The notes under the pieces: model-generated | Told to the model about the DNA's origin: nothing | Database searches by the model: none | What the model saw: the letters and a program-made list of their open reading frames with translations, nothing else | Source: Thermoleophilia bacterium | Lineage (GTDB): Bacteria > Actinomycetota > Thermoleophilia > BMS3ABIN01 | Length of the DNA: 44,508 nt | NCBI GenBank assembly: GCA_014874265.1 | Contig: JACWAM010000099.1 | Location: 1-44,508, forward strand | Reading direction: 5' to 3' | Translations under genes and position numbers: made by a program | Shown: piece by piece, positions 1-44,508 of the stretch | Layout of the letters: each line of letters opens with the position of its first letter | How positions within the stretch are numbered: the first letter of the stretch is position 1

Positions 1-2
1 AT

Positions 3-287
3 GCGATCCAGTACCTGGCGAATATTATTGTCTTTAGGGGCTTGCCCAGCCGCAAGCGGGTTATTATCGACGCCGAGGATTACCGCGAGCGCCGCAATGA
101 CGTCCTGACAGGCCTCGCTGAGCGCGCTGCTGCCGAGGTTCTGAAGGGAAAGCATCGCTATGAACTTAAGCCCATGAGCGCCGCGGAGCGCCGCATCATC
201 CATGTGCACTTGCAGGACCGCAAAGGCATCCAGACCGAGAGCGAGGGAAACGAGCCCTTCCGGTACGTAGTCGTCACCCGTTCCTGA
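3..287 (+). CDS. jag: Jag/KhpB RNA-binding protein, C-terminal part (5' truncated)
   Basis: This is the last 94 residues of a protein that begins left of the window; the frame is open from base 3. It starts in the end of a KH domain (AIQYLANIIV) and continues into an R3H domain (RKRVIIDAEDYRERR, then AERRIIH and TESEGNEPFRYVVV), which is the order found in Jag (SpoIIIJ-associated protein, KhpB). Jag binds single-stranded RNA and is normally encoded just after rnpA and yidC, which should lie to the left. A TTG at base 42 is in frame but would cut the KH domain, so it is not the true start. A perfect hairpin at 304-331 follows the stop and may end the transcript. Confidence 0.9.
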   Translation, partial: AIQYLANIIVFRGLPSRKRVIIDAEDYRERRNDVLTGLAERAAAEVLKGKHRYELKPMSAAERRIIHVHLQDRKGIQTESEGNEPFRYVVVTRS

Positions 288-296
288 AGCCGGATA

Positions 297-331
297 TTGG
301 ACTTTGGATTTTGGATTGTTCCAAAATCCAA
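297..331 (+). repeat. Heptamer-type repeat forming a 12-bp hairpin
   Basis: Five consecutive 7-base units (TTGGACT, TTGGATT twice, then GTTCCAA and AATCCAA) make an inverted repeat. Bases 304-315 pair perfectly with 320-331 around a 4-base loop. It sits 17 bases after the jag stop. There is no T-run, so it is a weak intrinsic terminator at best, but it could protect the 3' end. It belongs to the heptamer family seen at other gene borders in this window. Confidence 0.6.
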
Positions 332-410
332 TCACGAGATTCAGCAATCGCTTTACGCCTTGTGGCTGGCTCCCGGAAGGAAGCGGTGGCGGCGCGATGG
401 GATAGGACGC

Positions 411-617
411 TTACCGGGCCGGGTAGCCCGCTTCCGCCAACGTCTTTTTGATGTTATCGAGGCTGACCGTGTTTTCATCAAAAACGACGTCTACCTCTTT
501 AGTATCCACGTCAGCGTTTATTGATTCCACACCGGCGAGGGCTTTGCCCGCGTTTTCAATCGTCATCGTGCAATGACCGCAAGATATGTTGGGGACATTT
601 AGCTTGACTTCCTGCAT
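411..617 (-). CDS. CopZ-like heavy-metal-associated (HMA) domain protein
   Basis: A 68-residue protein made of one ferredoxin-like HMA domain. The metal-binding loop reads ISCGHCTMTIE (CxxC), followed by the usual AGVESINADVDTKEVDVVFD strand pattern. Family members carry Cu(I) to copper ATPases such as CopA, and a two-HMA CopA is encoded at 24.6 kb. The start at 617 is chosen because GGGAGGA lies four bases upstream of that ATG; an ATG four codons earlier overlaps this ribosome site. It is transcribed away from the zinc-ribbon gene at 757. Copper is the likely metal, but the sequence alone does not exclude others. Confidence 0.85.
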   Translation of the reverse strand: MQEVKLNVPNISCGHCTMTIENAGKALAGVESINADVDTKEVDVVFDENTVSLDNIKKTLAEAGYPAR

Positions 618-756
618 GATTCCTCCCATAAAATGAATTCACCGCCGGCAAGTGTGCGGGCGGAAGATCCTTGTTAAGCATAAAAAGGATACCAGAGAGA
701 CGTGTAGAAAAAGAAGGCCTGAAACGCTTCCGGAACTTGAAAGAGAAGGGAAACAT

Positions 757-984
757 ATGGCCAAGGAAAGAGTAGTGCAAAGTTTTCAGCTCCACCGGCA
801 CTTGCGCCGGGTAGAGATTCCCTGCTCCTGGTGCGGCGCTCCCGTGGCGCTTGCCGATGGAGATTTTTGCGGTGTTTGTATTGACTGCGGCACCGTCATG
901 TTTCGCGGTCCGCGGCGGCGGGTGACCGGGGATGAGCTTCTGGCCCGCCTTCAGCAGGACCGCGTCACCGTCTCTGCCGGTTAA
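757..984 (+). CDS. Small zinc-ribbon protein, unknown function
   Basis: A 75-residue protein. After an N-terminal segment rich in Arg and His come two knuckles: CSWCG at about residues 22-26 and CGVCIDCG about 14 residues later, a four-Cys zinc-ribbon layout. The start at 757 is preferred because AGAAGGG lies six bases upstream; the frame is open further left (to 652) but those codons look like shadow sequence. No specific family was recognised. The fold suggests RNA, DNA or protein binding. It stands alone between the HMA gene and the YhaM-like gene. Confidence 0.7.
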   Translation: MAKERVVQSFQLHRHLRRVEIPCSWCGAPVALADGDFCGVCIDCGTVMFRGPRRRVTGDELLARLQQDRVTVSAG

Positions 985-989
985 CCATC

Positions 990-1006
990 CCGGGCCGATT
1001 GCCCGG
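990..1006 (+). terminator. Weak hairpin after the zinc-ribbon gene
   Basis: CCGGGC pairs with GCCCGG around CGATT, five bases after the stop. No T-tract follows (AATTAAC), so termination activity is doubtful. Confidence 0.3.
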
Positions 1007-1067
1007 AATTAACAACTGGACACGATAATGCGACTCGCTCAAGAATTCGCTCGGGCTCAGCAAGAAA

Positions 1068-1073
1068 TATAAT
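1068..1073 (+). promoter_or_regulatory. Candidate -10 box upstream of the YhaM-like gene
   Basis: A perfect TATAAT lies about 120 bases before the start at 1194; no convincing -35 is seen. It lies between the arms of an imperfect inverted repeat (GCGACTCGCT at 1030-1039, AGCGAGTTCGC at 1078-1088), which could be an operator or a folded leader. Confidence 0.3.
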
Positions 1074-1193
1074 CTTTAGCGAGTTCGCATGGTCAATTGC
1101 ATGTCTCTGGTTTCGGCGCCGGTTAGTCCGGCGCAGCTCGCGGGGACGTGATAAGATCAGCTTTGCTATTCACGCTTCCATCTGCGAGCCTTC

Positions 1194-2204
1194 ATGCCAG
1201 ACTCACCTCACTCAAGCGACAAATCGGTCAAAAAACAATTCGTTTCCCGGCTTTCTCCTGGTGAAGCCGTGTCGGAAACCTTCTTCCTGAGCGAGATCGA
1301 GGAGCGGAGCACCCGCGACGGGCGGCCTTTTCTGGCGCTGAAGCTGAGCGACCGCACCGGTGTCATTGAGGGGAGGATGTGGGGGCAGACGCTTGACGCT
1401 GGCAGCCCGGAGCCGCTGACGTTCGTCCGGATAGAGGGACGCGTTGAACGTTACCGCGGCCGGCTCCGCCTGCTGGTGGAGGCGGCCGGGTTTATCGAAG
1501 CCGCCGGTTTGAATCAGCGCGATTTTCTTCCCGGTTCTTACCGCAGCACGGAAGAGATGACAGGCTTCCTCAACTATTTTCTGACTGAGGTTTTCGATGA
1601 GGATTACCAGGCGTTGCTTCACTCATTTTTTTCCCGGCCCGGTTTTATGAAGGAATTCAGCCTGGCCCCCGGCGATGTCCGTTCTCACCATGCCTACCTG
1701 GGAGGGTTGCTGGAGCACACGGTGTCGGTCACGACTTTATGCCAGCACACCGCCGTGCAGCATCCCAGGCTCAACAGCGACCTCCTGATCACGGCGGCGC
1801 TTCTCCACGATGTTGGCAAAATTGAAGAGTTTTGCTATGAGGGACGCATCAGTCTCAGCCGCGAGGGGAAGCTCCTGGGGCACGTCCTCATTGGCCAGCG
1901 AATGATTGAGCAGCGCCTCCGGGAGGAGCTGCCGGACTTCCCGCGGGAAAAGGAGCTGCAGCTGGTGCACGCCGTCATCAGCCATCACGGCGAGCTGGAA
2001 TGGGGGGCGCTGAAGCGGCCGCAAAGCCCTGAAGCGCTGGTCCTGCACCATGTGGACAACCTCGACGCCCGTGTCAAAGGATTTTTCGAGGTTTTGCGGG
2101 GAAAGGGAGAACTGAGCTGGCCGGAGGTGAAGAATTATTTTCGCCGGCCGTTAAACGAGCCGGCTGCCGCCGACAGCGAGCCCGGCGGCTATGACCGTGG
2201 GTAA
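1194..2204 (+). CDS. YhaM-like 3'-5' exoribonuclease (OB fold + HD domain)
   Basis: A 336-residue cytoplasmic protein. Residues ~15-100 form an OB-fold nucleic-acid-binding domain (FLALKLSDRTGVIEGRMW). Residues ~155-310 form an HD hydrolase domain with the metal ligands HHAYLGGLLEHT, HDVGK (His205-Asp206) and the later ISHHGELEW and HHVDNLDA. This order and length match YhaM/CbfA, which trims RNA 3' ends with Mn2+ and takes part in RNA turnover. The last ~25 residues are an acidic, Pro-rich tail. The ATG at 1194 has only a weak ribosome site. Whether it prefers RNA or DNA cannot be read from the sequence. Confidence 0.85.
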   Translation: MPDSPHSSDKSVKKQFVSRLSPGEAVSETFFLSEIEERSTRDGRPFLALKLSDRTGVIEGRMWGQTLDAGSPEPLTFVRIEGRVERYRGRLRLLVEAAGFIEAAGLNQRDFLPGSYRSTEEMTGFLNYFLTEVFDEDYQALLHSFFSRPGFMKEFSLAPGDVRSHHAYLGGLLEHTVSVTTLCQHTAVQHPRLNSDLLITAALLHDVGKIEEFCYEGRISLSREGKLLGHVLIGQRMIEQRLREELPDFPREKELQLVHAVISHHGELEWGALKRPQSPEALVLHHVDNLDARVKGFFEVLRGKGELSWPEVKNYFRRPLNEPAAADSEPGGYDRG

Positions 2205-2230
2205 CTGTCAGAGCATTCCCGCCCGCCTCT

Positions 2231-3313
2231 TTAGGAATCCTCTTTAATTACCTTGTCGATTTGCGTCTCGACGTCGCCTTCGAGCTCCGGGCTTGATAGT
2301 CTCTCCCGCTTGCGGTCCCTGTCCGCTTCCGTCTCCATGAAAGTCTCGCCGCTGACCATGGCGTCAAAAGCTTTTGCTTTCAGGCGAGCCCGGGTCTCAT
2401 CGATGCGGCGGCGCATTTCATCCTGGTCCAGGCGGGACCGGCCCGGCTGGGGAGCCACGGGGGGTGCCGGAACCGCCGGAGCTGCAGCCTCCGGCTCCGG
2501 TTCATTTTCCTCCTCCACCGTGGGCTCGCCTTCCGCGGGCGTCTTTAGGGCAGAAAACATATCCGCATCCGCCTCGGGCTCCGGCTCCATCTGCGCCATC
2601 TCGGCCAGGTTTGGCCGCTCAGGTGTAGCTGCCGGAGAATCCATTGTTTCGCCTGACTCCGTTGCCCTTTCCCGATCCTCAGCCTGAGCTTCCGCTTCGA
2701 GGCCGGCAACGGCCAGCTCTTCTTCGGCCATCTCGCTTTCGAGCTCCTCCGCCGGAAACCGCACCGGTTCTGCCGGCTCCGCCTGTTCAGGCTCAGGCGT
2801 CGTGGCCAAAGGCGGCGCAACCGCTTCTGGGGGCTCGGCAGCCGGCTCTTCCGGAGCTTCGGCCTCCTCCCCGGCGCCGGCCGCAACCGGCGGGCCGGCC
2901 GCCGTCTCCTCGACGACGAAATCTTCTTCCACAAGCGCGGCTGCCTCTGCTCCCAGCTCCAGCTCGGCCTCAGCTGTCTCTATTTTAAGCTCCAGCGCCG
3001 CCACCGCTTCTTCTCCCTCAGCGGCGCCAACCGGCGAGCCTTCGGCCGTCGCCTCAACTCCCGCATCCGGACGAGCCTCGGCCAGTTGAGTCTCCACTTG
3101 ACGCCTGGTTTCTTCCAGCCTGGACTCAAAATTGACGCCGCCGCCTGGCGCCGTGGAAACAGGCCCGGCGGCGGGGGCCTCGGGGCGTGGCAGCGCCGGC
3201 CGGCCGCTGCCCAGCAGCATCCGCCTCAGCTCGCGGCCCGGTTTGGGAGCGAACAAAAGCGCCACACCGGCGCCGATGATGCCGCCGAATAAAAATTTGG
3301 AAAATTTTGCCAT
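2231..3313 (-). CDS. YtxH-type membrane-anchored protein with long Glu/Ala/Pro-rich tail
   Basis: A 360-residue protein. Residues 1-30 hold a glycine-rich membrane segment followed by a positive stretch (FLFGGIIGAGVALLFAPKPG), the hallmark of YtxH-like proteins. The rest is low-complexity, rich in Glu, Ala and Pro, and strongly acidic, with a short more ordered basic/acidic helix near the C terminus (RRRIDETRARLKAKAFDAM). The start at 3313 follows GGAGGG by ten bases; the TTG three codons earlier is too close to that site. YtxH proteins are often stress-linked in Bacillota, but no role is assured here. Shadow frames in this gene are long because of its repeated GAG/GCC codons. Confidence 0.7.
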   Translation of the reverse strand: MAKFSKFLFGGIIGAGVALLFAPKPGRELRRMLLGSGRPALPRPEAPAAGPVSTAPGGGVNFESRLEETRRQVETQLAEARPDAGVEATAEGSPVGAAEGEEAVAALELKIETAEAELELGAEAAALVEEDFVVEETAAGPPVAAGAGEEAEAPEEPAAEPPEAVAPPLATTPEPEQAEPAEPVRFPAEELESEMAEEELAVAGLEAEAQAEDRERATESGETMDSPAATPERPNLAEMAQMEPEPEADADMFSALKTPAEGEPTVEEENEPEPEAAAPAVPAPPVAPQPGRSRLDQDEMRRRIDETRARLKAKAFDAMVSGETFMETEADRDRKRERLSSPELEGDVETQIDKVIKEDS

Positions 3314-3385
3314 TCGAACCAATCCCTCCGAATTTGGAACATCATTTTATTACCTGTTTCGGTAAAAAGAAAGGATGCTCAAAAG

Positions 3386-4726
3386 CTATTTATCTTTGTC
3401 CATATAGCCTCTTCTTAATTCCTTAAGTCTCCGACCGAGTTCTTTCTCAAACCCGCGGTCCGACGGGTTATAGTAGCTGCGAGTTTCCAGCCCCGGCGGC
3501 AGGTAGTCCTGCGCTGCGCGCCCTCCGGGATAATTATGCGGATACTTATAGCCTTCGCCATGCCCCAGCTTCCTGGCGCCGGGGTAATGAGCGTCGCGGA
3601 GATGCTTCGGCGGTCTCCGGGTTCCCTCTTCTTTCACGTCATTCATGGCGGCGGCGATCGCCCGCAGGGACGAGTTGCTTCTGGGCGCAAGCGACAGGTA
3701 AGCGGCGCCCTGGGCCAGATTAAGCTGGCACTCCGGCAGACCGACGAATTCAACCGCCCGCGAAACGGCGGTGGCGACCACGAGCGCCTGCGGGTCGGCG
3801 TTGCCGATGTCTTCCGAGGCAAAGATTACCATGCGCCGAGCAATATATTTTGGGTCCTCGCCACCGGTGAGCATCACCGCCAGCCAGTAGATGGCCGCGT
3901 CGGGATCGCTGCCCCGCATGCTCTTGATGAAGGCGGAGATAGCATCATAGTGAAGGTCGCCGCCTTTTTGATAAAAAACTGGTTTTCTATGTATAGCTTC
4001 TTCAACGCTTTTTACCGGCATCACGCCTTTTTTTCCGGCCGGCATCAGCGCCGCCGCAGCCTCCAGAATGATTAGCGCCGCCCTGGCGTCCCCGGCCGCC
4101 GCCTGGATGATTGCCTCCAGGCCGGTCCGGTTCAGCTTCAGGCCGCTCTCGCCCAGACCCCGGCCGCGGTCGGTCAGCGCCCGCTTGACAATACCTTCAA
4201 TCGACTGCCGGTCAAGACGCTTGAACTCAAACAGCTCGCAGCGGGAGATCAGCGGTCCGATGATCTCAAAATAGGGATTCTCGGTGGTGGCGCCAACGAG
4301 GGTGACGCCGCCGCTTTCCACTACGGGCAGCAGGGCGTCCTGCTGGGCTTTGCTGAAGCGGTGGATCTCATCCACGAACAGAATTGTTTGTTTGCCGTGC
4401 ACCGCCATCTCGCTGTCCGCCTCGGCGAATACCCGGCGCAGGTCCGCCACGCCCGAGTTGACGGCGCTAACCTGGCGAAAGTTTGCCTTGGTCTGGCTGG
4501 CGATGATGCGCGCCAGGCTTGTTTTTCCTGTGCCGGGGGGCCCGAAAAGGATCATTGACGGCAGCCGGTCTGACTCGATTGCCTGCCGCAGCGCGCCCCC
4601 GGGAGCGAGGATTTCCTCCTGCCCCGCGAATTCCGTCAGCGACGCCGGCCGCATCCGGTACGGCAGCGGCCCCCGGGGATCAGAAACTTCCCCGTTTTGC
4701 AGGTTAAAAAGATTAAATTCACCCAT
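3386..4726 (-). CDS. rarA: Replication-associated recombination protein A (RarA/MgsA)
   Basis: A 446-residue AAA+ ATPase. Walker A is GPPGTGKTS at residues 62-70 and Walker B is ILFVDEIHRF at about 115-124, followed by sensor segment LVGATTENPYFE. The C-terminal half carries the MgsA/RarA clamp-loader-like tetramerisation region (KSMRGSDPDAAIYWLA, ARRMVIFASEDIGNADP, HYPGARKLGHGEGYKYPH). The family acts at stalled replication forks. The start has no visible ribosome site, and a TAGAAT lies six bases upstream, so the message may be leaderless. It is divergent from the HNH gene. Confidence 0.95.
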   Translation of the reverse strand: MGEFNLFNLQNGEVSDPRGPLPYRMRPASLTEFAGQEEILAPGGALRQAIESDRLPSMILFGPPGTGKTSLARIIASQTKANFRQVSAVNSGVADLRRVFAEADSEMAVHGKQTILFVDEIHRFSKAQQDALLPVVESGGVTLVGATTENPYFEIIGPLISRCELFEFKRLDRQSIEGIVKRALTDRGRGLGESGLKLNRTGLEAIIQAAAGDARAALIILEAAAALMPAGKKGVMPVKSVEEAIHRKPVFYQKGGDLHYDAISAFIKSMRGSDPDAAIYWLAVMLTGGEDPKYIARRMVIFASEDIGNADPQALVVATAVSRAVEFVGLPECQLNLAQGAAYLSLAPRSNSSLRAIAAAMNDVKEEGTRRPPKHLRDAHYPGARKLGHGEGYKYPHNYPGGRAAQDYLPPGLETRSYYNPSDRGFEKELGRRLKELRRGYMDKDK

Positions 4727-4854
4727 AATTAAATTCTATCATGACGGCAGACAGCCGGTTGCCTGCCTCCTGAAATTGCCCCGTCAGCTTGCCAATCGCC
4801 ATTTCTGCGAGCTACAATTTTGACGAAATTACTCTTTGGAAGGAACCGCAACAC

Positions 4855-5361
4855 ATGAGCGATAAGGTGCTGGTGCTCAATGCCACCTATGAGCCGCTCA
4901 ATGTCTGTACCGCCAAGCGGGCGGTCGTCCTGATGTTAAAGCGCAAGGCCGAACCGCTCGAGGTGTCGGAGAGGCTGTACCATTCTTCTCGGGACGCCTT
5001 CCGCCTTCCGGATGTCATCAAATTAAATTACTATGTCAAAGTTCCCCGGGAAGGGTCACGCAAGGTTTCCCGGCGGGCGATTCTGGCCCGGGACAATCAC
5101 TGCTGCCAGTACTGCGGCTCGCGCGCGCACCTGACTATCGACCACGTTATCCCCAAGAGTCGCGGCGGCGCCACCACCTGGGAAAATATTGTCACCTCCT
5201 GCGCACCGTGCAACTCACGCAAAGGGGACCGGCTTCCGCGGGAGGCGAACATGCATCCCCGGACCAACCCACGGCCTCCCGATCCATTTGCTTTCATTTA
5301 TATGGCCGTGTCTGATATCCGCCGCTCCTGGCTGCGGTATCTGGAATACGCCGCCGTTTAG
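4855..5361 (+). CDS. HNH endonuclease family protein
   Basis: A 168-residue protein. After an N-terminal alpha/beta segment (KVLVLNATYEPLNV) comes an HNH domain of the zinc type: CQYCG (Cys84, Cys87), the catalytic IDHVIPKSRGG (Asp96-His97), then WENIVTSCAPCNSRKGD (Cys116, Cys119, Asn120). This stand-alone HNH family is very common in Actinobacteria and Cyanobacteria; its substrate is not established. The start is set at 4855, with a GGAAGGA ribosome site about ten bases upstream; the frame is open for 22 more codons, but these overlap promoter sequence. There is no toxin, phage or intron context. Confidence 0.85.
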   Translation: MSDKVLVLNATYEPLNVCTAKRAVVLMLKRKAEPLEVSERLYHSSRDAFRLPDVIKLNYYVKVPREGSRKVSRRAILARDNHCCQYCGSRAHLTIDHVIPKSRGGATTWENIVTSCAPCNSRKGDRLPREANMHPRTNPRPPDPFAFIYMAVSDIRRSWLRYLEYAAV

Positions 5362-5468
5362 CCGCTCGCAATGAGTTGATCTTCTGTAATTTTTAAGATA
5401 TTTTCATAACCGGAAATGGTGGTGCGCCGCGGGGAGCCCGCCGCCTTGGAAAAATAGGAGCTGAAGCA

Positions 5469-5537
5469 ATGAATCCTGTTACTGTGCGGCAGGCGCCAAT
5501 CTTAAATAAAGTTATGGCTCAACAGGGGGACCGGTGA
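5469..5537 (+). CDS. Possible 22-codon leader peptide before the sugar nucleotidyltransferase
   Basis: An ATG with AGGAGC eight bases upstream opens a 22-codon frame (begins MNPVTVRQAP) that ends in TGA overlapping the GTG start of the next gene (GTGA). Such overlap is typical of translational coupling. No homology is claimed, and the frame could be chance. Confidence 0.3.
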   Translation: MNPVTVRQAPILNKVMAQQGDR

Positions 5538-6643
5538 AAGCCGTCATTCTGGTGGGGGGGCAAGGGACCCGGCTGCGGCCGCTGACGTTGGGAACACCGA
5601 AGCCGATGGTGCCGCTGGCAAACAAGCCTTTCGTCTCCCATGTGATCGATCACCTGAAGAGTCATGGCGTTAATGAGATCGTCTTTTCCATGGGGTATCT
5701 GCCCGAGGGAATTAAATCCTATTTTGGCGGCGGCTCCGCGTTCGGGGTCAAGGTTGCATATGTCGTTGAAGATCGTCCGCTCGGCACAGCTGGCGCGGTC
5801 AAGAATGTCGAGAAGTACGTCTATGATGGGAACTTTCTGGTGCTCAACGGCGACATCCTCACGGACCTGAACCTGAAGTCGCTGCTCGACTTTCATCAGC
5901 GGCGCGGCGCTGCAGCCACGATTGCCCTTACCCCTGTTTCCGATCCAACCGCTTACGGCCTGGTGAAGCTGGGAGATGAAGGGGAAGTGGCTGGCTTTCT
6001 GGAAAAGCCGAGCTGGGACCAGATCAATACAAACCTGGTCAACGCCGGCACCTACGTGCTGAAGAGTGAAATCATGGACATGATTCCCGCCGGCGTTGAG
6101 TACTCGTTCGAGCGCGGCGTTTTCCCCCGGCTGGTGGGGAACGGCCTCTTCGGGTTTGTCAGCAGCGCCTACTGGATGGACATCGGCACGCCGGAAAAAT
6201 ATCTGCAGGCGCACTATGATATTTTAGAGAAAAATGTCAAAACGAGTGTTTCCGACTGTTTGAACAAGGATTTCATTTGTGTTGAAGATGGCGTCAAGCT
6301 GGAGGAGGGCGCCAAGCTGGTGCCGCCGGTGATGATCGGGCCCGGGTCGGTGATCAAGGCCGGCGCTCGGATTGGCCGGATGGCGGTCGTGGGCGCCGGC
6401 TGCGTCATTGATTCGGGAAGCATTATCGAGGAATCCGTCATCCAGGAGGGCTGCGTGCTGGAGAAAAATGTCTCCGTCAAACGTAGCATCATCGCCCGCG
6501 GCGCCCGCATCGGCGACGGGACGGTAGTGACGGCGGGCGCAGTTATCGGCGAAGAAGCAGTCGTGGGCGCTGGTAACATTCTCGCCAATAACATTCGCAT
6601 CTATCCGCAGACAACCATCCAGGCAGGGACAATAAAGTTTTAG
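5534..6643 (+). CDS. Sugar-1-phosphate nucleotidyltransferase (mannose-1-P guanylyltransferase type)
   Basis: A 369-residue cytoplasmic enzyme. Residues 1-~235 are a nucleotidyltransferase domain with the signature VILVGGQGTRLRPLT, followed by KPMVPLANKP and the metal-site segment NGDIL. Residues ~245-369 form a left-handed beta-helix of hexapeptide repeats (IGPGSVIKAGARIG and following). This architecture is found in GDP-mannose pyrophosphorylases and related NDP-sugar synthases; the exact nucleotide and sugar cannot be fixed from the sequence. It starts at GTG, with AGGGGGA a few bases upstream. It is likely to supply an activated sugar for the surface polymer to which the dehydrogenase and glycosyltransferase next to it also point. 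Confidence 0.85.
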   Translation: MKAVILVGGQGTRLRPLTLGTPKPMVPLANKPFVSHVIDHLKSHGVNEIVFSMGYLPEGIKSYFGGGSAFGVKVAYVVEDRPLGTAGAVKNVEKYVYDGNFLVLNGDILTDLNLKSLLDFHQRRGAAATIALTPVSDPTAYGLVKLGDEGEVAGFLEKPSWDQINTNLVNAGTYVLKSEIMDMIPAGVEYSFERGVFPRLVGNGLFGFVSSAYWMDIGTPEKYLQAHYDILEKNVKTSVSDCLNKDFICVEDGVKLEEGAKLVPPVMIGPGSVIKAGARIGRMAVVGAGCVIDSGSIIEESVIQEGCVLEKNVSVKRSIIARGARIGDGTVVTAGAVIGEEAVVGAGNILANNIRIYPQTTIQAGTIKF

Positions 6644-6729
6644 GGCTGCCCGTCCTTAAAGGAGTTTGATGGCGAGGCTGAGCGAAAAGGTTACGGCCAA
6701 GGACGCGTTAAACTTAATCGTTTTGCAGC

Positions 6730-8022
6730 TTACCTTCCGATTCCTTCATAAGTAAATCCAGCGGCCCTGATCTTGTCCGGGTCGAGAAAATTGCGCCCGT
6801 CAATAATTAATGGATGGCGCATTCTTTGCTTCATTTCTTCGAGTGGCAGCTCGGCAAACTCGTCCCATTCGGTAACCAGAACGGCGGCGTCGCTGCCATC
6901 GACAGCAGAGAGCACGTCGTCGCAAAGAAGCACGCCCCGTACCGCCCGGGCGGCGTCAGGGATCGCCACCGGGTCATACGCCTTTACGTACGCTCCGTCC
7001 CCGAGAAGGCGGGACGCCAGGACGATCGAAGACGCCTCCCTGAGGTCATTGGTGTTTGGCTTGAACGCCAGACCCAGCAGAGTGATTGTCTTGTCGGTCA
7101 AGGAGCCCAGGTGTTTCTTGAGCTTGTTGACCACGCGCCGTTTCTGCAGTTCGTTGACTTCAATCACCGCTGTGAGCAGCTGAAAATGATAGCCGGAATT
7201 GCCGGCGATCTGCTTCAGGGCGGTGACATCCTTGGGAAAGCACGAGCCGCCGAACCCGATGCCCGCATTGAGGAAGGAATCGCCGATGCGCTGGTCGTAC
7301 CCCATCCCTTCGGCGACGACACTGACATCGGCGCCGATCTCATCGCAGACATTTGCTATCTCGTTGATAAAAGAAATCTTGGTTGCCAGGAAGGCGTTCG
7401 AGGCATACTTGATCATTTCCGCCGAGGCGATACCCGTCATCAGAATCGGCTTGTTCAGTTTCCGGTACAGGCGCGCCACCTTCTCGCCGGCCTCAGGAGT
7501 TTGCGAGCCGATGACGATCCGGTCCGGGTTGAGGAAATCGCCGATCGCGGAGCCTTCGCGGAGAAACTCGGGATTGGAGACGTAATCGATGCTGCCTATT
7601 TTCTGGCGGTTTAACTCACCGCTGATCTTGCCGCCGGTCCCGACCGGCACCGTGCTCTTCATCACCAGGATGTGATGCCCGTCAGGCATGCCCGGCAGCG
7701 AAGACATCACCGCAAACACGCGGCTTAAATCCGCGTCGCCGGTGAAAGTAGGAGGCGTGTCGACGGCGATAAACACGATCTCGCATTGCTTGAAAACGTC
7801 TTCCAGGGCCGTGGTAAAGTCCAGGCGCTCACTGTTTTTTTCAATCAGCTCCGCTAGCCCCGGCTCGAATATCGGGATCTCTCCATTTTTCAGGGATTCA
7901 ATCTTGCCGGCGTCGATGTCCATGCAGACGACGCGATTGCCCAGTTCGGCCAGGCAGGTGGCGGTGACCAAGCCGACATAGCCGATGCCGATTATGCCAA
8001 TTATTTCTTTTTCTGAACTCAA
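6730..8022 (-). CDS. UDP-glucose/GDP-mannose dehydrogenase family protein
   Basis: A 430-residue NAD-dependent four-electron dehydrogenase that oxidises a nucleotide sugar to its uronic acid. The N-terminal Rossmann fold reads IGIIGIGYVGLVTATCLAE; the middle has EMIKYASNAFLATKISFINE and the catalytic-Cys loop GIGFGGSCFPKD; the C terminus has LGLAFKPNTNDLREA, the second nucleotide-sugar domain. The start is uncertain. An ATG at 8100 adds 26 residues with no family counterpart and AT-rich codons; I prefer the TTG at 8022, just before the Rossmann strand. It lies downstream of the glycosyltransferase on the same strand, and the two probably form a polysaccharide operon. UDP-glucose is the most common substrate. 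Confidence 0.88.
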   Translation of the reverse strand: MSSEKEIIGIIGIGYVGLVTATCLAELGNRVVCMDIDAGKIESLKNGEIPIFEPGLAELIEKNSERLDFTTALEDVFKQCEIVFIAVDTPPTFTGDADLSRVFAVMSSLPGMPDGHHILVMKSTVPVGTGGKISGELNRQKIGSIDYVSNPEFLREGSAIGDFLNPDRIVIGSQTPEAGEKVARLYRKLNKPILMTGIASAEMIKYASNAFLATKISFINEIANVCDEIGADVSVVAEGMGYDQRIGDSFLNAGIGFGGSCFPKDVTALKQIAGNSGYHFQLLTAVIEVNELQKRRVVNKLKKHLGSLTDKTITLLGLAFKPNTNDLREASSIVLASRLLGDGAYVKAYDPVAIPDAARAVRGVLLCDDVLSAVDGSDAAVLVTEWDEFAELPLEEMKQRMRHPLIIDGRNFLDPDKIRAAGFTYEGIGR

Positions 8023-8108
8023 TGGTTTCCCGCTTTCGATTTGATAAGTAGCTTTATATTTGACATCAGTGAATTGCAGGTGCAGAAACAGTATAGCCAT
8101 TGTCGCTC

Positions 8109-9128
8109 TTACCCGGCAACGGCCTGAAATACCTGTTCGTAATGATCGGCAGCGCTGTCAACGCTGAATTTGTCCTTGACGTAATCGCGGCACTTCCGCG
8201 AGTCGATCCGGTCAATTGCGTCAACCCGTTCGATCATCTCCTCGATATCGCCGACGACGAACCCGGAAATTCCGTCCGACACTACCTCCGGCACGGATCC
8301 CTCCGGAAACGCCAGCACCGGCGTGCCGGCCGCCATCGCTTCAATCATAACCATCCCGAAGGGCTCCGGCCACTGAATCGGGAATAAAAACGCTCTGGCT
8401 TTGGAGAACAGATTCCATTTTTCCGTCAGCGAAACCTCGCCCACGAAGCTGATCTGTTCTCCGTCGATCTCCGGCTTGACCACCGTCTCATAATAATCCC
8501 GGTTGACCTGCTGGACGGCTCCCGCGATGATGAGCCTGCTGCCGGTCCGCTTGGCGACTTCGATGGCGGTGTGAAACCCCTTGTCGGCACAAATCCGGCC
8601 GAAGGCAAGCAGGTAGTCTTCCTTGTCGCCCCGATCGACGAACGGCAGCCCTTCGACATCGATTGGATTGTAGACGGTGCCCGCATACTGCAGACCCGGA
8701 CAGCAACTGCGCTGGTAATCGCTGATGGCGACGTAGTGGGCCGAGTCATGGAAGGTTTCGTAAAAGGCGCAGTTATCGCCGCTGAAAGGGCCGTGGAGCG
8801 TATGCACGAGCGGCGTATCTATCAACTGGGCAAATGGGACGGCGGCAAAACCGGAATGGTCATGGATGACGTCGAATTCACCGGCCCGACGAAAGCAGCT
8901 TGCCACGTTCTTGACATCATACATTGTCTGTCCGATGCGGTCCGGCATCTGCTGCGGGAAAGGCGACACCAGATTCGCCCTGGTGGCGGAATCGCCAGGA
9001 GCAAACAGCGTCACCTCGTGGCCACGGTCAACAAGCGCGTCCGTGAGGTAATGGACAACCCACTCAATGCCTCCGTAACCCCCCGGCGGGATTTTGATCC
9101 AGGGAGGAGCCAGCATGGCGATCTTCAA
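8109..9128 (-). CDS. Glycosyltransferase family 4 (GT-B) protein
   Basis: A 339-residue GT-B enzyme. The acceptor domain opens MKIAMLAPPWIKIPPGGYGG, and HSGFAAVPFAQ and VHTLHGPF follow. The donor domain has LAFGRICADKGFHTAIE, and the conserved nucleotide-sugar site is EPFGMVMIEAMAAGTPVLAF. It is a cytoplasmic or membrane-face enzyme that retains the donor's anomeric configuration. The donor and acceptor are not readable, but a nucleotidyltransferase and a uronate-forming dehydrogenase next to it suggest a surface glycan or glycolipid. Confidence 0.88.
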   Translation of the reverse strand: MKIAMLAPPWIKIPPGGYGGIEWVVHYLTDALVDRGHEVTLFAPGDSATRANLVSPFPQQMPDRIGQTMYDVKNVASCFRRAGEFDVIHDHSGFAAVPFAQLIDTPLVHTLHGPFSGDNCAFYETFHDSAHYVAISDYQRSCCPGLQYAGTVYNPIDVEGLPFVDRGDKEDYLLAFGRICADKGFHTAIEVAKRTGSRLIIAGAVQQVNRDYYETVVKPEIDGEQISFVGEVSLTEKWNLFSKARAFLFPIQWPEPFGMVMIEAMAAGTPVLAFPEGSVPEVVSDGISGFVVGDIEEMIERVDAIDRIDSRKCRDYVKDKFSVDSAADHYEQVFQAVAG

Positions 9129-9238
9129 AATGTCACATCCCTTTTCTTAACTGTTCATACAATTGAATCGGGGTACGATGCCGTCCCGAGCATTTCACAA
9201 TCATTTAGCCACAAGCTCCGTGCGGATCTGCTGTTAAA

Positions 9239-9273
9239 GCAGAGTCCGGGCGCTTCGCTCTCCCGGAATGACA
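9239..9273. repeat. Short palindromic repeat of the GGATGACA/GGAATGACA family
   Basis: TCCGGG pairs with CCCGGA around a GC-rich loop and is followed by ATGACA. Related elements lie at 18.15, 27.12, 32.10 and 34.37 kb. It sits in the 186-base gap between the glycosyltransferase start and the nrnA stop; nothing else was recognised in that gap. Confidence 0.5.
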
Positions 9274-9314
9274 AACCGTTTTCTAACCTGTGCGAATTGT
9301 GTGATCAATTTTCC

Positions 9315-10409
9315 TTACAATTTCTGTTCCGGAGGTTTGCCCCGGGCGGCTTCGCCGGCAGCTGCATGGTCACAACCGGCGGCCTTAATCCCTGCCCGTT
9401 TCAGGGCCGCGTCCACCCTTTCGGTCAGGAAGCTGATTATTTGAGCCGGAGTTTCGCCGGTGACAGAGGCGCCGGCTGCCTGCACATGACCGCCTCCCCC
9501 TTTTGCCTTGGCGATTCTTTGCACGTTGATTCTTTCGGTTGAGGATCTCAGGCTGATCCGGTAGAGAGGAGCGCCGCCGTCCTGATTGCCGGCCTGGGCG
9601 TAAATGAGAGCAGCCACGAGGACGCCGTCGATGGCGCGGAGGCTGTCCACCAGCCCCTCGGTAGAGCTGCTGTCAGCACGGGTCTCATTAAAGTCTGACA
9701 CTTCCAGGACCGACGCGGCCAGGCGCCCGCCGCAGGCAATCGTCAGCCGGTCAAACATGCGGCAGGAAAGCTTTACTTTTGACAGCGGCACCGTTTCGTA
9801 AACATGCCTGAAAATAGCGGTGTGATCCACACCCCGGCTGATCAGATCGGCTGCCACCCGGAAAGTGGACGGGGAGGCCGAAGCGTACTGAAAGCGCCCG
9901 CTGTCAACCAGTATGCCGGTGTAAAGCGCTTCGGCAATCTCGGGGGACACATTGACTTTCATTCTTTGCAGCAAGAAAAACAGGATTTCGGCCGTCGAAC
10001 TGGCGCCGCCGATGACCAGGTTGATCTCACCGAAGCGGGTATTGTCGGCGTGATGGTCGATATTGATGATGCGCGGCGCCGCCTGAACCAGGTCATCATT
10101 GCCGATCCGATCGGCGCTGCCGCAATCCACCGCCACCAGCGTGCGGAACTGGTAGTCGTCCGGAAGACCGCCCCGGATTACTTCCGTCAGGCCCGCCAGG
10201 AAGCGCCATTCCGCGGCGACAGGCTCAGTCGAAGCCATATACATGACGCTGTCGACTCCCATCTGGACAAGCGCCCGGTGGAGGGCAATCATCGAGCCAG
10301 CAGCATCTCCGTCCGGATTCACGTGACAGGTTATCAGCACCCTCGCCTCAGCCTTGAGGGCCTCCGCAACGGTTTGCAAAGCCTGGTCGACGGAATTGAC
10401 GGTTGCCAC
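9315..10409 (-). CDS. nrnA: Bifunctional oligoribonuclease / PAP phosphatase (NrnA, DHH family)
   Basis: A 364-residue DHH-DHHA1 phosphoesterase. The DHH domain has the manganese motifs NPDGDAAGS (motif I), VAVDCGSADR (II) and INIDHHADN (III); the C-terminal DHHA1 domain has GGGGHVQAAGASV. NrnA degrades very short RNAs and pAp in organisms without Orn. The start is GTG at 10409. It lies just downstream of the radical SAM gene on the same strand (18-base gap), so the two are probably cotranscribed. In many genomes nrnA sits next to rbfA and truB; that is not the case here. Confidence 0.92.
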   Translation of the reverse strand: MATVNSVDQALQTVAEALKAEARVLITCHVNPDGDAAGSMIALHRALVQMGVDSVMYMASTEPVAAEWRFLAGLTEVIRGGLPDDYQFRTLVAVDCGSADRIGNDDLVQAAPRIINIDHHADNTRFGEINLVIGGASSTAEILFFLLQRMKVNVSPEIAEALYTGILVDSGRFQYASASPSTFRVAADLISRGVDHTAIFRHVYETVPLSKVKLSCRMFDRLTIACGGRLAASVLEVSDFNETRADSSSTEGLVDSLRAIDGVLVAALIYAQAGNQDGGAPLYRISLRSSTERINVQRIAKAKGGGGHVQAAGASVTGETPAQIISFLTERVDAALKRAGIKAAGCDHAAAGEAARGKPPEQKL

Positions 10410-10427
10410 TTGTTTACCGGAAGAACA

Positions 10428-11867
10428 TCAACCGCTGGCCTCGCTGGGTTTCCCCGCGGAAGGAACCGGACAGCCTGCCCCCAGAGGAGCAAGGTAATTG
10501 CGGCCGTCAGCGAATTCCTGCGCCGCCTTGAGGATGCGCCGCATATGTCCTAATGTCAGATTTCTGGTTAATAACCCGTGCACAAGAGGCCAGGCCCTTT
10601 TTGCGACTATGCCCGAACTTACGTAGGCTGCCCGGTAGAGGCCGGCAAGCTCCTTATAGAACTCGGCGGGATCGAGCTTGGTCGGCACCACCGAGTGAAG
10701 GAAATCGTAAAGCTCATAATTCCTGTAAACAATCTTGCTCTCGATCTCCCGGAAAAGATCCGTCCCCGGCAACGGCGTCAGCACCGAGAACTGCGGCACA
10801 TTAATGCCATGCGCCAGCACATACTTTCGCAGCCGCTCGAACTCCTGGTGGCCGTAATCCGGCTTGATGATAAATGCGCCGGTCACAGAGATGCCATATC
10901 TGTGAATAACTTTCAGCGCCTCCTCATTGGCCTCGACGCTGTTCCTCTTGTTGACCGCTTTCAGCTCGTTTTGATCGACGCTTTCAAAGCCGATGAAGAT
11001 ATGTGACAGGCCGGCCGTTTTCCATTTGGCGATGATCTCCGGATGCTTGACAATGGTATCGCTCCGGGCCTGGAAGGAGTACCGTTTCTTAATACCCCGC
11101 GCCTCGAGCTGATCGGCGATGGCTTGGGCTCTGTTGACATTTTGCAAGAAATTGTCATCTGTGATCAGAATAAATTTTTCTTTAAGCCTGGCCAGCTCGT
11201 CGGCCACCCGTTCCGGGCTCTTGGTCCGGCACCGCCCTTCAAAGAATGCCCAGACACTGCAAAAGTTGCAGCGGTAAGGGCAACCGCGGGACGTCTCTAT
11301 CGCCGCCAGCGGCTGCCAGAAATTGAAGAAATACCGGCGGCGGCCGTGGGGCAGAAGATCGCGCGCCGGGAAAGGAAGATCATCCATTTTTTCAACGGGG
11401 GGGCGCTTCTCGGTGAAGCGCTGGCCGTTTGCATCGTTGATGACCAGGCCGTAAACCTGGCTCAAATCAGCGCCGTCGCGGAGCGCGTTAACAAGCTCGA
11501 GGGAGCCGAACTCGCCTTCGCCGACGACGATGCAGTCAATTGCGGGATTGTTGAAATCGGAAGGATTCAGGGAGGCGTGCAGGCCGCCAATAAACACGAA
11601 TGGCGCGCCGCTCGCTTTTGCCTTTTCCGCTATTTTCTGGCTCCGGTAAACATCTATGGTAAAGCAGCAACTAATCCCGACCGCATCGGGTCTGTATGAG
11701 CGGATGGCGCTTTCGACATCTTCATCGATGCGCATATCAAGAATACGGACATCGTGTTCAGCCCGAAGGGCGCCGGCGACCATTTCCAGCCCCAGCGGTT
11801 CCACCAGCGCCACCTTGGTAAATCCCGGCGTACCAAATTGTGGTGGTTGTACAAGGAGAACTTTCAC
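10428..11867 (-). CDS. Cobalamin-binding-type radical SAM protein
   Basis: A 479-residue protein. Residues 1-~150 resemble a B12-binding Rossmann domain (MKVLLVQPPQFG, HDVRILDMRIDED, DAVGISCCFTIDVYRSQKIA, VFIGGLHASL). Residues ~190-380 are a radical SAM barrel with the cluster motif RGCPYRCNFCSVW (CxxxCxxC). The C-terminal ~90 residues form a helical extension. Enzymes of this class methylate or rearrange unreactive carbons in lipids, hopanoids, cofactors or peptides, and some have lost B12 use. No substrate can be named. The GTG start at 11867 has GGAAG upstream. It is divergent from the P-type ATPase. Confidence 0.85.
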   Translation of the reverse strand: MKVLLVQPPQFGTPGFTKVALVEPLGLEMVAGALRAEHDVRILDMRIDEDVESAIRSYRPDAVGISCCFTIDVYRSQKIAEKAKASGAPFVFIGGLHASLNPSDFNNPAIDCIVVGEGEFGSLELVNALRDGADLSQVYGLVINDANGQRFTEKRPPVEKMDDLPFPARDLLPHGRRRYFFNFWQPLAAIETSRGCPYRCNFCSVWAFFEGRCRTKSPERVADELARLKEKFILITDDNFLQNVNRAQAIADQLEARGIKKRYSFQARSDTIVKHPEIIAKWKTAGLSHIFIGFESVDQNELKAVNKRNSVEANEEALKVIHRYGISVTGAFIIKPDYGHQEFERLRKYVLAHGINVPQFSVLTPLPGTDLFREIESKIVYRNYELYDFLHSVVPTKLDPAEFYKELAGLYRAAYVSSGIVAKRAWPLVHGLLTRNLTLGHMRRILKAAQEFADGRNYLAPLGAGCPVPSAGKPSEASG

Positions 11868-12012
11868 ACGTGCTTCCTGCCCGTTTTTTATTGCTATGAA
11901 TCCTAGACGATCGATTGAAAAGATGCAAAAAAGGCAATTTGCAGGTTACAGGATAACTTGAACCCGATTGTCTATGCCGGTTTTTTTATTAGGAATCGGG
12001 CCGGAGGAAATG

Positions 12013-14559
12013 ATGCAAGACTTGGGACAGGCTTCATTCAAGGGCATTTCCGAAGCCGAAGCGGCAAGGCGGCTGGCGGCGAAAGGCTTCAATGAGCTAC
12101 CCGCGGGAGGCAGGATCGGCTTTTTCACCATGCTGCTGGACGTCGGCAGAGAGCCGATGTTCATCCTCCTTCTGGGCGCCGGGCTTCTCTACCTGGTTCT
12201 GGGCAACACAACCGAAGCGCTGGTGCTGCTATTTTTTGTTTTTGTCATCATAGGGATCACATTTTATCAAGAGAGAAAGACAGAGCATGCGCTGGATTCC
12301 CTCCGGGATCTTTCCAGCCCGCGGGCCAGGGTTATTCGCGACGGGGAGGTCAAACGCATCGCCGGGCGCGAAATTGTCCGCGGCGATCTCCTTGCTGTCG
12401 ATGAGGGCGACCGGGTGCCGGCGGATGCCGTACTGCTGTCATGCGTCAATCTTTTTGTCGATGAGTCGCTGCTGACGGGGGAATCGGCGCCGGTGCGCAA
12501 GGCCGCCGGCAAGCCGGCACGGAAGGTGTGCCCGCCGGGCGGGGAAGGAACTCCCTTTATTTATTCCGGCACCATGGTAGTCAAGGGCAAGGGGTTTGCC
12601 ATGGTTCTGGAGACCGGCGAGGCAACCCGGATGGGAGGAATCGGCAAATCCCTGGAATCTGTTTCCCCGGAAAAGACGCCGTTGCAGAAGGAAAGCGGGC
12701 GCCTGGTCCGCAATTTCGCTCTGGCGGGATTGTCATTTTGCGCTTTTGTGATAGTTCTTTACGGGGTGGCGGGAAAGGGCTGGCTCAGCGGCCTGCTGGC
12801 CGGAATCACCCTGGCGATGGCCATCCTCCCGGAAGAAATCCCGGTGGTGTTAATTGTCTTTCTCGCCCTGGGGGCGTGGCGCATATCACGGAACCACGTG
12901 CTTACCCGGCGCTTGGCCGCGATTGAGATACTCGGCGCCGCGACAACTTTGTGCGTTGACAAAACCGGAACCCTCACCGAGAACCGGATGTCAGTAGGCA
13001 AGCTTTTTGCAAACGGAGTTTTTCTTGACATTCCGGAGAGATCCGGAGCGGTCGCCCTGCCGGAAGGATTCCACGAACTGGTCCAGTACGGCATTCTGGC
13101 CAGCCAGAGAGACCCGTTTGATCCGATGGAAAAAGCAATCGCAGACCTGGGAAAAAAGGGAGTTGAACCAGTCAGGAATCTCCAGGATGACTGGAGCCTG
13201 GTGCACTCTTATCCTCTTTCGGAAAAAATGCTGGCGCTGACACAGGTATGGCGGCCGCCCGAATCGGCGGAGTATGTTATTGCCGCCAAAGGAGCCCCTG
13301 AGGCAATTGCAGATCTGTGCCACATTGATCCGCAAAACGCGAGCGTGATTGAAAAAGTAGCCGGCGAGATGGCGGCGTCAGGGTTAAGAGTCCTGGGGGT
13401 AGCCCGCAGCCGGCTGGAACTCGTGCGTCTGCCGGACAGCCCTGATGGTTTTAATTTTAAATTCGTGGGGTTGCTGGGGCTGGCTGACCCGGTGCGGCCG
13501 GGTGTGCCGGACGCCATCAGGGAATGCCAGAGCGCGGGAGTTCGCGTTCTCATGATCACAGGCGATTATCCGGGGACGGCCGGTAATATTGCCGCCCGTA
13601 TCGGGCTCAAGCATGACCGGGCCATCGTTACAGGCCCGGAGCTTGACGCTATGACAGAGGATGAACTCGGCGCGTGCATCGGCGCCGCCGGCGTCTTTGC
13701 GCGGGTGGTGCCGACGCAAAAACTCCGTCTCGTTCGCGCCCTCAAGGCAAGAGGGGAAATTGTCGCGATGACGGGCGACGGCGTCAACGATGCGCCGGCG
13801 CTGAAAGCGGCTCATATCGGCGTCGCCATGGGCGGCCGGGGCACCGATGTGGCCCGCGAGGCAGCGGCGCTTGTTCTCACCGACGATGATTTTTCCTCGA
13901 TCGTCCGGGCGGTGCGCCTGGGCCGGCGAATTTATGACAACATCCGCAAGGCGGTGACCTATACCTTCGCCGTGCACACGCCGATCATCGGCCTGACGCT
14001 AATCCCGCTTTTTTTTGGCTGGCCGCTCGTGCTTTTCCCGGTTCACATTGTCTTTCTGGAGCTGATCATCGACCCGGCCTGCTCGATTGTGTTTGAGGCA
14101 GAACCGGCAGAATCCGATGTGATGAGGAGACCTCCCCGGGATCCCGGAGCGCCTCTTTTTGGCTGGCAGGGCCTTTCTTTCAGCATATTCCAAGGCCTGA
14201 GCGTGCTGGCAGCGGTGATGGTTTTCTTCATTTTCTTTTTTTACCGCGGGTATGACGAGGGTTCAGTCCGGGCAATGACTTTTTCCACCCTGATTTTTGC
14301 CAATGTCGGCTTGATCATGGCAAATCGCTCCTGGACCCGGACGATAATCACCACGCTCAAGTCTCCCAACGCCTCCTTCTGGTGGCTCCTGGCCGGAATT
14401 GCTTTTGTGCTGGCGCTGGTGCTCTATGTTCCGGCTCTGAACCGGCTGTTTCTCTTCGACCGGTTGGCGCTGCCGGAACTCACGGCCAGCCTCGCGGCGG
14501 GAGCTTTCATAATTTTCTGGCTGGAGGCGCTTAAATATCTGCGAAGGCGGCGAACCTGA
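12013..14559 (+). CDS. P-type cation-transporting ATPase (P2-like)
   Basis: An 848-residue integral membrane pump. An N-terminal actuator segment (GISEAEAARRLAAKGFNELP) precedes the helices; the actuator loop has LLTGESAPV. The membrane motif PEEIPVVLIVFLALGAWRI stands where SERCA-type pumps have PEGLP. The phosphorylation site is CVDKTGTLTENRM (Asp316) and the hinge is MTGDGVNDAPALKAAHIGVAM. Six hydrophobic C-terminal helices follow. There are no HMA domains or CPC motif, so it is not a copper or zinc pump; Ca2+, Mg2+ or other light cations are likely. The start at 12013 is chosen because GGAGG precedes it by five bases; ATG or TTG codons up to 15 codons earlier are in frame. Confidence 0.88.
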   Translation: MQDLGQASFKGISEAEAARRLAAKGFNELPAGGRIGFFTMLLDVGREPMFILLLGAGLLYLVLGNTTEALVLLFFVFVIIGITFYQERKTEHALDSLRDLSSPRARVIRDGEVKRIAGREIVRGDLLAVDEGDRVPADAVLLSCVNLFVDESLLTGESAPVRKAAGKPARKVCPPGGEGTPFIYSGTMVVKGKGFAMVLETGEATRMGGIGKSLESVSPEKTPLQKESGRLVRNFALAGLSFCAFVIVLYGVAGKGWLSGLLAGITLAMAILPEEIPVVLIVFLALGAWRISRNHVLTRRLAAIEILGAATTLCVDKTGTLTENRMSVGKLFANGVFLDIPERSGAVALPEGFHELVQYGILASQRDPFDPMEKAIADLGKKGVEPVRNLQDDWSLVHSYPLSEKMLALTQVWRPPESAEYVIAAKGAPEAIADLCHIDPQNASVIEKVAGEMAASGLRVLGVARSRLELVRLPDSPDGFNFKFVGLLGLADPVRPGVPDAIRECQSAGVRVLMITGDYPGTAGNIAARIGLKHDRAIVTGPELDAMTEDELGACIGAAGVFARVVPTQKLRLVRALKARGEIVAMTGDGVNDAPALKAAHIGVAMGGRGTDVAREAAALVLTDDDFSSIVRAVRLGRRIYDNIRKAVTYTFAVHTPIIGLTLIPLFFGWPLVLFPVHIVFLELIIDPACSIVFEAEPAESDVMRRPPRDPGAPLFGWQGLSFSIFQGLSVLAAVMVFFIFFFYRGYDEGSVRAMTFSTLIFANVGLIMANRSWTRTIITTLKSPNASFWWLLAGIAFVLALVLYVPALNRLFLFDRLALPELTASLAAGAFIIFWLEALKYLRRRRT

Positions 14560-14642
14560 GGCTTGCTTTGCCGGACGGCGGGAGAATCGGCATTTCTGCT
14601 CATGCGGGACCGGTTCCGGATTCTTGATAACTACCCCTGGCG

Positions 14643-14718
14643 TGGCGCCCCGAGAAGGAATCGAACCTTCGACCTACCGCTTAGGAGGCGGTCGCTCTAT
14701 CCCCTGAGCTATCGGGGC
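14643..14718 (-). tRNA. tRNA-Arg (anticodon CCU)
   Basis: The minus strand gives a complete 76-base tRNA. The 7-bp acceptor stem GCCCCGA/TCGGGGC pairs perfectly, followed by discriminator G and an encoded CCA. The D arm is TAGCTCAGGGGATAGAGC. The anticodon stem ACCGC/GCGGT closes loop CTCCTAA with anticodon CCT (plus-strand bases 14683-14685). The T arm is GAAGGTTCGATTCCTTC. This tRNA reads AGG codons. Confidence 0.97.
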
Positions 14719-14726
14719 GAAATAGC

Positions 14727-14761
14727 AGATGGTGGATGGCAGATTGTGGATGGTAGATTAG
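14727..14761. repeat. Heptamer-type repeat (GGATGGT units)
   Basis: Five successive 7-base units (AGATGGT, GGATGGC, AGATTGT, GGATGGT, AGATTAG) lie next to the tRNA, between it and the ddl stop. Confidence 0.6.
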
Positions 14762-14813
14762 CCAAAGCCGTTCATTGTCAATCCAGCCGGCCTCCGGCAT
14801 CCGTTTAAATATT

Positions 14814-15755
14814 TCAGTCTGTGGCGCAGAGCAAAATTTCTTCCACCATCTGGTTAAAGCTTAAGCCCGCTGATTGAGCCGCCATCGGCAACAGGCTCGT
14901 TTCCGTAAAGCCGGGGATCGTATTAATCTCCAGGCACCAGAGGCCGCCGTTTTCGTCCAGGATCAGGTCCACCCGTCCGAAACCGGCGCAATGGAGGGAA
15001 TTAAAAGCCTGTAGTGATATTTCCACAGCCCGGCCGGCGAGTTCCGGCGGAACCTCGGCCGGGACAACGTAATCGGCCTTGCCGATCGTGTAACGGGATT
15101 CAAAATCGAAGAACTCGGTTTTGGGAATCGCTTCAACGACCGGCAGCGCCCGCGGCTTCTTGCCGATGATGCTGACGGCCAGCTCGCGGCCTTTGACATA
15201 TTTCTCCAGCAGCACCTTGTTGTCAAAGCTGAACGCAGATATCAAGGCCGCCGGCAACTGCTCGGCGTTGTGAGCGAACCTGACGCCAAGCGCCGATCCC
15301 TGCCCGGAAGGTTTGACCACGATCGGGAATTCCAGCTCTTTAGCTATGATCGGCATTGTATCAACAGCTCCCAGTTCCTGGAAAGCGTCCCGGTTAAAGG
15401 CGTAAAAACGCGGCGTCGGGATGCCGTCCGCGACAAATATATGCTTGGAGAGCACTTTGTCCATGCAACGGATCGACGGCAGCACCGCCGAGCCGGTATA
15501 AGGGATGCCGAGAATGTCCAGGAGCTCCTGGACGGTGCCGTCCTCGCCGCTCTTGCCGTGCATGGCGATAAAAGCGGCATCCGGCTTCATCTCCTTCAAC
15601 TGGCGAACGAGCCGGGCGTCAACATCGATTCCTTCTACGCTGTAGCCAAGCTCCACCAGCGCTTTTTCCACCCGGGCGCCGGACTTGAGCGATATGTTGC
15701 GCTCCAGGGACCTGCCGCCCTTCAAGACCGCTACCTTCCCGATTTTTTTACTCAT
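14814..15755 (-). CDS. ddl: D-alanine--D-alanine ligase
   Basis: A 313-residue ATP-grasp enzyme of peptidoglycan synthesis; it joins two D-Ala to make the dipeptide for MurF. N-terminal motifs are VAVLKGGRSLERNISLKSG and FIAMHGKSGEDGTVQE. ATP-grasp motifs follow (FPIVVKPSGQGSALGV, LLEKYVKGRELAVSI, GFGRVDLILDENG, CLEINTIPGFTETSLLP). Length matches the family. The ATG at 15755 has a good ribosome site (GGGAGGGAA). It lies outside any mur cluster. Confidence 0.95.
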   Translation of the reverse strand: MSKKIGKVAVLKGGRSLERNISLKSGARVEKALVELGYSVEGIDVDARLVRQLKEMKPDAAFIAMHGKSGEDGTVQELLDILGIPYTGSAVLPSIRCMDKVLSKHIFVADGIPTPRFYAFNRDAFQELGAVDTMPIIAKELEFPIVVKPSGQGSALGVRFAHNAEQLPAALISAFSFDNKVLLEKYVKGRELAVSIIGKKPRALPVVEAIPKTEFFDFESRYTIGKADYVVPAEVPPELAGRAVEISLQAFNSLHCAGFGRVDLILDENGGLWCLEINTIPGFTETSLLPMAAQSAGLSFNQMVEEILLCATD

Positions 15756-15850
15756 CCCTTCCCTCCCGGTTTTAGGGAAATAGTTATTACTGACAACAAC
15801 TTGCCCGTATAGTCAATTTTATATTTGCGAGGCTTGATGAGATCGACGCC

Positions 15851-17092
15851 TTAGTGCAGCGACCGGTACAGCGCCATCTGCTCCTTGATCACTATCGCCA
15901 GACGTTTGATGCCTTCCTCGATTTTGGCCTCGGTCACGCCGCAAAAAGCCAGCCGCATATGGTTTGCCCCGCTGGAGTCAACCCAGCCGCCCGCGCCCGG
16001 CACGAAAGCCACTTTTTGCTCTTCCAGGGCCAGCGCCAGCAGGTCGGCCGTATCCAGGTATTCCGGTAGCGTCGCCCAGATGTAAAAGCCTCCCTGCGGA
16101 TGAGTCCAGGTTGCTTCCGCCGGGAAATATTCCTGAAGCGCCCGCAGCATGGCGTCGCGGCGCTTCCGGTAGATCCCGGTGACCTTATGCACGTAATCTC
16201 GCCAGTCGGCCTGCTTGAAATAATGATTCACCACCATCTGCGCCAGCGTCGAGGGACACAGGTCGGCCGCTTGTTTTCCCAGGTTAAATTTGGACAGGAG
16301 CGGCGCCGCCGCCGCGATCCAGCCGAGCCTGATCCCGGGCGACATTATCTTGGAGAACGTGCTGATATAAATGACGTTGTCATCATCGTCAAGCGAGTAG
16401 AGCGCCGGCAGCGGCTCGCCCTCGAATCGCAGCTGACCGTACGGGTTGTCTTCCAGGATGATCAGCTGCCGCTGCCGGGCCAGCGCGACCAGCTGATGCC
16501 GCCGTTCGAGGCTCAGGGAAACGCCGGCAGGGTTGTGAAAATTTGGTATCACATAAATGAATTTGGGTTTTATTTTCTTTTTTTGCGTCTGGTCCAGATA
16601 CCTTTCGAGCAGATCGATCCGCAGGCCCTCGTCATCGAGCGGAATCTGATGCACGCTTGCCTCGAAGCTGCAAAAAGACGGGATGGCGCCCGGGTAAGTC
16701 GGCGCTTCGGCGACGATCGTGTCGCCGGGATCAACCAGGACGCGGGTGACTAGGTCGATGGCCTGCTGCCCGCCGGTTGTCACGATCAGGTTGTCGATAT
16801 CAACGTGCATGCCTTCCGCCGCCATCACTCTGGCGATGTTCATCTTGGTCTCGTCAAAACCTTCCGTCGGGCCGTACTGCAGCGCCGCCGCGGAGGAGTT
16901 CATGGATATTTCGTGCGTGATCTTCGCCAGCGTCCTGGCGGGAAAGCTTTCGGTGCTGGGCAGGCCGCCCGCCAGAGTGATGACGTCCGGCCGGGCCGTG
17001 ACCGCCATCATGTCCCGCATCACGGAAGAGCGCAGGCCGCCGGTCCGTTTGGCATAAAATTCTTCATATTTGTCAAATCCCATTTTGGTCAT
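15851..17092 (-). CDS. PLP-dependent aminotransferase, class I/II (2-aminoadipate/valine-type)
   Basis: A 413-residue fold-type I aminotransferase. Landmarks are DVITLAGGLPSTESFP near residue 35, QYGPTEGFDE, TTGGQQAIDLVTRVLVDPGD, the Asn/Asp/Tyr PLP pocket (PNFHNPAG and ILEDNPYGQLRF), and STFSKIMSPGIRLGW with the PLP lysine. The set is typical of LysN-like enzymes acting on aminoadipate, branched or aromatic amino acids; it lacks the GntR domain of MocR regulators. The frame stays open 124 codons further upstream, but that stretch is antisense to the DUF4126-like gene and not family-like; the start at 17092 (or 17083) fits. No clear ribosome site is visible. Confidence 0.9.
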   Translation of the reverse strand: MTKMGFDKYEEFYAKRTGGLRSSVMRDMMAVTARPDVITLAGGLPSTESFPARTLAKITHEISMNSSAAALQYGPTEGFDETKMNIARVMAAEGMHVDIDNLIVTTGGQQAIDLVTRVLVDPGDTIVAEAPTYPGAIPSFCSFEASVHQIPLDDEGLRIDLLERYLDQTQKKKIKPKFIYVIPNFHNPAGVSLSLERRHQLVALARQRQLIILEDNPYGQLRFEGEPLPALYSLDDDDNVIYISTFSKIMSPGIRLGWIAAAAPLLSKFNLGKQAADLCPSTLAQMVVNHYFKQADWRDYVHKVTGIYRKRRDAMLRALQEYFPAEATWTHPQGGFYIWATLPEYLDTADLLALALEEQKVAFVPGAGGWVDSSGANHMRLAFCGVTEAKIEEGIKRLAIVIKEQMALYRSLH

Positions 17093-17192
17093 GGCTTTTG
17101 ATTCTAGTATCGCCGGTTTCTTTAAGCAACAGGGCGGGAATGGTAAAATTCTCCTCCTGGGAATACCTTTTTTTAACTGGCAAGGAGTCAGA

Positions 17193-17765
17193 ATGACAAT
17201 CGTTTGGGCAATCGGGGCCGGGATCGGGCTTGCCGCGCTGGCGGGGCTGCGGCCGCTTATTCCGCTGGCGGTGTTTATTTTATTTGCCCGCCTGGGCTGG
17301 GCATGGGGATTCAAAGTACAGGGGACGCCGATGGACTGGTTCCATTCGGTTGCTGCCGTCGCCATCCTCCTGGTGCTGATAATCCTGGAAATCATCCTGA
17401 CGAGAACCAAACGGCCGCTGGCGCGAGCCGACGCGCGGCTGCAACTGCCGCTGGCGATCGTCATCGGCGCGCTAGTTTTCGTCGCAACCCTTTCCGGGGA
17501 GTTCTCCAGCAGCTGGCGCTGGCTGGCGCTGGCGGCAGGGGTAGTGCTGGCGCTCCTGGGAAATTACGTCCAGACCGGCCTGGCGATGACCGGTGGCGGC
17601 AAGGATCCGGGGCCGGCGCTCGATTTTTCGGTGGTGATCCTGTCGATATTGATGATGCTGGCGCCGCCGGCCGGTTACCTGCTGCTGCTGCTGTCGCTAT
17701 GGCTGGCTCTCAGGGTGAGACGGCTGAAACGGTTGAAATACAAGGGACTCAGGGTCCTGGCTTGA
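17193..17765 (+). CDS. DUF4126-like multi-pass membrane protein
   Basis: A 190-residue hydrophobic protein with about five or six membrane segments. It opens MTIVWAIGAGIGLAALAGLRPLIPL, close to the AGLRPF start of DUF4126 proteins, and has a conserved GKDPGPALDFSV loop near residue 145. The function of this family is unknown. The start at 17193 follows AAGGAG by five bases; the open frame to the left overlaps the aminotransferase promoter. An acylphosphatase gene follows 58 bases downstream and is probably cotranscribed. Confidence 0.75.
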   Translation: MTIVWAIGAGIGLAALAGLRPLIPLAVFILFARLGWAWGFKVQGTPMDWFHSVAAVAILLVLIILEIILTRTKRPLARADARLQLPLAIVIGALVFVATLSGEFSSSWRWLALAAGVVLALLGNYVQTGLAMTGGGKDPGPALDFSVVILSILMMLAPPAGYLLLLLSLWLALRVRRLKRLKYKGLRVLA

Positions 17766-17823
17766 GAGCCGGTCCGGAATGTAACTGCCGGGGCGGGTAA
17801 GGAGAATCCACAGGAGAATTGCC

Positions 17824-18102
17824 ATCAAACGTGCTCATGTTTACATTTCCGGCCGCGTCCAGGGCGTTTTTTTCCGGTCCTGGACCGCCGAGCAGGCGCG
17901 CCGGCTGGGTCTGGGCGGCTGGGTTCGCAACCGTCACGACGGGCGGGTCGAGGCGGTGTTTGAGGGCCCCGCGGCCAGCGTTGATCTGATGGTGAAGTCA
18001 AGCCATGAGGGGCCGGCGCACGCCCGCGTCGATACGGTTCTGGATGATTACAGCGAGCCGCCGGAGGGGCTGACCGGGTTCCGGGTGAGGCCGTCTTCCT
18101 GA
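17824..18102 (+). CDS. acyP: Acylphosphatase with a non-canonical (AUC or AUU) start
   Basis: A 92-residue protein with both acylphosphatase signatures: SGRVQGVFFRSWT (catalytic Arg in the phosphate loop) and GLGGWVRNRHDGRVEAVFEG (catalytic Asn in VRN). The enzyme hydrolyses acyl phosphates such as carbamoyl- and acetyl-phosphate. The frame has no ATG, GTG or TTG between an in-frame stop at 17782 and the essential first motif. AGGAG at 17812-17816 lies seven bases before ATC at 17824, and one base before ATT at 17818, so AUC is the best start by spacing. Standard gene callers would miss it. A sequencing error turning ATG into ATC is the alternative. Confidence 0.85.
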   Translation: MKRAHVYISGRVQGVFFRSWTAEQARRLGLGGWVRNRHDGRVEAVFEGPAASVDLMVKSSHEGPAHARVDTVLDDYSEPPEGLTGFRVRPSS

Positions 18103-18129
18103 TGCGAGGATTCCCGGGAAAATAAATCT

Positions 18130-18205
18130 CCGGGTGATGCTTCGCCGCCCCGGGCGGCCGGAATGACATTTCCTGCTGTCGTCCCGGACTTGCCGGGAGA
18201 ATTCC
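18130..18205. repeat. Palindromic repeat cluster of the GGAATGACA family
   Basis: The sequence after the acylphosphatase stop contains GGCCGGAATGACA and then TGTCGTCCCGGA in inverted order, with GC hairpins on either side. No other feature was seen between 18103 and 18219. Confidence 0.4.
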
Positions 18206-18219
18206 TGGCTACCTGATGA

Positions 18220-19038
18220 TCAGCTCTGGTGATGATCGTGCCCATCGACGTGGCTGTGCGGATGAAAATGCTCGATTCCCGCGTGCATATGTGGGTGATG
18301 ATGCACCAGGTTTGCCGCCATCAGCAGATCCTGGTTGGCCAGGACAGCGAGCGCGTCACCTTCGCCCGCCACCCGGTGGTCCTCGCCGAGGACAACCGCC
18401 CGGCGGGCCAGAGACGGCACGATCCGCAGATCCTGGGTAGCGGTGATGATCGTCTTTCCGGCGTGGTTGATCTCCTTTATCAACTGAAGCAGGAAAGCCT
18501 CGGTTTTGGGATCGAGTCCCGCGGTGGGCTCATCAAACAGGAGCACGTCCGGATTGATCGCCAGCACCGACGCCAGCGCCACCTTTTTTTTCTCGCCGCC
18601 GCTCAGGTGAAACGGCGGGCGATCCCGCAGGTGGTCCAGCCCAAGTATATGGATGGTATCATTGACGCGCCGGTCAATTTCTGCTGGCGACAGGCCCAGG
18701 TGGAGCGGGCCAAAAGCAATTTCTTCCCCGACGTTGGGGGAGAAGAGCTGCGCGTCGGAATTCTGGAAGACAAAACCAACACGCCGGCGGAACGCCCGCG
18801 AGAAGCCTTCATCGCCCAGCGCCGCTTCCGTCAGCGGCTCGCCAAACGCGCTCACTGAGCCGCGGCTGGGAAAGACCAGCCCGTCAAGCATCATCAGCAG
18901 CGTCGACTTGCCGGAGCCGTTCGCGCCCAGGAGGGCCACGCTCTCACCCGGATCGACTTTGAAGCTGACGCCGGCGAGCGCCACCGCGTCCTCGTAGCTG
19001 TATTCAACTGCCTTAATGTCAAAAATTGTGTTGTTCAT
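18220..19038 (-). CDS. ECF transporter ATPase for nickel/cobalt (NikO/CbiO)
   Basis: A 272-residue ABC ATPase. Walker A is GANGSGKSTLL, the Q-loop is VGFVFQNSDAQLFSP, the signature is HLSGGEKKKVALASVLA and Walker B is VLLFDEPTAGLDP, with a final switch His region. The C-terminal ~30 residues are unusually His-rich (HHHPHMHAG and HPHSHVDGHDHH), a sensible metal-binding tail for a nickel or cobalt transporter. It lies 26 bases downstream of the fused permease on the same strand. Together with the CooT-like gene this makes a three-gene operon. Confidence 0.92.
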   Translation of the reverse strand: MNNTIFDIKAVEYSYEDAVALAGVSFKVDPGESVALLGANGSGKSTLLMMLDGLVFPSRGSVSAFGEPLTEAALGDEGFSRAFRRRVGFVFQNSDAQLFSPNVGEEIAFGPLHLGLSPAEIDRRVNDTIHILGLDHLRDRPPFHLSGGEKKKVALASVLAINPDVLLFDEPTAGLDPKTEAFLLQLIKEINHAGKTIITATQDLRIVPSLARRAVVLGEDHRVAGEGDALAVLANQDLLMAANLVHHHPHMHAGIEHFHPHSHVDGHDHHQS

Positions 19039-19064
19039 TAACTTGTAATGTTATTCCAGTTGTG

Positions 19065-21038
19065 TCATCCCAGAGCGCGGTCCGCTCCCCAGGCAACCAG
19101 CGCGGTGGCCACCGCGGCTGCGAATACCGCCCAGTCGGCGGTCCGGGCCCGGAACCGCCGCAAGGTCATCGGCTCGCCGTTGTAGCCGCGGCTGACCATG
19201 GCGGCGTAGATTTCGTCGCTGAGAGAGTGTGATTTGCCGAGAAGCGTTCCCATGCTGGCGGCGGCAAAACGGCGGTCCTCCCGGGGGTTAGAAGGGCCGA
19301 CCATGCGGCTGCGCCGCGCCGTGAACATGTCTGAGGCCAGTCTGAGCAGCAGGAAGATGTAACGGTACGTCATGGTCAGGATGAGGACGAAGATCCGGGG
19401 AACATAAAATATTCGCAGGGATTTTAGCAGATCCGACCAGCGGGTTGTGAGCGTCAGCAGCACCGCGATGGAAACAGAAACCGCTACCCGGAGAATCAGG
19501 ATGGCCGCACCGGCAAGTCCCTGCCTGGTGATGGCTATCGAATTGCCCAGGGACCACGGACCCGCTTTGACGGCATGGCCGAAATTCCAGATGGTTACAA
19601 GAGAATCTCCGCTTTTGACAACATTGAATATGCTCGGTAGCACGACGATCCCCGCGAATATGGGAATAAACAGCCAGACTCGGCGGATGAAGAATTTCAG
19701 CGACAGCTTCGAAGTCCACGCGCCCAGGAGCGTCACGGCGTACAAACCAAGCAGGAGCAGGGGCTGCCGCACCAGGGCGGCTGCGAGCAGCAGGACCAGG
19801 AGGCCGGCGGTTTTTAGCCGGGGGTCCGCTTTTTGCAGCAATCCCGGCCGGGCGGCGATCTGCTCGGAGAAGACGCTCGTCTTCAGCGCCGCGGCAAGAC
19901 CTTCGATGGTCCGCTCGATCGCGCTCTGTCGCCGGCGGCGTCCGGTCAAGCAGGGTGAGCACCGGGTAGCGCCGGCGCCGGTCATCCATTGGGGGATGGC
20001 ATCTCCGGGCTCGGGCACTGTCACGCTTCTCACCTGCTGGCGCTGCAACAACCGGATTGCCAGCAGCGTCAGACCGCCCGCGAAGGCGACTCCGATCGCC
20101 CCCGAGACAAGATAACCGGGGACCGAAGCCCAGAAGCCGCCACCGGCGCCATAGTGCGGGATCAGTCCGCTCCAGAAGCCGGCAAACCTCTTCATGCCGG
20201 CGGGGACGTAGCCCAATTGATGCTGAATCTCAGCCGGACTCCACTCGCCCCACGCCGTCGCGGTTGCGATCAGTCCGATAGGAACAAATAACAACACCAA
20301 TATCAAACCAATAATCAGAGGCTTTAGCCGGAAGTGACCTTCCAGAGCGCCCGCGGCCTGTCGCGCCGCCCCGCCCAGCAAGCCGATATGCGCCCTTTGC
20401 AGATAAACCACCGCCAGCGCCGTCACCGCCGTTTCGATGAAACCGATTACCGTCGCATGCACCAGCATCATCGCCGGGATTGTTTGGGACAGGCCGTAAG
20501 GCGAGTACAGCGCCGTGCCATTGGCGGTATGGAAGAGGCTTGGTTGGATCCCCACTTCGACGGCTGTCAGAAACGCGGATACGTTGATGCCCACGTAGGC
20601 GCCGGCGCCGGCGGCGGCCCAGCGGCGCCAGCCTCCGGGCGGCGAGCCGGCCGACAGCAGCCGGTAAAGCAAGTAACCCGTGACGGGCAGGGCAAAGGCC
20701 ATGTTAAAGCAGTTCGCGCCAATGGCGAGGATACCGCCGTCGCCAAAGAATAGCGCCTGGATCACCAGAGCCACCGACAGTGAAATAATCGCCGCCGAAG
20801 GACCGAGCGCCACGGCGATCAGGGTGCCCCCGACGGCATGGCCGCTGGTGCCCCCGGGAACTGGCACGTTAAACATCATGATGACGAACGCAAATGACGC
20901 TCCGATCGCCACCAGTGGCGCCTGCCGGGCCCGCAAAACTTTTTTCACCTTGGTGCCGGCCGCATACCAGACAGGCACCATTAACGCCCAAAGGCCCCCC
21001 GCCGTCTGCGGGCTTATGTAACCGTCTGGTATATGCAT
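19065..21038 (-). CDS. Fused nickel/cobalt ECF permease (NikM-NikN-NikQ)
   Basis: A 657-residue membrane protein combining three normally separate subunits. Residues 1-~215 are the CbiM/NikM substrate-binding component, opening MHIPDGYISPQTAGG (His2 is the metal ligand of the family) with GGTSGHAVGGTLIAVALGP and FGDGGILAIGANCFNMA. Residues ~235-360 hold a CbiN/NikN (PDGLE-like) segment. Residues ~385-657 are the CbiQ/NikQ T component, ending SLSDEIYAAMVSRGYNGEP. M-N fusions are known; the full M-N-Q chain is less usual. Nickel is favoured over cobalt because of the adjacent CooT-like gene. Confidence 0.9.
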   Translation of the reverse strand: MHIPDGYISPQTAGGLWALMVPVWYAAGTKVKKVLRARQAPLVAIGASFAFVIMMFNVPVPGGTSGHAVGGTLIAVALGPSAAIISLSVALVIQALFFGDGGILAIGANCFNMAFALPVTGYLLYRLLSAGSPPGGWRRWAAAGAGAYVGINVSAFLTAVEVGIQPSLFHTANGTALYSPYGLSQTIPAMMLVHATVIGFIETAVTALAVVYLQRAHIGLLGGAARQAAGALEGHFRLKPLIIGLILVLLFVPIGLIATATAWGEWSPAEIQHQLGYVPAGMKRFAGFWSGLIPHYGAGGGFWASVPGYLVSGAIGVAFAGGLTLLAIRLLQRQQVRSVTVPEPGDAIPQWMTGAGATRCSPCLTGRRRRQSAIERTIEGLAAALKTSVFSEQIAARPGLLQKADPRLKTAGLLVLLLAAALVRQPLLLLGLYAVTLLGAWTSKLSLKFFIRRVWLFIPIFAGIVVLPSIFNVVKSGDSLVTIWNFGHAVKAGPWSLGNSIAITRQGLAGAAILILRVAVSVSIAVLLTLTTRWSDLLKSLRIFYVPRIFVLILTMTYRYIFLLLRLASDMFTARRSRMVGPSNPREDRRFAAASMGTLLGKSHSLSDEIYAAMVSRGYNGEPMTLRRFRARTADWAVFAAAVATALVAWGADRALG

Positions 21039-21083
21039 GCTCGCGCGCTTGATCCTGCTCGGGTGCGTAAATTAAAACCGGCT

Positions 21084-21266
21084 TCAGGCCAGAAACACCT
21101 TGTGTTCAAGCAGCCTGATCTCCCGGATGCTTCCCTGGACCGTTTGCTCATGTCCAAGGATATCTGTCATCACAACTTGCCCGTCTTCCACCCTGATGAC
21201 CGCCACTTCTTCCATCACTTTTTCTTCTCGTCCGCCGGCAACGGAAAACGCCGTAATTTCACACAT
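21084..21266 (-). CDS. cooT: CooT-like small nickel-binding protein
   Basis: A 60-residue protein beginning MCEITAFSVAG, followed by EEVAVIRVEDGQVVMTDILG and ending IREIRLLEHKVFLA. This pattern fits the CooT family of small all-beta proteins, in which Cys2 is the nickel ligand and which assist carbon monoxide dehydrogenase maturation. The ATG at 21266 has AAGGAG seven bases upstream. It is the first gene of the operon with the fused permease and ATPase, which supports a nickel role. The longer opposite-strand frame over this stretch is a shadow. Confidence 0.85.
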   Translation of the reverse strand: MCEITAFSVAGGREEKVMEEVAVIRVEDGQVVMTDILGHEQTVQGSIREIRLLEHKVFLA

Positions 21267-21410
21267 AGAGACACTCCTTGGGAACAGGTTACAGTCAGTC
21301 TAATAACAGGATGATTAAAATACCAACAAGACGCCGGCGGGCGCGGCATCGCCTGAGACCGCGGCATCGCCTGCATCCTCAATATTTCTCCCTTTGCTGC
21401 CGAAAGCAAG

Positions 21411-21432
21411 TATGCCCATAAACCCCGGCATA
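21411..21432. promoter_or_regulatory. Inverted repeat TATGCC-N10-GGCATA, candidate operator
   Basis: A perfect 6-bp inverted repeat with 10 bases between arms lies about 29 bases upstream of the receiver gene and 145 bases upstream of the divergent cooT-like gene. The geometry fits a dimeric repressor. Just to its left, a near-duplicate pair (GCGGCATCGCCTG, twice, about 21336-21373) is also present. No regulator is assigned; a nickel- or metal-responsive factor is one option. Confidence 0.35.
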
Positions 21433-21460
21433 TTGACGGATCGAATTCAGGGAGATCGCC

Positions 21461-21841
21461 ATGGAAGAGAACGTATTGGTGGTAGACGATGAAGAAGTAA
21501 TCCGCGATGTTTGCGCCGAGATACTCGCGGGCGAAGGATACCTGGTCACGACAGCCTCAACGGGTCAGGAAGCGCTCCATCTCGTCAGCGAGAACAGCTA
21601 CGATGCGGTCGTTACGGATATCATGATGCCGGACATGTCGGGGCTGGATCTGCTCGAGGTCATCCGGAGCACAAGCATTGACGTCACCGCGATAGTAATC
21701 ACCGGCCTGGGCACCTTTGACATGGCTACCAAGTCTGACAGGCTGGGCGCCCGCGAATTCGTGGTCAAACCTTTCACGCCGCTCGAGCTAAGCCGCGCCG
21801 TGAGCAAAGCCCTGGCCGGGAAGAATTCCAAAGCTGTGTAA
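21461..21841 (+). CDS. Stand-alone response regulator receiver protein (CheY-like)
   Basis: A 126-residue receiver domain with nothing attached. Acidic pocket VVDDEE near residue 10, phosphoacceptor in VVTDIMMPDMSG (Asp54), conserved Thr in VITGLG and Lys in VVKPFTP. With no output domain it must act by binding partners. No histidine kinase is nearby. GGGAGA precedes the start. Confidence 0.88.
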   Translation: MEENVLVVDDEEVIRDVCAEILAGEGYLVTTASTGQEALHLVSENSYDAVVTDIMMPDMSGLDLLEVIRSTSIDVTAIVITGLGTFDMATKSDRLGAREFVVKPFTPLELSRAVSKALAGKNSKAV

Positions 21842-21879
21842 CGGGCTTCCCTGGTTACGCCGCGTCGCGAGCAGCAGAA

Positions 21880-22590
21880 CTAGCCCGGCCGCAACCGCAG
21901 CTTCCACACTAGCAGCACCGCTTCGTACACTATCCGTCGGGACATCTTGGACTGCCCCAGTTCCCTGTCGGCGAAAGTAATCGGGATCTCCTTGACCCGG
22001 AATCCTTTTCGGAGAGCCCGATATGTGAGCTCGATCTGGAATCCGTAACCCTGTGAAGAAACCGCGTTCAGATCAAGCGCTTCCAGCACCTGGCGGCGGA
22101 AACATTTTAGCCCCCCCGTCAGGTCATTTATCCTCACTCCCAGAATCATTTTGGCATATATGCCGCCGCCGCGGCTGATGAGCCTCCGCCCGAGGCCCCA
22201 GTTCTCCACGCGCCCGCCCGCAACGTAACGGGAGCCAAGGACGAGATCGGCGTCTTCGGCCGCCTCTAGCAAGGCAGGCAGATATGCCGGATCATGCGAG
22301 AAATCGCAGTCCATCTCGAGGATAAAATCAGTGTCGGTCTTGAGCGCCTCTTTAAAGCCGGCCAGATACGCCGGGCCGATGCCCTGCTTTTCAGGCCTGT
22401 GGAGGACAGACAGGTTACCGTATTGCTCGGCCAGCCGGTCGGCAATCTCGCCAGTCCCGTCCGGGGAGTTGTCGTCGACGACAATAATGCGTCCGTCGAG
22501 GCCGCCGGCAGCGAATACTTCCTGAAGCTTTTTGACAAAGCGATCCAGGTTCTCGCGCTCGTTATAAGTGGGCAGGATAATTGTGAACAT
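21880..22590 (-). CDS. Polyprenol-phosphate mannosyltransferase-like glycosyltransferase (GT2)
   Basis: A 236-residue GT-A enzyme without extra membrane domains. It opens MFTIILPTYNERENL, and continues with IIVVDDNSPDGTGEIAD, LEMDCDFSHDP (the DxD-type site) and GSRYVAGGRVENWG. This is the dolichol/polyprenol-phosphate mannose synthase pattern: it transfers a sugar from a nucleotide donor to a lipid phosphate for use outside the membrane. The start is placed at 22590, at the first strand of the fold; the frame runs 30 codons further but those are Phe-rich and unlike the family. Confidence 0.88.
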   Translation of the reverse strand: MFTIILPTYNERENLDRFVKKLQEVFAAGGLDGRIIVVDDNSPDGTGEIADRLAEQYGNLSVLHRPEKQGIGPAYLAGFKEALKTDTDFILEMDCDFSHDPAYLPALLEAAEDADLVLGSRYVAGGRVENWGLGRRLISRGGGIYAKMILGVRINDLTGGLKCFRRQVLEALDLNAVSSQGYGFQIELTYRALRKGFRVKEIPITFADRELGQSKMSRRIVYEAVLLVWKLRLRPG

Positions 22591-22701
22591 TGATCTTGAA
22601 AAGAAAAAGAACGGGCGAACCACCATAAACAAATCTAGCGGTTTTTGCCTGAAAAGGGAACTGCCACCGAATTCCCGCAACTGGAAACTAGAAGCTCGTT
22701 C

Positions 22702-23478
22702 TTACTTGACCAGCCTCCGGTACATGCTCCTTACCGCCAGTTCCGTCAGGATGAGCGTCGTTCCCAGCCCGTAGGCGGCTTCCAGAAGCAGCTTCCAGGA
22801 GTAGCGATCCAGCATGACCGAGCGGGTAATATCGACAAAGCTGGTAAAAGGAATCGCCCAGGCGACCAGCTGCAGCACTTCCGGAAACCGCGAGATGGGG
22901 AAAAAGGTATCGCAGAGGAACTGGGCCGGGAGCACGAAACCCGCGAAGTAAAAACGGAAGTACTCCATCTGCGCGATGCGGCTTGTCACCAGTATGGCGA
23001 TGGCGGCAAAGTTGAACGATGCCGCAAACATGATGAAAGGGATGAGAACCGATTGCCAGTGGTTGATGATTCCCAGTGCCAGCAATATGCTCAGTACCAG
23101 CACCGAATTGACGAAGCCGCGGGTCGCCCCCCAAAGAATTTCCGCCAGGCTGACTTCGCCGGCGCTGACGGGCGTCGAGATCATGCCCTCAAACGTGTTC
23201 TGGATCTTCATCCGGAAGAAGGAGCCGTAGGTGCATTCAAAAGTGGCTTGCATGATAGCGGCGCTTCCCAGGATGCCCGCGGAGACAAATTTAATGTATG
23301 GCACCCCTTCGATATGGGAGATGTAGGAGCCGATTCCCAGCCCGAAAATGAAGATGAACAGCATTGGCTCCACCAGCGCCGGGATGATGTTGAATTTGAG
23401 CAGCGCTACATAAACCTGGGCATTGCGCAGCCAAACGCGCAGAAAAGCCGGCGTCACTGAGAGCAGACCCTCGGTCAT
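22702..23478 (-). CDS. ABC-2 type exporter permease
   Basis: A 258-residue membrane protein with about six helices. It opens MTEGLLSVTPAFLRVWLRNAQ, and has the ABC-2 features FNIIPALVEPMLFIFIFGLG, FRMKIQNTFEGMISTPVSAGE and FLCDTFFPISRFPEVLQ. This is the NodJ/DrrB type. Its ATG overlaps the stop of the ATPase by four bases (ATGA), so the two are translationally coupled. The substrate is unknown; relatives export lipooligosaccharides or drugs. Confidence 0.92.
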   Translation of the reverse strand: MTEGLLSVTPAFLRVWLRNAQVYVALLKFNIIPALVEPMLFIFIFGLGIGSYISHIEGVPYIKFVSAGILGSAAIMQATFECTYGSFFRMKIQNTFEGMISTPVSAGEVSLAEILWGATRGFVNSVLVLSILLALGIINHWQSVLIPFIMFAASFNFAAIAILVTSRIAQMEYFRFYFAGFVLPAQFLCDTFFPISRFPEVLQLVAWAIPFTSFVDITRSVMLDRYSWKLLLEAAYGLGTTLILTELAVRSMYRRLVK

Positions 23479-24380
23479 GACCGGATCTCCCTGCCGGTTA
23501 GCTTCAGGAAGACATCTTCCAGGGATGCCGGCCTGATGATGTGATCGGCTTGAGGCCATGCGGCCAGCATCTGGTCAAAATCACTGGTGGAGCCGCCGTA
23601 GATGAAGAGGTTCTGGCCGCTCTCCTGGTGGCTGACCTGGGGAAAGCGCTCCAGGATCTCCCCGGTGAGGGCCCGGTCGGCTCTGAGCTCGAGCACAAAT
23701 GGCGGCAGGTGCTTCCGGATTAGCTCCGCGGGGCTGCCTTCGTCGACCCGGCGGGACTGGTCCATGATCATGATCTCGTCGCACAGCTTCTGCGCCTCGT
23801 CCATGTAATGCGTCGTGATCAGCAGCGTTATGCCACGTTCCTTGAGTTCGAGCAACCGGTCCCAGATGAGGTGGCGCACCTGCGGATCAAGGCCGGTAGT
23901 GGGCTCATCCAGAATGATCAGTTCCGGGTCGTTGATGAGCGCCCTCGCCAGAATCAGGCGCCGCTTCATGCCGCCGGAGAGCGACGGGACCGGAGTGCCG
24001 GCCCTGTCACCGAGATGCATGAAATCAAGCAGATCCCGGCCGCGGCGCCGGGCCGCCTCGCGGGGCATACCGAAGTAACGGGCATAGACCTTCAGATTCT
24101 GCCAGGTGGTCAGATCGGGGTCGAGGTTGTTTTCCTGCGGCACGACTCCCAGCCGCGCCTTGATCTGGCGCGGCGACTTAAGCACATCCATGCCGAAGAC
24201 CTTCAAGGAGCCGGATGTGGGCCGGACGATGCAGTAGATCATCTTCATCGTCGTCGTCTTGCCGGCGCCGTTGGGGCCGACAAATCCATAGCAGCGCCCC
24301 CGGGCGACTTCAAAGTCGAGCGACTCGACGGCGACGACTTCGCCGTAGCGCTTATGCAGCGTTCGGGCTTGAACGACCAT
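23475..24380 (-). CDS. ABC exporter ATPase (NodI/DrrA-like)
   Basis: A 301-residue ATPase. Walker A is GPNGAGKTTTMKM, the Q-loop is VVPQENNLDPDLT (the ENNLD form common in NodI), the signature LSGGMKRRLILARALI, Walker B LIILDEPTTGLDP and the switch ITTHYMDEA. After the ABC domain is an ~80-residue C-terminal domain ending in the LEDVFLKLTGREI motif of DrrA/CcmA-type exporters. The ATG at 24380 is preferred; a TTG four codons earlier is possible. Confidence 0.92.
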   Translation of the reverse strand: MVVQARTLHKRYGEVVAVESLDFEVARGRCYGFVGPNGAGKTTTMKMIYCIVRPTSGSLKVFGMDVLKSPRQIKARLGVVPQENNLDPDLTTWQNLKVYARYFGMPREAARRRGRDLLDFMHLGDRAGTPVPSLSGGMKRRLILARALINDPELIILDEPTTGLDPQVRHLIWDRLLELKERGITLLITTHYMDEAQKLCDEIMIMDQSRRVDEGSPAELIRKHLPPFVLELRADRALTGEILERFPQVSHQESGQNLFIYGGSTSDFDQMLAAWPQADHIIRPASLEDVFLKLTGREIRS

Positions 24381-24387
24381 GGCTTGA

Positions 24388-24429
24388 TTCAAGGTTCAAA
24401 GTTTAAAGTTCAAAATTTTCCAGTTCTGA
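24388..24429. repeat. Heptamer-type repeat (TTCAAAG units)
   Basis: Six 7-base units (TTCAAGG, TTCAAAG, TTTAAAG, TTCAAAA and two degenerate ones) start inside or just before the ATPase start and lie in the 220-base AT-rich gap before copA. Confidence 0.6.
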
Positions 24430-24587
24430 GAATTGGTTTGATCAAATTTTGAATTTCATAACTGAACATGACCCTTCTATTCCCGCAACGGAGCGAGGTT
24501 GAATCAAATCAGTGAAATGAGATTCTAAATGACTGCACTGAAGATTTTCGGAAATTTTCATAAAATATCAATAAAGTATAAGAATCT

Positions 24588-24593
24588 ATAATC
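24588..24593 (+). promoter_or_regulatory. -10 box of copA; transcript probably leaderless
   Basis: TATAAT ends ten bases before the copA ATG and no ribosome site is present, so transcription would begin at or within about four bases of the start codon. The surrounding 24577-24597 stretch is also built of heptamers (AATCTAT twice). No good -35 is visible. Confidence 0.5.
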
Positions 24594-24603
24594 TATAAGC
24601 ATC

Positions 24604-27045
24604 ATGAGCGATTCGGGAACAAACAAGATTATTTTACCGATCGAGGGTATGTCCTGCGCCTCCTGCGTCGAGCGGAACGCCCGGGCGCTCAGGCTGCTTC
24701 CGGGCGTGACCAAGGCGGACGTCAACTTCGCCACCGAGAAGGCGACAGTCGAGTTCGATCCGGCCATCATTTCTCCGGCCGAGCTGGTCGCGGTCGTTCA
24801 GAAAGCAGGCTACAAGGTGATCACCGAGAAGGTGACGCTCACAGTAGGCGGTATGTCCTGCGCTTCCTGTGTCGATCGGGTGGAAAAGGCGCTGGCAAAG
24901 GCTCCCGGCGTTATTTCCGCTTCCGTGAATTTTGCCACTGAAAAAGCCACCGTTGAGTTCATTGCCGGCGCGGCCACGGTGGCCAACCTCGCCGCCGTGG
25001 TGGAAAAAGCGGGCTATAAGGTGCTCGGAACGGAAGTGGCCGGCGCCGTCGGACCCGGTGAGGCCGGAGATATCGAGGCCCGGTCCCGGTTGCGCGAGTA
25101 CCGGCGCCTGAAATTGAAAGTGGCTGCCGGCGCTGTTATATCGGTTCCGGTGTTTCTCGGGAGCATGTTCAGCCTGGGGCCACTTAGCAATATGTATGTT
25201 TTGTGGGCGCTGGCCACCCCGGTGGAATTCTGGGTGGGCCGGCAGTTCTTTTCCGGCGCCGTGGCGGCGGCCCGCCACCGGTCGACAAACATGAACACGC
25301 TGGTGGCGGTCGGGTCCCTGTCTGCCTATCTGTACAGCGTTTCCGGCGTTCTCTTCCATTCCTTCTACCAGCAGCGGGGGCTGGCGCTGCCCATGTACTT
25401 CGATACCGCCGCTATCATTATCACCCTGATCCTTTTCGGTCGCATGCTCGAGGCCCGGGCCAAGGGGCAGACCTCAGATGCGATCAAGAAGCTGATCGGC
25501 CTGAAACCGAAAACGGCCCGGGTTGTCCGGGACGGAACTGAAACGGACGTGCCCGTAGATACAGTTCTGGTTGACGATATGGTCGTGGTCCGACCGGGTG
25601 AAAAGGTGCCGGTAGACGGCATTATCGTTCAGGGCGAGTCAAGCCTTGACGAATCGATGATCAGTGGTGAAAGTATGCCGGTGGCAAAAGGCCCGGGAGA
25701 TGAAGTGATCGGCGCCACCATCAACAGGCTGGGCAGCTTTCGCTTTCGCGCCAGCCGGGTGGGCAAAGAGACAGCGCTGGCGCAAATCATCCAGTTGGTT
25801 CAAGACGCTCAGGGCTCGAAGCCCCCGATTGCCCGCCTTGCCGATGTAATCGCCGGTTACTTCGTGCCGGGCGTTTTTGCCGCGGCCGGAATCACGTTTG
25901 TTATCTGGATTATCTTTGGCCCGGAGCCGGCGTTTACCCGGGCGTTGCTCAGCTTTGTCGCCGTGCTTGTTATCGCTTGCCCCTGCGCTCTGGGGCTGGC
26001 GACGCCGACGGCGATCATGGTTGGCACCGGAAAGGGAGCGGAAGCAGGCGTGCTGATCCGGGGAGGGGATTCGCTGGAGACCGCCCATAAGCTGGATACG
26101 ATCGTGCTGGATAAAACGGGGACGATTACTCGCGGCGAGCCGGCTGTCACTGACATCTTTGCCGATGGGTGGGATGAAAACCAGATTCTCGAGCTGGCCG
26201 CCGCCGCCGAGCGCGGCTCGGAACATCCGCTGGGAGAAGCCATTGTTGCCGGCGCTTTAAGCCGGGGGATCGCCGCCGGTGAGGCGGAGCAATTTCAGGC
26301 GGTGGCGGGACAGGGCATCGAGGCCACCGTCGCCGGGCGCCGCGTGCTCATCGGCAATCCGGCGCTGCTTGAGGGGAAGGGCATCGAACTCGACGGGCTT
26401 CAGGAACGCGCCCATACGCTCGCCGGCGAGGGGAAAACGCCGATGCTGATGGCCATTGACGAACGGCCGGCGGCGGTAATCGGCCTGGCGGATACGATCA
26501 AGGATGGCTCCCGCGAGGCGGTGGCGGCCCTTAAGCGCCTGGGGCTGGAAGTGGTAATGCTGACTGGCGACAACCGGCAGACGGCGGACGCCATCGGCAT
26601 GGAAGCCGGGGTTGACCGGGTGCTGGCGGAGGTGCAGCCGGCCGGCAAAGCGCGCGAGGTGGAGCGGCTCCAGGCGGAAGGAAGGAAAGTGGCAATGGTC
26701 GGGGACGGAATCAACGACGCCCCGGCGCTGGCCCAGGCGGATATCGGCATCGCGATCGGCACGGGGACGGATGTGGCCATGGAGGCGGCCGACATTACCC
26801 TGATCTCGGGGGATCTCAAGGGGGTGGTGACATCAATTTCACTAAGCCGCCGGACCATCCAGATCATCCGGCAGAATCTGTTCTGGGCGTTCTTTTACAA
26901 TACGGCGCTGATTCCCATAGCAGCGGGGATCCTGTACCCTTTTTTTGGCGTAATGCTGAATCCGATTTTCGCCGCCGCCGCCATGGGGATGTCGTCGGTG
27001 ACCGTGGTGAGCAACTCGTTGCGGCTCAGGCGGTTTAACCACTGA
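24604..27045 (+). CDS. copA: Copper-translocating P1B ATPase with two HMA domains
   Basis: An 813-residue pump that exports Cu(I). Two N-terminal HMA domains carry MSCASC at residues 16-21 and 84-89. The eight-helix core has the transmembrane copper site [12 protein letters not shown] (Cys459, Cys461), the actuator loop GESMP, the phosphorylation site [11 protein letters not shown] (Asp503), the P1B His-Pro motif ([10 protein letters not shown]) and the hinge [13 protein letters not shown]. The helix after the hinge carries [15 protein letters not shown] and [18 protein letters not shown]-like residues of copper pumps. The HMA protein at 411-617 could deliver copper to it. No CsoR or CopY gene is nearby. 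Confidence 0.95.
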
Positions 27046-27117
27046 GTTTCCGGTTTCGAAATAGAATATGAATTAATTTTTATCGATCATCTGATTAATT
27101 TTGTGCAAATTCCGATT

Positions 27118-27218
27118 GTCATTCCGAGCGCTTTGCTGCGCTCAGTATAAACTCGCGAGGAATTCGTTTTGTACGAAAAGCAGATCCTCCGCCCAGACTT
27201 CGCGCCCTCAGGATGACA
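27118..27218. repeat. Palindromic intergenic element (GTCATTCCGAG ... GGATGACA)
   Basis: A 100-base element begins GTCATTCCGAGCGC and ends CCTCAGGATGACA, giving complementary ends. Its inside holds smaller GC stems. It occupies most of the gap between copA and the phosphoesterase gene. A second copy with the same ends is at 34366-34432. Confidence 0.6.
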
Positions 27219-27264
27219 ATTTATTGATAGCATGGTTAGATGTTTGAATGATTTTGAGATTGTC

Positions 27265-27306
27265 GATAACTGGGAACTGGAAACTGTAAACATGAAACCT
27301 TGATTT
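27265..27306. repeat. Heptamer-type repeat (GGAAACT units)
   Basis: Units GATAACT, GGGAACT, GGAAACT, GTAAACA, TGAAACC, TTGATTT run up to the start of the phosphoesterase gene at 27310. No ribosome site is visible between the repeat and that start. Confidence 0.6.
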
Positions 27307-27309
27307 GAC

Positions 27310-28119
27310 ATGGCGCAGACCCGCGATCATTATACTATTGCACAGATTTCTGATATTCACTGCGGCGACCTCCGGTTTGACACTTCTCTGATCGAGGAGG
27401 CGCTGGCGGAAATCAATGACGCCAACCCCGACCTGGTGGTTGTCGCCGGAGACCTGACCGCCAATGGCTACCGGGAACAGTTCGAGGAAGCCAAGCGCTA
27501 CATCGATCTCATCCGCTGCCCGGAAAAAATAGTCGTGGCCGGCAATCACGACACGCGCAACGTTGGCTATCTTCATTTTGAGGAGATGTTTGGCGAGCGT
27601 TTCGTTCAGCGTGAGCTGGACTTTCTCATTTCCGTCGCCGGGAAGGAAGAGAAAGTCCAGGAACGCGTCAGGATCCTGGCGCTGGATTCAAACAAGCCCG
27701 ATATGAACGACGGCGAGATCGGCCGCCAGAACTATCCCCGCATCGAATCGGCTTTCGCCGACGGGGAGCATTACAAGATTTTCATCCTGCACCATCACCT
27801 GGTCAGCATTCCCGGCACCGGCCGGGAGCGAAATGTTGTCTGGGATTCGGGGGACGTGTTGGAAGAGCTGATGGATGCCGGCGTCGACCTGGTCCTGCAC
27901 GGCCACCGGCATGTCCCGTTCAACTGGCCGGTCGGGAATATGCTGATCGTCAGCAGCGGCACGGGGTGCACCTGGCGGACGCGCGGCTATAACCAGCCAT
28001 CTTATAACCTGATCGAGATCTACCCCGAGGTGATCAGAGTCACCACCAAAGTGCCGGGGGGAGAGACGCTTTCCCGCCGGCGCTTCCACCGCCAGCCGCG
28101 CCCGCCTCTGCCGGCTTAG
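27310..28119 (+). CDS. Calcineurin-like metallophosphoesterase (Icc/CpdA type)
   Basis: A 269-residue enzyme with the five metallophosphoesterase motifs: ISDIHCG (I), VVAGDLTANGYREQ (II), VAGNHDTRN (III), ILHHHLVS (IV) and LHGHRHVP (V). The layout matches class III phosphodiesterases, which hydrolyse cyclic nucleotides or related phosphodiesters with two metals. It is cytoplasmic, with no signal. The substrate is unknown. Confidence 0.88.
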   Translation: MAQTRDHYTIAQISDIHCGDLRFDTSLIEEALAEINDANPDLVVVAGDLTANGYREQFEEAKRYIDLIRCPEKIVVAGNHDTRNVGYLHFEEMFGERFVQRELDFLISVAGKEEKVQERVRILALDSNKPDMNDGEIGRQNYPRIESAFADGEHYKIFILHHHLVSIPGTGRERNVVWDSGDVLEELMDAGVDLVLHGHRHVPFNWPVGNMLIVSSGTGCTWRTRGYNQPSYNLIEIYPEVIRVTTKVPGGETLSRRRFHRQPRPPLPA

Positions 28120-28298
28120 GCACTTCCTGATTCCTCTTCTTCCTGCACGCCCCGCTCGATCTCGCCTTTCTTGCCTCGGCGGTTTTTCTTGCCGTATTTG
28201 GTCGTATCATGAAAACCGGCGCCCGAGCGCCGGCGTCCGGCAAATGGATTGCGTCTGACTTGCTTTTTATTTTTTGTCTTTTTGCTTTTTTCTGCCAT
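28116..28298 (-). CDS. Small highly basic protein, unknown
   Basis: A 60-residue frame opening MAEKSKKTKNKKQVRRNPF, then GRRRSGAGFHDTTKYGKKNRR and an acidic tail (EEEE). The basic front half suggests nucleic acid or ribosome binding. It overlaps the end of the phosphoesterase gene by four bases, tail to tail, and ends the minus-strand unit downstream of dtd. The start lacks a strong ribosome site. I do not recognise a named family; it could be a chance frame in Lys-rich sequence. Confidence 0.5.
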   Translation of the reverse strand: MAEKSKKTKNKKQVRRNPFAGRRRSGAGFHDTTKYGKKNRRGKKGEIERGVQEEEESGSA

Positions 28299-28319
28299 GT
28301 ATCTGCAAATTGCCGCATA

Positions 28320-28799
28320 TTACTTCGACGCCGCCTCTGGCTTCCGGTTCTCCGGATCGGGATCTTTTCGGAGCAATATTGTCACCGGGCCGTCACCTAC
28401 AAGTTCCACCTGCATCCGCGCGCCAAACACGCCGGTCCTGACCTCGAGGCCATCGCTTTTTAGCGCGGCGGCGACATCCAGATAAAGTTTTTCGGCCACG
28501 GGCGGCGACGCGGCGCCGGTGAAGCTGGGCCGGTTTCCCCGGCGCGTGTCCGCCAGCAGGGTAAACTGGCTGACGAGTAGCACCGAGCCACCGGCCTCCT
28601 TGACGGAAAGATTCATCCGCCCGCTGCCGTCGTCGAAGATACGCAGGCGCGAGATCCTGGCGGCGATATAATGGGCCTCGGCGCTGCCATCTTTGCTGGC
28701 AACGCCGAGCAGCACCAGCAGCCCGGGACCAATCGAAGCCACCTGACCGCCGTCCACCTGGACGCTTGCCTTCTTAACTCTTTGCAAAACGGCTTGCAT
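28320..28799 (-). CDS. dtd: D-aminoacyl-tRNA deacylase
   Basis: A 159-residue enzyme that removes wrongly attached D-amino acids from tRNA. It opens MQAVLQRVKKASVQVDG, and has the two active-site signatures SVLLVSQFTLLADTRRGNRPSF and the cross-subunit Gly-cisPro-type loop (here VRTGVFGARMQVELVGDGPVT). The C terminus has a short Lys/Glu extension. The family is usually about 145-150 residues. A 6-base inverted repeat (CTATTT ... AAATAG, 28808-28829) lies in the divergent promoter region. Confidence 0.95.
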   Translation of the reverse strand: MQAVLQRVKKASVQVDGGQVASIGPGLLVLLGVASKDGSAEAHYIAARISRLRIFDDGSGRMNLSVKEAGGSVLLVSQFTLLADTRRGNRPSFTGAASPPVAEKLYLDVAAALKSDGLEVRTGVFGARMQVELVGDGPVTILLRKDPDPENRKPEAASK

Positions 28800-28862
28800 T
28801 ACCCAAGTCTATTTCTATTGAAAAATAGTTGAAAGCCGGCCCGCAATGAAACAGAATCACAC

Positions 28863-29477
28863 ATGATCATGAAAATGAGTCAGATTCTTTGCTGGCCGGC
28901 AGTGCTGCTTCTGCTTGCGTTAGTTTCCGGATGCGGCCAGACAGAGCCTGGCGCATCGCTTAAATTGGGACGGCTTGGCAGCCTGCCGGCGGGAGCGGCC
29001 GGCAGGGCCTCATTTTCGCGGCTGGATCTGGAAAAATACGCGGCGCGATATGCCTCCACTCTGGCGGAATGCCGGCGGATCGGCCAGATCGAAATCCCCA
29101 GAATCGGGCTGCTGTTCTGGATTGCCCAGGGCACCTCGAAGCAATCGATGACGGTGGGGGCCGGTCATATCGACGGAACCCCCCTGCCGGGCGCCGGAGG
29201 CAATTTTGCCGTCGCCGGCGACCGGGTGCTTTACGGCGCTCCGTTTCTGAAGCTTGACCAGCTGCGCGCCGGCGACAAAGTCATCTTGCGGATGCCGTAT
29301 GCTGACCTGACCTACCAGGTGGATGACGTTACGAAAGTGTCGCCCGATGACGTCAGCGTGCTTAATCCCCGCGGTTATGACTCGATCACCTTAAGCACCT
29401 GCGATCCGGTCTGGCAGGTCGACCAGAGAATAATCGTCTCGGGAAAATTGATTAACATTGAGGTGAAACCGTGGTAG
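28863..29477 (+). CDS. Sortase-like lipoprotein with the catalytic His replaced by Asp
   Basis: A 204-residue protein with a lipoprotein signal (VLLLLALVSGC, lipid Cys24), so it should be anchored outside. Residues ~75-200 match a class D/E sortase barrel: IEIPRIGL, GAGHIDGTPLPG, GNFAVAGDRVLYGAPF, LSTC (Cys180) and QRIIVSGKL (Arg189). In sortases the third motif reads GHR with the catalytic His; here it is GDR (codon GAC, Asp120). His102 is present but belongs to another conserved motif. Sortase activity is therefore doubtful. Its end overlaps the start of the next gene. Confidence 0.8.
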   Translation: MIMKMSQILCWPAVLLLLALVSGCGQTEPGASLKLGRLGSLPAGAAGRASFSRLDLEKYAARYASTLAECRRIGQIEIPRIGLLFWIAQGTSKQSMTVGAGHIDGTPLPGAGGNFAVAGDRVLYGAPFLKLDQLRAGDKVILRMPYADLTYQVDDVTKVSPDDVSVLNPRGYDSITLSTCDPVWQVDQRIIVSGKLINIEVKPW

Positions 29478-30913
29478 ATTCTGCCGGCAGTCTGAAAGGA
29501 TCGCCATCGCTGCGCCGCGCCGGGCTTTACCTCCTTTTTGCGGCCCTGCTCCTGGGAACGCTGCTCCGCGGCGGCTACTTTCCGGTTCCCAAATGGACTT
29601 TTGCGCTGCTGCTTCTGCTTGCCGGAGCTGCGGAAGTGGCGGTGGTGGCCGCTTATAAGGAGCTGATCCTGCCGCGGGTGCCGTCGTTCTGGCTGCTCGC
29701 GGCCTTTTCGGCGTTTGCGGCCATAAGCGGCGCATGGAGCGCGGCGCCGGGCGAAACTCTCCGGGAATCGGTGCTGCTCTTCGGGCTGCTGGCGGCCGGA
29801 TATACTGTCTTAAGCCAGCTCAACTTCCGATGGACCGAGACGGTTGACCTAATTGCCGCGGGAGTGGTTTATACCACCGCCTTTGCATCAGCTTGGGGAA
29901 TCGCCTCTTTCATCATCAGAATGCAGCCTTACAGCGGTTACGTGGACGGTTTTCTCCGGGCAGGCTCGACTTTCGAGTACTCAAATGCCCTCAGCTGCTT
30001 CGGGCTGATGGGGCTGCCGGTCACGTTTGCCATGCTCAAGCGCTCCTTGCCGCGGGACCGGCCGCTTTTCGGGCTGGCCCTGGGACTGGAGACGGCTGCG
30101 GTATTGCTGAGCTACGCCAGATTTGGTTACGTGATTCTGTTCCTCTTGAGCCTGTATTTCATGGTAACCGCGGCAAAGCTGCGGGTGGCAGTTTTTGTGT
30201 CTCTGGCCGCGGGCATTGCGGCCGCCGCGGCCGCCGCGGCCGCGGAAGAAAGTTCGCTGCCCACATTCGGCTTTTTTGCCGTGGTGGCGATTTTCGGCTG
30301 CGCCTGGGTGCTTCAGCCGTTGCTGGCGGCGCGGTCGGAACGGGACGGCCGCTGGCGGGAGCGTCTGGCGGGAGGGGCGGCGGCGGTGGCGGTAGTGATC
30401 GGCGCGCCGCTACTAATTCTCAAGACCGGCCGGCTTCGACAGATCGTCACTTCCCGGTTCGGCCAGGGAATGAAGCTTAGCCATCTTTTGCCGCATCGGC
30501 TGGGCACCTACCGCGGCGCCCTCGACGCTTTTCGGATTCATCCCCTGGCCGGTTTTGGCCTGGGTTCCTTTGCCGGCGTTTACCAGCGCTACGCCATTGC
30601 CTCCTACACTGAGTTTGCCCATAACCTGGTGTTGCAGACCGCCGTTGACACGGGGATCATCGGCGCCACGCTGATGAGCGCCTGGCTCGCCCTGGCGGTG
30701 GCGCTCTCGATCTGGCGGCTGGCAGCGCGAACCGAGCCGCTGGCGCGGGCGTTCGCGATCTCATCTCTCGTCTTTATTGCCTACAACATGTTTGATTGGG
30801 AATGGTACGTGCCGGCTCTGGCCGGCTGGTTCGTGGTCGCGCTGATGGTGGTGGTGGCACCGGGTACCGGCAGCGAAATAAATCACCCTCCTAAAACTGG
30901 CGCGGCATTATAA
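29471..30913 (+). CDS. O-antigen ligase / Wzy-like membrane protein
   Basis: A 480-residue protein with 10-12 predicted membrane helices. The extracellular loop carries HRLGTYRGALDAFRIHPLAGFGLGSF, then YTEFAHNLVLQTAVDTGIIG, the usual Wzy_C features of O-antigen ligases and polymerases (WaaL, TuaE, Wzy). It would join or polymerise glycan repeats outside the membrane. The GTG start at 29471 overlaps the preceding stop, implying coupled translation with the sortase-like lipoprotein. An Ala-rich stretch lies near residue 240. Confidence 0.85.
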   Translation: MVDSAGSLKGSPSLRRAGLYLLFAALLLGTLLRGGYFPVPKWTFALLLLLAGAAEVAVVAAYKELILPRVPSFWLLAAFSAFAAISGAWSAAPGETLRESVLLFGLLAAGYTVLSQLNFRWTETVDLIAAGVVYTTAFASAWGIASFIIRMQPYSGYVDGFLRAGSTFEYSNALSCFGLMGLPVTFAMLKRSLPRDRPLFGLALGLETAAVLLSYARFGYVILFLLSLYFMVTAAKLRVAVFVSLAAGIAAAAAAAAAEESSLPTFGFFAVVAIFGCAWVLQPLLAARSERDGRWRERLAGGAAAVAVVIGAPLLILKTGRLRQIVTSRFGQGMKLSHLLPHRLGTYRGALDAFRIHPLAGFGLGSFAGVYQRYAIASYTEFAHNLVLQTAVDTGIIGATLMSAWLALAVALSIWRLAARTEPLARAFAISSLVFIAYNMFDWEWYVPALAGWFVVALMVVVAPGTGSEINHPPKTGAAL

Positions 30914-31210
30914 TCTCTGAACTGAAGCTAAAGCTGCCGAAGGAACGTTAAGAAGAATAAACGAAGGAATCCAGACCAAGGAAATTAAATCGGGTCTGAT
31001 CTGGCTCAGCAAAAAAATGCAGAGATATGGGGCTTGACCCGGGAGCTTGCCAAAACCTGTATGGAAAGACGGCGACGGCGGAAAAAAGCCGGATAGCTAT
31101 TTTTGAAATTATGGGAAAATACAATCTCGACCCGTCAGGCAATATCTCGCCTTGCCAAACACAGAATGAAAATTGATGAGACTGAGTTCGCCCGGTCCAC
31201 CGGGCTTTTT
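30909..31210 (+). ncRNA. Candidate ~290-nt non-coding RNA with its own -10 box and terminator
   Basis: No gene fits 30914-31226. A perfect TATAAT overlaps the stop of the preceding gene (30909-30914), and an intrinsic terminator closes the region. Between them are local stems, such as CAGACC (30972-30977) with GGTCTG (30993-30998) and CGGC with GCCG near 31075. No -35 box is evident, and the RNA matches no family I know. It may simply be a 3' UTR. Confidence 0.3.
31190..31210 (+). terminator. Intrinsic terminator
   Basis: GCCCGG pairs with CCGGGC around TCCA and is followed at once by TTTTT. It points rightward and closes the transcript of the O-antigen-ligase-like gene or of the candidate RNA upstream. 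Confidence 0.75.
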
Positions 31211-31226
31211 CTCTCGGGATGGGCGC

Positions 31227-32063
31227 TTAGCGGGTAAGCACGTCGGCGGCCAGAAAGGCGAAGTAGACGATGCCGATAAACCCGTTCATCGTCATGAACG
31301 TCCCCACGCGCGACAGGTTGTTTTTCGTCACCAGCGCGTTTTCAAAGACAAGAAGGGCGGCGGCCACGGCGACGCCGGCAAAGTACAGGAGACCGCGCCC
31401 CTGGACCCATCCCGCGGCGGCGATCAGCGCCACGGCGAGCACGTGAAAGACGCGCATCACCATCAGCGCCGGTCCCACTCCCAGCGAAACAGGCAGGGAG
31501 TGGATACCCTCCGCCCGGTCGAAATCAAGATCAAGACAGGCGTAAGCGATGTCGAAGCCGCCAATCCAGAAGGTAATCGCACCCATTAGCAGGAATGGTT
31601 TCCACGTTAACCCACCTGTGACGGCAACCCAGGCGCCTGCCGGCGCCAGCCCGTCGGTTGCCCCCAGAAAGACATGGCACAGGGACGTGAACCGCTTCGT
31701 ATAGGGATAGATAACAAACGCGGCGATCACGATCGGGGACAGGTACCAGGTCAGAGGTGGCAGTTGCGACAGCGCCGCGCCCAGCACTGCCAGCGACAGC
31801 AGGGTGAAACCGGCCGCGGCCCCCAGCGACAGCTCCCCGGCCGCCAGCTCCCGCCCGGCCGTGCGCGGGTTGCGGGCGTCGATGCGGCGGTCGATGATTC
31901 GGTTGAGCGACATTGCCAGGCTGCGCGCCGCCAACATCGCCACCGTAATCCACAGAATCGTCAGCGCCGGCGGGATGCTGTTCCGGGCCAGGAGGGCTCC
32001 CGCGTAGGCAAACGGCAGCGCAAAGACACTGTGCTCCACCTTGACGAATTTTGCCAAAAGCAC
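31227..32063 (-). CDS. mqnP: UbiA-family prenyltransferase (MqnP-like, menaquinone)
   Basis: A 278-residue membrane protein with about eight helices. It has VEHSVFALPFAYAGALLA near the start, the first Asp-rich motif NRIIDRRIDARNPRT (NxxxDxxxD), and the second in IAYACLDLDFDRAEGIHSLP. UbiA enzymes attach a polyprenyl chain to an aromatic acid. The UbiD-family gene directly upstream in the same operon points to the futalosine route of menaquinone synthesis. The frame continues to a GTG at 32165, but those 34 codons cross a palindromic repeat; the GTG at 32063 gives a family-like N terminus. Confidence 0.85.
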   Translation of the reverse strand: MLLAKFVKVEHSVFALPFAYAGALLARNSIPPALTILWITVAMLAARSLAMSLNRIIDRRIDARNPRTAGRELAAGELSLGAAAGFTLLSLAVLGAALSQLPPLTWYLSPIVIAAFVIYPYTKRFTSLCHVFLGATDGLAPAGAWVAVTGGLTWKPFLLMGAITFWIGGFDIAYACLDLDFDRAEGIHSLPVSLGVGPALMVMRVFHVLAVALIAAAGWVQGRGLLYFAGVAVAAALLVFENALVTKNNLSRVGTFMTMNGFIGIVYFAFLAADVLTR

Positions 32064-32103
32064 CGGCAGCCGGATTAAAGTTGGGGTTTCGCTTTTTGCA
32101 GAT

Positions 32104-32158
32104 ATGTCTATTCCAAATCGAGAATCTTCCCGGCTAAAACGGTCCGGGATGACATTTA
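32104..32158. repeat. Palindromic element of the GGATGACA family
   Basis: Contains GAATCTTCCCGG and ends GGTCCGGGATGACAT, resembling the ends of the elements at 27.1 and 34.4 kb. It lies at the UbiA/UbiD junction. Confidence 0.4.
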
Positions 32159-32213
32159 ACGGCACGCATTTGTCGTCCTAATGATGCAGCCTGAAGGATC
32201 TCGCGGCAATGTA

Positions 32214-33647
32214 TCAAAGCTCGATGCCGTACTCGAACCAGCGCCGGTCGACAAGCTCCTTGATCTCGGGACTCATGGCGATGTCATCGGGCCAGGGGCG
32301 CGTGTGTCCTTCTTCCGGCCATTTTTTGGTGGCGTCGACGCCCATCTTGGCGCCGTAGTTCGGAGTGGGGCTGGCGTGGTCCAGCACGTCCAGCGGCCCC
32401 TCGCTGATGAGGATGTCCCGGCCGGGATCGACATTGTTAAAAACGCGCCAGGCCACTTCGCTTTCGTCATGGACGTCAACGTGCTCATCCACAATGACGA
32501 CAAATTTTGTCAGCGACAGCATCCCCAGGCCCCAGACGGCGTTCATGACCTTGCGCCCCTGCATCGGATAGCTTTTTTTGATTGATATGATTGCACAATT
32601 GTGAAAGACGCCTTCCAGCGGCAGGTTCATGTCAGCCATCTCCGGCAGTGTCATCTTCAGCAGCGGCAGGAACAGCCGCTCGGTGGCCTTGCCCAGGAAG
32701 CAGTCCTCCATCGGCGGCCGCCCTACGATGGTGGCAGCGTAGACGGGATCGCGCCGGTGGGTGATGCAGGTCAGATGAAACACAGGGTAGTCGCCGGCCA
32801 GCGAATAATAGCCGGTGTGGTCCCCAAACGGCCCCTCACGGCGGAGTTCGTCCTTCTCGACGTATCCTTCCAGCACGATCTCGGCGGCGGCGGGAACTTC
32901 CATGTCCACGGTTTTGCACCGGACCATCTCCACCGGGCTCCCTTTGAGGAAACCGGCCAGCATCATCTCGTCGATTCCCTTGGGCAGGGGGGCGGTGGCG
33001 GCGTAGGTTGTGGCCGGATCGGTGCCGATCGCGACAGCTACTTCGATCCTTCCGGCGGCCAGCCGGAAGTTATCGGCGCCGTCCTTGTGGACATGCCAGT
33101 GCATGCCGGTGGTCGAGCGATCGAATTTCTGCAGCCGGTACATGCCGGCGTTGCGGCGGCCCTGCGGATCCTTGGTGAAGATCACCGGCAAGGTGATGAA
33201 CGGTCCGCCGTCGCCCGGCCAGGTTTTCAGGATGGGCAGCGCATCGAGATCCGGGTGCTCCATCACTACCTCCTGGCAGGATCCGGAGCCAACTATCTTG
33301 GGGGCCGATCCGGCCAGATCTTTCAGCTTTCCCAGCGCTTTTACCTTGGCCACCAGTCCCTGCGGCGGCTGCAGCTCCAGAACCCGGCCCAGCCGGGCCG
33401 CAATCCTGTCCAGGTCCTCTCCCCCGAGCGCCATGCTCATCCGCTTCATGCTGCCAAACTGGTTGATCAGGATCGGCATCGTCGAGCCTATGGGGTTGCG
33501 GAACAGGAGGGCGGGGCCGCCTGCCTTGCTGACCCGGTCGGTGATCTCAGAAACCTCCAGCTCCGGATCGACCGGGGCCGCCACCTCGATCAGCTCACCT
33601 TCCCGTTTAAGGAGGTTGATAAATTGTCTTAGATCGTTAACTGCCAT
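32214..33647 (-). CDS. mqnL: UbiD-family decarboxylase (MqnL-like, menaquinone)
   Basis: A 477-residue enzyme that would use prenylated FMN to remove a carboxyl group from the aromatic ring. It opens DLRQFINLLKREGELIEV, and has the family segments AGMYRLQKFDRSTTGMHWH, EGPFGDHTGYYSLAGDYPVF (Glu/Asp of the active site) and VVIDEHVDVHDESEVAWRVF-like sequence. Length matches UbiD. Its partner UbiX, which makes the cofactor, is not in the window. It sits between the prenyl-synthase-like gene (16-base gap) and the UbiA gene. Confidence 0.92.
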   Translation of the reverse strand: MAVNDLRQFINLLKREGELIEVAAPVDPELEVSEITDRVSKAGGPALLFRNPIGSTMPILINQFGSMKRMSMALGGEDLDRIAARLGRVLELQPPQGLVAKVKALGKLKDLAGSAPKIVGSGSCQEVVMEHPDLDALPILKTWPGDGGPFITLPVIFTKDPQGRRNAGMYRLQKFDRSTTGMHWHVHKDGADNFRLAAGRIEVAVAIGTDPATTYAATAPLPKGIDEMMLAGFLKGSPVEMVRCKTVDMEVPAAAEIVLEGYVEKDELRREGPFGDHTGYYSLAGDYPVFHLTCITHRRDPVYAATIVGRPPMEDCFLGKATERLFLPLLKMTLPEMADMNLPLEGVFHNCAIISIKKSYPMQGRKVMNAVWGLGMLSLTKFVVIVDEHVDVHDESEVAWRVFNNVDPGRDILISEGPLDVLDHASPTPNYGAKMGVDATKKWPEEGHTRPWPDDIAMSPEIKELVDRRWFEYGIEL

Positions 33648-33663
33648 TGTTCCGACAAATTTG

Positions 33664-34326
33664 TCAAATTACCGCCAGGGTCGAAATCCAGTCCACAACG
33701 TTAATGGCCGGAAAGTCTGCCGAAAGTCGGGCCACGATCGAGCGGCGCCGGGCGTTGGCGGCGCCGTAATCGTTGGCCAGCAGGCTCGCGCGGTACGGGC
33801 CAAGCTCTTCCGGGCAGCGCCCGTTCTCTCCGGAGACGGCCCGGCCGGCCAGGCAGAGCGTCGTAAATACCCAGGCAGACATTGCCCAGGAGTCTTCCGG
33901 GCCGGCGTCATCGTCCGCGGGTCTCCGCGTCTTCGGGGCAGCGCCGGATGGCGCCGTCTCCGCGCCCACGTGAGCACAGAGGCTGATCAGATCCGCGAGA
34001 CGGGCCACGCCAAACAAATCTCCCAGCGCCGCAATGTAGGTGAGCCCTTTCGCGTACATGTAATCGCCGGCCAGCAGGCTGAAATCGGAAGCATCCGCCT
34101 CGATCAGCCGGCCCTGGTGATGATAGTGCAGCAGGTAACCCTCAAAGATGTACTCGAGCGCAAACAGGTAATTTTCACTGGCGTGGCTCCCACCGCAGGC
34201 GCTGGCAAACAGGTCCGAGACTCCCTCGCCGGCCGGCGAGGGAGTCAGCCGGTTGACAAACATCGGGCTTTCCGCCGCTATCTGGCGGGACATTTCCGCC
34301 AGCGTTATCTCCGTGATGGTTTTCAT
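33664..34326 (-). CDS. Degenerate polyprenyl-synthase-like helical protein
   Basis: A 220-residue, mainly helical protein. The stretch FSLLAGDYMYAKGLTYIAALGD matches the LAGDY region of trans-isoprenyl diphosphate synthases such as HepT. The aspartate-rich DDxxD motif expected ~20-40 residues earlier is replaced by YLLHYHHQGRLIEAD, so catalysis is unlikely. It may be a non-catalytic subunit (as HepS is) or a divergent enzyme. It is the first gene of the operon with mqnL- and mqnP-like genes, consistent with the menaquinone side chain. The ATG at 34326 is preferred to a TTG ten codons earlier. Residues ~125-145 are a low-complexity linker. Confidence 0.6.
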   Translation of the reverse strand: MKTITEITLAEMSRQIAAESPMFVNRLTPSPAGEGVSDLFASACGGSHASENYLFALEYIFEGYLLHYHHQGRLIEADASDFSLLAGDYMYAKGLTYIAALGDLFGVARLADLISLCAHVGAETAPSGAAPKTRRPADDDAGPEDSWAMSAWVFTTLCLAGRAVSGENGRCPEELGPYRASLLANDYGAANARRRSIVARLSADFPAINVVDWISTLAVI

Positions 34327-34365
34327 AATAAAAGGAAAAGTGATCCAATCCGTCAAGCTTTTGTC

Positions 34366-34432
34366 ATTCCGAGCCGTGGCGGGCGAAAAATCCGGTTTTT
34401 ATGCCCGAGATTCTTCGGCTTCGCCAGGATGA
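34366..34432. repeat. Palindromic intergenic element (GTCATTCCGAG ... GGATGACA)
   Basis: Begins GTCATTCCGAGCCGTGGCG and ends GCCAGGATGACAG, the same ends as the copy at 27118-27218. It lies between the rex stop and the start of the menaquinone operon. Confidence 0.6.
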
Positions 34433-34479
34433 CAGTTTCCTAATGGTTGTATAACAAGTCAGGTCAAAAAGTTTTTTCC

Positions 34480-34500
34480 ACTTGGAACTTTGAACTTGAT
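34480..34500. repeat. Heptamer-type repeat (ACTTTGA units)
   Basis: Three units (ACTTGGA, ACTTTGA, ACTTGAT) end at the rex stop codon. Confidence 0.5.
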
Positions 34501-34501
34501 G

Positions 34502-35143
34502 CTAGCAACCTTGATTATTGAGATAAAACGACAGACTCATCAACTCAGTAGAGAGGTCAACTTGCCTGACAATCGCCGGTTCTTTTACGTGTGCCCTGAT
34601 CGGCGCAAAATTAAGCACGGACGGGACTCCGGCCGCCACGACCCGGTCGATCAGTTCCTGGGCTACAGACGCCGGCGTGGTTATAATGGCGATGTCGACG
34701 CGGTTGCTGGTGATAAAATCCTCCAGCTCATCGGTTGATTTGACATGGCCTACACCCCGGCTCTTGCCGATAACCGCCGCGGCCGAGTCGAACATGCCGA
34801 GGAGATTAAAGCCTTGCCTTTGAAAGGCGCGGTAACGGGCCAGCGCCGTGCCCAGCTTGCCGGCTCCGATGATGATTGTGTTCCAGGTGCGGTCCAGCCC
34901 CAGGCACTTTTTCAGTTCTTCGATCAGGGAGGCGACGTCATAGCCCACTCCCCGAATGCCAAATTCGCCGAAGTAAGAGAGATCTTTGCGAATCTGCGCC
35001 GGATTCGTCCCCACCGCTTCCGCCAGCTGGCGCGACGACACAGTCAATGTCCCGCGGGACTGCATTTCCTGGAGCTTGCGCAGGTACCGGGAAAGGCGGG
35101 GAACGGTAGCGGCCGGCACGCTGTGGTTTTTATTCCCCGCCAC
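34502..35143 (-). CDS. rex: Redox-sensing transcriptional repressor Rex
   Basis: A 213-residue regulator. Residues ~15-85 are a winged-helix domain (VPRLSRYLRKLQEMQ, SSRQLAEAVGTNPAQIRKDLSYFGEFGIRGVGYDV). Residues ~90-205 are a Rossmann domain that senses NADH/NAD+ (IIIGAGKLGTALA, LLGMFDSA). Rex represses fermentation and respiration genes when NADH is low. It starts at GTG nine bases after the hemL stop, so it is the last gene of a hemB-hemL-rex unit. No clear Rex operator was found by eye. Confidence 0.95.
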   Translation of the reverse strand: MAGNKNHSVPAATVPRLSRYLRKLQEMQSRGTLTVSSRQLAEAVGTNPAQIRKDLSYFGEFGIRGVGYDVASLIEELKKCLGLDRTWNTIIIGAGKLGTALARYRAFQRQGFNLLGMFDSAAAVIGKSRGVGHVKSTDELEDFITSNRVDIAIITTPASVAQELIDRVVAAGVPSVLNFAPIRAHVKEPAIVRQVDLSTELMSLSFYLNNQGC

Positions 35144-35152
35144 CGTTGCCTG

Positions 35153-36475
35153 TCACTCCCCCTGCCGGAAAAACTCTGCTGCCGCCGTCACCGTGCGGTC
35201 CAGGTCGCCGCCGCTGTGGGCCAGCGACACAAAAGCAGCCTCGAATTGAGAGGGAGGCAAGTAAATTCCCGCGGAAAGCATGTGCTGGTAAAAACGGGCG
35301 AAGCGGCTGGTATCGCTGGTCCTGGCCGAGTTAAAATCGGCAACGGGGCCGGCGGTATAAAAGAGCGTCATCATCGAGCCGGTCCGGTTCAGGCTTACCT
35401 CAAGTTCACCGCCGGCAGCCGCTTCCGCGAGGCCATCCCCGAGCCGGAGCGATTTTGCTTCCAGGGTCTCATAAACGCCCGGCGCCTTTAACTCGGCCAG
35501 TGTCGCCAGTCCCGCGGCCATCGCCAGCGGGTTGCCGGAAAGCGTTCCCGCCTGGTAGGTGTTTCCCGCCGGGGCTACCGTCTCCATAATCTCCCGGCGG
35601 CCGCCAAAAGCGCCGACCGGCAGGCCACCGCCAATGATTTTGCCCAGGCAGGACAGATCCGGAGTGACGCCGTAAAGCTCCTGAGCGCCGCCGTAAGCGA
35701 CTCGAAAGCCGGTCATCACTTCATCAAAGATCAAAAGGGCGCCAAATTTTAACGACTGGTCGCGCAATCCCTGGAGGAATCCATCCGCCGGCGGAACGAC
35801 TCCCATATTTCCGGCCACCGGCTCCACGATTATCGCCGCCACCTGGTCGCCCTCGCGGTCCATAATCTCGCTGACCGCTCCCAGGTCATTAAAGGGGGCC
35901 AGGATCGTATCGGCTGAGGCGCCGGCGGTAACGCCGGGGCTGTCAGGCAGGGACAGCGTCGCCACACCCGATCCGGCATGGACGAGCAAGCTGTCAACGG
36001 CGCCGTGGTAACAGCCGGTGAACTTGATGATCTTTTCCCGGCTGGTGTAGCCGCGGGCCACTCTCAGCGCGCTCATGGTTGCTTCGGTGCCCGAGTTTAC
36101 CATCCTGACCATCTCTATCGATGGCACCGCCTGCACAATTTGCCCGGCCAGTTCCACTTCCAGTGGCGAGGGCGCTCCAAAGCTCGTTCCGTCCCGGAGC
36201 GTTTTTTCCAGCGCTTCCCGGACGGCGGGGTGGCAATGGCCCAGAATCAGCGGCCCCCAGGACCCGACGTAATCGATATATTCGTTGCCGTCGACGTCAA
36301 TCATGCGGCTGCCGTCGCCCCGGCTAATGAACTGCGGCTCCAGGCCAACGGGCCGCATGGCCCGCACGGGGCTGTTGACGCCGCCGGGAAGCAGCTCGAG
36401 CGCTTCCATGTACAGCTGATGTGATTTTTCAGTTATCAATTGGCTCCGACTGATTTGGCTTTCCTGCATATGCAT
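35153..36475 (-). CDS. hemL: Glutamate-1-semialdehyde 2,1-aminomutase
   Basis: A 440-residue PLP enzyme that makes 5-aminolevulinate in the C5 haem pathway. Features are [68 protein letters not shown] and the PLP lysine in [17 protein letters not shown], then [14 protein letters not shown]. Length and motifs are canonical. hemB lies upstream with a ~95-base gap and rex follows. Confidence 0.96.
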
Positions 36476-36518
36476 GCTGCGATCACTTAAATCCCAGGTA
36501 AGGCATCAACAAACAGGC

Positions 36519-36567
36519 GAAACTGGAAACTTTAAACTTTGAACCAGGATCCAGGAGCCTGGAACTG
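36519..36567. repeat. Heptamer-type repeat (GAAACTT units) between hemB and hemL
   Basis: Seven units in phase: GAAACTG, GAAACTT, TAAACTT, TGAACCA, GGATCCA, GGAGCCT, GGAACTG. It fills most of the gap between the two hem genes and is the longest example in the window. Confidence 0.65.
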
Positions 36568-36569
36568 TT

Positions 36570-37544
36570 TCATCCTCCCAGCCAGGCGGCGACTTCCCTG
36601 GCGTGGTAGGTGACGATCATGTCGGCGCCGGCGCGGCGGATCGACGTGAGTGTTTCCAGCACGGCCTGCTGTTCGTCCAGCCAGCCATTAGCGGCGGCGG
36701 CCTTGATGGCGGCGTACTCGCCGCTCACGTTATACGCCGCCAGCGGAAATTTCGTCTCCTGCTTGACCCGCTGAATCACGTCCAGATAAGGCAGCGCCGG
36801 CTTGACCATAATAATGTCGGCGCCCTCGTCGATGTCGAGCAGGCATTCGCGGACGGCTTCGTCGCTGTTCCGCGGGTCCATCTGGTAGGAGCGGCGGTCC
36901 CCAAACGCGGGGGCTGATTCCGCCGCCTCGCGGAAAGGCCCGTAGAAAGCGGACGCATACTTGGCCGCATAAGACATGATCGGCGTGCCCGTAAAACCCT
37001 CATTGTCGAGCGCCCCGCGAATGGCCGCTACGCGACCGTCCATCATGTCCGACGGAGCAACCATATCAGCACCGGCTTCGGCGTGCGAGAGCGCCATCTT
37101 GGCCAGCAATTCGAGCGTCAGGTCGTTATCAACCTGGCCGCCCTGGACGATGCCGCAATGGCCGTGGCTGGTATACTCGCACAGGCAGACGTCGGTAATC
37201 AGCACCAGCTCGGGGACCGCATCCTTAAGGGCGGCCAGCGCCATCTGGATGATTCCTTCCTCGTCATAAGCTCCGGAACCGGCTTCGTCTTTCTGCGCGG
37301 GTATCCCGAACAGCAGGATTGCCGGGATGCCCAGCTTCAGCAGCTCCCGGGCCTCCTTCACCAGATTGTTGATCGACAGCTGGAAGCAACCCGGCATGGC
37401 GCCGACCTCGCTCCTGATATCGTTGCCGTGGGTCACGAACAGGGGATAGATAAGGCGGTCCGGCAGCAGGTCCGTCTCCCGCACCAGGTTCCTGATCTGG
37501 GGGGTCTGCCGCAGGCGCCTCATCCTATATGTGGGAAAATACAT
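36570..37544 (-). CDS. hemB: Porphobilinogen synthase (5-aminolevulinate dehydratase)
   Basis: A 324-residue enzyme that condenses two 5-aminolevulinates into porphobilinogen. It opens [24 protein letters not shown], and has [17 protein letters not shown] (zinc-type Cys cluster), [17 protein letters not shown] with the neighbouring [16 protein letters not shown], and the Schiff-base segment [12 protein letters not shown] followed by YNVSGEYA. Cys in the metal loop suggests zinc. AAGGAG precedes the ATG at 37544 by six bases. Confidence 0.96.
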
Positions 37545-37662
37545 CCAGGGCTCCTTCAACTTTCAAGGCCAATCTCCGGTTTCATCGTTAACGCTTCCAC
37601 CGCCGGTTTTTTAAAGGTAGCGCGTTAACCCTTCGCACCATCCGCAATATTAACGGAAAAAA

Positions 37663-38451
37663 TCATCCTCTGCCCAGCCGGTCTTCCAGCTTTCCCAGGA
37701 TTTTCCCAACCTCGGCGGCGTAGGCGGGGGCCGCGTCATAGGGAGATTCTTCATCGAGATCGGCCGTCCGGACGCCGCTGTCAAACGGCAGGCACCCGAG
37801 GACGTCGTAATTTTGCTCCAGGTCACGGCAAAAACCGGCATCGTCATCAGTTACCTTGTTGATGATTAAAAAGAGGCGGGATATGCCTATCTCTCCGGCG
37901 AGCCGGGTGATGTCATCGGCCGTCTGCAGACTGCGCTTCCCAGGCTCGGCGACGATCAGCATGGCGTCAACGCCGCGAGCCGTCGCCCGGCCCAGATGCT
38001 CGATGCCGGCTTCCATATCGACGATCACGACATCCTTTTCTGCCAGCATCAGGTGCGACAGCAACGATTTAAGCAGCGCCGATTCGGGGCAGATACAACC
38101 GCCGCCGCCCGTCTGGACCGTCCCCAGCTTCAGCAGCCTCACCCCGTGGGCTGACACAGACATCGCCGCCGGGATGTCATCGACGCGCGGGTTCATCTTG
38201 AAAACAGGCGCCAGCGATCCAGGCTCGGCCCCTGTCCTCTCCCTGATCAGGTCTTTCATTGCCGAGATGGGCGTAATCGCTGCCGCGGCCGCCGGCGCGG
38301 CGCCGACCGCCCCGGCAAGGTTGGCGTCGGGATCGGCGTCAACGGCAATGACCTGCAGGCCGCGCGCGGCCATGATCCTCGCGAGCGTTCCGGCGATCGT
38401 GGTCTTGCCCACGCCCCCTTTCCCGGTCACCGCCAGTTTCAATCCAGCCAA
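37663..38451 (-). CDS. cooC: CooC-type nickel-insertion ATPase
   Basis: A 262-residue MinD/ParA-like ATPase. The deviant Walker A is GKGGVGKTTIAG with its preceding Lys, and the DADPDANLAG switch follows. A CxC motif in GGGGCICPESALLK matches the metal- and dimer-binding Cys pair of CooC/AcsF, which load nickel into carbon monoxide dehydrogenase. Walker B-like VVIVDMEAGIEHLGR (with Glu-Ala-Gly) is also typical. With the CooT-like protein and ECF importer it implies that a Ni-CODH is encoded elsewhere; none is in this window. Confidence 0.88.
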   Translation of the reverse strand: MAGLKLAVTGKGGVGKTTIAGTLARIMAARGLQVIAVDADPDANLAGAVGAAPAAAAAITPISAMKDLIRERTGAEPGSLAPVFKMNPRVDDIPAAMSVSAHGVRLLKLGTVQTGGGGCICPESALLKSLLSHLMLAEKDVVIVDMEAGIEHLGRATARGVDAMLIVAEPGKRSLQTADDITRLAGEIGISRLFLIINKVTDDDAGFCRDLEQNYDVLGCLPFDSGVRTADLDEESPYDAAPAYAAEVGKILGKLEDRLGRG

Positions 38452-38790
38452 ATCGTTCCTCCAGTGGTTTTTGGTTTTGTTCCGGTATACAGATTACCCG
38501 ATTGACGCCAAACAAATATAGAAGTTATCATATATTAATGAAATATCAAGACACGGATAAGCATTATTTACCACCCGCCGCATTTCCGCAACAGGCCATT
38601 TTTCTGCATGAAAAAGGCCTGACTAAATCAGTCAAAAATTGCGAAAAGTACTCCTTATGGGAATACCCCGGGGGGCTTATAGTTGGTCTAAATTGAGTTT
38701 ACATAACTACTAATATAAATAATATGCATCATGTAAAAAGCGAATATTAGAGTAAACTTCTTGCATTAAGAGCGTCTTTATCAACTATCT
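38452..38790. other. AT-rich gene-free stretch with palindromes
   Basis: About 340 bases, visibly richer in A and T than the flanking genes, between cooC (transcribed leftward) and the leader of the propeller gene. It holds a strong palindrome at 38593-38620 (AGGCC, T5C, G, A5, GGCCT arms) and a second, TGACT ... AGTCA, at about 38620-38634. A short frame at 38502-38696 has no ribosome site and no recognisable domain; I do not call it. The stretch probably holds the promoters of both neighbours; TTGCAT at 38761 is a possible -35. Confidence 0.5.
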
Positions 38791-39061
38791 GTGGTGCATG
38801 GTAGCGCAGTAACGGTGGTTGGGTAAGACTTGATCTTGACCGGCTAACGCGGAAACTGGCCCCGGTGGAGTTACCCGGTCTTCTGATATGCGAGTCAGCT
38901 CATGAAGTTGAGGCCCTTCTTTTCCGGAACCGTTGGTGCGTCCCCGCGACCCCGGTTCTAAAGCGCTCTGGAAGTCCAGCAAAACGTCTACTTGGGGGAG
39001 TAGGAGGTGGTGGAAAGGTTTAATGCAGAAAGTTGTTTTAAGCCCTAACCAGAATTCGACT
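38791..39061 (+). promoter_or_regulatory. Long, apparently folded 5' leader of the propeller gene
   Basis: The ~270 bases before the strong ribosome site (TAGGAGGAGGAGGG) are GC-rich and can form nested stems: GGGTAA (38821-38826) with TTACCC (38871-38876), enclosing ACCGG (38839-38843) with CCGGT (38862-38866); and GAACCG (38927-38932) with CGGTTC (38953-38958). No known riboswitch consensus was recognised. It could be a riboswitch or a stability element. Confidence 0.4.
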
Positions 39062-39081
39062 AGGAGGAGGAGGGTGAAGGA

Positions 39082-42000
39082 ATGAAGAGCAGTTTCGGAA
39101 GTAATCGCAAGCTGCGGGTCCTGATGGTTATCGCTCCGCTGGCTTTGCTGATAATCCTGGCGGTAGCAACGCTGGGGCTTTCCAGCGGCGCCGCGTTGAC
39201 TCAATATCAGAATACGGCCGTACCGAGCAATTACGGCGTCAGCAACCAGATGCTTTATGTCGCCAACGGCACCGACAGCAATGTCAAGGTGATTGACGTG
39301 GGCAGCATGAGCGTCGTCGACACCGTTCCGGTGCCGGCCCAGCCGGACGGCCTGCAGGGCCTCGGCCTGAACTGGGAGGTCCACGGCGTCGTCCCGTCGG
39401 CCGACAGAAGCAGCCTCTATACAGTGGGCGCCCTCTCGGGCGGCTACTTAAATGGCAGCAATTGTGACGGCGGCTGCGGTTATCACATCTCCCAGATCAG
39501 CACCAAGACCAAAACGGAGATCAAGACCATCCCGCTGCCGACCGCCGCTTACGACCCGGTTGGCTACTGCGGCCTGGAATACAACCTCAACAACATCAAC
39601 TCGAACTACCTGATCGCGGCGACTATGAACACCACAGACGCCAATCTGACGAACCTATTTGGCGCCCCCAATCTGAATCGCCAGCCACAGCAGATGTTAG
39701 GCGGCTGGGCCAGCGTCAACCTGACCACCGACACCAGCACGTTCCTGAGCACCGATCAGAACGGAGACGGGGAGTCAGGCACCTGCGGTATCGCCTGGAA
39801 CGCCGCCGGCACGAAGGGCTACGCCTCGCAGATGTTCTCGCCGTTCATCGCCACGATCAACTGGGATGCGGCCACGGCCACCGGCACACTCACGGGCTCG
39901 GCCATCGACGCTCCGGCGAACAGCCCCTCGTACCATCAGGAAACGACGGATCCGTCCACCAATACCCTGTATGCGGCCAACGAGCGGTACATTGACGTCA
40001 TCAACATGAACACCGATACGCGGCTCGCCACCATCGACATGTACACGCTGCTTGGCGCCACCAACGCGGTGCATACTCACTCGGTGGACTTCACCCAGGC
40101 GGGCGGCCACAAGGTACTGTACGCGACGGTGCGGAATTATCCCAATAACAGCCAGGCGACCATCGTTGCGCTCGACGTCAGCAACATAAACAGCCCGGCA
40201 GTGATTGGCGAGACCCAGGGTCTCAACGTGGAAGCCTGCGGCGTCTACGCCGATCCCGACAAGAGCCTGTACTACAAGGCTTCGGGCATCATCAGCACGG
40301 CTCAGGCTGCCAACGATAACGTCACCGGCATAACGCTTAACGCCGGTGGCACCGGTTTCACTGCGGCGCCGACGGTGACGATCAGTGGCGGCGGCGGCGG
40401 CGGCGCCAGCGCGTCAGCCAGCGTTTATAACGGCACTGTCAACGCGATCAACCTGCTCTCCGGCGGCGGCGGCTACACTTCGGCGCCGACGGTGACGATC
40501 AGTGGCGGCGGCGGCAGCGGCGCGACGGCGACGGCTTCGATTGGCCCGGTTGCCCCGTTTAACCATAATGCCCTCGCCAATGACCTGCTGTTCGTGGCCG
40601 GTGGCCGCGACAGCAACGTCAAGGTCGTGGACCCGAGTTCGATGAGCATCGTTGACAGGATTCCGGTGCCGGACGAAGTTACACCTGGTACGCCCGGCAA
40701 CCCGACCACCTGCGCCAACGTGCCCAACATGGGCTGCGTCAATCTGTACAGCCTCAATCCGTCGCTGATGGATTGGGAGATCCACGGCGTTGTCGTTTCA
40801 CCCGACCGCACCAAGATCTATGCGCAGGGAGCGCTCTCCGGCGGCAGCTACGCGACGCCGGGCGACCTGAACAGCGCGTTCAACACCACCGATTACAAGA
40901 TGTACACGATCGGCACGGCGAACAAGACGCTCCAGCGCGCAGATTCCTTGCACGGAGCCAATGATCCGGTTGATCCGGTGGGCTTCTGCGGCATGGAATA
41001 CGATCTGAACAATGAAAACGCTAACTACATCGTCTCGACATCGATGAACGCCAGCAACGCCACGCTCAAAGGCGCGCTGGGCGGCGCCGATCTCTCGACC
41101 GCGCGCGGCAGCGGCTTCAGCGAGCACGGCGGCTGGTACATCTTCAACCTGTCGACGCATCAGAACGTCAGCTTCATCGACACGTACAATTCGGCGGCGG
41201 GCGAGGTCAACAATGAGTCCTCCACCTGCGGCATTGCCTGGGATGCAAGCGGCACGCACGCTTACGCATCGCAAATGTTCCAGCCGTTTATCGACACCCT
41301 GAACTGGACCGCTGAGGCCGGTAGTAATCCTCCCAGTGGTACTGTGACCGGCGGTCTGACGCTGACGAAAGAAGCAAGTGGCGGCATGCACCAGGAATCA
41401 TCGGATAAAACGAATGGAATCCTGTATGTGAGCGATGATAGCGGTTATTTGGATGCCTATAGCATGTCCACCAACGCCACCATTGGCCAGATCAACATTC
41501 GCGGCCTCACTGGTTCGCCAAATGTTATGGTCCACAGCGTTGAGGTGTCTCCGAGCGACCCGAGTGTCATCTACGTGCAGGGGCATGACTTGCCGGAAAA
41601 TCCGGCAGGTACGGTTGATCCGGACAAGGGCGCCACAGAGGGCGGCGTTGCTGTCATCAAGATCGACGACGTGAATAATCCGGGCAGCTCGGCGCACGTG
41701 CTGGGAATCATCCCGAATATGGGATATAACTCCTGCGGCGTGTATGCGATCGGCGACAAGGCGGACTGGCAGAACGCCCAGAACGCGGTCAAGCCGGCGC
41801 TGTCGCTGACAAAGGGCAACGTGTACTGGGCTTCATACAGCGACTACACGAACCACCAGCTGTCGGTTGACTACACGGTCAACGCGGCGGCGACAAGCTC
41901 GGCGGCGAGCGGCGTGCAGGTAACCGGCGCCACCTTCGACCGGGCCGGCGTGTCCCTGGCAACCCCGATGCCGCTTTCGCTTGGCGATTTTGGCGCCGGC

Positions 42001-42108
42001 GGCAGCGCCTCGTTCACGCTCAAGTACGACGTTTCCGGCCTGGCCGGTAACATGTTCGTGACCACCACCGATGCATCTGCCGATGGCGGCGCGTGGACCT
42101 ATCCCTAA
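39082..42108 (+). CDS. Secreted protein with two homologous beta-propeller halves
   Basis: A 1008-residue protein with an N-terminal signal or anchor (RVLMVIAPLALLIILAVATL). Residues ~55-400 and ~500-895 are homologous halves of propeller type (YVTN-like strands). They share a set of conserved residues: WEVHG/WEIHG (His101, His568), GYCGLEY/GFCGMEY (Cys163, Cys636), TCGIAW (Cys235, Cys716), HQE (His285, His770), HSV (His333, His818) and ACGVYA/SCGVYA (Cys386, Cys885). Three His and three Cys kept in each half suggest metal binding or disulfides. The halves are joined by a Gly-rich repeat (APTVTISGGGG, twice); the last ~100 residues look like an Ig-type domain. The ribosome site is very strong. 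A tiny peptide gene follows 62 bases later. Confidence 0.8.
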   Translation: MKSSFGSNRKLRVLMVIAPLALLIILAVATLGLSSGAALTQYQNTAVPSNYGVSNQMLYVANGTDSNVKVIDVGSMSVVDTVPVPAQPDGLQGLGLNWEVHGVVPSADRSSLYTVGALSGGYLNGSNCDGGCGYHISQISTKTKTEIKTIPLPTAAYDPVGYCGLEYNLNNINSNYLIAATMNTTDANLTNLFGAPNLNRQPQQMLGGWASVNLTTDTSTFLSTDQNGDGESGTCGIAWNAAGTKGYASQMFSPFIATINWDAATATGTLTGSAIDAPANSPSYHQETTDPSTNTLYAANERYIDVINMNTDTRLATIDMYTLLGATNAVHTHSVDFTQAGGHKVLYATVRNYPNNSQATIVALDVSNINSPAVIGETQGLNVEACGVYADPDKSLYYKASGIISTAQAANDNVTGITLNAGGTGFTAAPTVTISGGGGGGASASASVYNGTVNAINLLSGGGGYTSAPTVTISGGGGSGATATASIGPVAPFNHNALANDLLFVAGGRDSNVKVVDPSSMSIVDRIPVPDEVTPGTPGNPTTCANVPNMGCVNLYSLNPSLMDWEIHGVVVSPDRTKIYAQGALSGGSYATPGDLNSAFNTTDYKMYTIGTANKTLQRADSLHGANDPVDPVGFCGMEYDLNNENANYIVSTSMNASNATLKGALGGADLSTARGSGFSEHGGWYIFNLSTHQNVSFIDTYNSAAGEVNNESSTCGIAWDASGTHAYASQMFQPFIDTLNWTAEAGSNPPSGTVTGGLTLTKEASGGMHQESSDKTNGILYVSDDSGYLDAYSMSTNATIGQINIRGLTGSPNVMVHSVEVSPSDPSVIYVQGHDLPENPAGTVDPDKGATEGGVAVIKIDDVNNPGSSAHVLGIIPNMGYNSCGVYAIGDKADWQNAQNAVKPALSLTKGNVYWASYSDYTNHQLSVDYTVNAAATSSAASGVQVTGATFDRAGVSLATPMPLSLGDFGAGGSASFTLKYDVSGLAGNMFVTTTDASADGGAWTYP

Positions 42109-42170
42109 ATGAGCGGGACTAAGGAAAACGGAGAACGCCATTGATCAAGCTAAGTAAAAAGGAGAACGTT

Positions 42171-42296
42171 ATGGCTAAGAAAAGCCAGCGGGAGCCTTAC
42201 GCTAAGCCTGAGCTGGTGAAGCACGAGAACCTGAAGGAAATCACCTTCGAGTGCTCGGGCTGGCAGTGCAGCGTAGTGGTTCCGCCAGCGCCGTAA
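42171..42296 (+). CDS. RiPP precursor-like peptide with lasso-type leader and CX4C core
   Basis: A 41-residue peptide gene, too short for most ORF cut-offs. AAAAAGGAG lies six bases before the ATG, so it is probably well translated. Residues 10-15 (YAKPEL) match the YxxPxL leader motif bound by the RRE (B1) proteins of lasso systems, and LKEIT at 21-25 ends in the Thr that usually sits second before the cleavage site. The tail from about residue 27 holds CSGWQC (Cys28, Cys33), Ser29 and Ser34, and ends VVVPPAP. A lasso core needs Asp or Glu at position 7-9 of the ring; none is present. A hairpin follows 37 bases after the stop. An HPr-kinase-like gene lies downstream. Confidence 0.75.
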   Translation: MAKKSQREPYAKPELVKHENLKEITFECSGWQCSVVVPPAP

Positions 42297-42332
42297 AACG
42301 GCGAAGAGCAAGCAGGACGAAAGCAACGAAAC

Positions 42333-42370
42333 GGGAGGGCCGGCCTCGCGGGCCTGCCCTCCCGAAATTT
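42333..42370 (+). terminator. Strong hairpin after the precursor gene
   Basis: GGGAGGGC (42333-42340) pairs with GCCCTCCC (42356-42363), with further pairing of the inner GGCC segments; GAAATTT follows. It would end or attenuate the propeller-precursor transcript and protect its 3' end, favouring high precursor levels. The short T-run makes termination likely but perhaps partial. Confidence 0.65.
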
Positions 42371-42404
42371 AACGGTTTGCCGGGCAAGTTTGGCGGAATT
42401 GCGG

Positions 42405-42410
42405 TATAAT
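42405..42410 (+). promoter_or_regulatory. -10 box of the lipoprotein gene
   Basis: TATAAT about 44 bases before the ATG at 42454, after the hairpin. No good -35 was found at the usual distance. It suggests that the lipoprotein and kinase genes have their own promoter. Confidence 0.45.
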
Positions 42411-42453
42411 TAAAGACTGCTTTTTCGCAACCAGAATAAGGAGAACTTATCGC

Positions 42454-43047
42454 ATGAAAGCTGTAGCAGGCCAGAACCGGAACGGGAAATGGAGAGGTTC
42501 ACAGGGAATGATGGCGGTTGTCGCGATGGCGCTGCTTGCCTTCACCATCATTGTCGCGGGATGCGGCGGGGGGTCTGGAAATAGCACCACAGCCTCACAG
42601 CTTAATAGAAAGTCAACCGGCACAACAGGGAAAACGGTAGCCTCAAAAAACAAGACTGGCACGACTGCGACTGTTCCCGGAGTTAATGGGAACCAGCAGG
42701 TGCTGGCCGGATATACCGCGGACCAGTGCATGTCCGACTTGACGACGCGGTACGGAAGCAGTGATGTTGCCGCTCAGGCATGCGCACAGATCAACAAGGA
42801 TTACGGAAGCTCTGTGCCCCGAAGCCAGCTGACCACCACTGTTTTGCCTAAAATCGAGCAGCAGCATCCGAACTGGAAACCGGTGCAGCCGGGAACTCCG
42901 TCGCAGTCGCCGTCGCCCTCACCGTCTCAACCGCCGTCTGGCGGGCAGACGCCGTCGGGAGGATCGGGCGGTACGAGCACGGGCGGCTGGTCCGGTGGCG
43001 GAATTCCGATCACGGTGCCGGGGCAGCCCGGTGGCAACGGCCCCTAA
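42454..43047 (+). CDS. Lipoprotein of unknown function
   Basis: A 197-residue protein with a lipoprotein signal (MAVVAMALLAFTIIVAGC, lipobox VAGC). After a Ser/Thr/Lys linker is a small domain of ~60 residues (YTADQCMSDLTTRYGSSDVAAQACAQINKDYGSS) with two Cys, and then a Pro/Ser/Gly-rich tail like a cell-wall spacer. No family was recognised. It lies between the precursor-like gene and the kinase, so it may be part of the same system, for example in binding or sensing the product. Confidence 0.7.
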   Translation: MKAVAGQNRNGKWRGSQGMMAVVAMALLAFTIIVAGCGGGSGNSTTASQLNRKSTGTTGKTVASKNKTGTTATVPGVNGNQQVLAGYTADQCMSDLTTRYGSSDVAAQACAQINKDYGSSVPRSQLTTTVLPKIEQQHPNWKPVQPGTPSQSPSPSPSQPPSGGQTPSGGSGGTSTGGWSGGGIPITVPGQPGGNGP

Positions 43048-43100
43048 GGCCTGACGGCCGGCGCGGCACAGCAATAATGACGGGTCATAAGGGGAAGGAA

Positions 43101-44126
43101 ATGCTTGACAGTCTAAGTGAGATCATGGGTCAAAGGTTCAGCGACGCCAAACCAAATGCGGCCACGTATGACGTGCACGGCGTCGTGACAAAAGTCTACG
43201 CGGATGACCATCTGCTGGCGCTGGCGATCCAGGATTTCCTGAGACCATTCCGCGGCCTGCCGGGCGCAGAGCCGGACATCGAGTTCTACCTCCTGACCAG
43301 GCCGGATGGCAACAGGGATGCCGGCGGCAGCTTCCGGGCAGCGGAGCTCCTGTATGACTGGAAGGTCCTCCGCTACAGCCGGGAAGGCCAGCTGCGGTAT
43401 CAGGAAGTGCCCGGCGCCGGCTCGGTCTCGGCGGATCTCGATGCCGGACTTGCGGTCGCCTTTGTGGATAGCGGCATGTCGGCGCGGGCCTGGTCCGTAG
43501 CGCATGTGATCTTCTTTCCGATCTGGGCGCAGCTTCTGAAGGTAAAAGGCCTCTTCCCGGTACACGCGGCCGGCATGGAGCGGCAAGGGTGCGGCATTCT
43601 TTTCCCCGGGAGGAGCGGCAGCGGAAAGTCCACTCTGTCATTGCAGCTCTTGCGCCATGGCTTCCGGCTGCTGGGAGACGACACCGTCTTTGTCAAGGCA
43701 GATTCCCATGATGGTGCAGACATGCTCTTCTTTCCGGAGGAAGTTGATGTTTGCCCGGAGACGGTGGACCTGTTCCCCCAGCTGGCTTTGGCGCGGAATC
43801 TGGCTGAGGACCGCTGGCAGCCCAAGACCAGGGTGAATCTCGGCGATGTCAGATCAAGCCAGGTGATCGAAGCCGCTGGTATCAACCTGCTCGCATTCCC
43901 GGTTATCGCCCGCGACGGCCGCACGCGTTACGAACGGATCGGGCAGACGGAGGCCCTGGCGGAGCTGATTCTGTACGCCTTCCTGTTTATGGACCCGGAG
44001 ACCAGCAAGGAAAACTTTGGTCTGCTGGCGGGTCTGGTGCGCAGGGCAGGCTGCTTCCGGCTCCACATGGGCCTCGACGGCGACGAGCTTGCCAAGAACG
44101 TTGACGAATTGGTAGCTAGAGTATAA
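43101..44126 (+). CDS. HPr-kinase-like protein of the RiPP type
   Basis: A 341-residue P-loop protein (from the preferred start). The kinase core has VKGLFPVHAAGMERQG, Walker A GRSGSGKSTLSLQLL, then GFRLLGDDTVFV, the pattern of HprK-related kinases. It lacks the N-terminal HPr-binding domain typical of HprK. Such kinases occur next to lasso peptide genes (paeninodin) and phosphorylate a Ser in the precursor. Ser29 or Ser34 of the 42171-42296 peptide are possible targets; this is inference. The start at 43101 follows GGGG by six bases; an ATG eight codons earlier is weaker. Confidence 0.75.
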   Translation: MLDSLSEIMGQRFSDAKPNAATYDVHGVVTKVYADDHLLALAIQDFLRPFRGLPGAEPDIEFYLLTRPDGNRDAGGSFRAAELLYDWKVLRYSREGQLRYQEVPGAGSVSADLDAGLAVAFVDSGMSARAWSVAHVIFFPIWAQLLKVKGLFPVHAAGMERQGCGILFPGRSGSGKSTLSLQLLRHGFRLLGDDTVFVKADSHDGADMLFFPEEVDVCPETVDLFPQLALARNLAEDRWQPKTRVNLGDVRSSQVIEAAGINLLAFPVIARDGRTRYERIGQTEALAELILYAFLFMDPETSKENFGLLAGLVRRAGCFRLHMGLDGDELAKNVDELVARV

Positions 44127-44129
44127 AAT

Positions 44130-44290
44130 TAGATGCCTTGCTCGGCGCAGCCGGGGCGCCGGGTGGTTGGCAAGCCGGGGGGCTTGCCGCAATCCCGAAG
44201 CAGCGATCATTGCTGCGGCAGGAAAAAGGAGGGTGGGACCGCTTAAAAATCGCGGGCCCGCACAAAGTCCGCTCCAAGCGGAAAAAACAC
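44130..44290 (+). promoter_or_regulatory. T-box-like leader before the last gene
   Basis: AGGGTGGGACCGC (44230-44242) matches the T-box consensus AGGGTGGNACCGCG except for its last base. CCGC (44239-44242) can pair with GCGG (44252-44255) and GGG (44231-44233) with CCC (44257-44259), approximating the antiterminator. A competing helix CCGCTT/AAGCGG (44239-44244, 44276-44281) exists but no T-run follows, so control would be translational. Hairpins upstream are GGCAAGCC/GGCTTGCC (44169-44188) and GCAGC/GCTGC (44200-44216). A full Stem I with specifier loop could not be drawn, so the call stays tentative. Confidence 0.35.
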
Positions 44291-44311
44291 TAGAGGATGA
44301 AGGGAGGAAAT

Positions 44312-44508
44312 ATGCAAATCAGTTCGAAATTGTTTCGCACGGCGATTCTCGTTCTGGTGCTGATGCTGGCGATTGCGCTTTATCTTAGCCTGAGCCTGGT
44401 CAAGGCCAGCACGGCCAAGGGCGCAGTTGCAGGTTGTAGTAGTCAACTGACAGACTGGGCCAAAGTCCAGTGCTACGTGGACCAGTACATCCAGAGTCAG
44501 GCGACCAC
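44312..44508 (+). CDS. Secreted or membrane-anchored Cys-containing protein (3' truncated)
   Basis: The first 65 complete codons of a gene cut by the window edge. GGGAGG precedes the ATG by five bases. Residues 8-32 are a signal or anchor (AILVLVLMLAIALYLSLSL), followed by a mature part with CSSQLTDWAKVQCYVDQYI. No family is assigned. It is on the same strand as the kinase gene, 185 bases after it. Confidence 0.7.
   Translation, partial: MQISSKLFRTAILVLVLMLAIALYLSLSLVKASTAKGAVAGCSSQLTDWAKVQCYVDQYIQSQAT

Follow-up and report, generated by a model that had tools for sequence, protein, structure and literature searches.

The sortase gene and its neighbours

The window, the whole 44,508-nucleotide stretch of DNA analysed here, carries on its forward strand (28863-29477) an open reading frame of 204 amino acids that encodes a lipoprotein-type sortase with GDR in place of the GHR motif, one of the group called type c below. 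Residues 76-196 matched the sortase domain PF04203 with 102.4 bits (E = 1.8e-29, cut-off 26.6), and the protein also matched TIGR01076 with 80.8 bits against a cut-off of 39.35. An earlier note on this DNA had proposed that the catalytic His was changed to Asp while the catalytic Cys and Arg remained, and that a lipoprotein signal stood in place of a transmembrane anchor; the assembly agreed with each of these points. Codon 120 (29220-29222), at the catalytic His position within the motif AGDRVLYGAPF, reads GAC and not CAC. The nucleophile Cys180 (TGC, 29400-29402) lies within TLSTC and is followed by Asp181 (the two residues span 29400-29405), and the catalytic Arg189 is encoded by AGA at 29427-29429. 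A lipobox-like site, VSGC, was read from the sequence at 28923-28934 and ends at Cys24 (28932-28934). The protein belongs to the sortase superfamily by its domain and fold, with the catalytic Cys in TLxTC and a later Arg, and fails a single defining feature, the catalytic His of the Cys-His-Arg triad.

The sortase gene is followed on the same strand by a gene for an O-antigen-ligase-like (Wzy_C) membrane protein (29471-30913; PF04932, 39.4 bits, cut-off 31.7), for which a GTG start is called at 29471, so that it shares 7 bases with the end of the sortase gene. The pair is flanked by two genes on the reverse strand that are conserved in synteny: a divergent dtd-like gene upstream (28320-28799; PF02580) and a UbiA-family gene downstream (31227-32165; PF01040).

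Distribution of the aspartate

Searching the 19 genomes of the window's family with PF04203 recovered 31 sortases, and Asp occupied the catalytic His position in all 31, encoded by either GAC or GAT. Both Cys and Arg were retained in 30 of the 31, down to 34% identity with the window sortase. The same search found no His-type sortase in these 19 genomes; since the assemblies are 69-100% complete, a single genome could still hold one unseen. GHR pattern matches in two family genomes (L209 and L210) were not sortases. The occurrence of the same Asp in every family sortase across 19 genomes argues that it is more than chance, and contradicts the possibility raised beforehand that close homologues all carry GHR.

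The window protein was also searched against 60 related genomes and gave matches in 48. Every match outside the family was taken as a control, the motif playing no part in the choice, and all 34 of these sortases from other families of the class Thermoleophilia carried His, Cys and Arg together. The window's family is known here from metagenome assemblies, so that a sequencing or assembly error might be suspected behind Asp120; that all 19 genomes have this Asp, and with differing codons, rules such an error out for practical purposes, and we regard its probability as negligible.

Pattern searches extended the survey. The pattern GDRxxYxxPF matched 13 of 396 genomes of the phylum, 7 of them of the family, and a looser Asp pattern matched 47 of 299 genomes of the class, 19 of them of the family; when the matches in all 6 and all 28 non-family genomes were read in context, none of them proved to be a sortase. 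A scan with two peptides, NFx[VIL]AGDRVL and TL[ISL]TCDP[PIV]W, covering 84,980 species at one genome each, returned 33 stretches, of which 24 were confirmed, representing 23 loci; peptides of this kind detect Asp sortases with the same surroundings and miss those with others, and Asp sortases of other phyla would escape the pattern searches. By record, the 23 loci came from 21 metagenome-assembled genomes (MAGs), one uncultured MAG assembly and one entry named Bacterium BMS3Abin01, and the groups named for them were Thermoleophilia, Actinobacteria, Actinomycetes and Gaiellales. In GTDB the lineage probably corresponds to the group BMS3ABIN01. In the open literature, which leaves most subscription journals outside the search, no title or abstract described a natural His-to-Asp sortase, and no paper on Thermoleophilia and sortase was found.

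Three paralogue types

A tree was built without the Asp column from 31 Asp and 28 His proteins, 11 of the latter coming from the window-protein search and 17 chosen by the GHR pattern. Two of 61 aligned rows had been dropped, L220 as a frame without the motifs and L223 as having no Cys segment in the alignment, and the Cys-less family protein L043 was kept. The Asp proteins fell on one side of a branch (96/94). The same side also holds L222, a His row lacking Cys whose branch is long (2.32) and whose placement is unsure. L222 (1044-2537) is a GHR sortase homologue from the wider class, in which Ser aligns with the catalytic Cys, and L043 (7616-8305, contig 16 of genome G013) has AADR and Thr for the catalytic Cys and is likely a dead sortase.

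Three types were distinguished among the Asp proteins. Type c comprises 10 proteins including the window's and forms one group (100/96), as do the 6 proteins of type b (100/100); the 14 proteins of type a, among them a second sortase of the window's own genome (contig 11), do not form one group. A lipobox-like GC site was present in 8 of the other 9 type c proteins, in some of them imperfect (LPGC, TGGC, LWGC), the exception being a shortened copy in genome G005. Types a and b are membrane-anchored and have no ligase neighbour. The Asp is thus not peculiar to a lipoprotein next to a ligase-like gene but extends to two membrane-anchored types without that neighbour.

Changes coupled to the aspartate

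The 30 Asp sortases with Cys (the Cys-less L043 being left out of these counts) were compared with the 34 class relatives. Seven positions marked the Asp sortases, D120, V122, L123, L129, T176, D181 and W184, and the same residues occurred in the relatives 0, 0, 0, 1, 2, 0 and 0 times, respectively. Residue 181, beside the Cys, was Asp in 30 of 30 Asp sortases and in none of the 34 relatives, 21 of which had His there. Trp184 (29412-29414, forward strand) was likewise specific to the Asp sortases (30/30 versus 0/34), and Arg189 was common to both sets (30/30 and 34/34). Residue 103 was Ile, Leu or Met in all 30 (Ile103 in the window sortase); among the relatives it was Tyr in 18 and Trp in 9. 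The Asp exchange therefore goes with further changes around the active site and involves more than one residue.

Only one His is invariant across the aligned Asp sortases: His102, within the GxGH motif (29166-29168, forward strand), present in 30 of 30 and replaced in 7 of the 34 His-type relatives. This pattern would fit a takeover of the acid/base role by His102, with Asp120 orienting either His102 or the Arg. The same residue also occurs in the other 27 relatives, however, so its conservation may be inherited, and the SrtE1 residue that corresponds to it by the alignment register closes strand beta3, next to the Tyr proposed to contact P3, and PMC5148588 names another residue as the catalytic His. 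We consider such a takeover rather improbable.

Fold and relation to sortase classes

An AlphaFold2 model of the window protein, computed with 22 relatives, had a mean pLDDT of 79.9, with 107 of 204 residues at or above 90, and contained eight strands in a sortase fold. Its weak parts were residues 23-47 and two loops, one following Asp120 and one preceding Arg189, the mean pLDDT being 68 for the block 121-130 and 74 for the block 181-190. Asp120 lies two residues past strand beta4 (114-118) in the model, and the catalytic His251 of SrtE1 directly follows beta4 (PMC5148588). The best solved fold match was SrtE1 (5cuw), with Z 19.0 and 2.2 angstrom over 135 residues; other structures within 1 Z of it, some of them of classes A and D, count as ties.

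Class E sortases (SrtE1 of Streptomyces coelicolor, SrtE of S. avermitilis and of Thermobifida fusca) share the GxGH motif, and class E was the top NCBIfam class model for the window sortase, at 105.9 bits. The class E cut-off of NF033747, 160 bits, was reached neither by this protein nor by type a (131.3 bits) or type b (111.4 bits), and the one GHR relative that was tested also fell below it with 112.3 bits. Class E has a conserved Tyr in the beta3/beta4 loop, for which contact with P3 and recognition of the Ala in LAxTG have been proposed (PMC5148588); the window sortase has Ile103 at this position. The Asp sortases differ from class E in having Asp for the catalytic His and Ile, Leu or Met for the Tyr, and the window copy also in being lipoprotein-like. 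In the family genomes the search was for LPxTG/MPxTG signals, and these they carry. The window sortase is thus nearest to class E, yet under its cut-off and without its Tyr.

Among class C/D sortases (pilin sortases and SrtD of C. perfringens) were the closest sequence relative in the PDB (3o0p, E = 1.6e-18) and the first Foldseek row for the window model (4d70); in contrast to them, the window sortase has Asp for His, and it scored 87.5 and 67.2 bits with the class C and D NCBIfam models, below their cut-offs of 160 and 165 bits. The same His-to-Asp change has been made in the laboratory: PDB 2wts is, by its database entry, an engineered H131D variant of SrtC-1 of S. pneumoniae. No paper on H131D was found in the open literature search. 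As far as that entry tells, 2wts carries a single engineered change, whereas the Asp sortases are a natural lineage with coupled changes.

Candidate substrates

A sorting-signal model was built from 17 signals of 13 family genomes, the remaining 6 of the 19 providing no seed. It matched all 19 genomes, each genome's best match having an E value of 6.4e-5 or better, and the loci of all 19 showed genuine protein ends that combine an intact [LM]PxTG pentapeptide with a hydrophobic segment and a basic tail. Of the 12 class genomes in which the window sortase had no match, 9 were tested with this model and none gave a hit at E <= 0.01; of the 29 with a match, 17, all with a His sortase, were tested and 6 gave one. 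The signals in His-sortase genomes count against the reading of an active Asp lineage put forward below. The window's genome has at least two sorting-signal proteins, with LPNTG and LPSTG, on contigs 75 and 52. A C-terminal sorting-signal scan of the window and 43 neighbourhood loci (some contigs being covered twice) found no LPxTG gene in the window itself.

Genes for LPNTG or LPKTG proteins adjoin the type b Asp sortase in 4 of 6 type b genomes (G010, G015, G016 and G018), and no LPxTG gene was found next door at the other two type b loci (G006 and G009). Genes of about 480-520 amino acids precede type b Asp sortases; one of them (L248, 6383-7951) encodes sigma-70 regions 2 and 4 together with a zinc finger (zf-HC2), and genes of similar size occur in L249, L250 and L251. 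The arrangement suggests a sigma factor, sortase and LPxTG protein module at type b loci. Separately, on contig 117 of genome G008 (L094, 1-1578, and L254), three neighbouring genes encode small MPxTG proteins, and the sole sortase found in that genome was of type c.

With no His-type sortase recovered from these genomes, the candidates to process their LPxTG proteins are the Asp sortases, and this coexistence is the main argument for the predicted activity of the Asp sortases. The Ile, Leu or Met at residue 103 is in line with recognition of LPxTG rather than LAxTG.

Selection and the question of lost activity

Close pairs of types a and c were compared by dN/dS, which was 0.02-0.19 in 6 of 7 pairs. 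In the seventh pair, the window sortase and the G005 copy, dN/dS was 0.63 over 132 codons (19 non-synonymous and 10 synonymous changes), and selection on the window's own pair therefore looks weak. Of 12 changes that could be assigned to one of the two, 9 fell on the G005 copy and 3 on the window copy, 6 further changes being left unassigned. In the sister species of G005, type c is apparently decaying; the window copy has changed less, although the numbers are small. The G005 copy (L045, 7960-8403) is fast-changing and has lost the signal peptide, lipobox and linker; the adjoining ligase is 91% identical to the window's.

These data bear on whether the proteins might be pseudo-sortases that bind sorting signals or partners without catalysis, with LPxTG-tailed proteins staying in the membrane. 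Loss of the His strongly cuts the activity of S. aureus SrtA, where H120Q is described as lowering activity dramatically (PMC4827206, in a passage citing other work), one paralogue (L043) has lost its Cys, and the type c copy of G005 is shortened and little constrained. Against this stand the retention of Cys and Arg in 30 of 31 proteins and in three paralogue types, the intact LPxTG pentapeptides in all 19 genomes and the low dN/dS in 6 of 7 pairs. With LPxTG proteins present and no His-type sortase found in these genomes, the non-enzymatic role that the earlier note had entertained appears unlikely for the group as a whole.

The ligase-like neighbour

The ligase-like gene directly follows the sortase in 10 of 10 type c genomes, with an overlap or a gap of about 10 bases at most at loci where both starts are clear. 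A close ligase homologue occurs in all 19 family genomes, partial in G006 and split in two in G011. In the 9 genomes without type c, the ligase-like gene has no sortase ahead of it and retains the dtd flank in 6 and the UbiA flank in 7 (some stretches end nearby). The ligase does not need the type c sortase, because it stands without one in 9 of 19 genomes, and an obligate partnership of the two is ruled out.

As to the suggested role in glycan attachment, the adjacency held throughout type c, but the ligase also occurs without the sortase. The two might act together in linking proteins to glycans, a proposal that has weak support. A related proposal is that the Asp brought a changed reaction, the protein acting as a hydrolase or transferring the acyl group to an acceptor other than a peptide, for instance a lipid-linked glycan handled by the ligase partner. 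The tight succession of the two genes and the lipoprotein-type signal on type c would suit such a reaction, but in the other 9 genomes no sortase precedes the ligase, and the Asp is also found in types a and b, which lack the neighbour; we hold this proposal to be very doubtful.

A probable lineage of active Cys-Asp-Arg sortases

The data are best explained by a lineage of active Cys-Asp-Arg sortases that probably anchors LPxTG proteins, with the window copy as one of three paralogue types, a reading to which we assign a probability of about 0.6. With slightly better than even confidence, we further propose that the whole lineage swapped His for Asp in one ancestral event, rebuilt its active site and still anchors LPxTG proteins, and would thus be a natural class of Cys-Asp-Arg transpeptidases. 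The Asp-type sortase would have taken the place of the His-type enzyme in the family's ancestor.

The putative mechanism draws on conservation, context and fold. Cys180 would attack the Thr-Gly bond of the LPxTG/MPxTG sorting signal, while Arg189 would hold the substrate and the oxyanion. Asp120 would serve as the proton carrier, taking the thiol proton, giving it to the leaving amine and taking one from the incoming amine, and its surroundings (V122, L123, W184 and D181) may raise its pKa enough for proton transfer. The window copy, presumably lipidated, would act from a lipid anchor on a substrate that we infer to be of the same kind.

Several points count against an active lineage. Two Asp residues near the Cys should hinder formation of the thiolate. 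The dramatic loss of activity in H120Q of S. aureus SrtA and the lack of an LPxTG gene in the window point the same way. One paralogue (L043) has lost its Cys, the type c copy of G005 has decayed, and the window-G005 pair shows the high dN/dS given above.

The Cys-His-Arg triad has been treated as a hallmark of sortases, and the Asp lineage opens a direct test of whether the His is needed. Motif rules that demand the His could call a working sortase family dead. The Asp sortases could also supply protein ligation with enzymes of a different pH or acceptor range.

Follow-up and report, generated by a model that had tools for sequence, protein, structure and literature searches.

In an uncultured Thermoleophilia genome, a 41-codon open reading frame lies between genes for a large exported protein and a lipoprotein, with an HprK-like kinase gene close behind (Table 1), and the locus raises the question of whether this frame is a gene and what becomes of a product that pairs a lasso-type leader with a core unable to close the usual lasso ring. 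The window, meaning the whole 44,508-nt stretch of DNA analysed, spans the entire contig C89 of a 2.0-Mb genome in 126 contigs, and its right edge is therefore a contig end. The answer argued for here, to which a probability of roughly two in three is attached, is that this peptide belongs to a set of RiPP-type precursors handled by a phosphopeptide system that is RRE-guided and works without a cyclase; all of the evidence is sequence-based and comes from MAGs.

Table 1. Features of the precursor locus, with positions counted in the window
Feature	Position	Strand	Basis
Exported beta-propeller-like protein, 1008 aa, YVTN-type repeats, just 5′ of the peptide	39082..42108	+	ORF, TIGR02276/TIGR03866 repeat matches, genus gene order
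'CT domain', ~113 aa, Ig-like, C-terminal	41761..42105	+	52-member alignment, AlphaFold
Shine-Dalgarno AAGGAG	42159..42164	+	6 nt 5′ of ATG; read in sequence
Precursor peptide gene, 41 aa, MAKKSQREPYAKPELVKHENLKEITFECSGWQCSVVVPPAP	42171..42296	+	Paralogues, orthologues, pN/pS
Leader YAKPELVKHENLKEIT, Y-17/P-14/L-12/T-2 (lasso numbering, F26 = -1)	42171..42248	+	Residue counts, weak lasso_leader_L3 matches
Predicted core ECSGWQCSVVVPPAP (E1 C2 S3 G4 W5 Q6 C7 S8), cleavage site inferred	42249..42293	+	Residue counts
GC-rich hairpin, without U-run	42332..42364	+	Starts 35 nt past peptide stop; z -1.9
Lipoprotein, 197 aa, Pro/Gly-rich, conserved module member	42454..43047	+	Same place in 6/6 genus genomes, also L181, L182, L102
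HprK-like kinase, 349 aa, H163-G178-G181-G183-K184-S185-D201-D202	43077..44126	+	Profile/PDB matches, AlphaFold, synteny
Second exported CT-domain gene, 5′ end, truncated by contig end	44297..44508	+	ORF; relatives have peptide 2 next

The initial annotation of this DNA had described the ORF with its Shine-Dalgarno sequence, YxxPxL motif, Thr at -2, CX4C and Pro-rich tail, together with the lipoprotein and HprK-like genes, all of which are present where it placed them; the hairpin is also there, at some distance from the stop codon rather than just after it. Conservation of the short gene in relatives, which had been set as a check on that proposal, is extensive. Five paralogues occur elsewhere in the same genome (E 9e-23 to 2e-13; six copies in total), copies are present in all six genomes of the genus, and in the GTDB family (uncultured Thermoleophilia, Actinobacteriota) every one of the 19 genomes sampled carries 4-12. 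Outside the family, a search of 380 further genomes from the class returned nothing but one borderline match (E 0.0065), and the named records that carry the peptide are uncultured sediment or subsurface MAGs labelled Actinobacteria, Thermoleophilia, Gaiellales or 'Bacterium BMS3Abin01'. The frame is thus confirmed as a genuine gene, far above chance expectation, and with pN/pS values of 0.24 for the leader and 0.34 for the core (59 sequences) both parts are, by this measure, under purifying selection.

Residue counts over 97 distinct copies, some of them truncated at contig ends, define what is kept in each part. Leader residues Y-17, P-14 and T-2 are found in 88, 94 and 96 copies, and core residues W5, C7 and S8 in 89, 90 and 90, giving a W5-x-C7-S8 motif within a prevailing core of ECxxWxCSVxVPPP; C2 is kept in 79/97 (the first Cys being absent in 18), and S3 in only 30/97, yet in all six copies of the window's own genome. 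Asp or Glu at ring positions 7-9 occurs in two cores, and the earlier view of a RiPP-type precursor that could not form a lasso ring by the usual route is borne out by the other 95. Weaker paralogues combine the same leader and W-x-C-S with different tails, for example FNHSSWTCSIGFDDDDDHGHDD, FHHSEWTCSLIGGHQGHGHERDDD and CNFPGWQCSYGGGEREDEHDGGHGGG; a constant leader joined to varied cores is usual for RiPP precursors. Several of these (L165-L175, L177) have His/Asp/Gly-rich tails of metal-binding appearance and mostly do not lie 3′ of CT-domain genes.

The kinase encoded downstream matches Pfam Hpr_kinase_C above cutoff (E 3e-9) and HprK in the PDB (E 1.9e-6), and its AlphaFold model has the PEPCK/HprK fold, whereas its full-length match to TIGR00679, the bifunctional HPr kinase/phosphorylase (HprK/P), reaches 38 bits against a cutoff of 240. 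The eight-residue H-G-G-G-K-S-D-D motif reported for the lasso-precursor kinase BsfK (PMC10368454) is complete in the window kinase at identical spacing and is invariant in 12 homologues. In 6/6 genomes of the genus the locus order is exported CT-domain protein, peptide, lipoprotein, HprK-like kinase and second exported CT-domain protein, and an HprK gene also adjoins the peptide in G022, G043, G066 and G054 and in the named loci L096 and L107 (counted separately from the G-numbered genomes by distinct record names alone), making at least 12 genomes overall. The proposed link between an HprK-like kinase and a RiPP-type precursor is thereby strengthened by both profile match and synteny. It had further been suggested that the maturation enzymes lie beyond the right edge; this was rejected, since in syntenic genus loci the second exported CT-domain gene is followed by a second peptide (or the contig end) and then housekeeping genes, and RRE and B2 genes are found in trans. 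A methanobactin-like oxazolone/thioamide copper peptide, raised earlier as an alternative on account of the two X-Cys pairs of the prevailing core, can be given next to no probability, as in the syntenic flanks no gene resembling MbnB/MbnC was noted, C2 is not universal, and the leader is of the type found in lasso peptides and linear polyphosphorylated peptides (LPPs).

The second peptide expected at the window locus was located elsewhere in the same assembly (G000 C100, ~61.4-61.9 kb; L016), with a truncated 93-aa CT-domain ORF and beside an rpoN-like gene, a placing that suggests either a rearrangement or an assembly break. A tandem pair of radical SAM genes, 8 kb away from the C100 copy, was considered for the maturase role and rejected; the pair is surrounded by tetrapyrrole genes.

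The machinery that acts on the peptides in trans is likely to be an HprK-RRE(PqqD)-B2 operon, judging from motif fit, co-occurrence and shared CT-domain neighbours, the RRE and B2 genes not being located beside the peptides. In the window's own genome, an HprK paralogue on C3 adjoins a PqqD-like RRE (61.8 against a cutoff of 80 for NCBIfam lasso_PqqD, and so below it), with a B2 protease that scores above its NCBIfam cutoff 20 kb away; G005 resembles this genome (G000) in that B2 is not immediately beside PqqD. Other family genomes have HprK, PqqD and B2 adjacent in glycosyltransferase-rich regions, often with a CT-domain protein close by. In 17/19 family genomes the RRE scores above 165 bits; the two that lack it are 78% and 69% complete, and no genome from the remainder of the class exceeds 64 bits. 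It aligns with TbiB1, PbaB1, FusB1 and LppB, the pairwise match to LppB (E 6e-4) being weaker than that to TbiB1 (2e-10), and its N37 and D74, invariant in six genomes, align to LppB N33/D70, an Asn/Asp pair linked to the Tyr selectivity of RREs (PMC13381572). In most family operons B2 is followed by a DUF2079 membrane protein (L214:9694-11619, L028:10143-12242), possibly a GT-C-type enzyme. No dedicated exporter for the peptides was found.

No lasso macrolactam cyclase is encoded among the genes of the inspected HprK-PqqD-B2 operon loci, and the Asn-synthase matches of the window's own genome are EPS-type or weak. One of these proteins (G000 C58:9356-11230; L030) is asparagine-synthetase-like and starts MSGIAGI, its catalytic Cys2 being replaced by Ser. 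The presence of B1-like and B2-like genes, and a score of 268 bits for this protein against the lasso cyclase model NF033535 (cutoff 525), would suit a lasso peptide closed by such an unlinked cyclase; however, besides the missing acceptor in nearly all cores, no cyclase stands next to any inspected RRE/B2 operon, and the C58 protein fits the EPS-type model TIGR03108 better (456 bits) and sits in a polysaccharide cluster. The C58 Asn synthases were rejected as likely cyclases, and lasso closure is considered very improbable.

Several family genomes also contain a second RiPP-like system (L226:4353-8264, L228:2731-9268, L230:5679-8620, L225, L227, L229, L231), composed of a divergent HprK, PqqD, radical SAM/SPASM, a signal-peptidase-like protein, a CT-domain protein and precursors of its own (YxEPxIERVPLxxEEAVLxNCKCVxPQ..SGPPxGWCSGxFxxSCSTVGS; also PLAYACN types). 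Modification of the present peptide by this radical SAM/SPASM system, leading to Cys or Trp crosslinks, is improbable. The core does contain Cys and Trp, the system adjoins CT-domain proteins in several family genomes, and in G002 and G003 it has a copy of the peptide at a distance of 8-16 kb, but the precursors encoded within these clusters are of other kinds (NCKC...SGPPxGWCSG or PLAYACN types) and divergent PqqD matches appear in only some family genomes.

The CT domain is common to exported proteins that are unrelated apart from it (propeller, rhodanese, NosD/beta-helix) and has no Pfam family of its own. Its AlphaFold model is Ig-like (pLDDT 91), and a fold search against the PDB gave no confident match, the best being a TRAP complex subunit (E 0.0096). 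Family genomes encode 11-39 such domains (17 in the window's own genome). Counting only copies preceded by 600 nt or more of sequence and including some low-scoring partial CT matches, 53 of 71 peptide copies (75%) are directly 3′ of an ORF ending in a CT domain, against a chance expectation of ~1% (17 domains per ~1,900 genes, the latter figure being our own estimate). Among copies located elsewhere, four loci (L010, L047, L050, L053) have upstream a LOG-like gene, which we take to be of TIGR00725 type, and the L013 copy neighbours cytochrome b.

This arrangement would also be expected of an unmodified small cytoplasmic protein serving the exported CT-domain proteins, such as a CX4C metal/redox element or a chaperone-like partner, in which the lasso-like leader is a docking motif only. 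The core here is more conserved than that of most RiPPs, which counts against the RiPP-type phosphopeptide reading, and its pN/pS agrees with a conserved protein. The peptide also matches the Ogr/Delta zinc finger weakly, although that identity was rejected at E 0.03, below cutoff. An unmodified protein is nevertheless considered unlikely in view of the Y-17/P-14/T-2 leader at exact lasso spacing, the kinase synteny, the co-occurrence of a Tyr-type RRE, paralogues that pair the same leader with different cores, and the lack of the first Cys in 18 of the 97 copies.

Under the favoured phosphopeptide reading, the RRE would bind the YxxP leader and present the precursor to the HprK-like kinases and B2; the kinases would phosphorylate a Ser of the core, with the near-invariant Ser8 as the likeliest target and Ser3 as a possible one; and the B2 Cys peptidase would cleave near T-2/F-1 to leave a linear peptide of ~15 residues. 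Ser8 as phosphosite is a guess, made because it is the best-conserved candidate (90/97, whereas Ser3 is found in 30/97). The scattered precursors probably use one common machinery in trans. In the most specific and least certain step, each copy may serve the exported CT-domain protein encoded just 5′ of it. The partnership of peptide and CT domain is, on gene order, a genetic association. It is only tentatively proposed that, once matured, the phosphopeptide acts as a dedicated partner to these proteins, whether as ligand, anchor or covalently attached tag; if so, the system would decorate envelope proteins, every exported protein being encoded together with a modified peptide of its own that hardly varies from copy to copy. 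With three-quarters of copies directly behind genes for CT-domain exported proteins, the role of phosphorylated RiPPs becomes testable with specific partners. A literature search on Thermoleophilia RiPPs returned nothing relevant, and the system would extend cyclase-free, HprK-phosphorylated RiPPs from Bacillota to Actinobacteriota, where the leader peptidase is a different one.

Several known systems share part of this organization. Prochlorosins likewise have many scattered precursors with enzymes in common, their chemistry and leader being unrelated. SynChlorMet (ScmC/ScmD/ScmE/F) cassettes also encode HprK-like and PqqD-like proteins (weak TIGR04249 and TIGR04248 matches here, with scores far under cutoffs), but the HprK-PqqD-B2 operon lacks their radical SAM enzyme. 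Lasso features found are the YxxPx[L/V/I] and Thr-2 leader and the B1 (RRE) and B2 genes; with phosphorylated lasso peptides (paeninodin; Bsf, PMC10368454) the system shares the Y-17/P-14/L-12/position -2 numbering, split B1 and B2, a kinase with the same motif spacing and an NTP transferase, and it differs from them in having no macrolactam cyclase beside the operon and almost no acidic ring acceptor.

The closest resemblance is to the LPPs of the P. alginolyticus lpp cluster, which are reported in Bacillota only (PMC13381572). These are cyclase-free, with a signal-peptidase-like LppS, an MsbA-like exporter, 1-3 clustered precursors, variable cores and a phosphorylated Ser3 (PMC13381572), the residue modified in both BsfA and LppA. 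Shared with them are the YxxP leader at equal Tyr-to-Thr distance (LPP YxxPxVLxHQxIxFET, here YxKPxLVKHxNLKxIT), a discrete RRE with the Asn/Asp pair, an HprK-like kinase, the lack of a cyclase, NTP_transf_5 in some genomes and a polysaccharide-locus setting. The initial annotation's suggestion of a RiPP class not fitting known rules was sound as to the unavailable lasso ring and too strong as to novelty, given that LPPs were already a comparable exception to the cyclase rule (PMC13381572). Unlike LPPs, the present system has a B2 Cys peptidase in place of LppS and DUF2079 after B2, and its operon encodes no MsbA-like exporter; its precursors are scattered, as many as 12 to a genome, with a conserved core that has Ser3 in under a third of copies, and the peptides are coupled to CT-domain proteins. 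Because it departs from LPPs in leader peptidase and exporter, and from lasso peptides in ring and cyclase, the system is LPP-like rather than a member of the LPPs.
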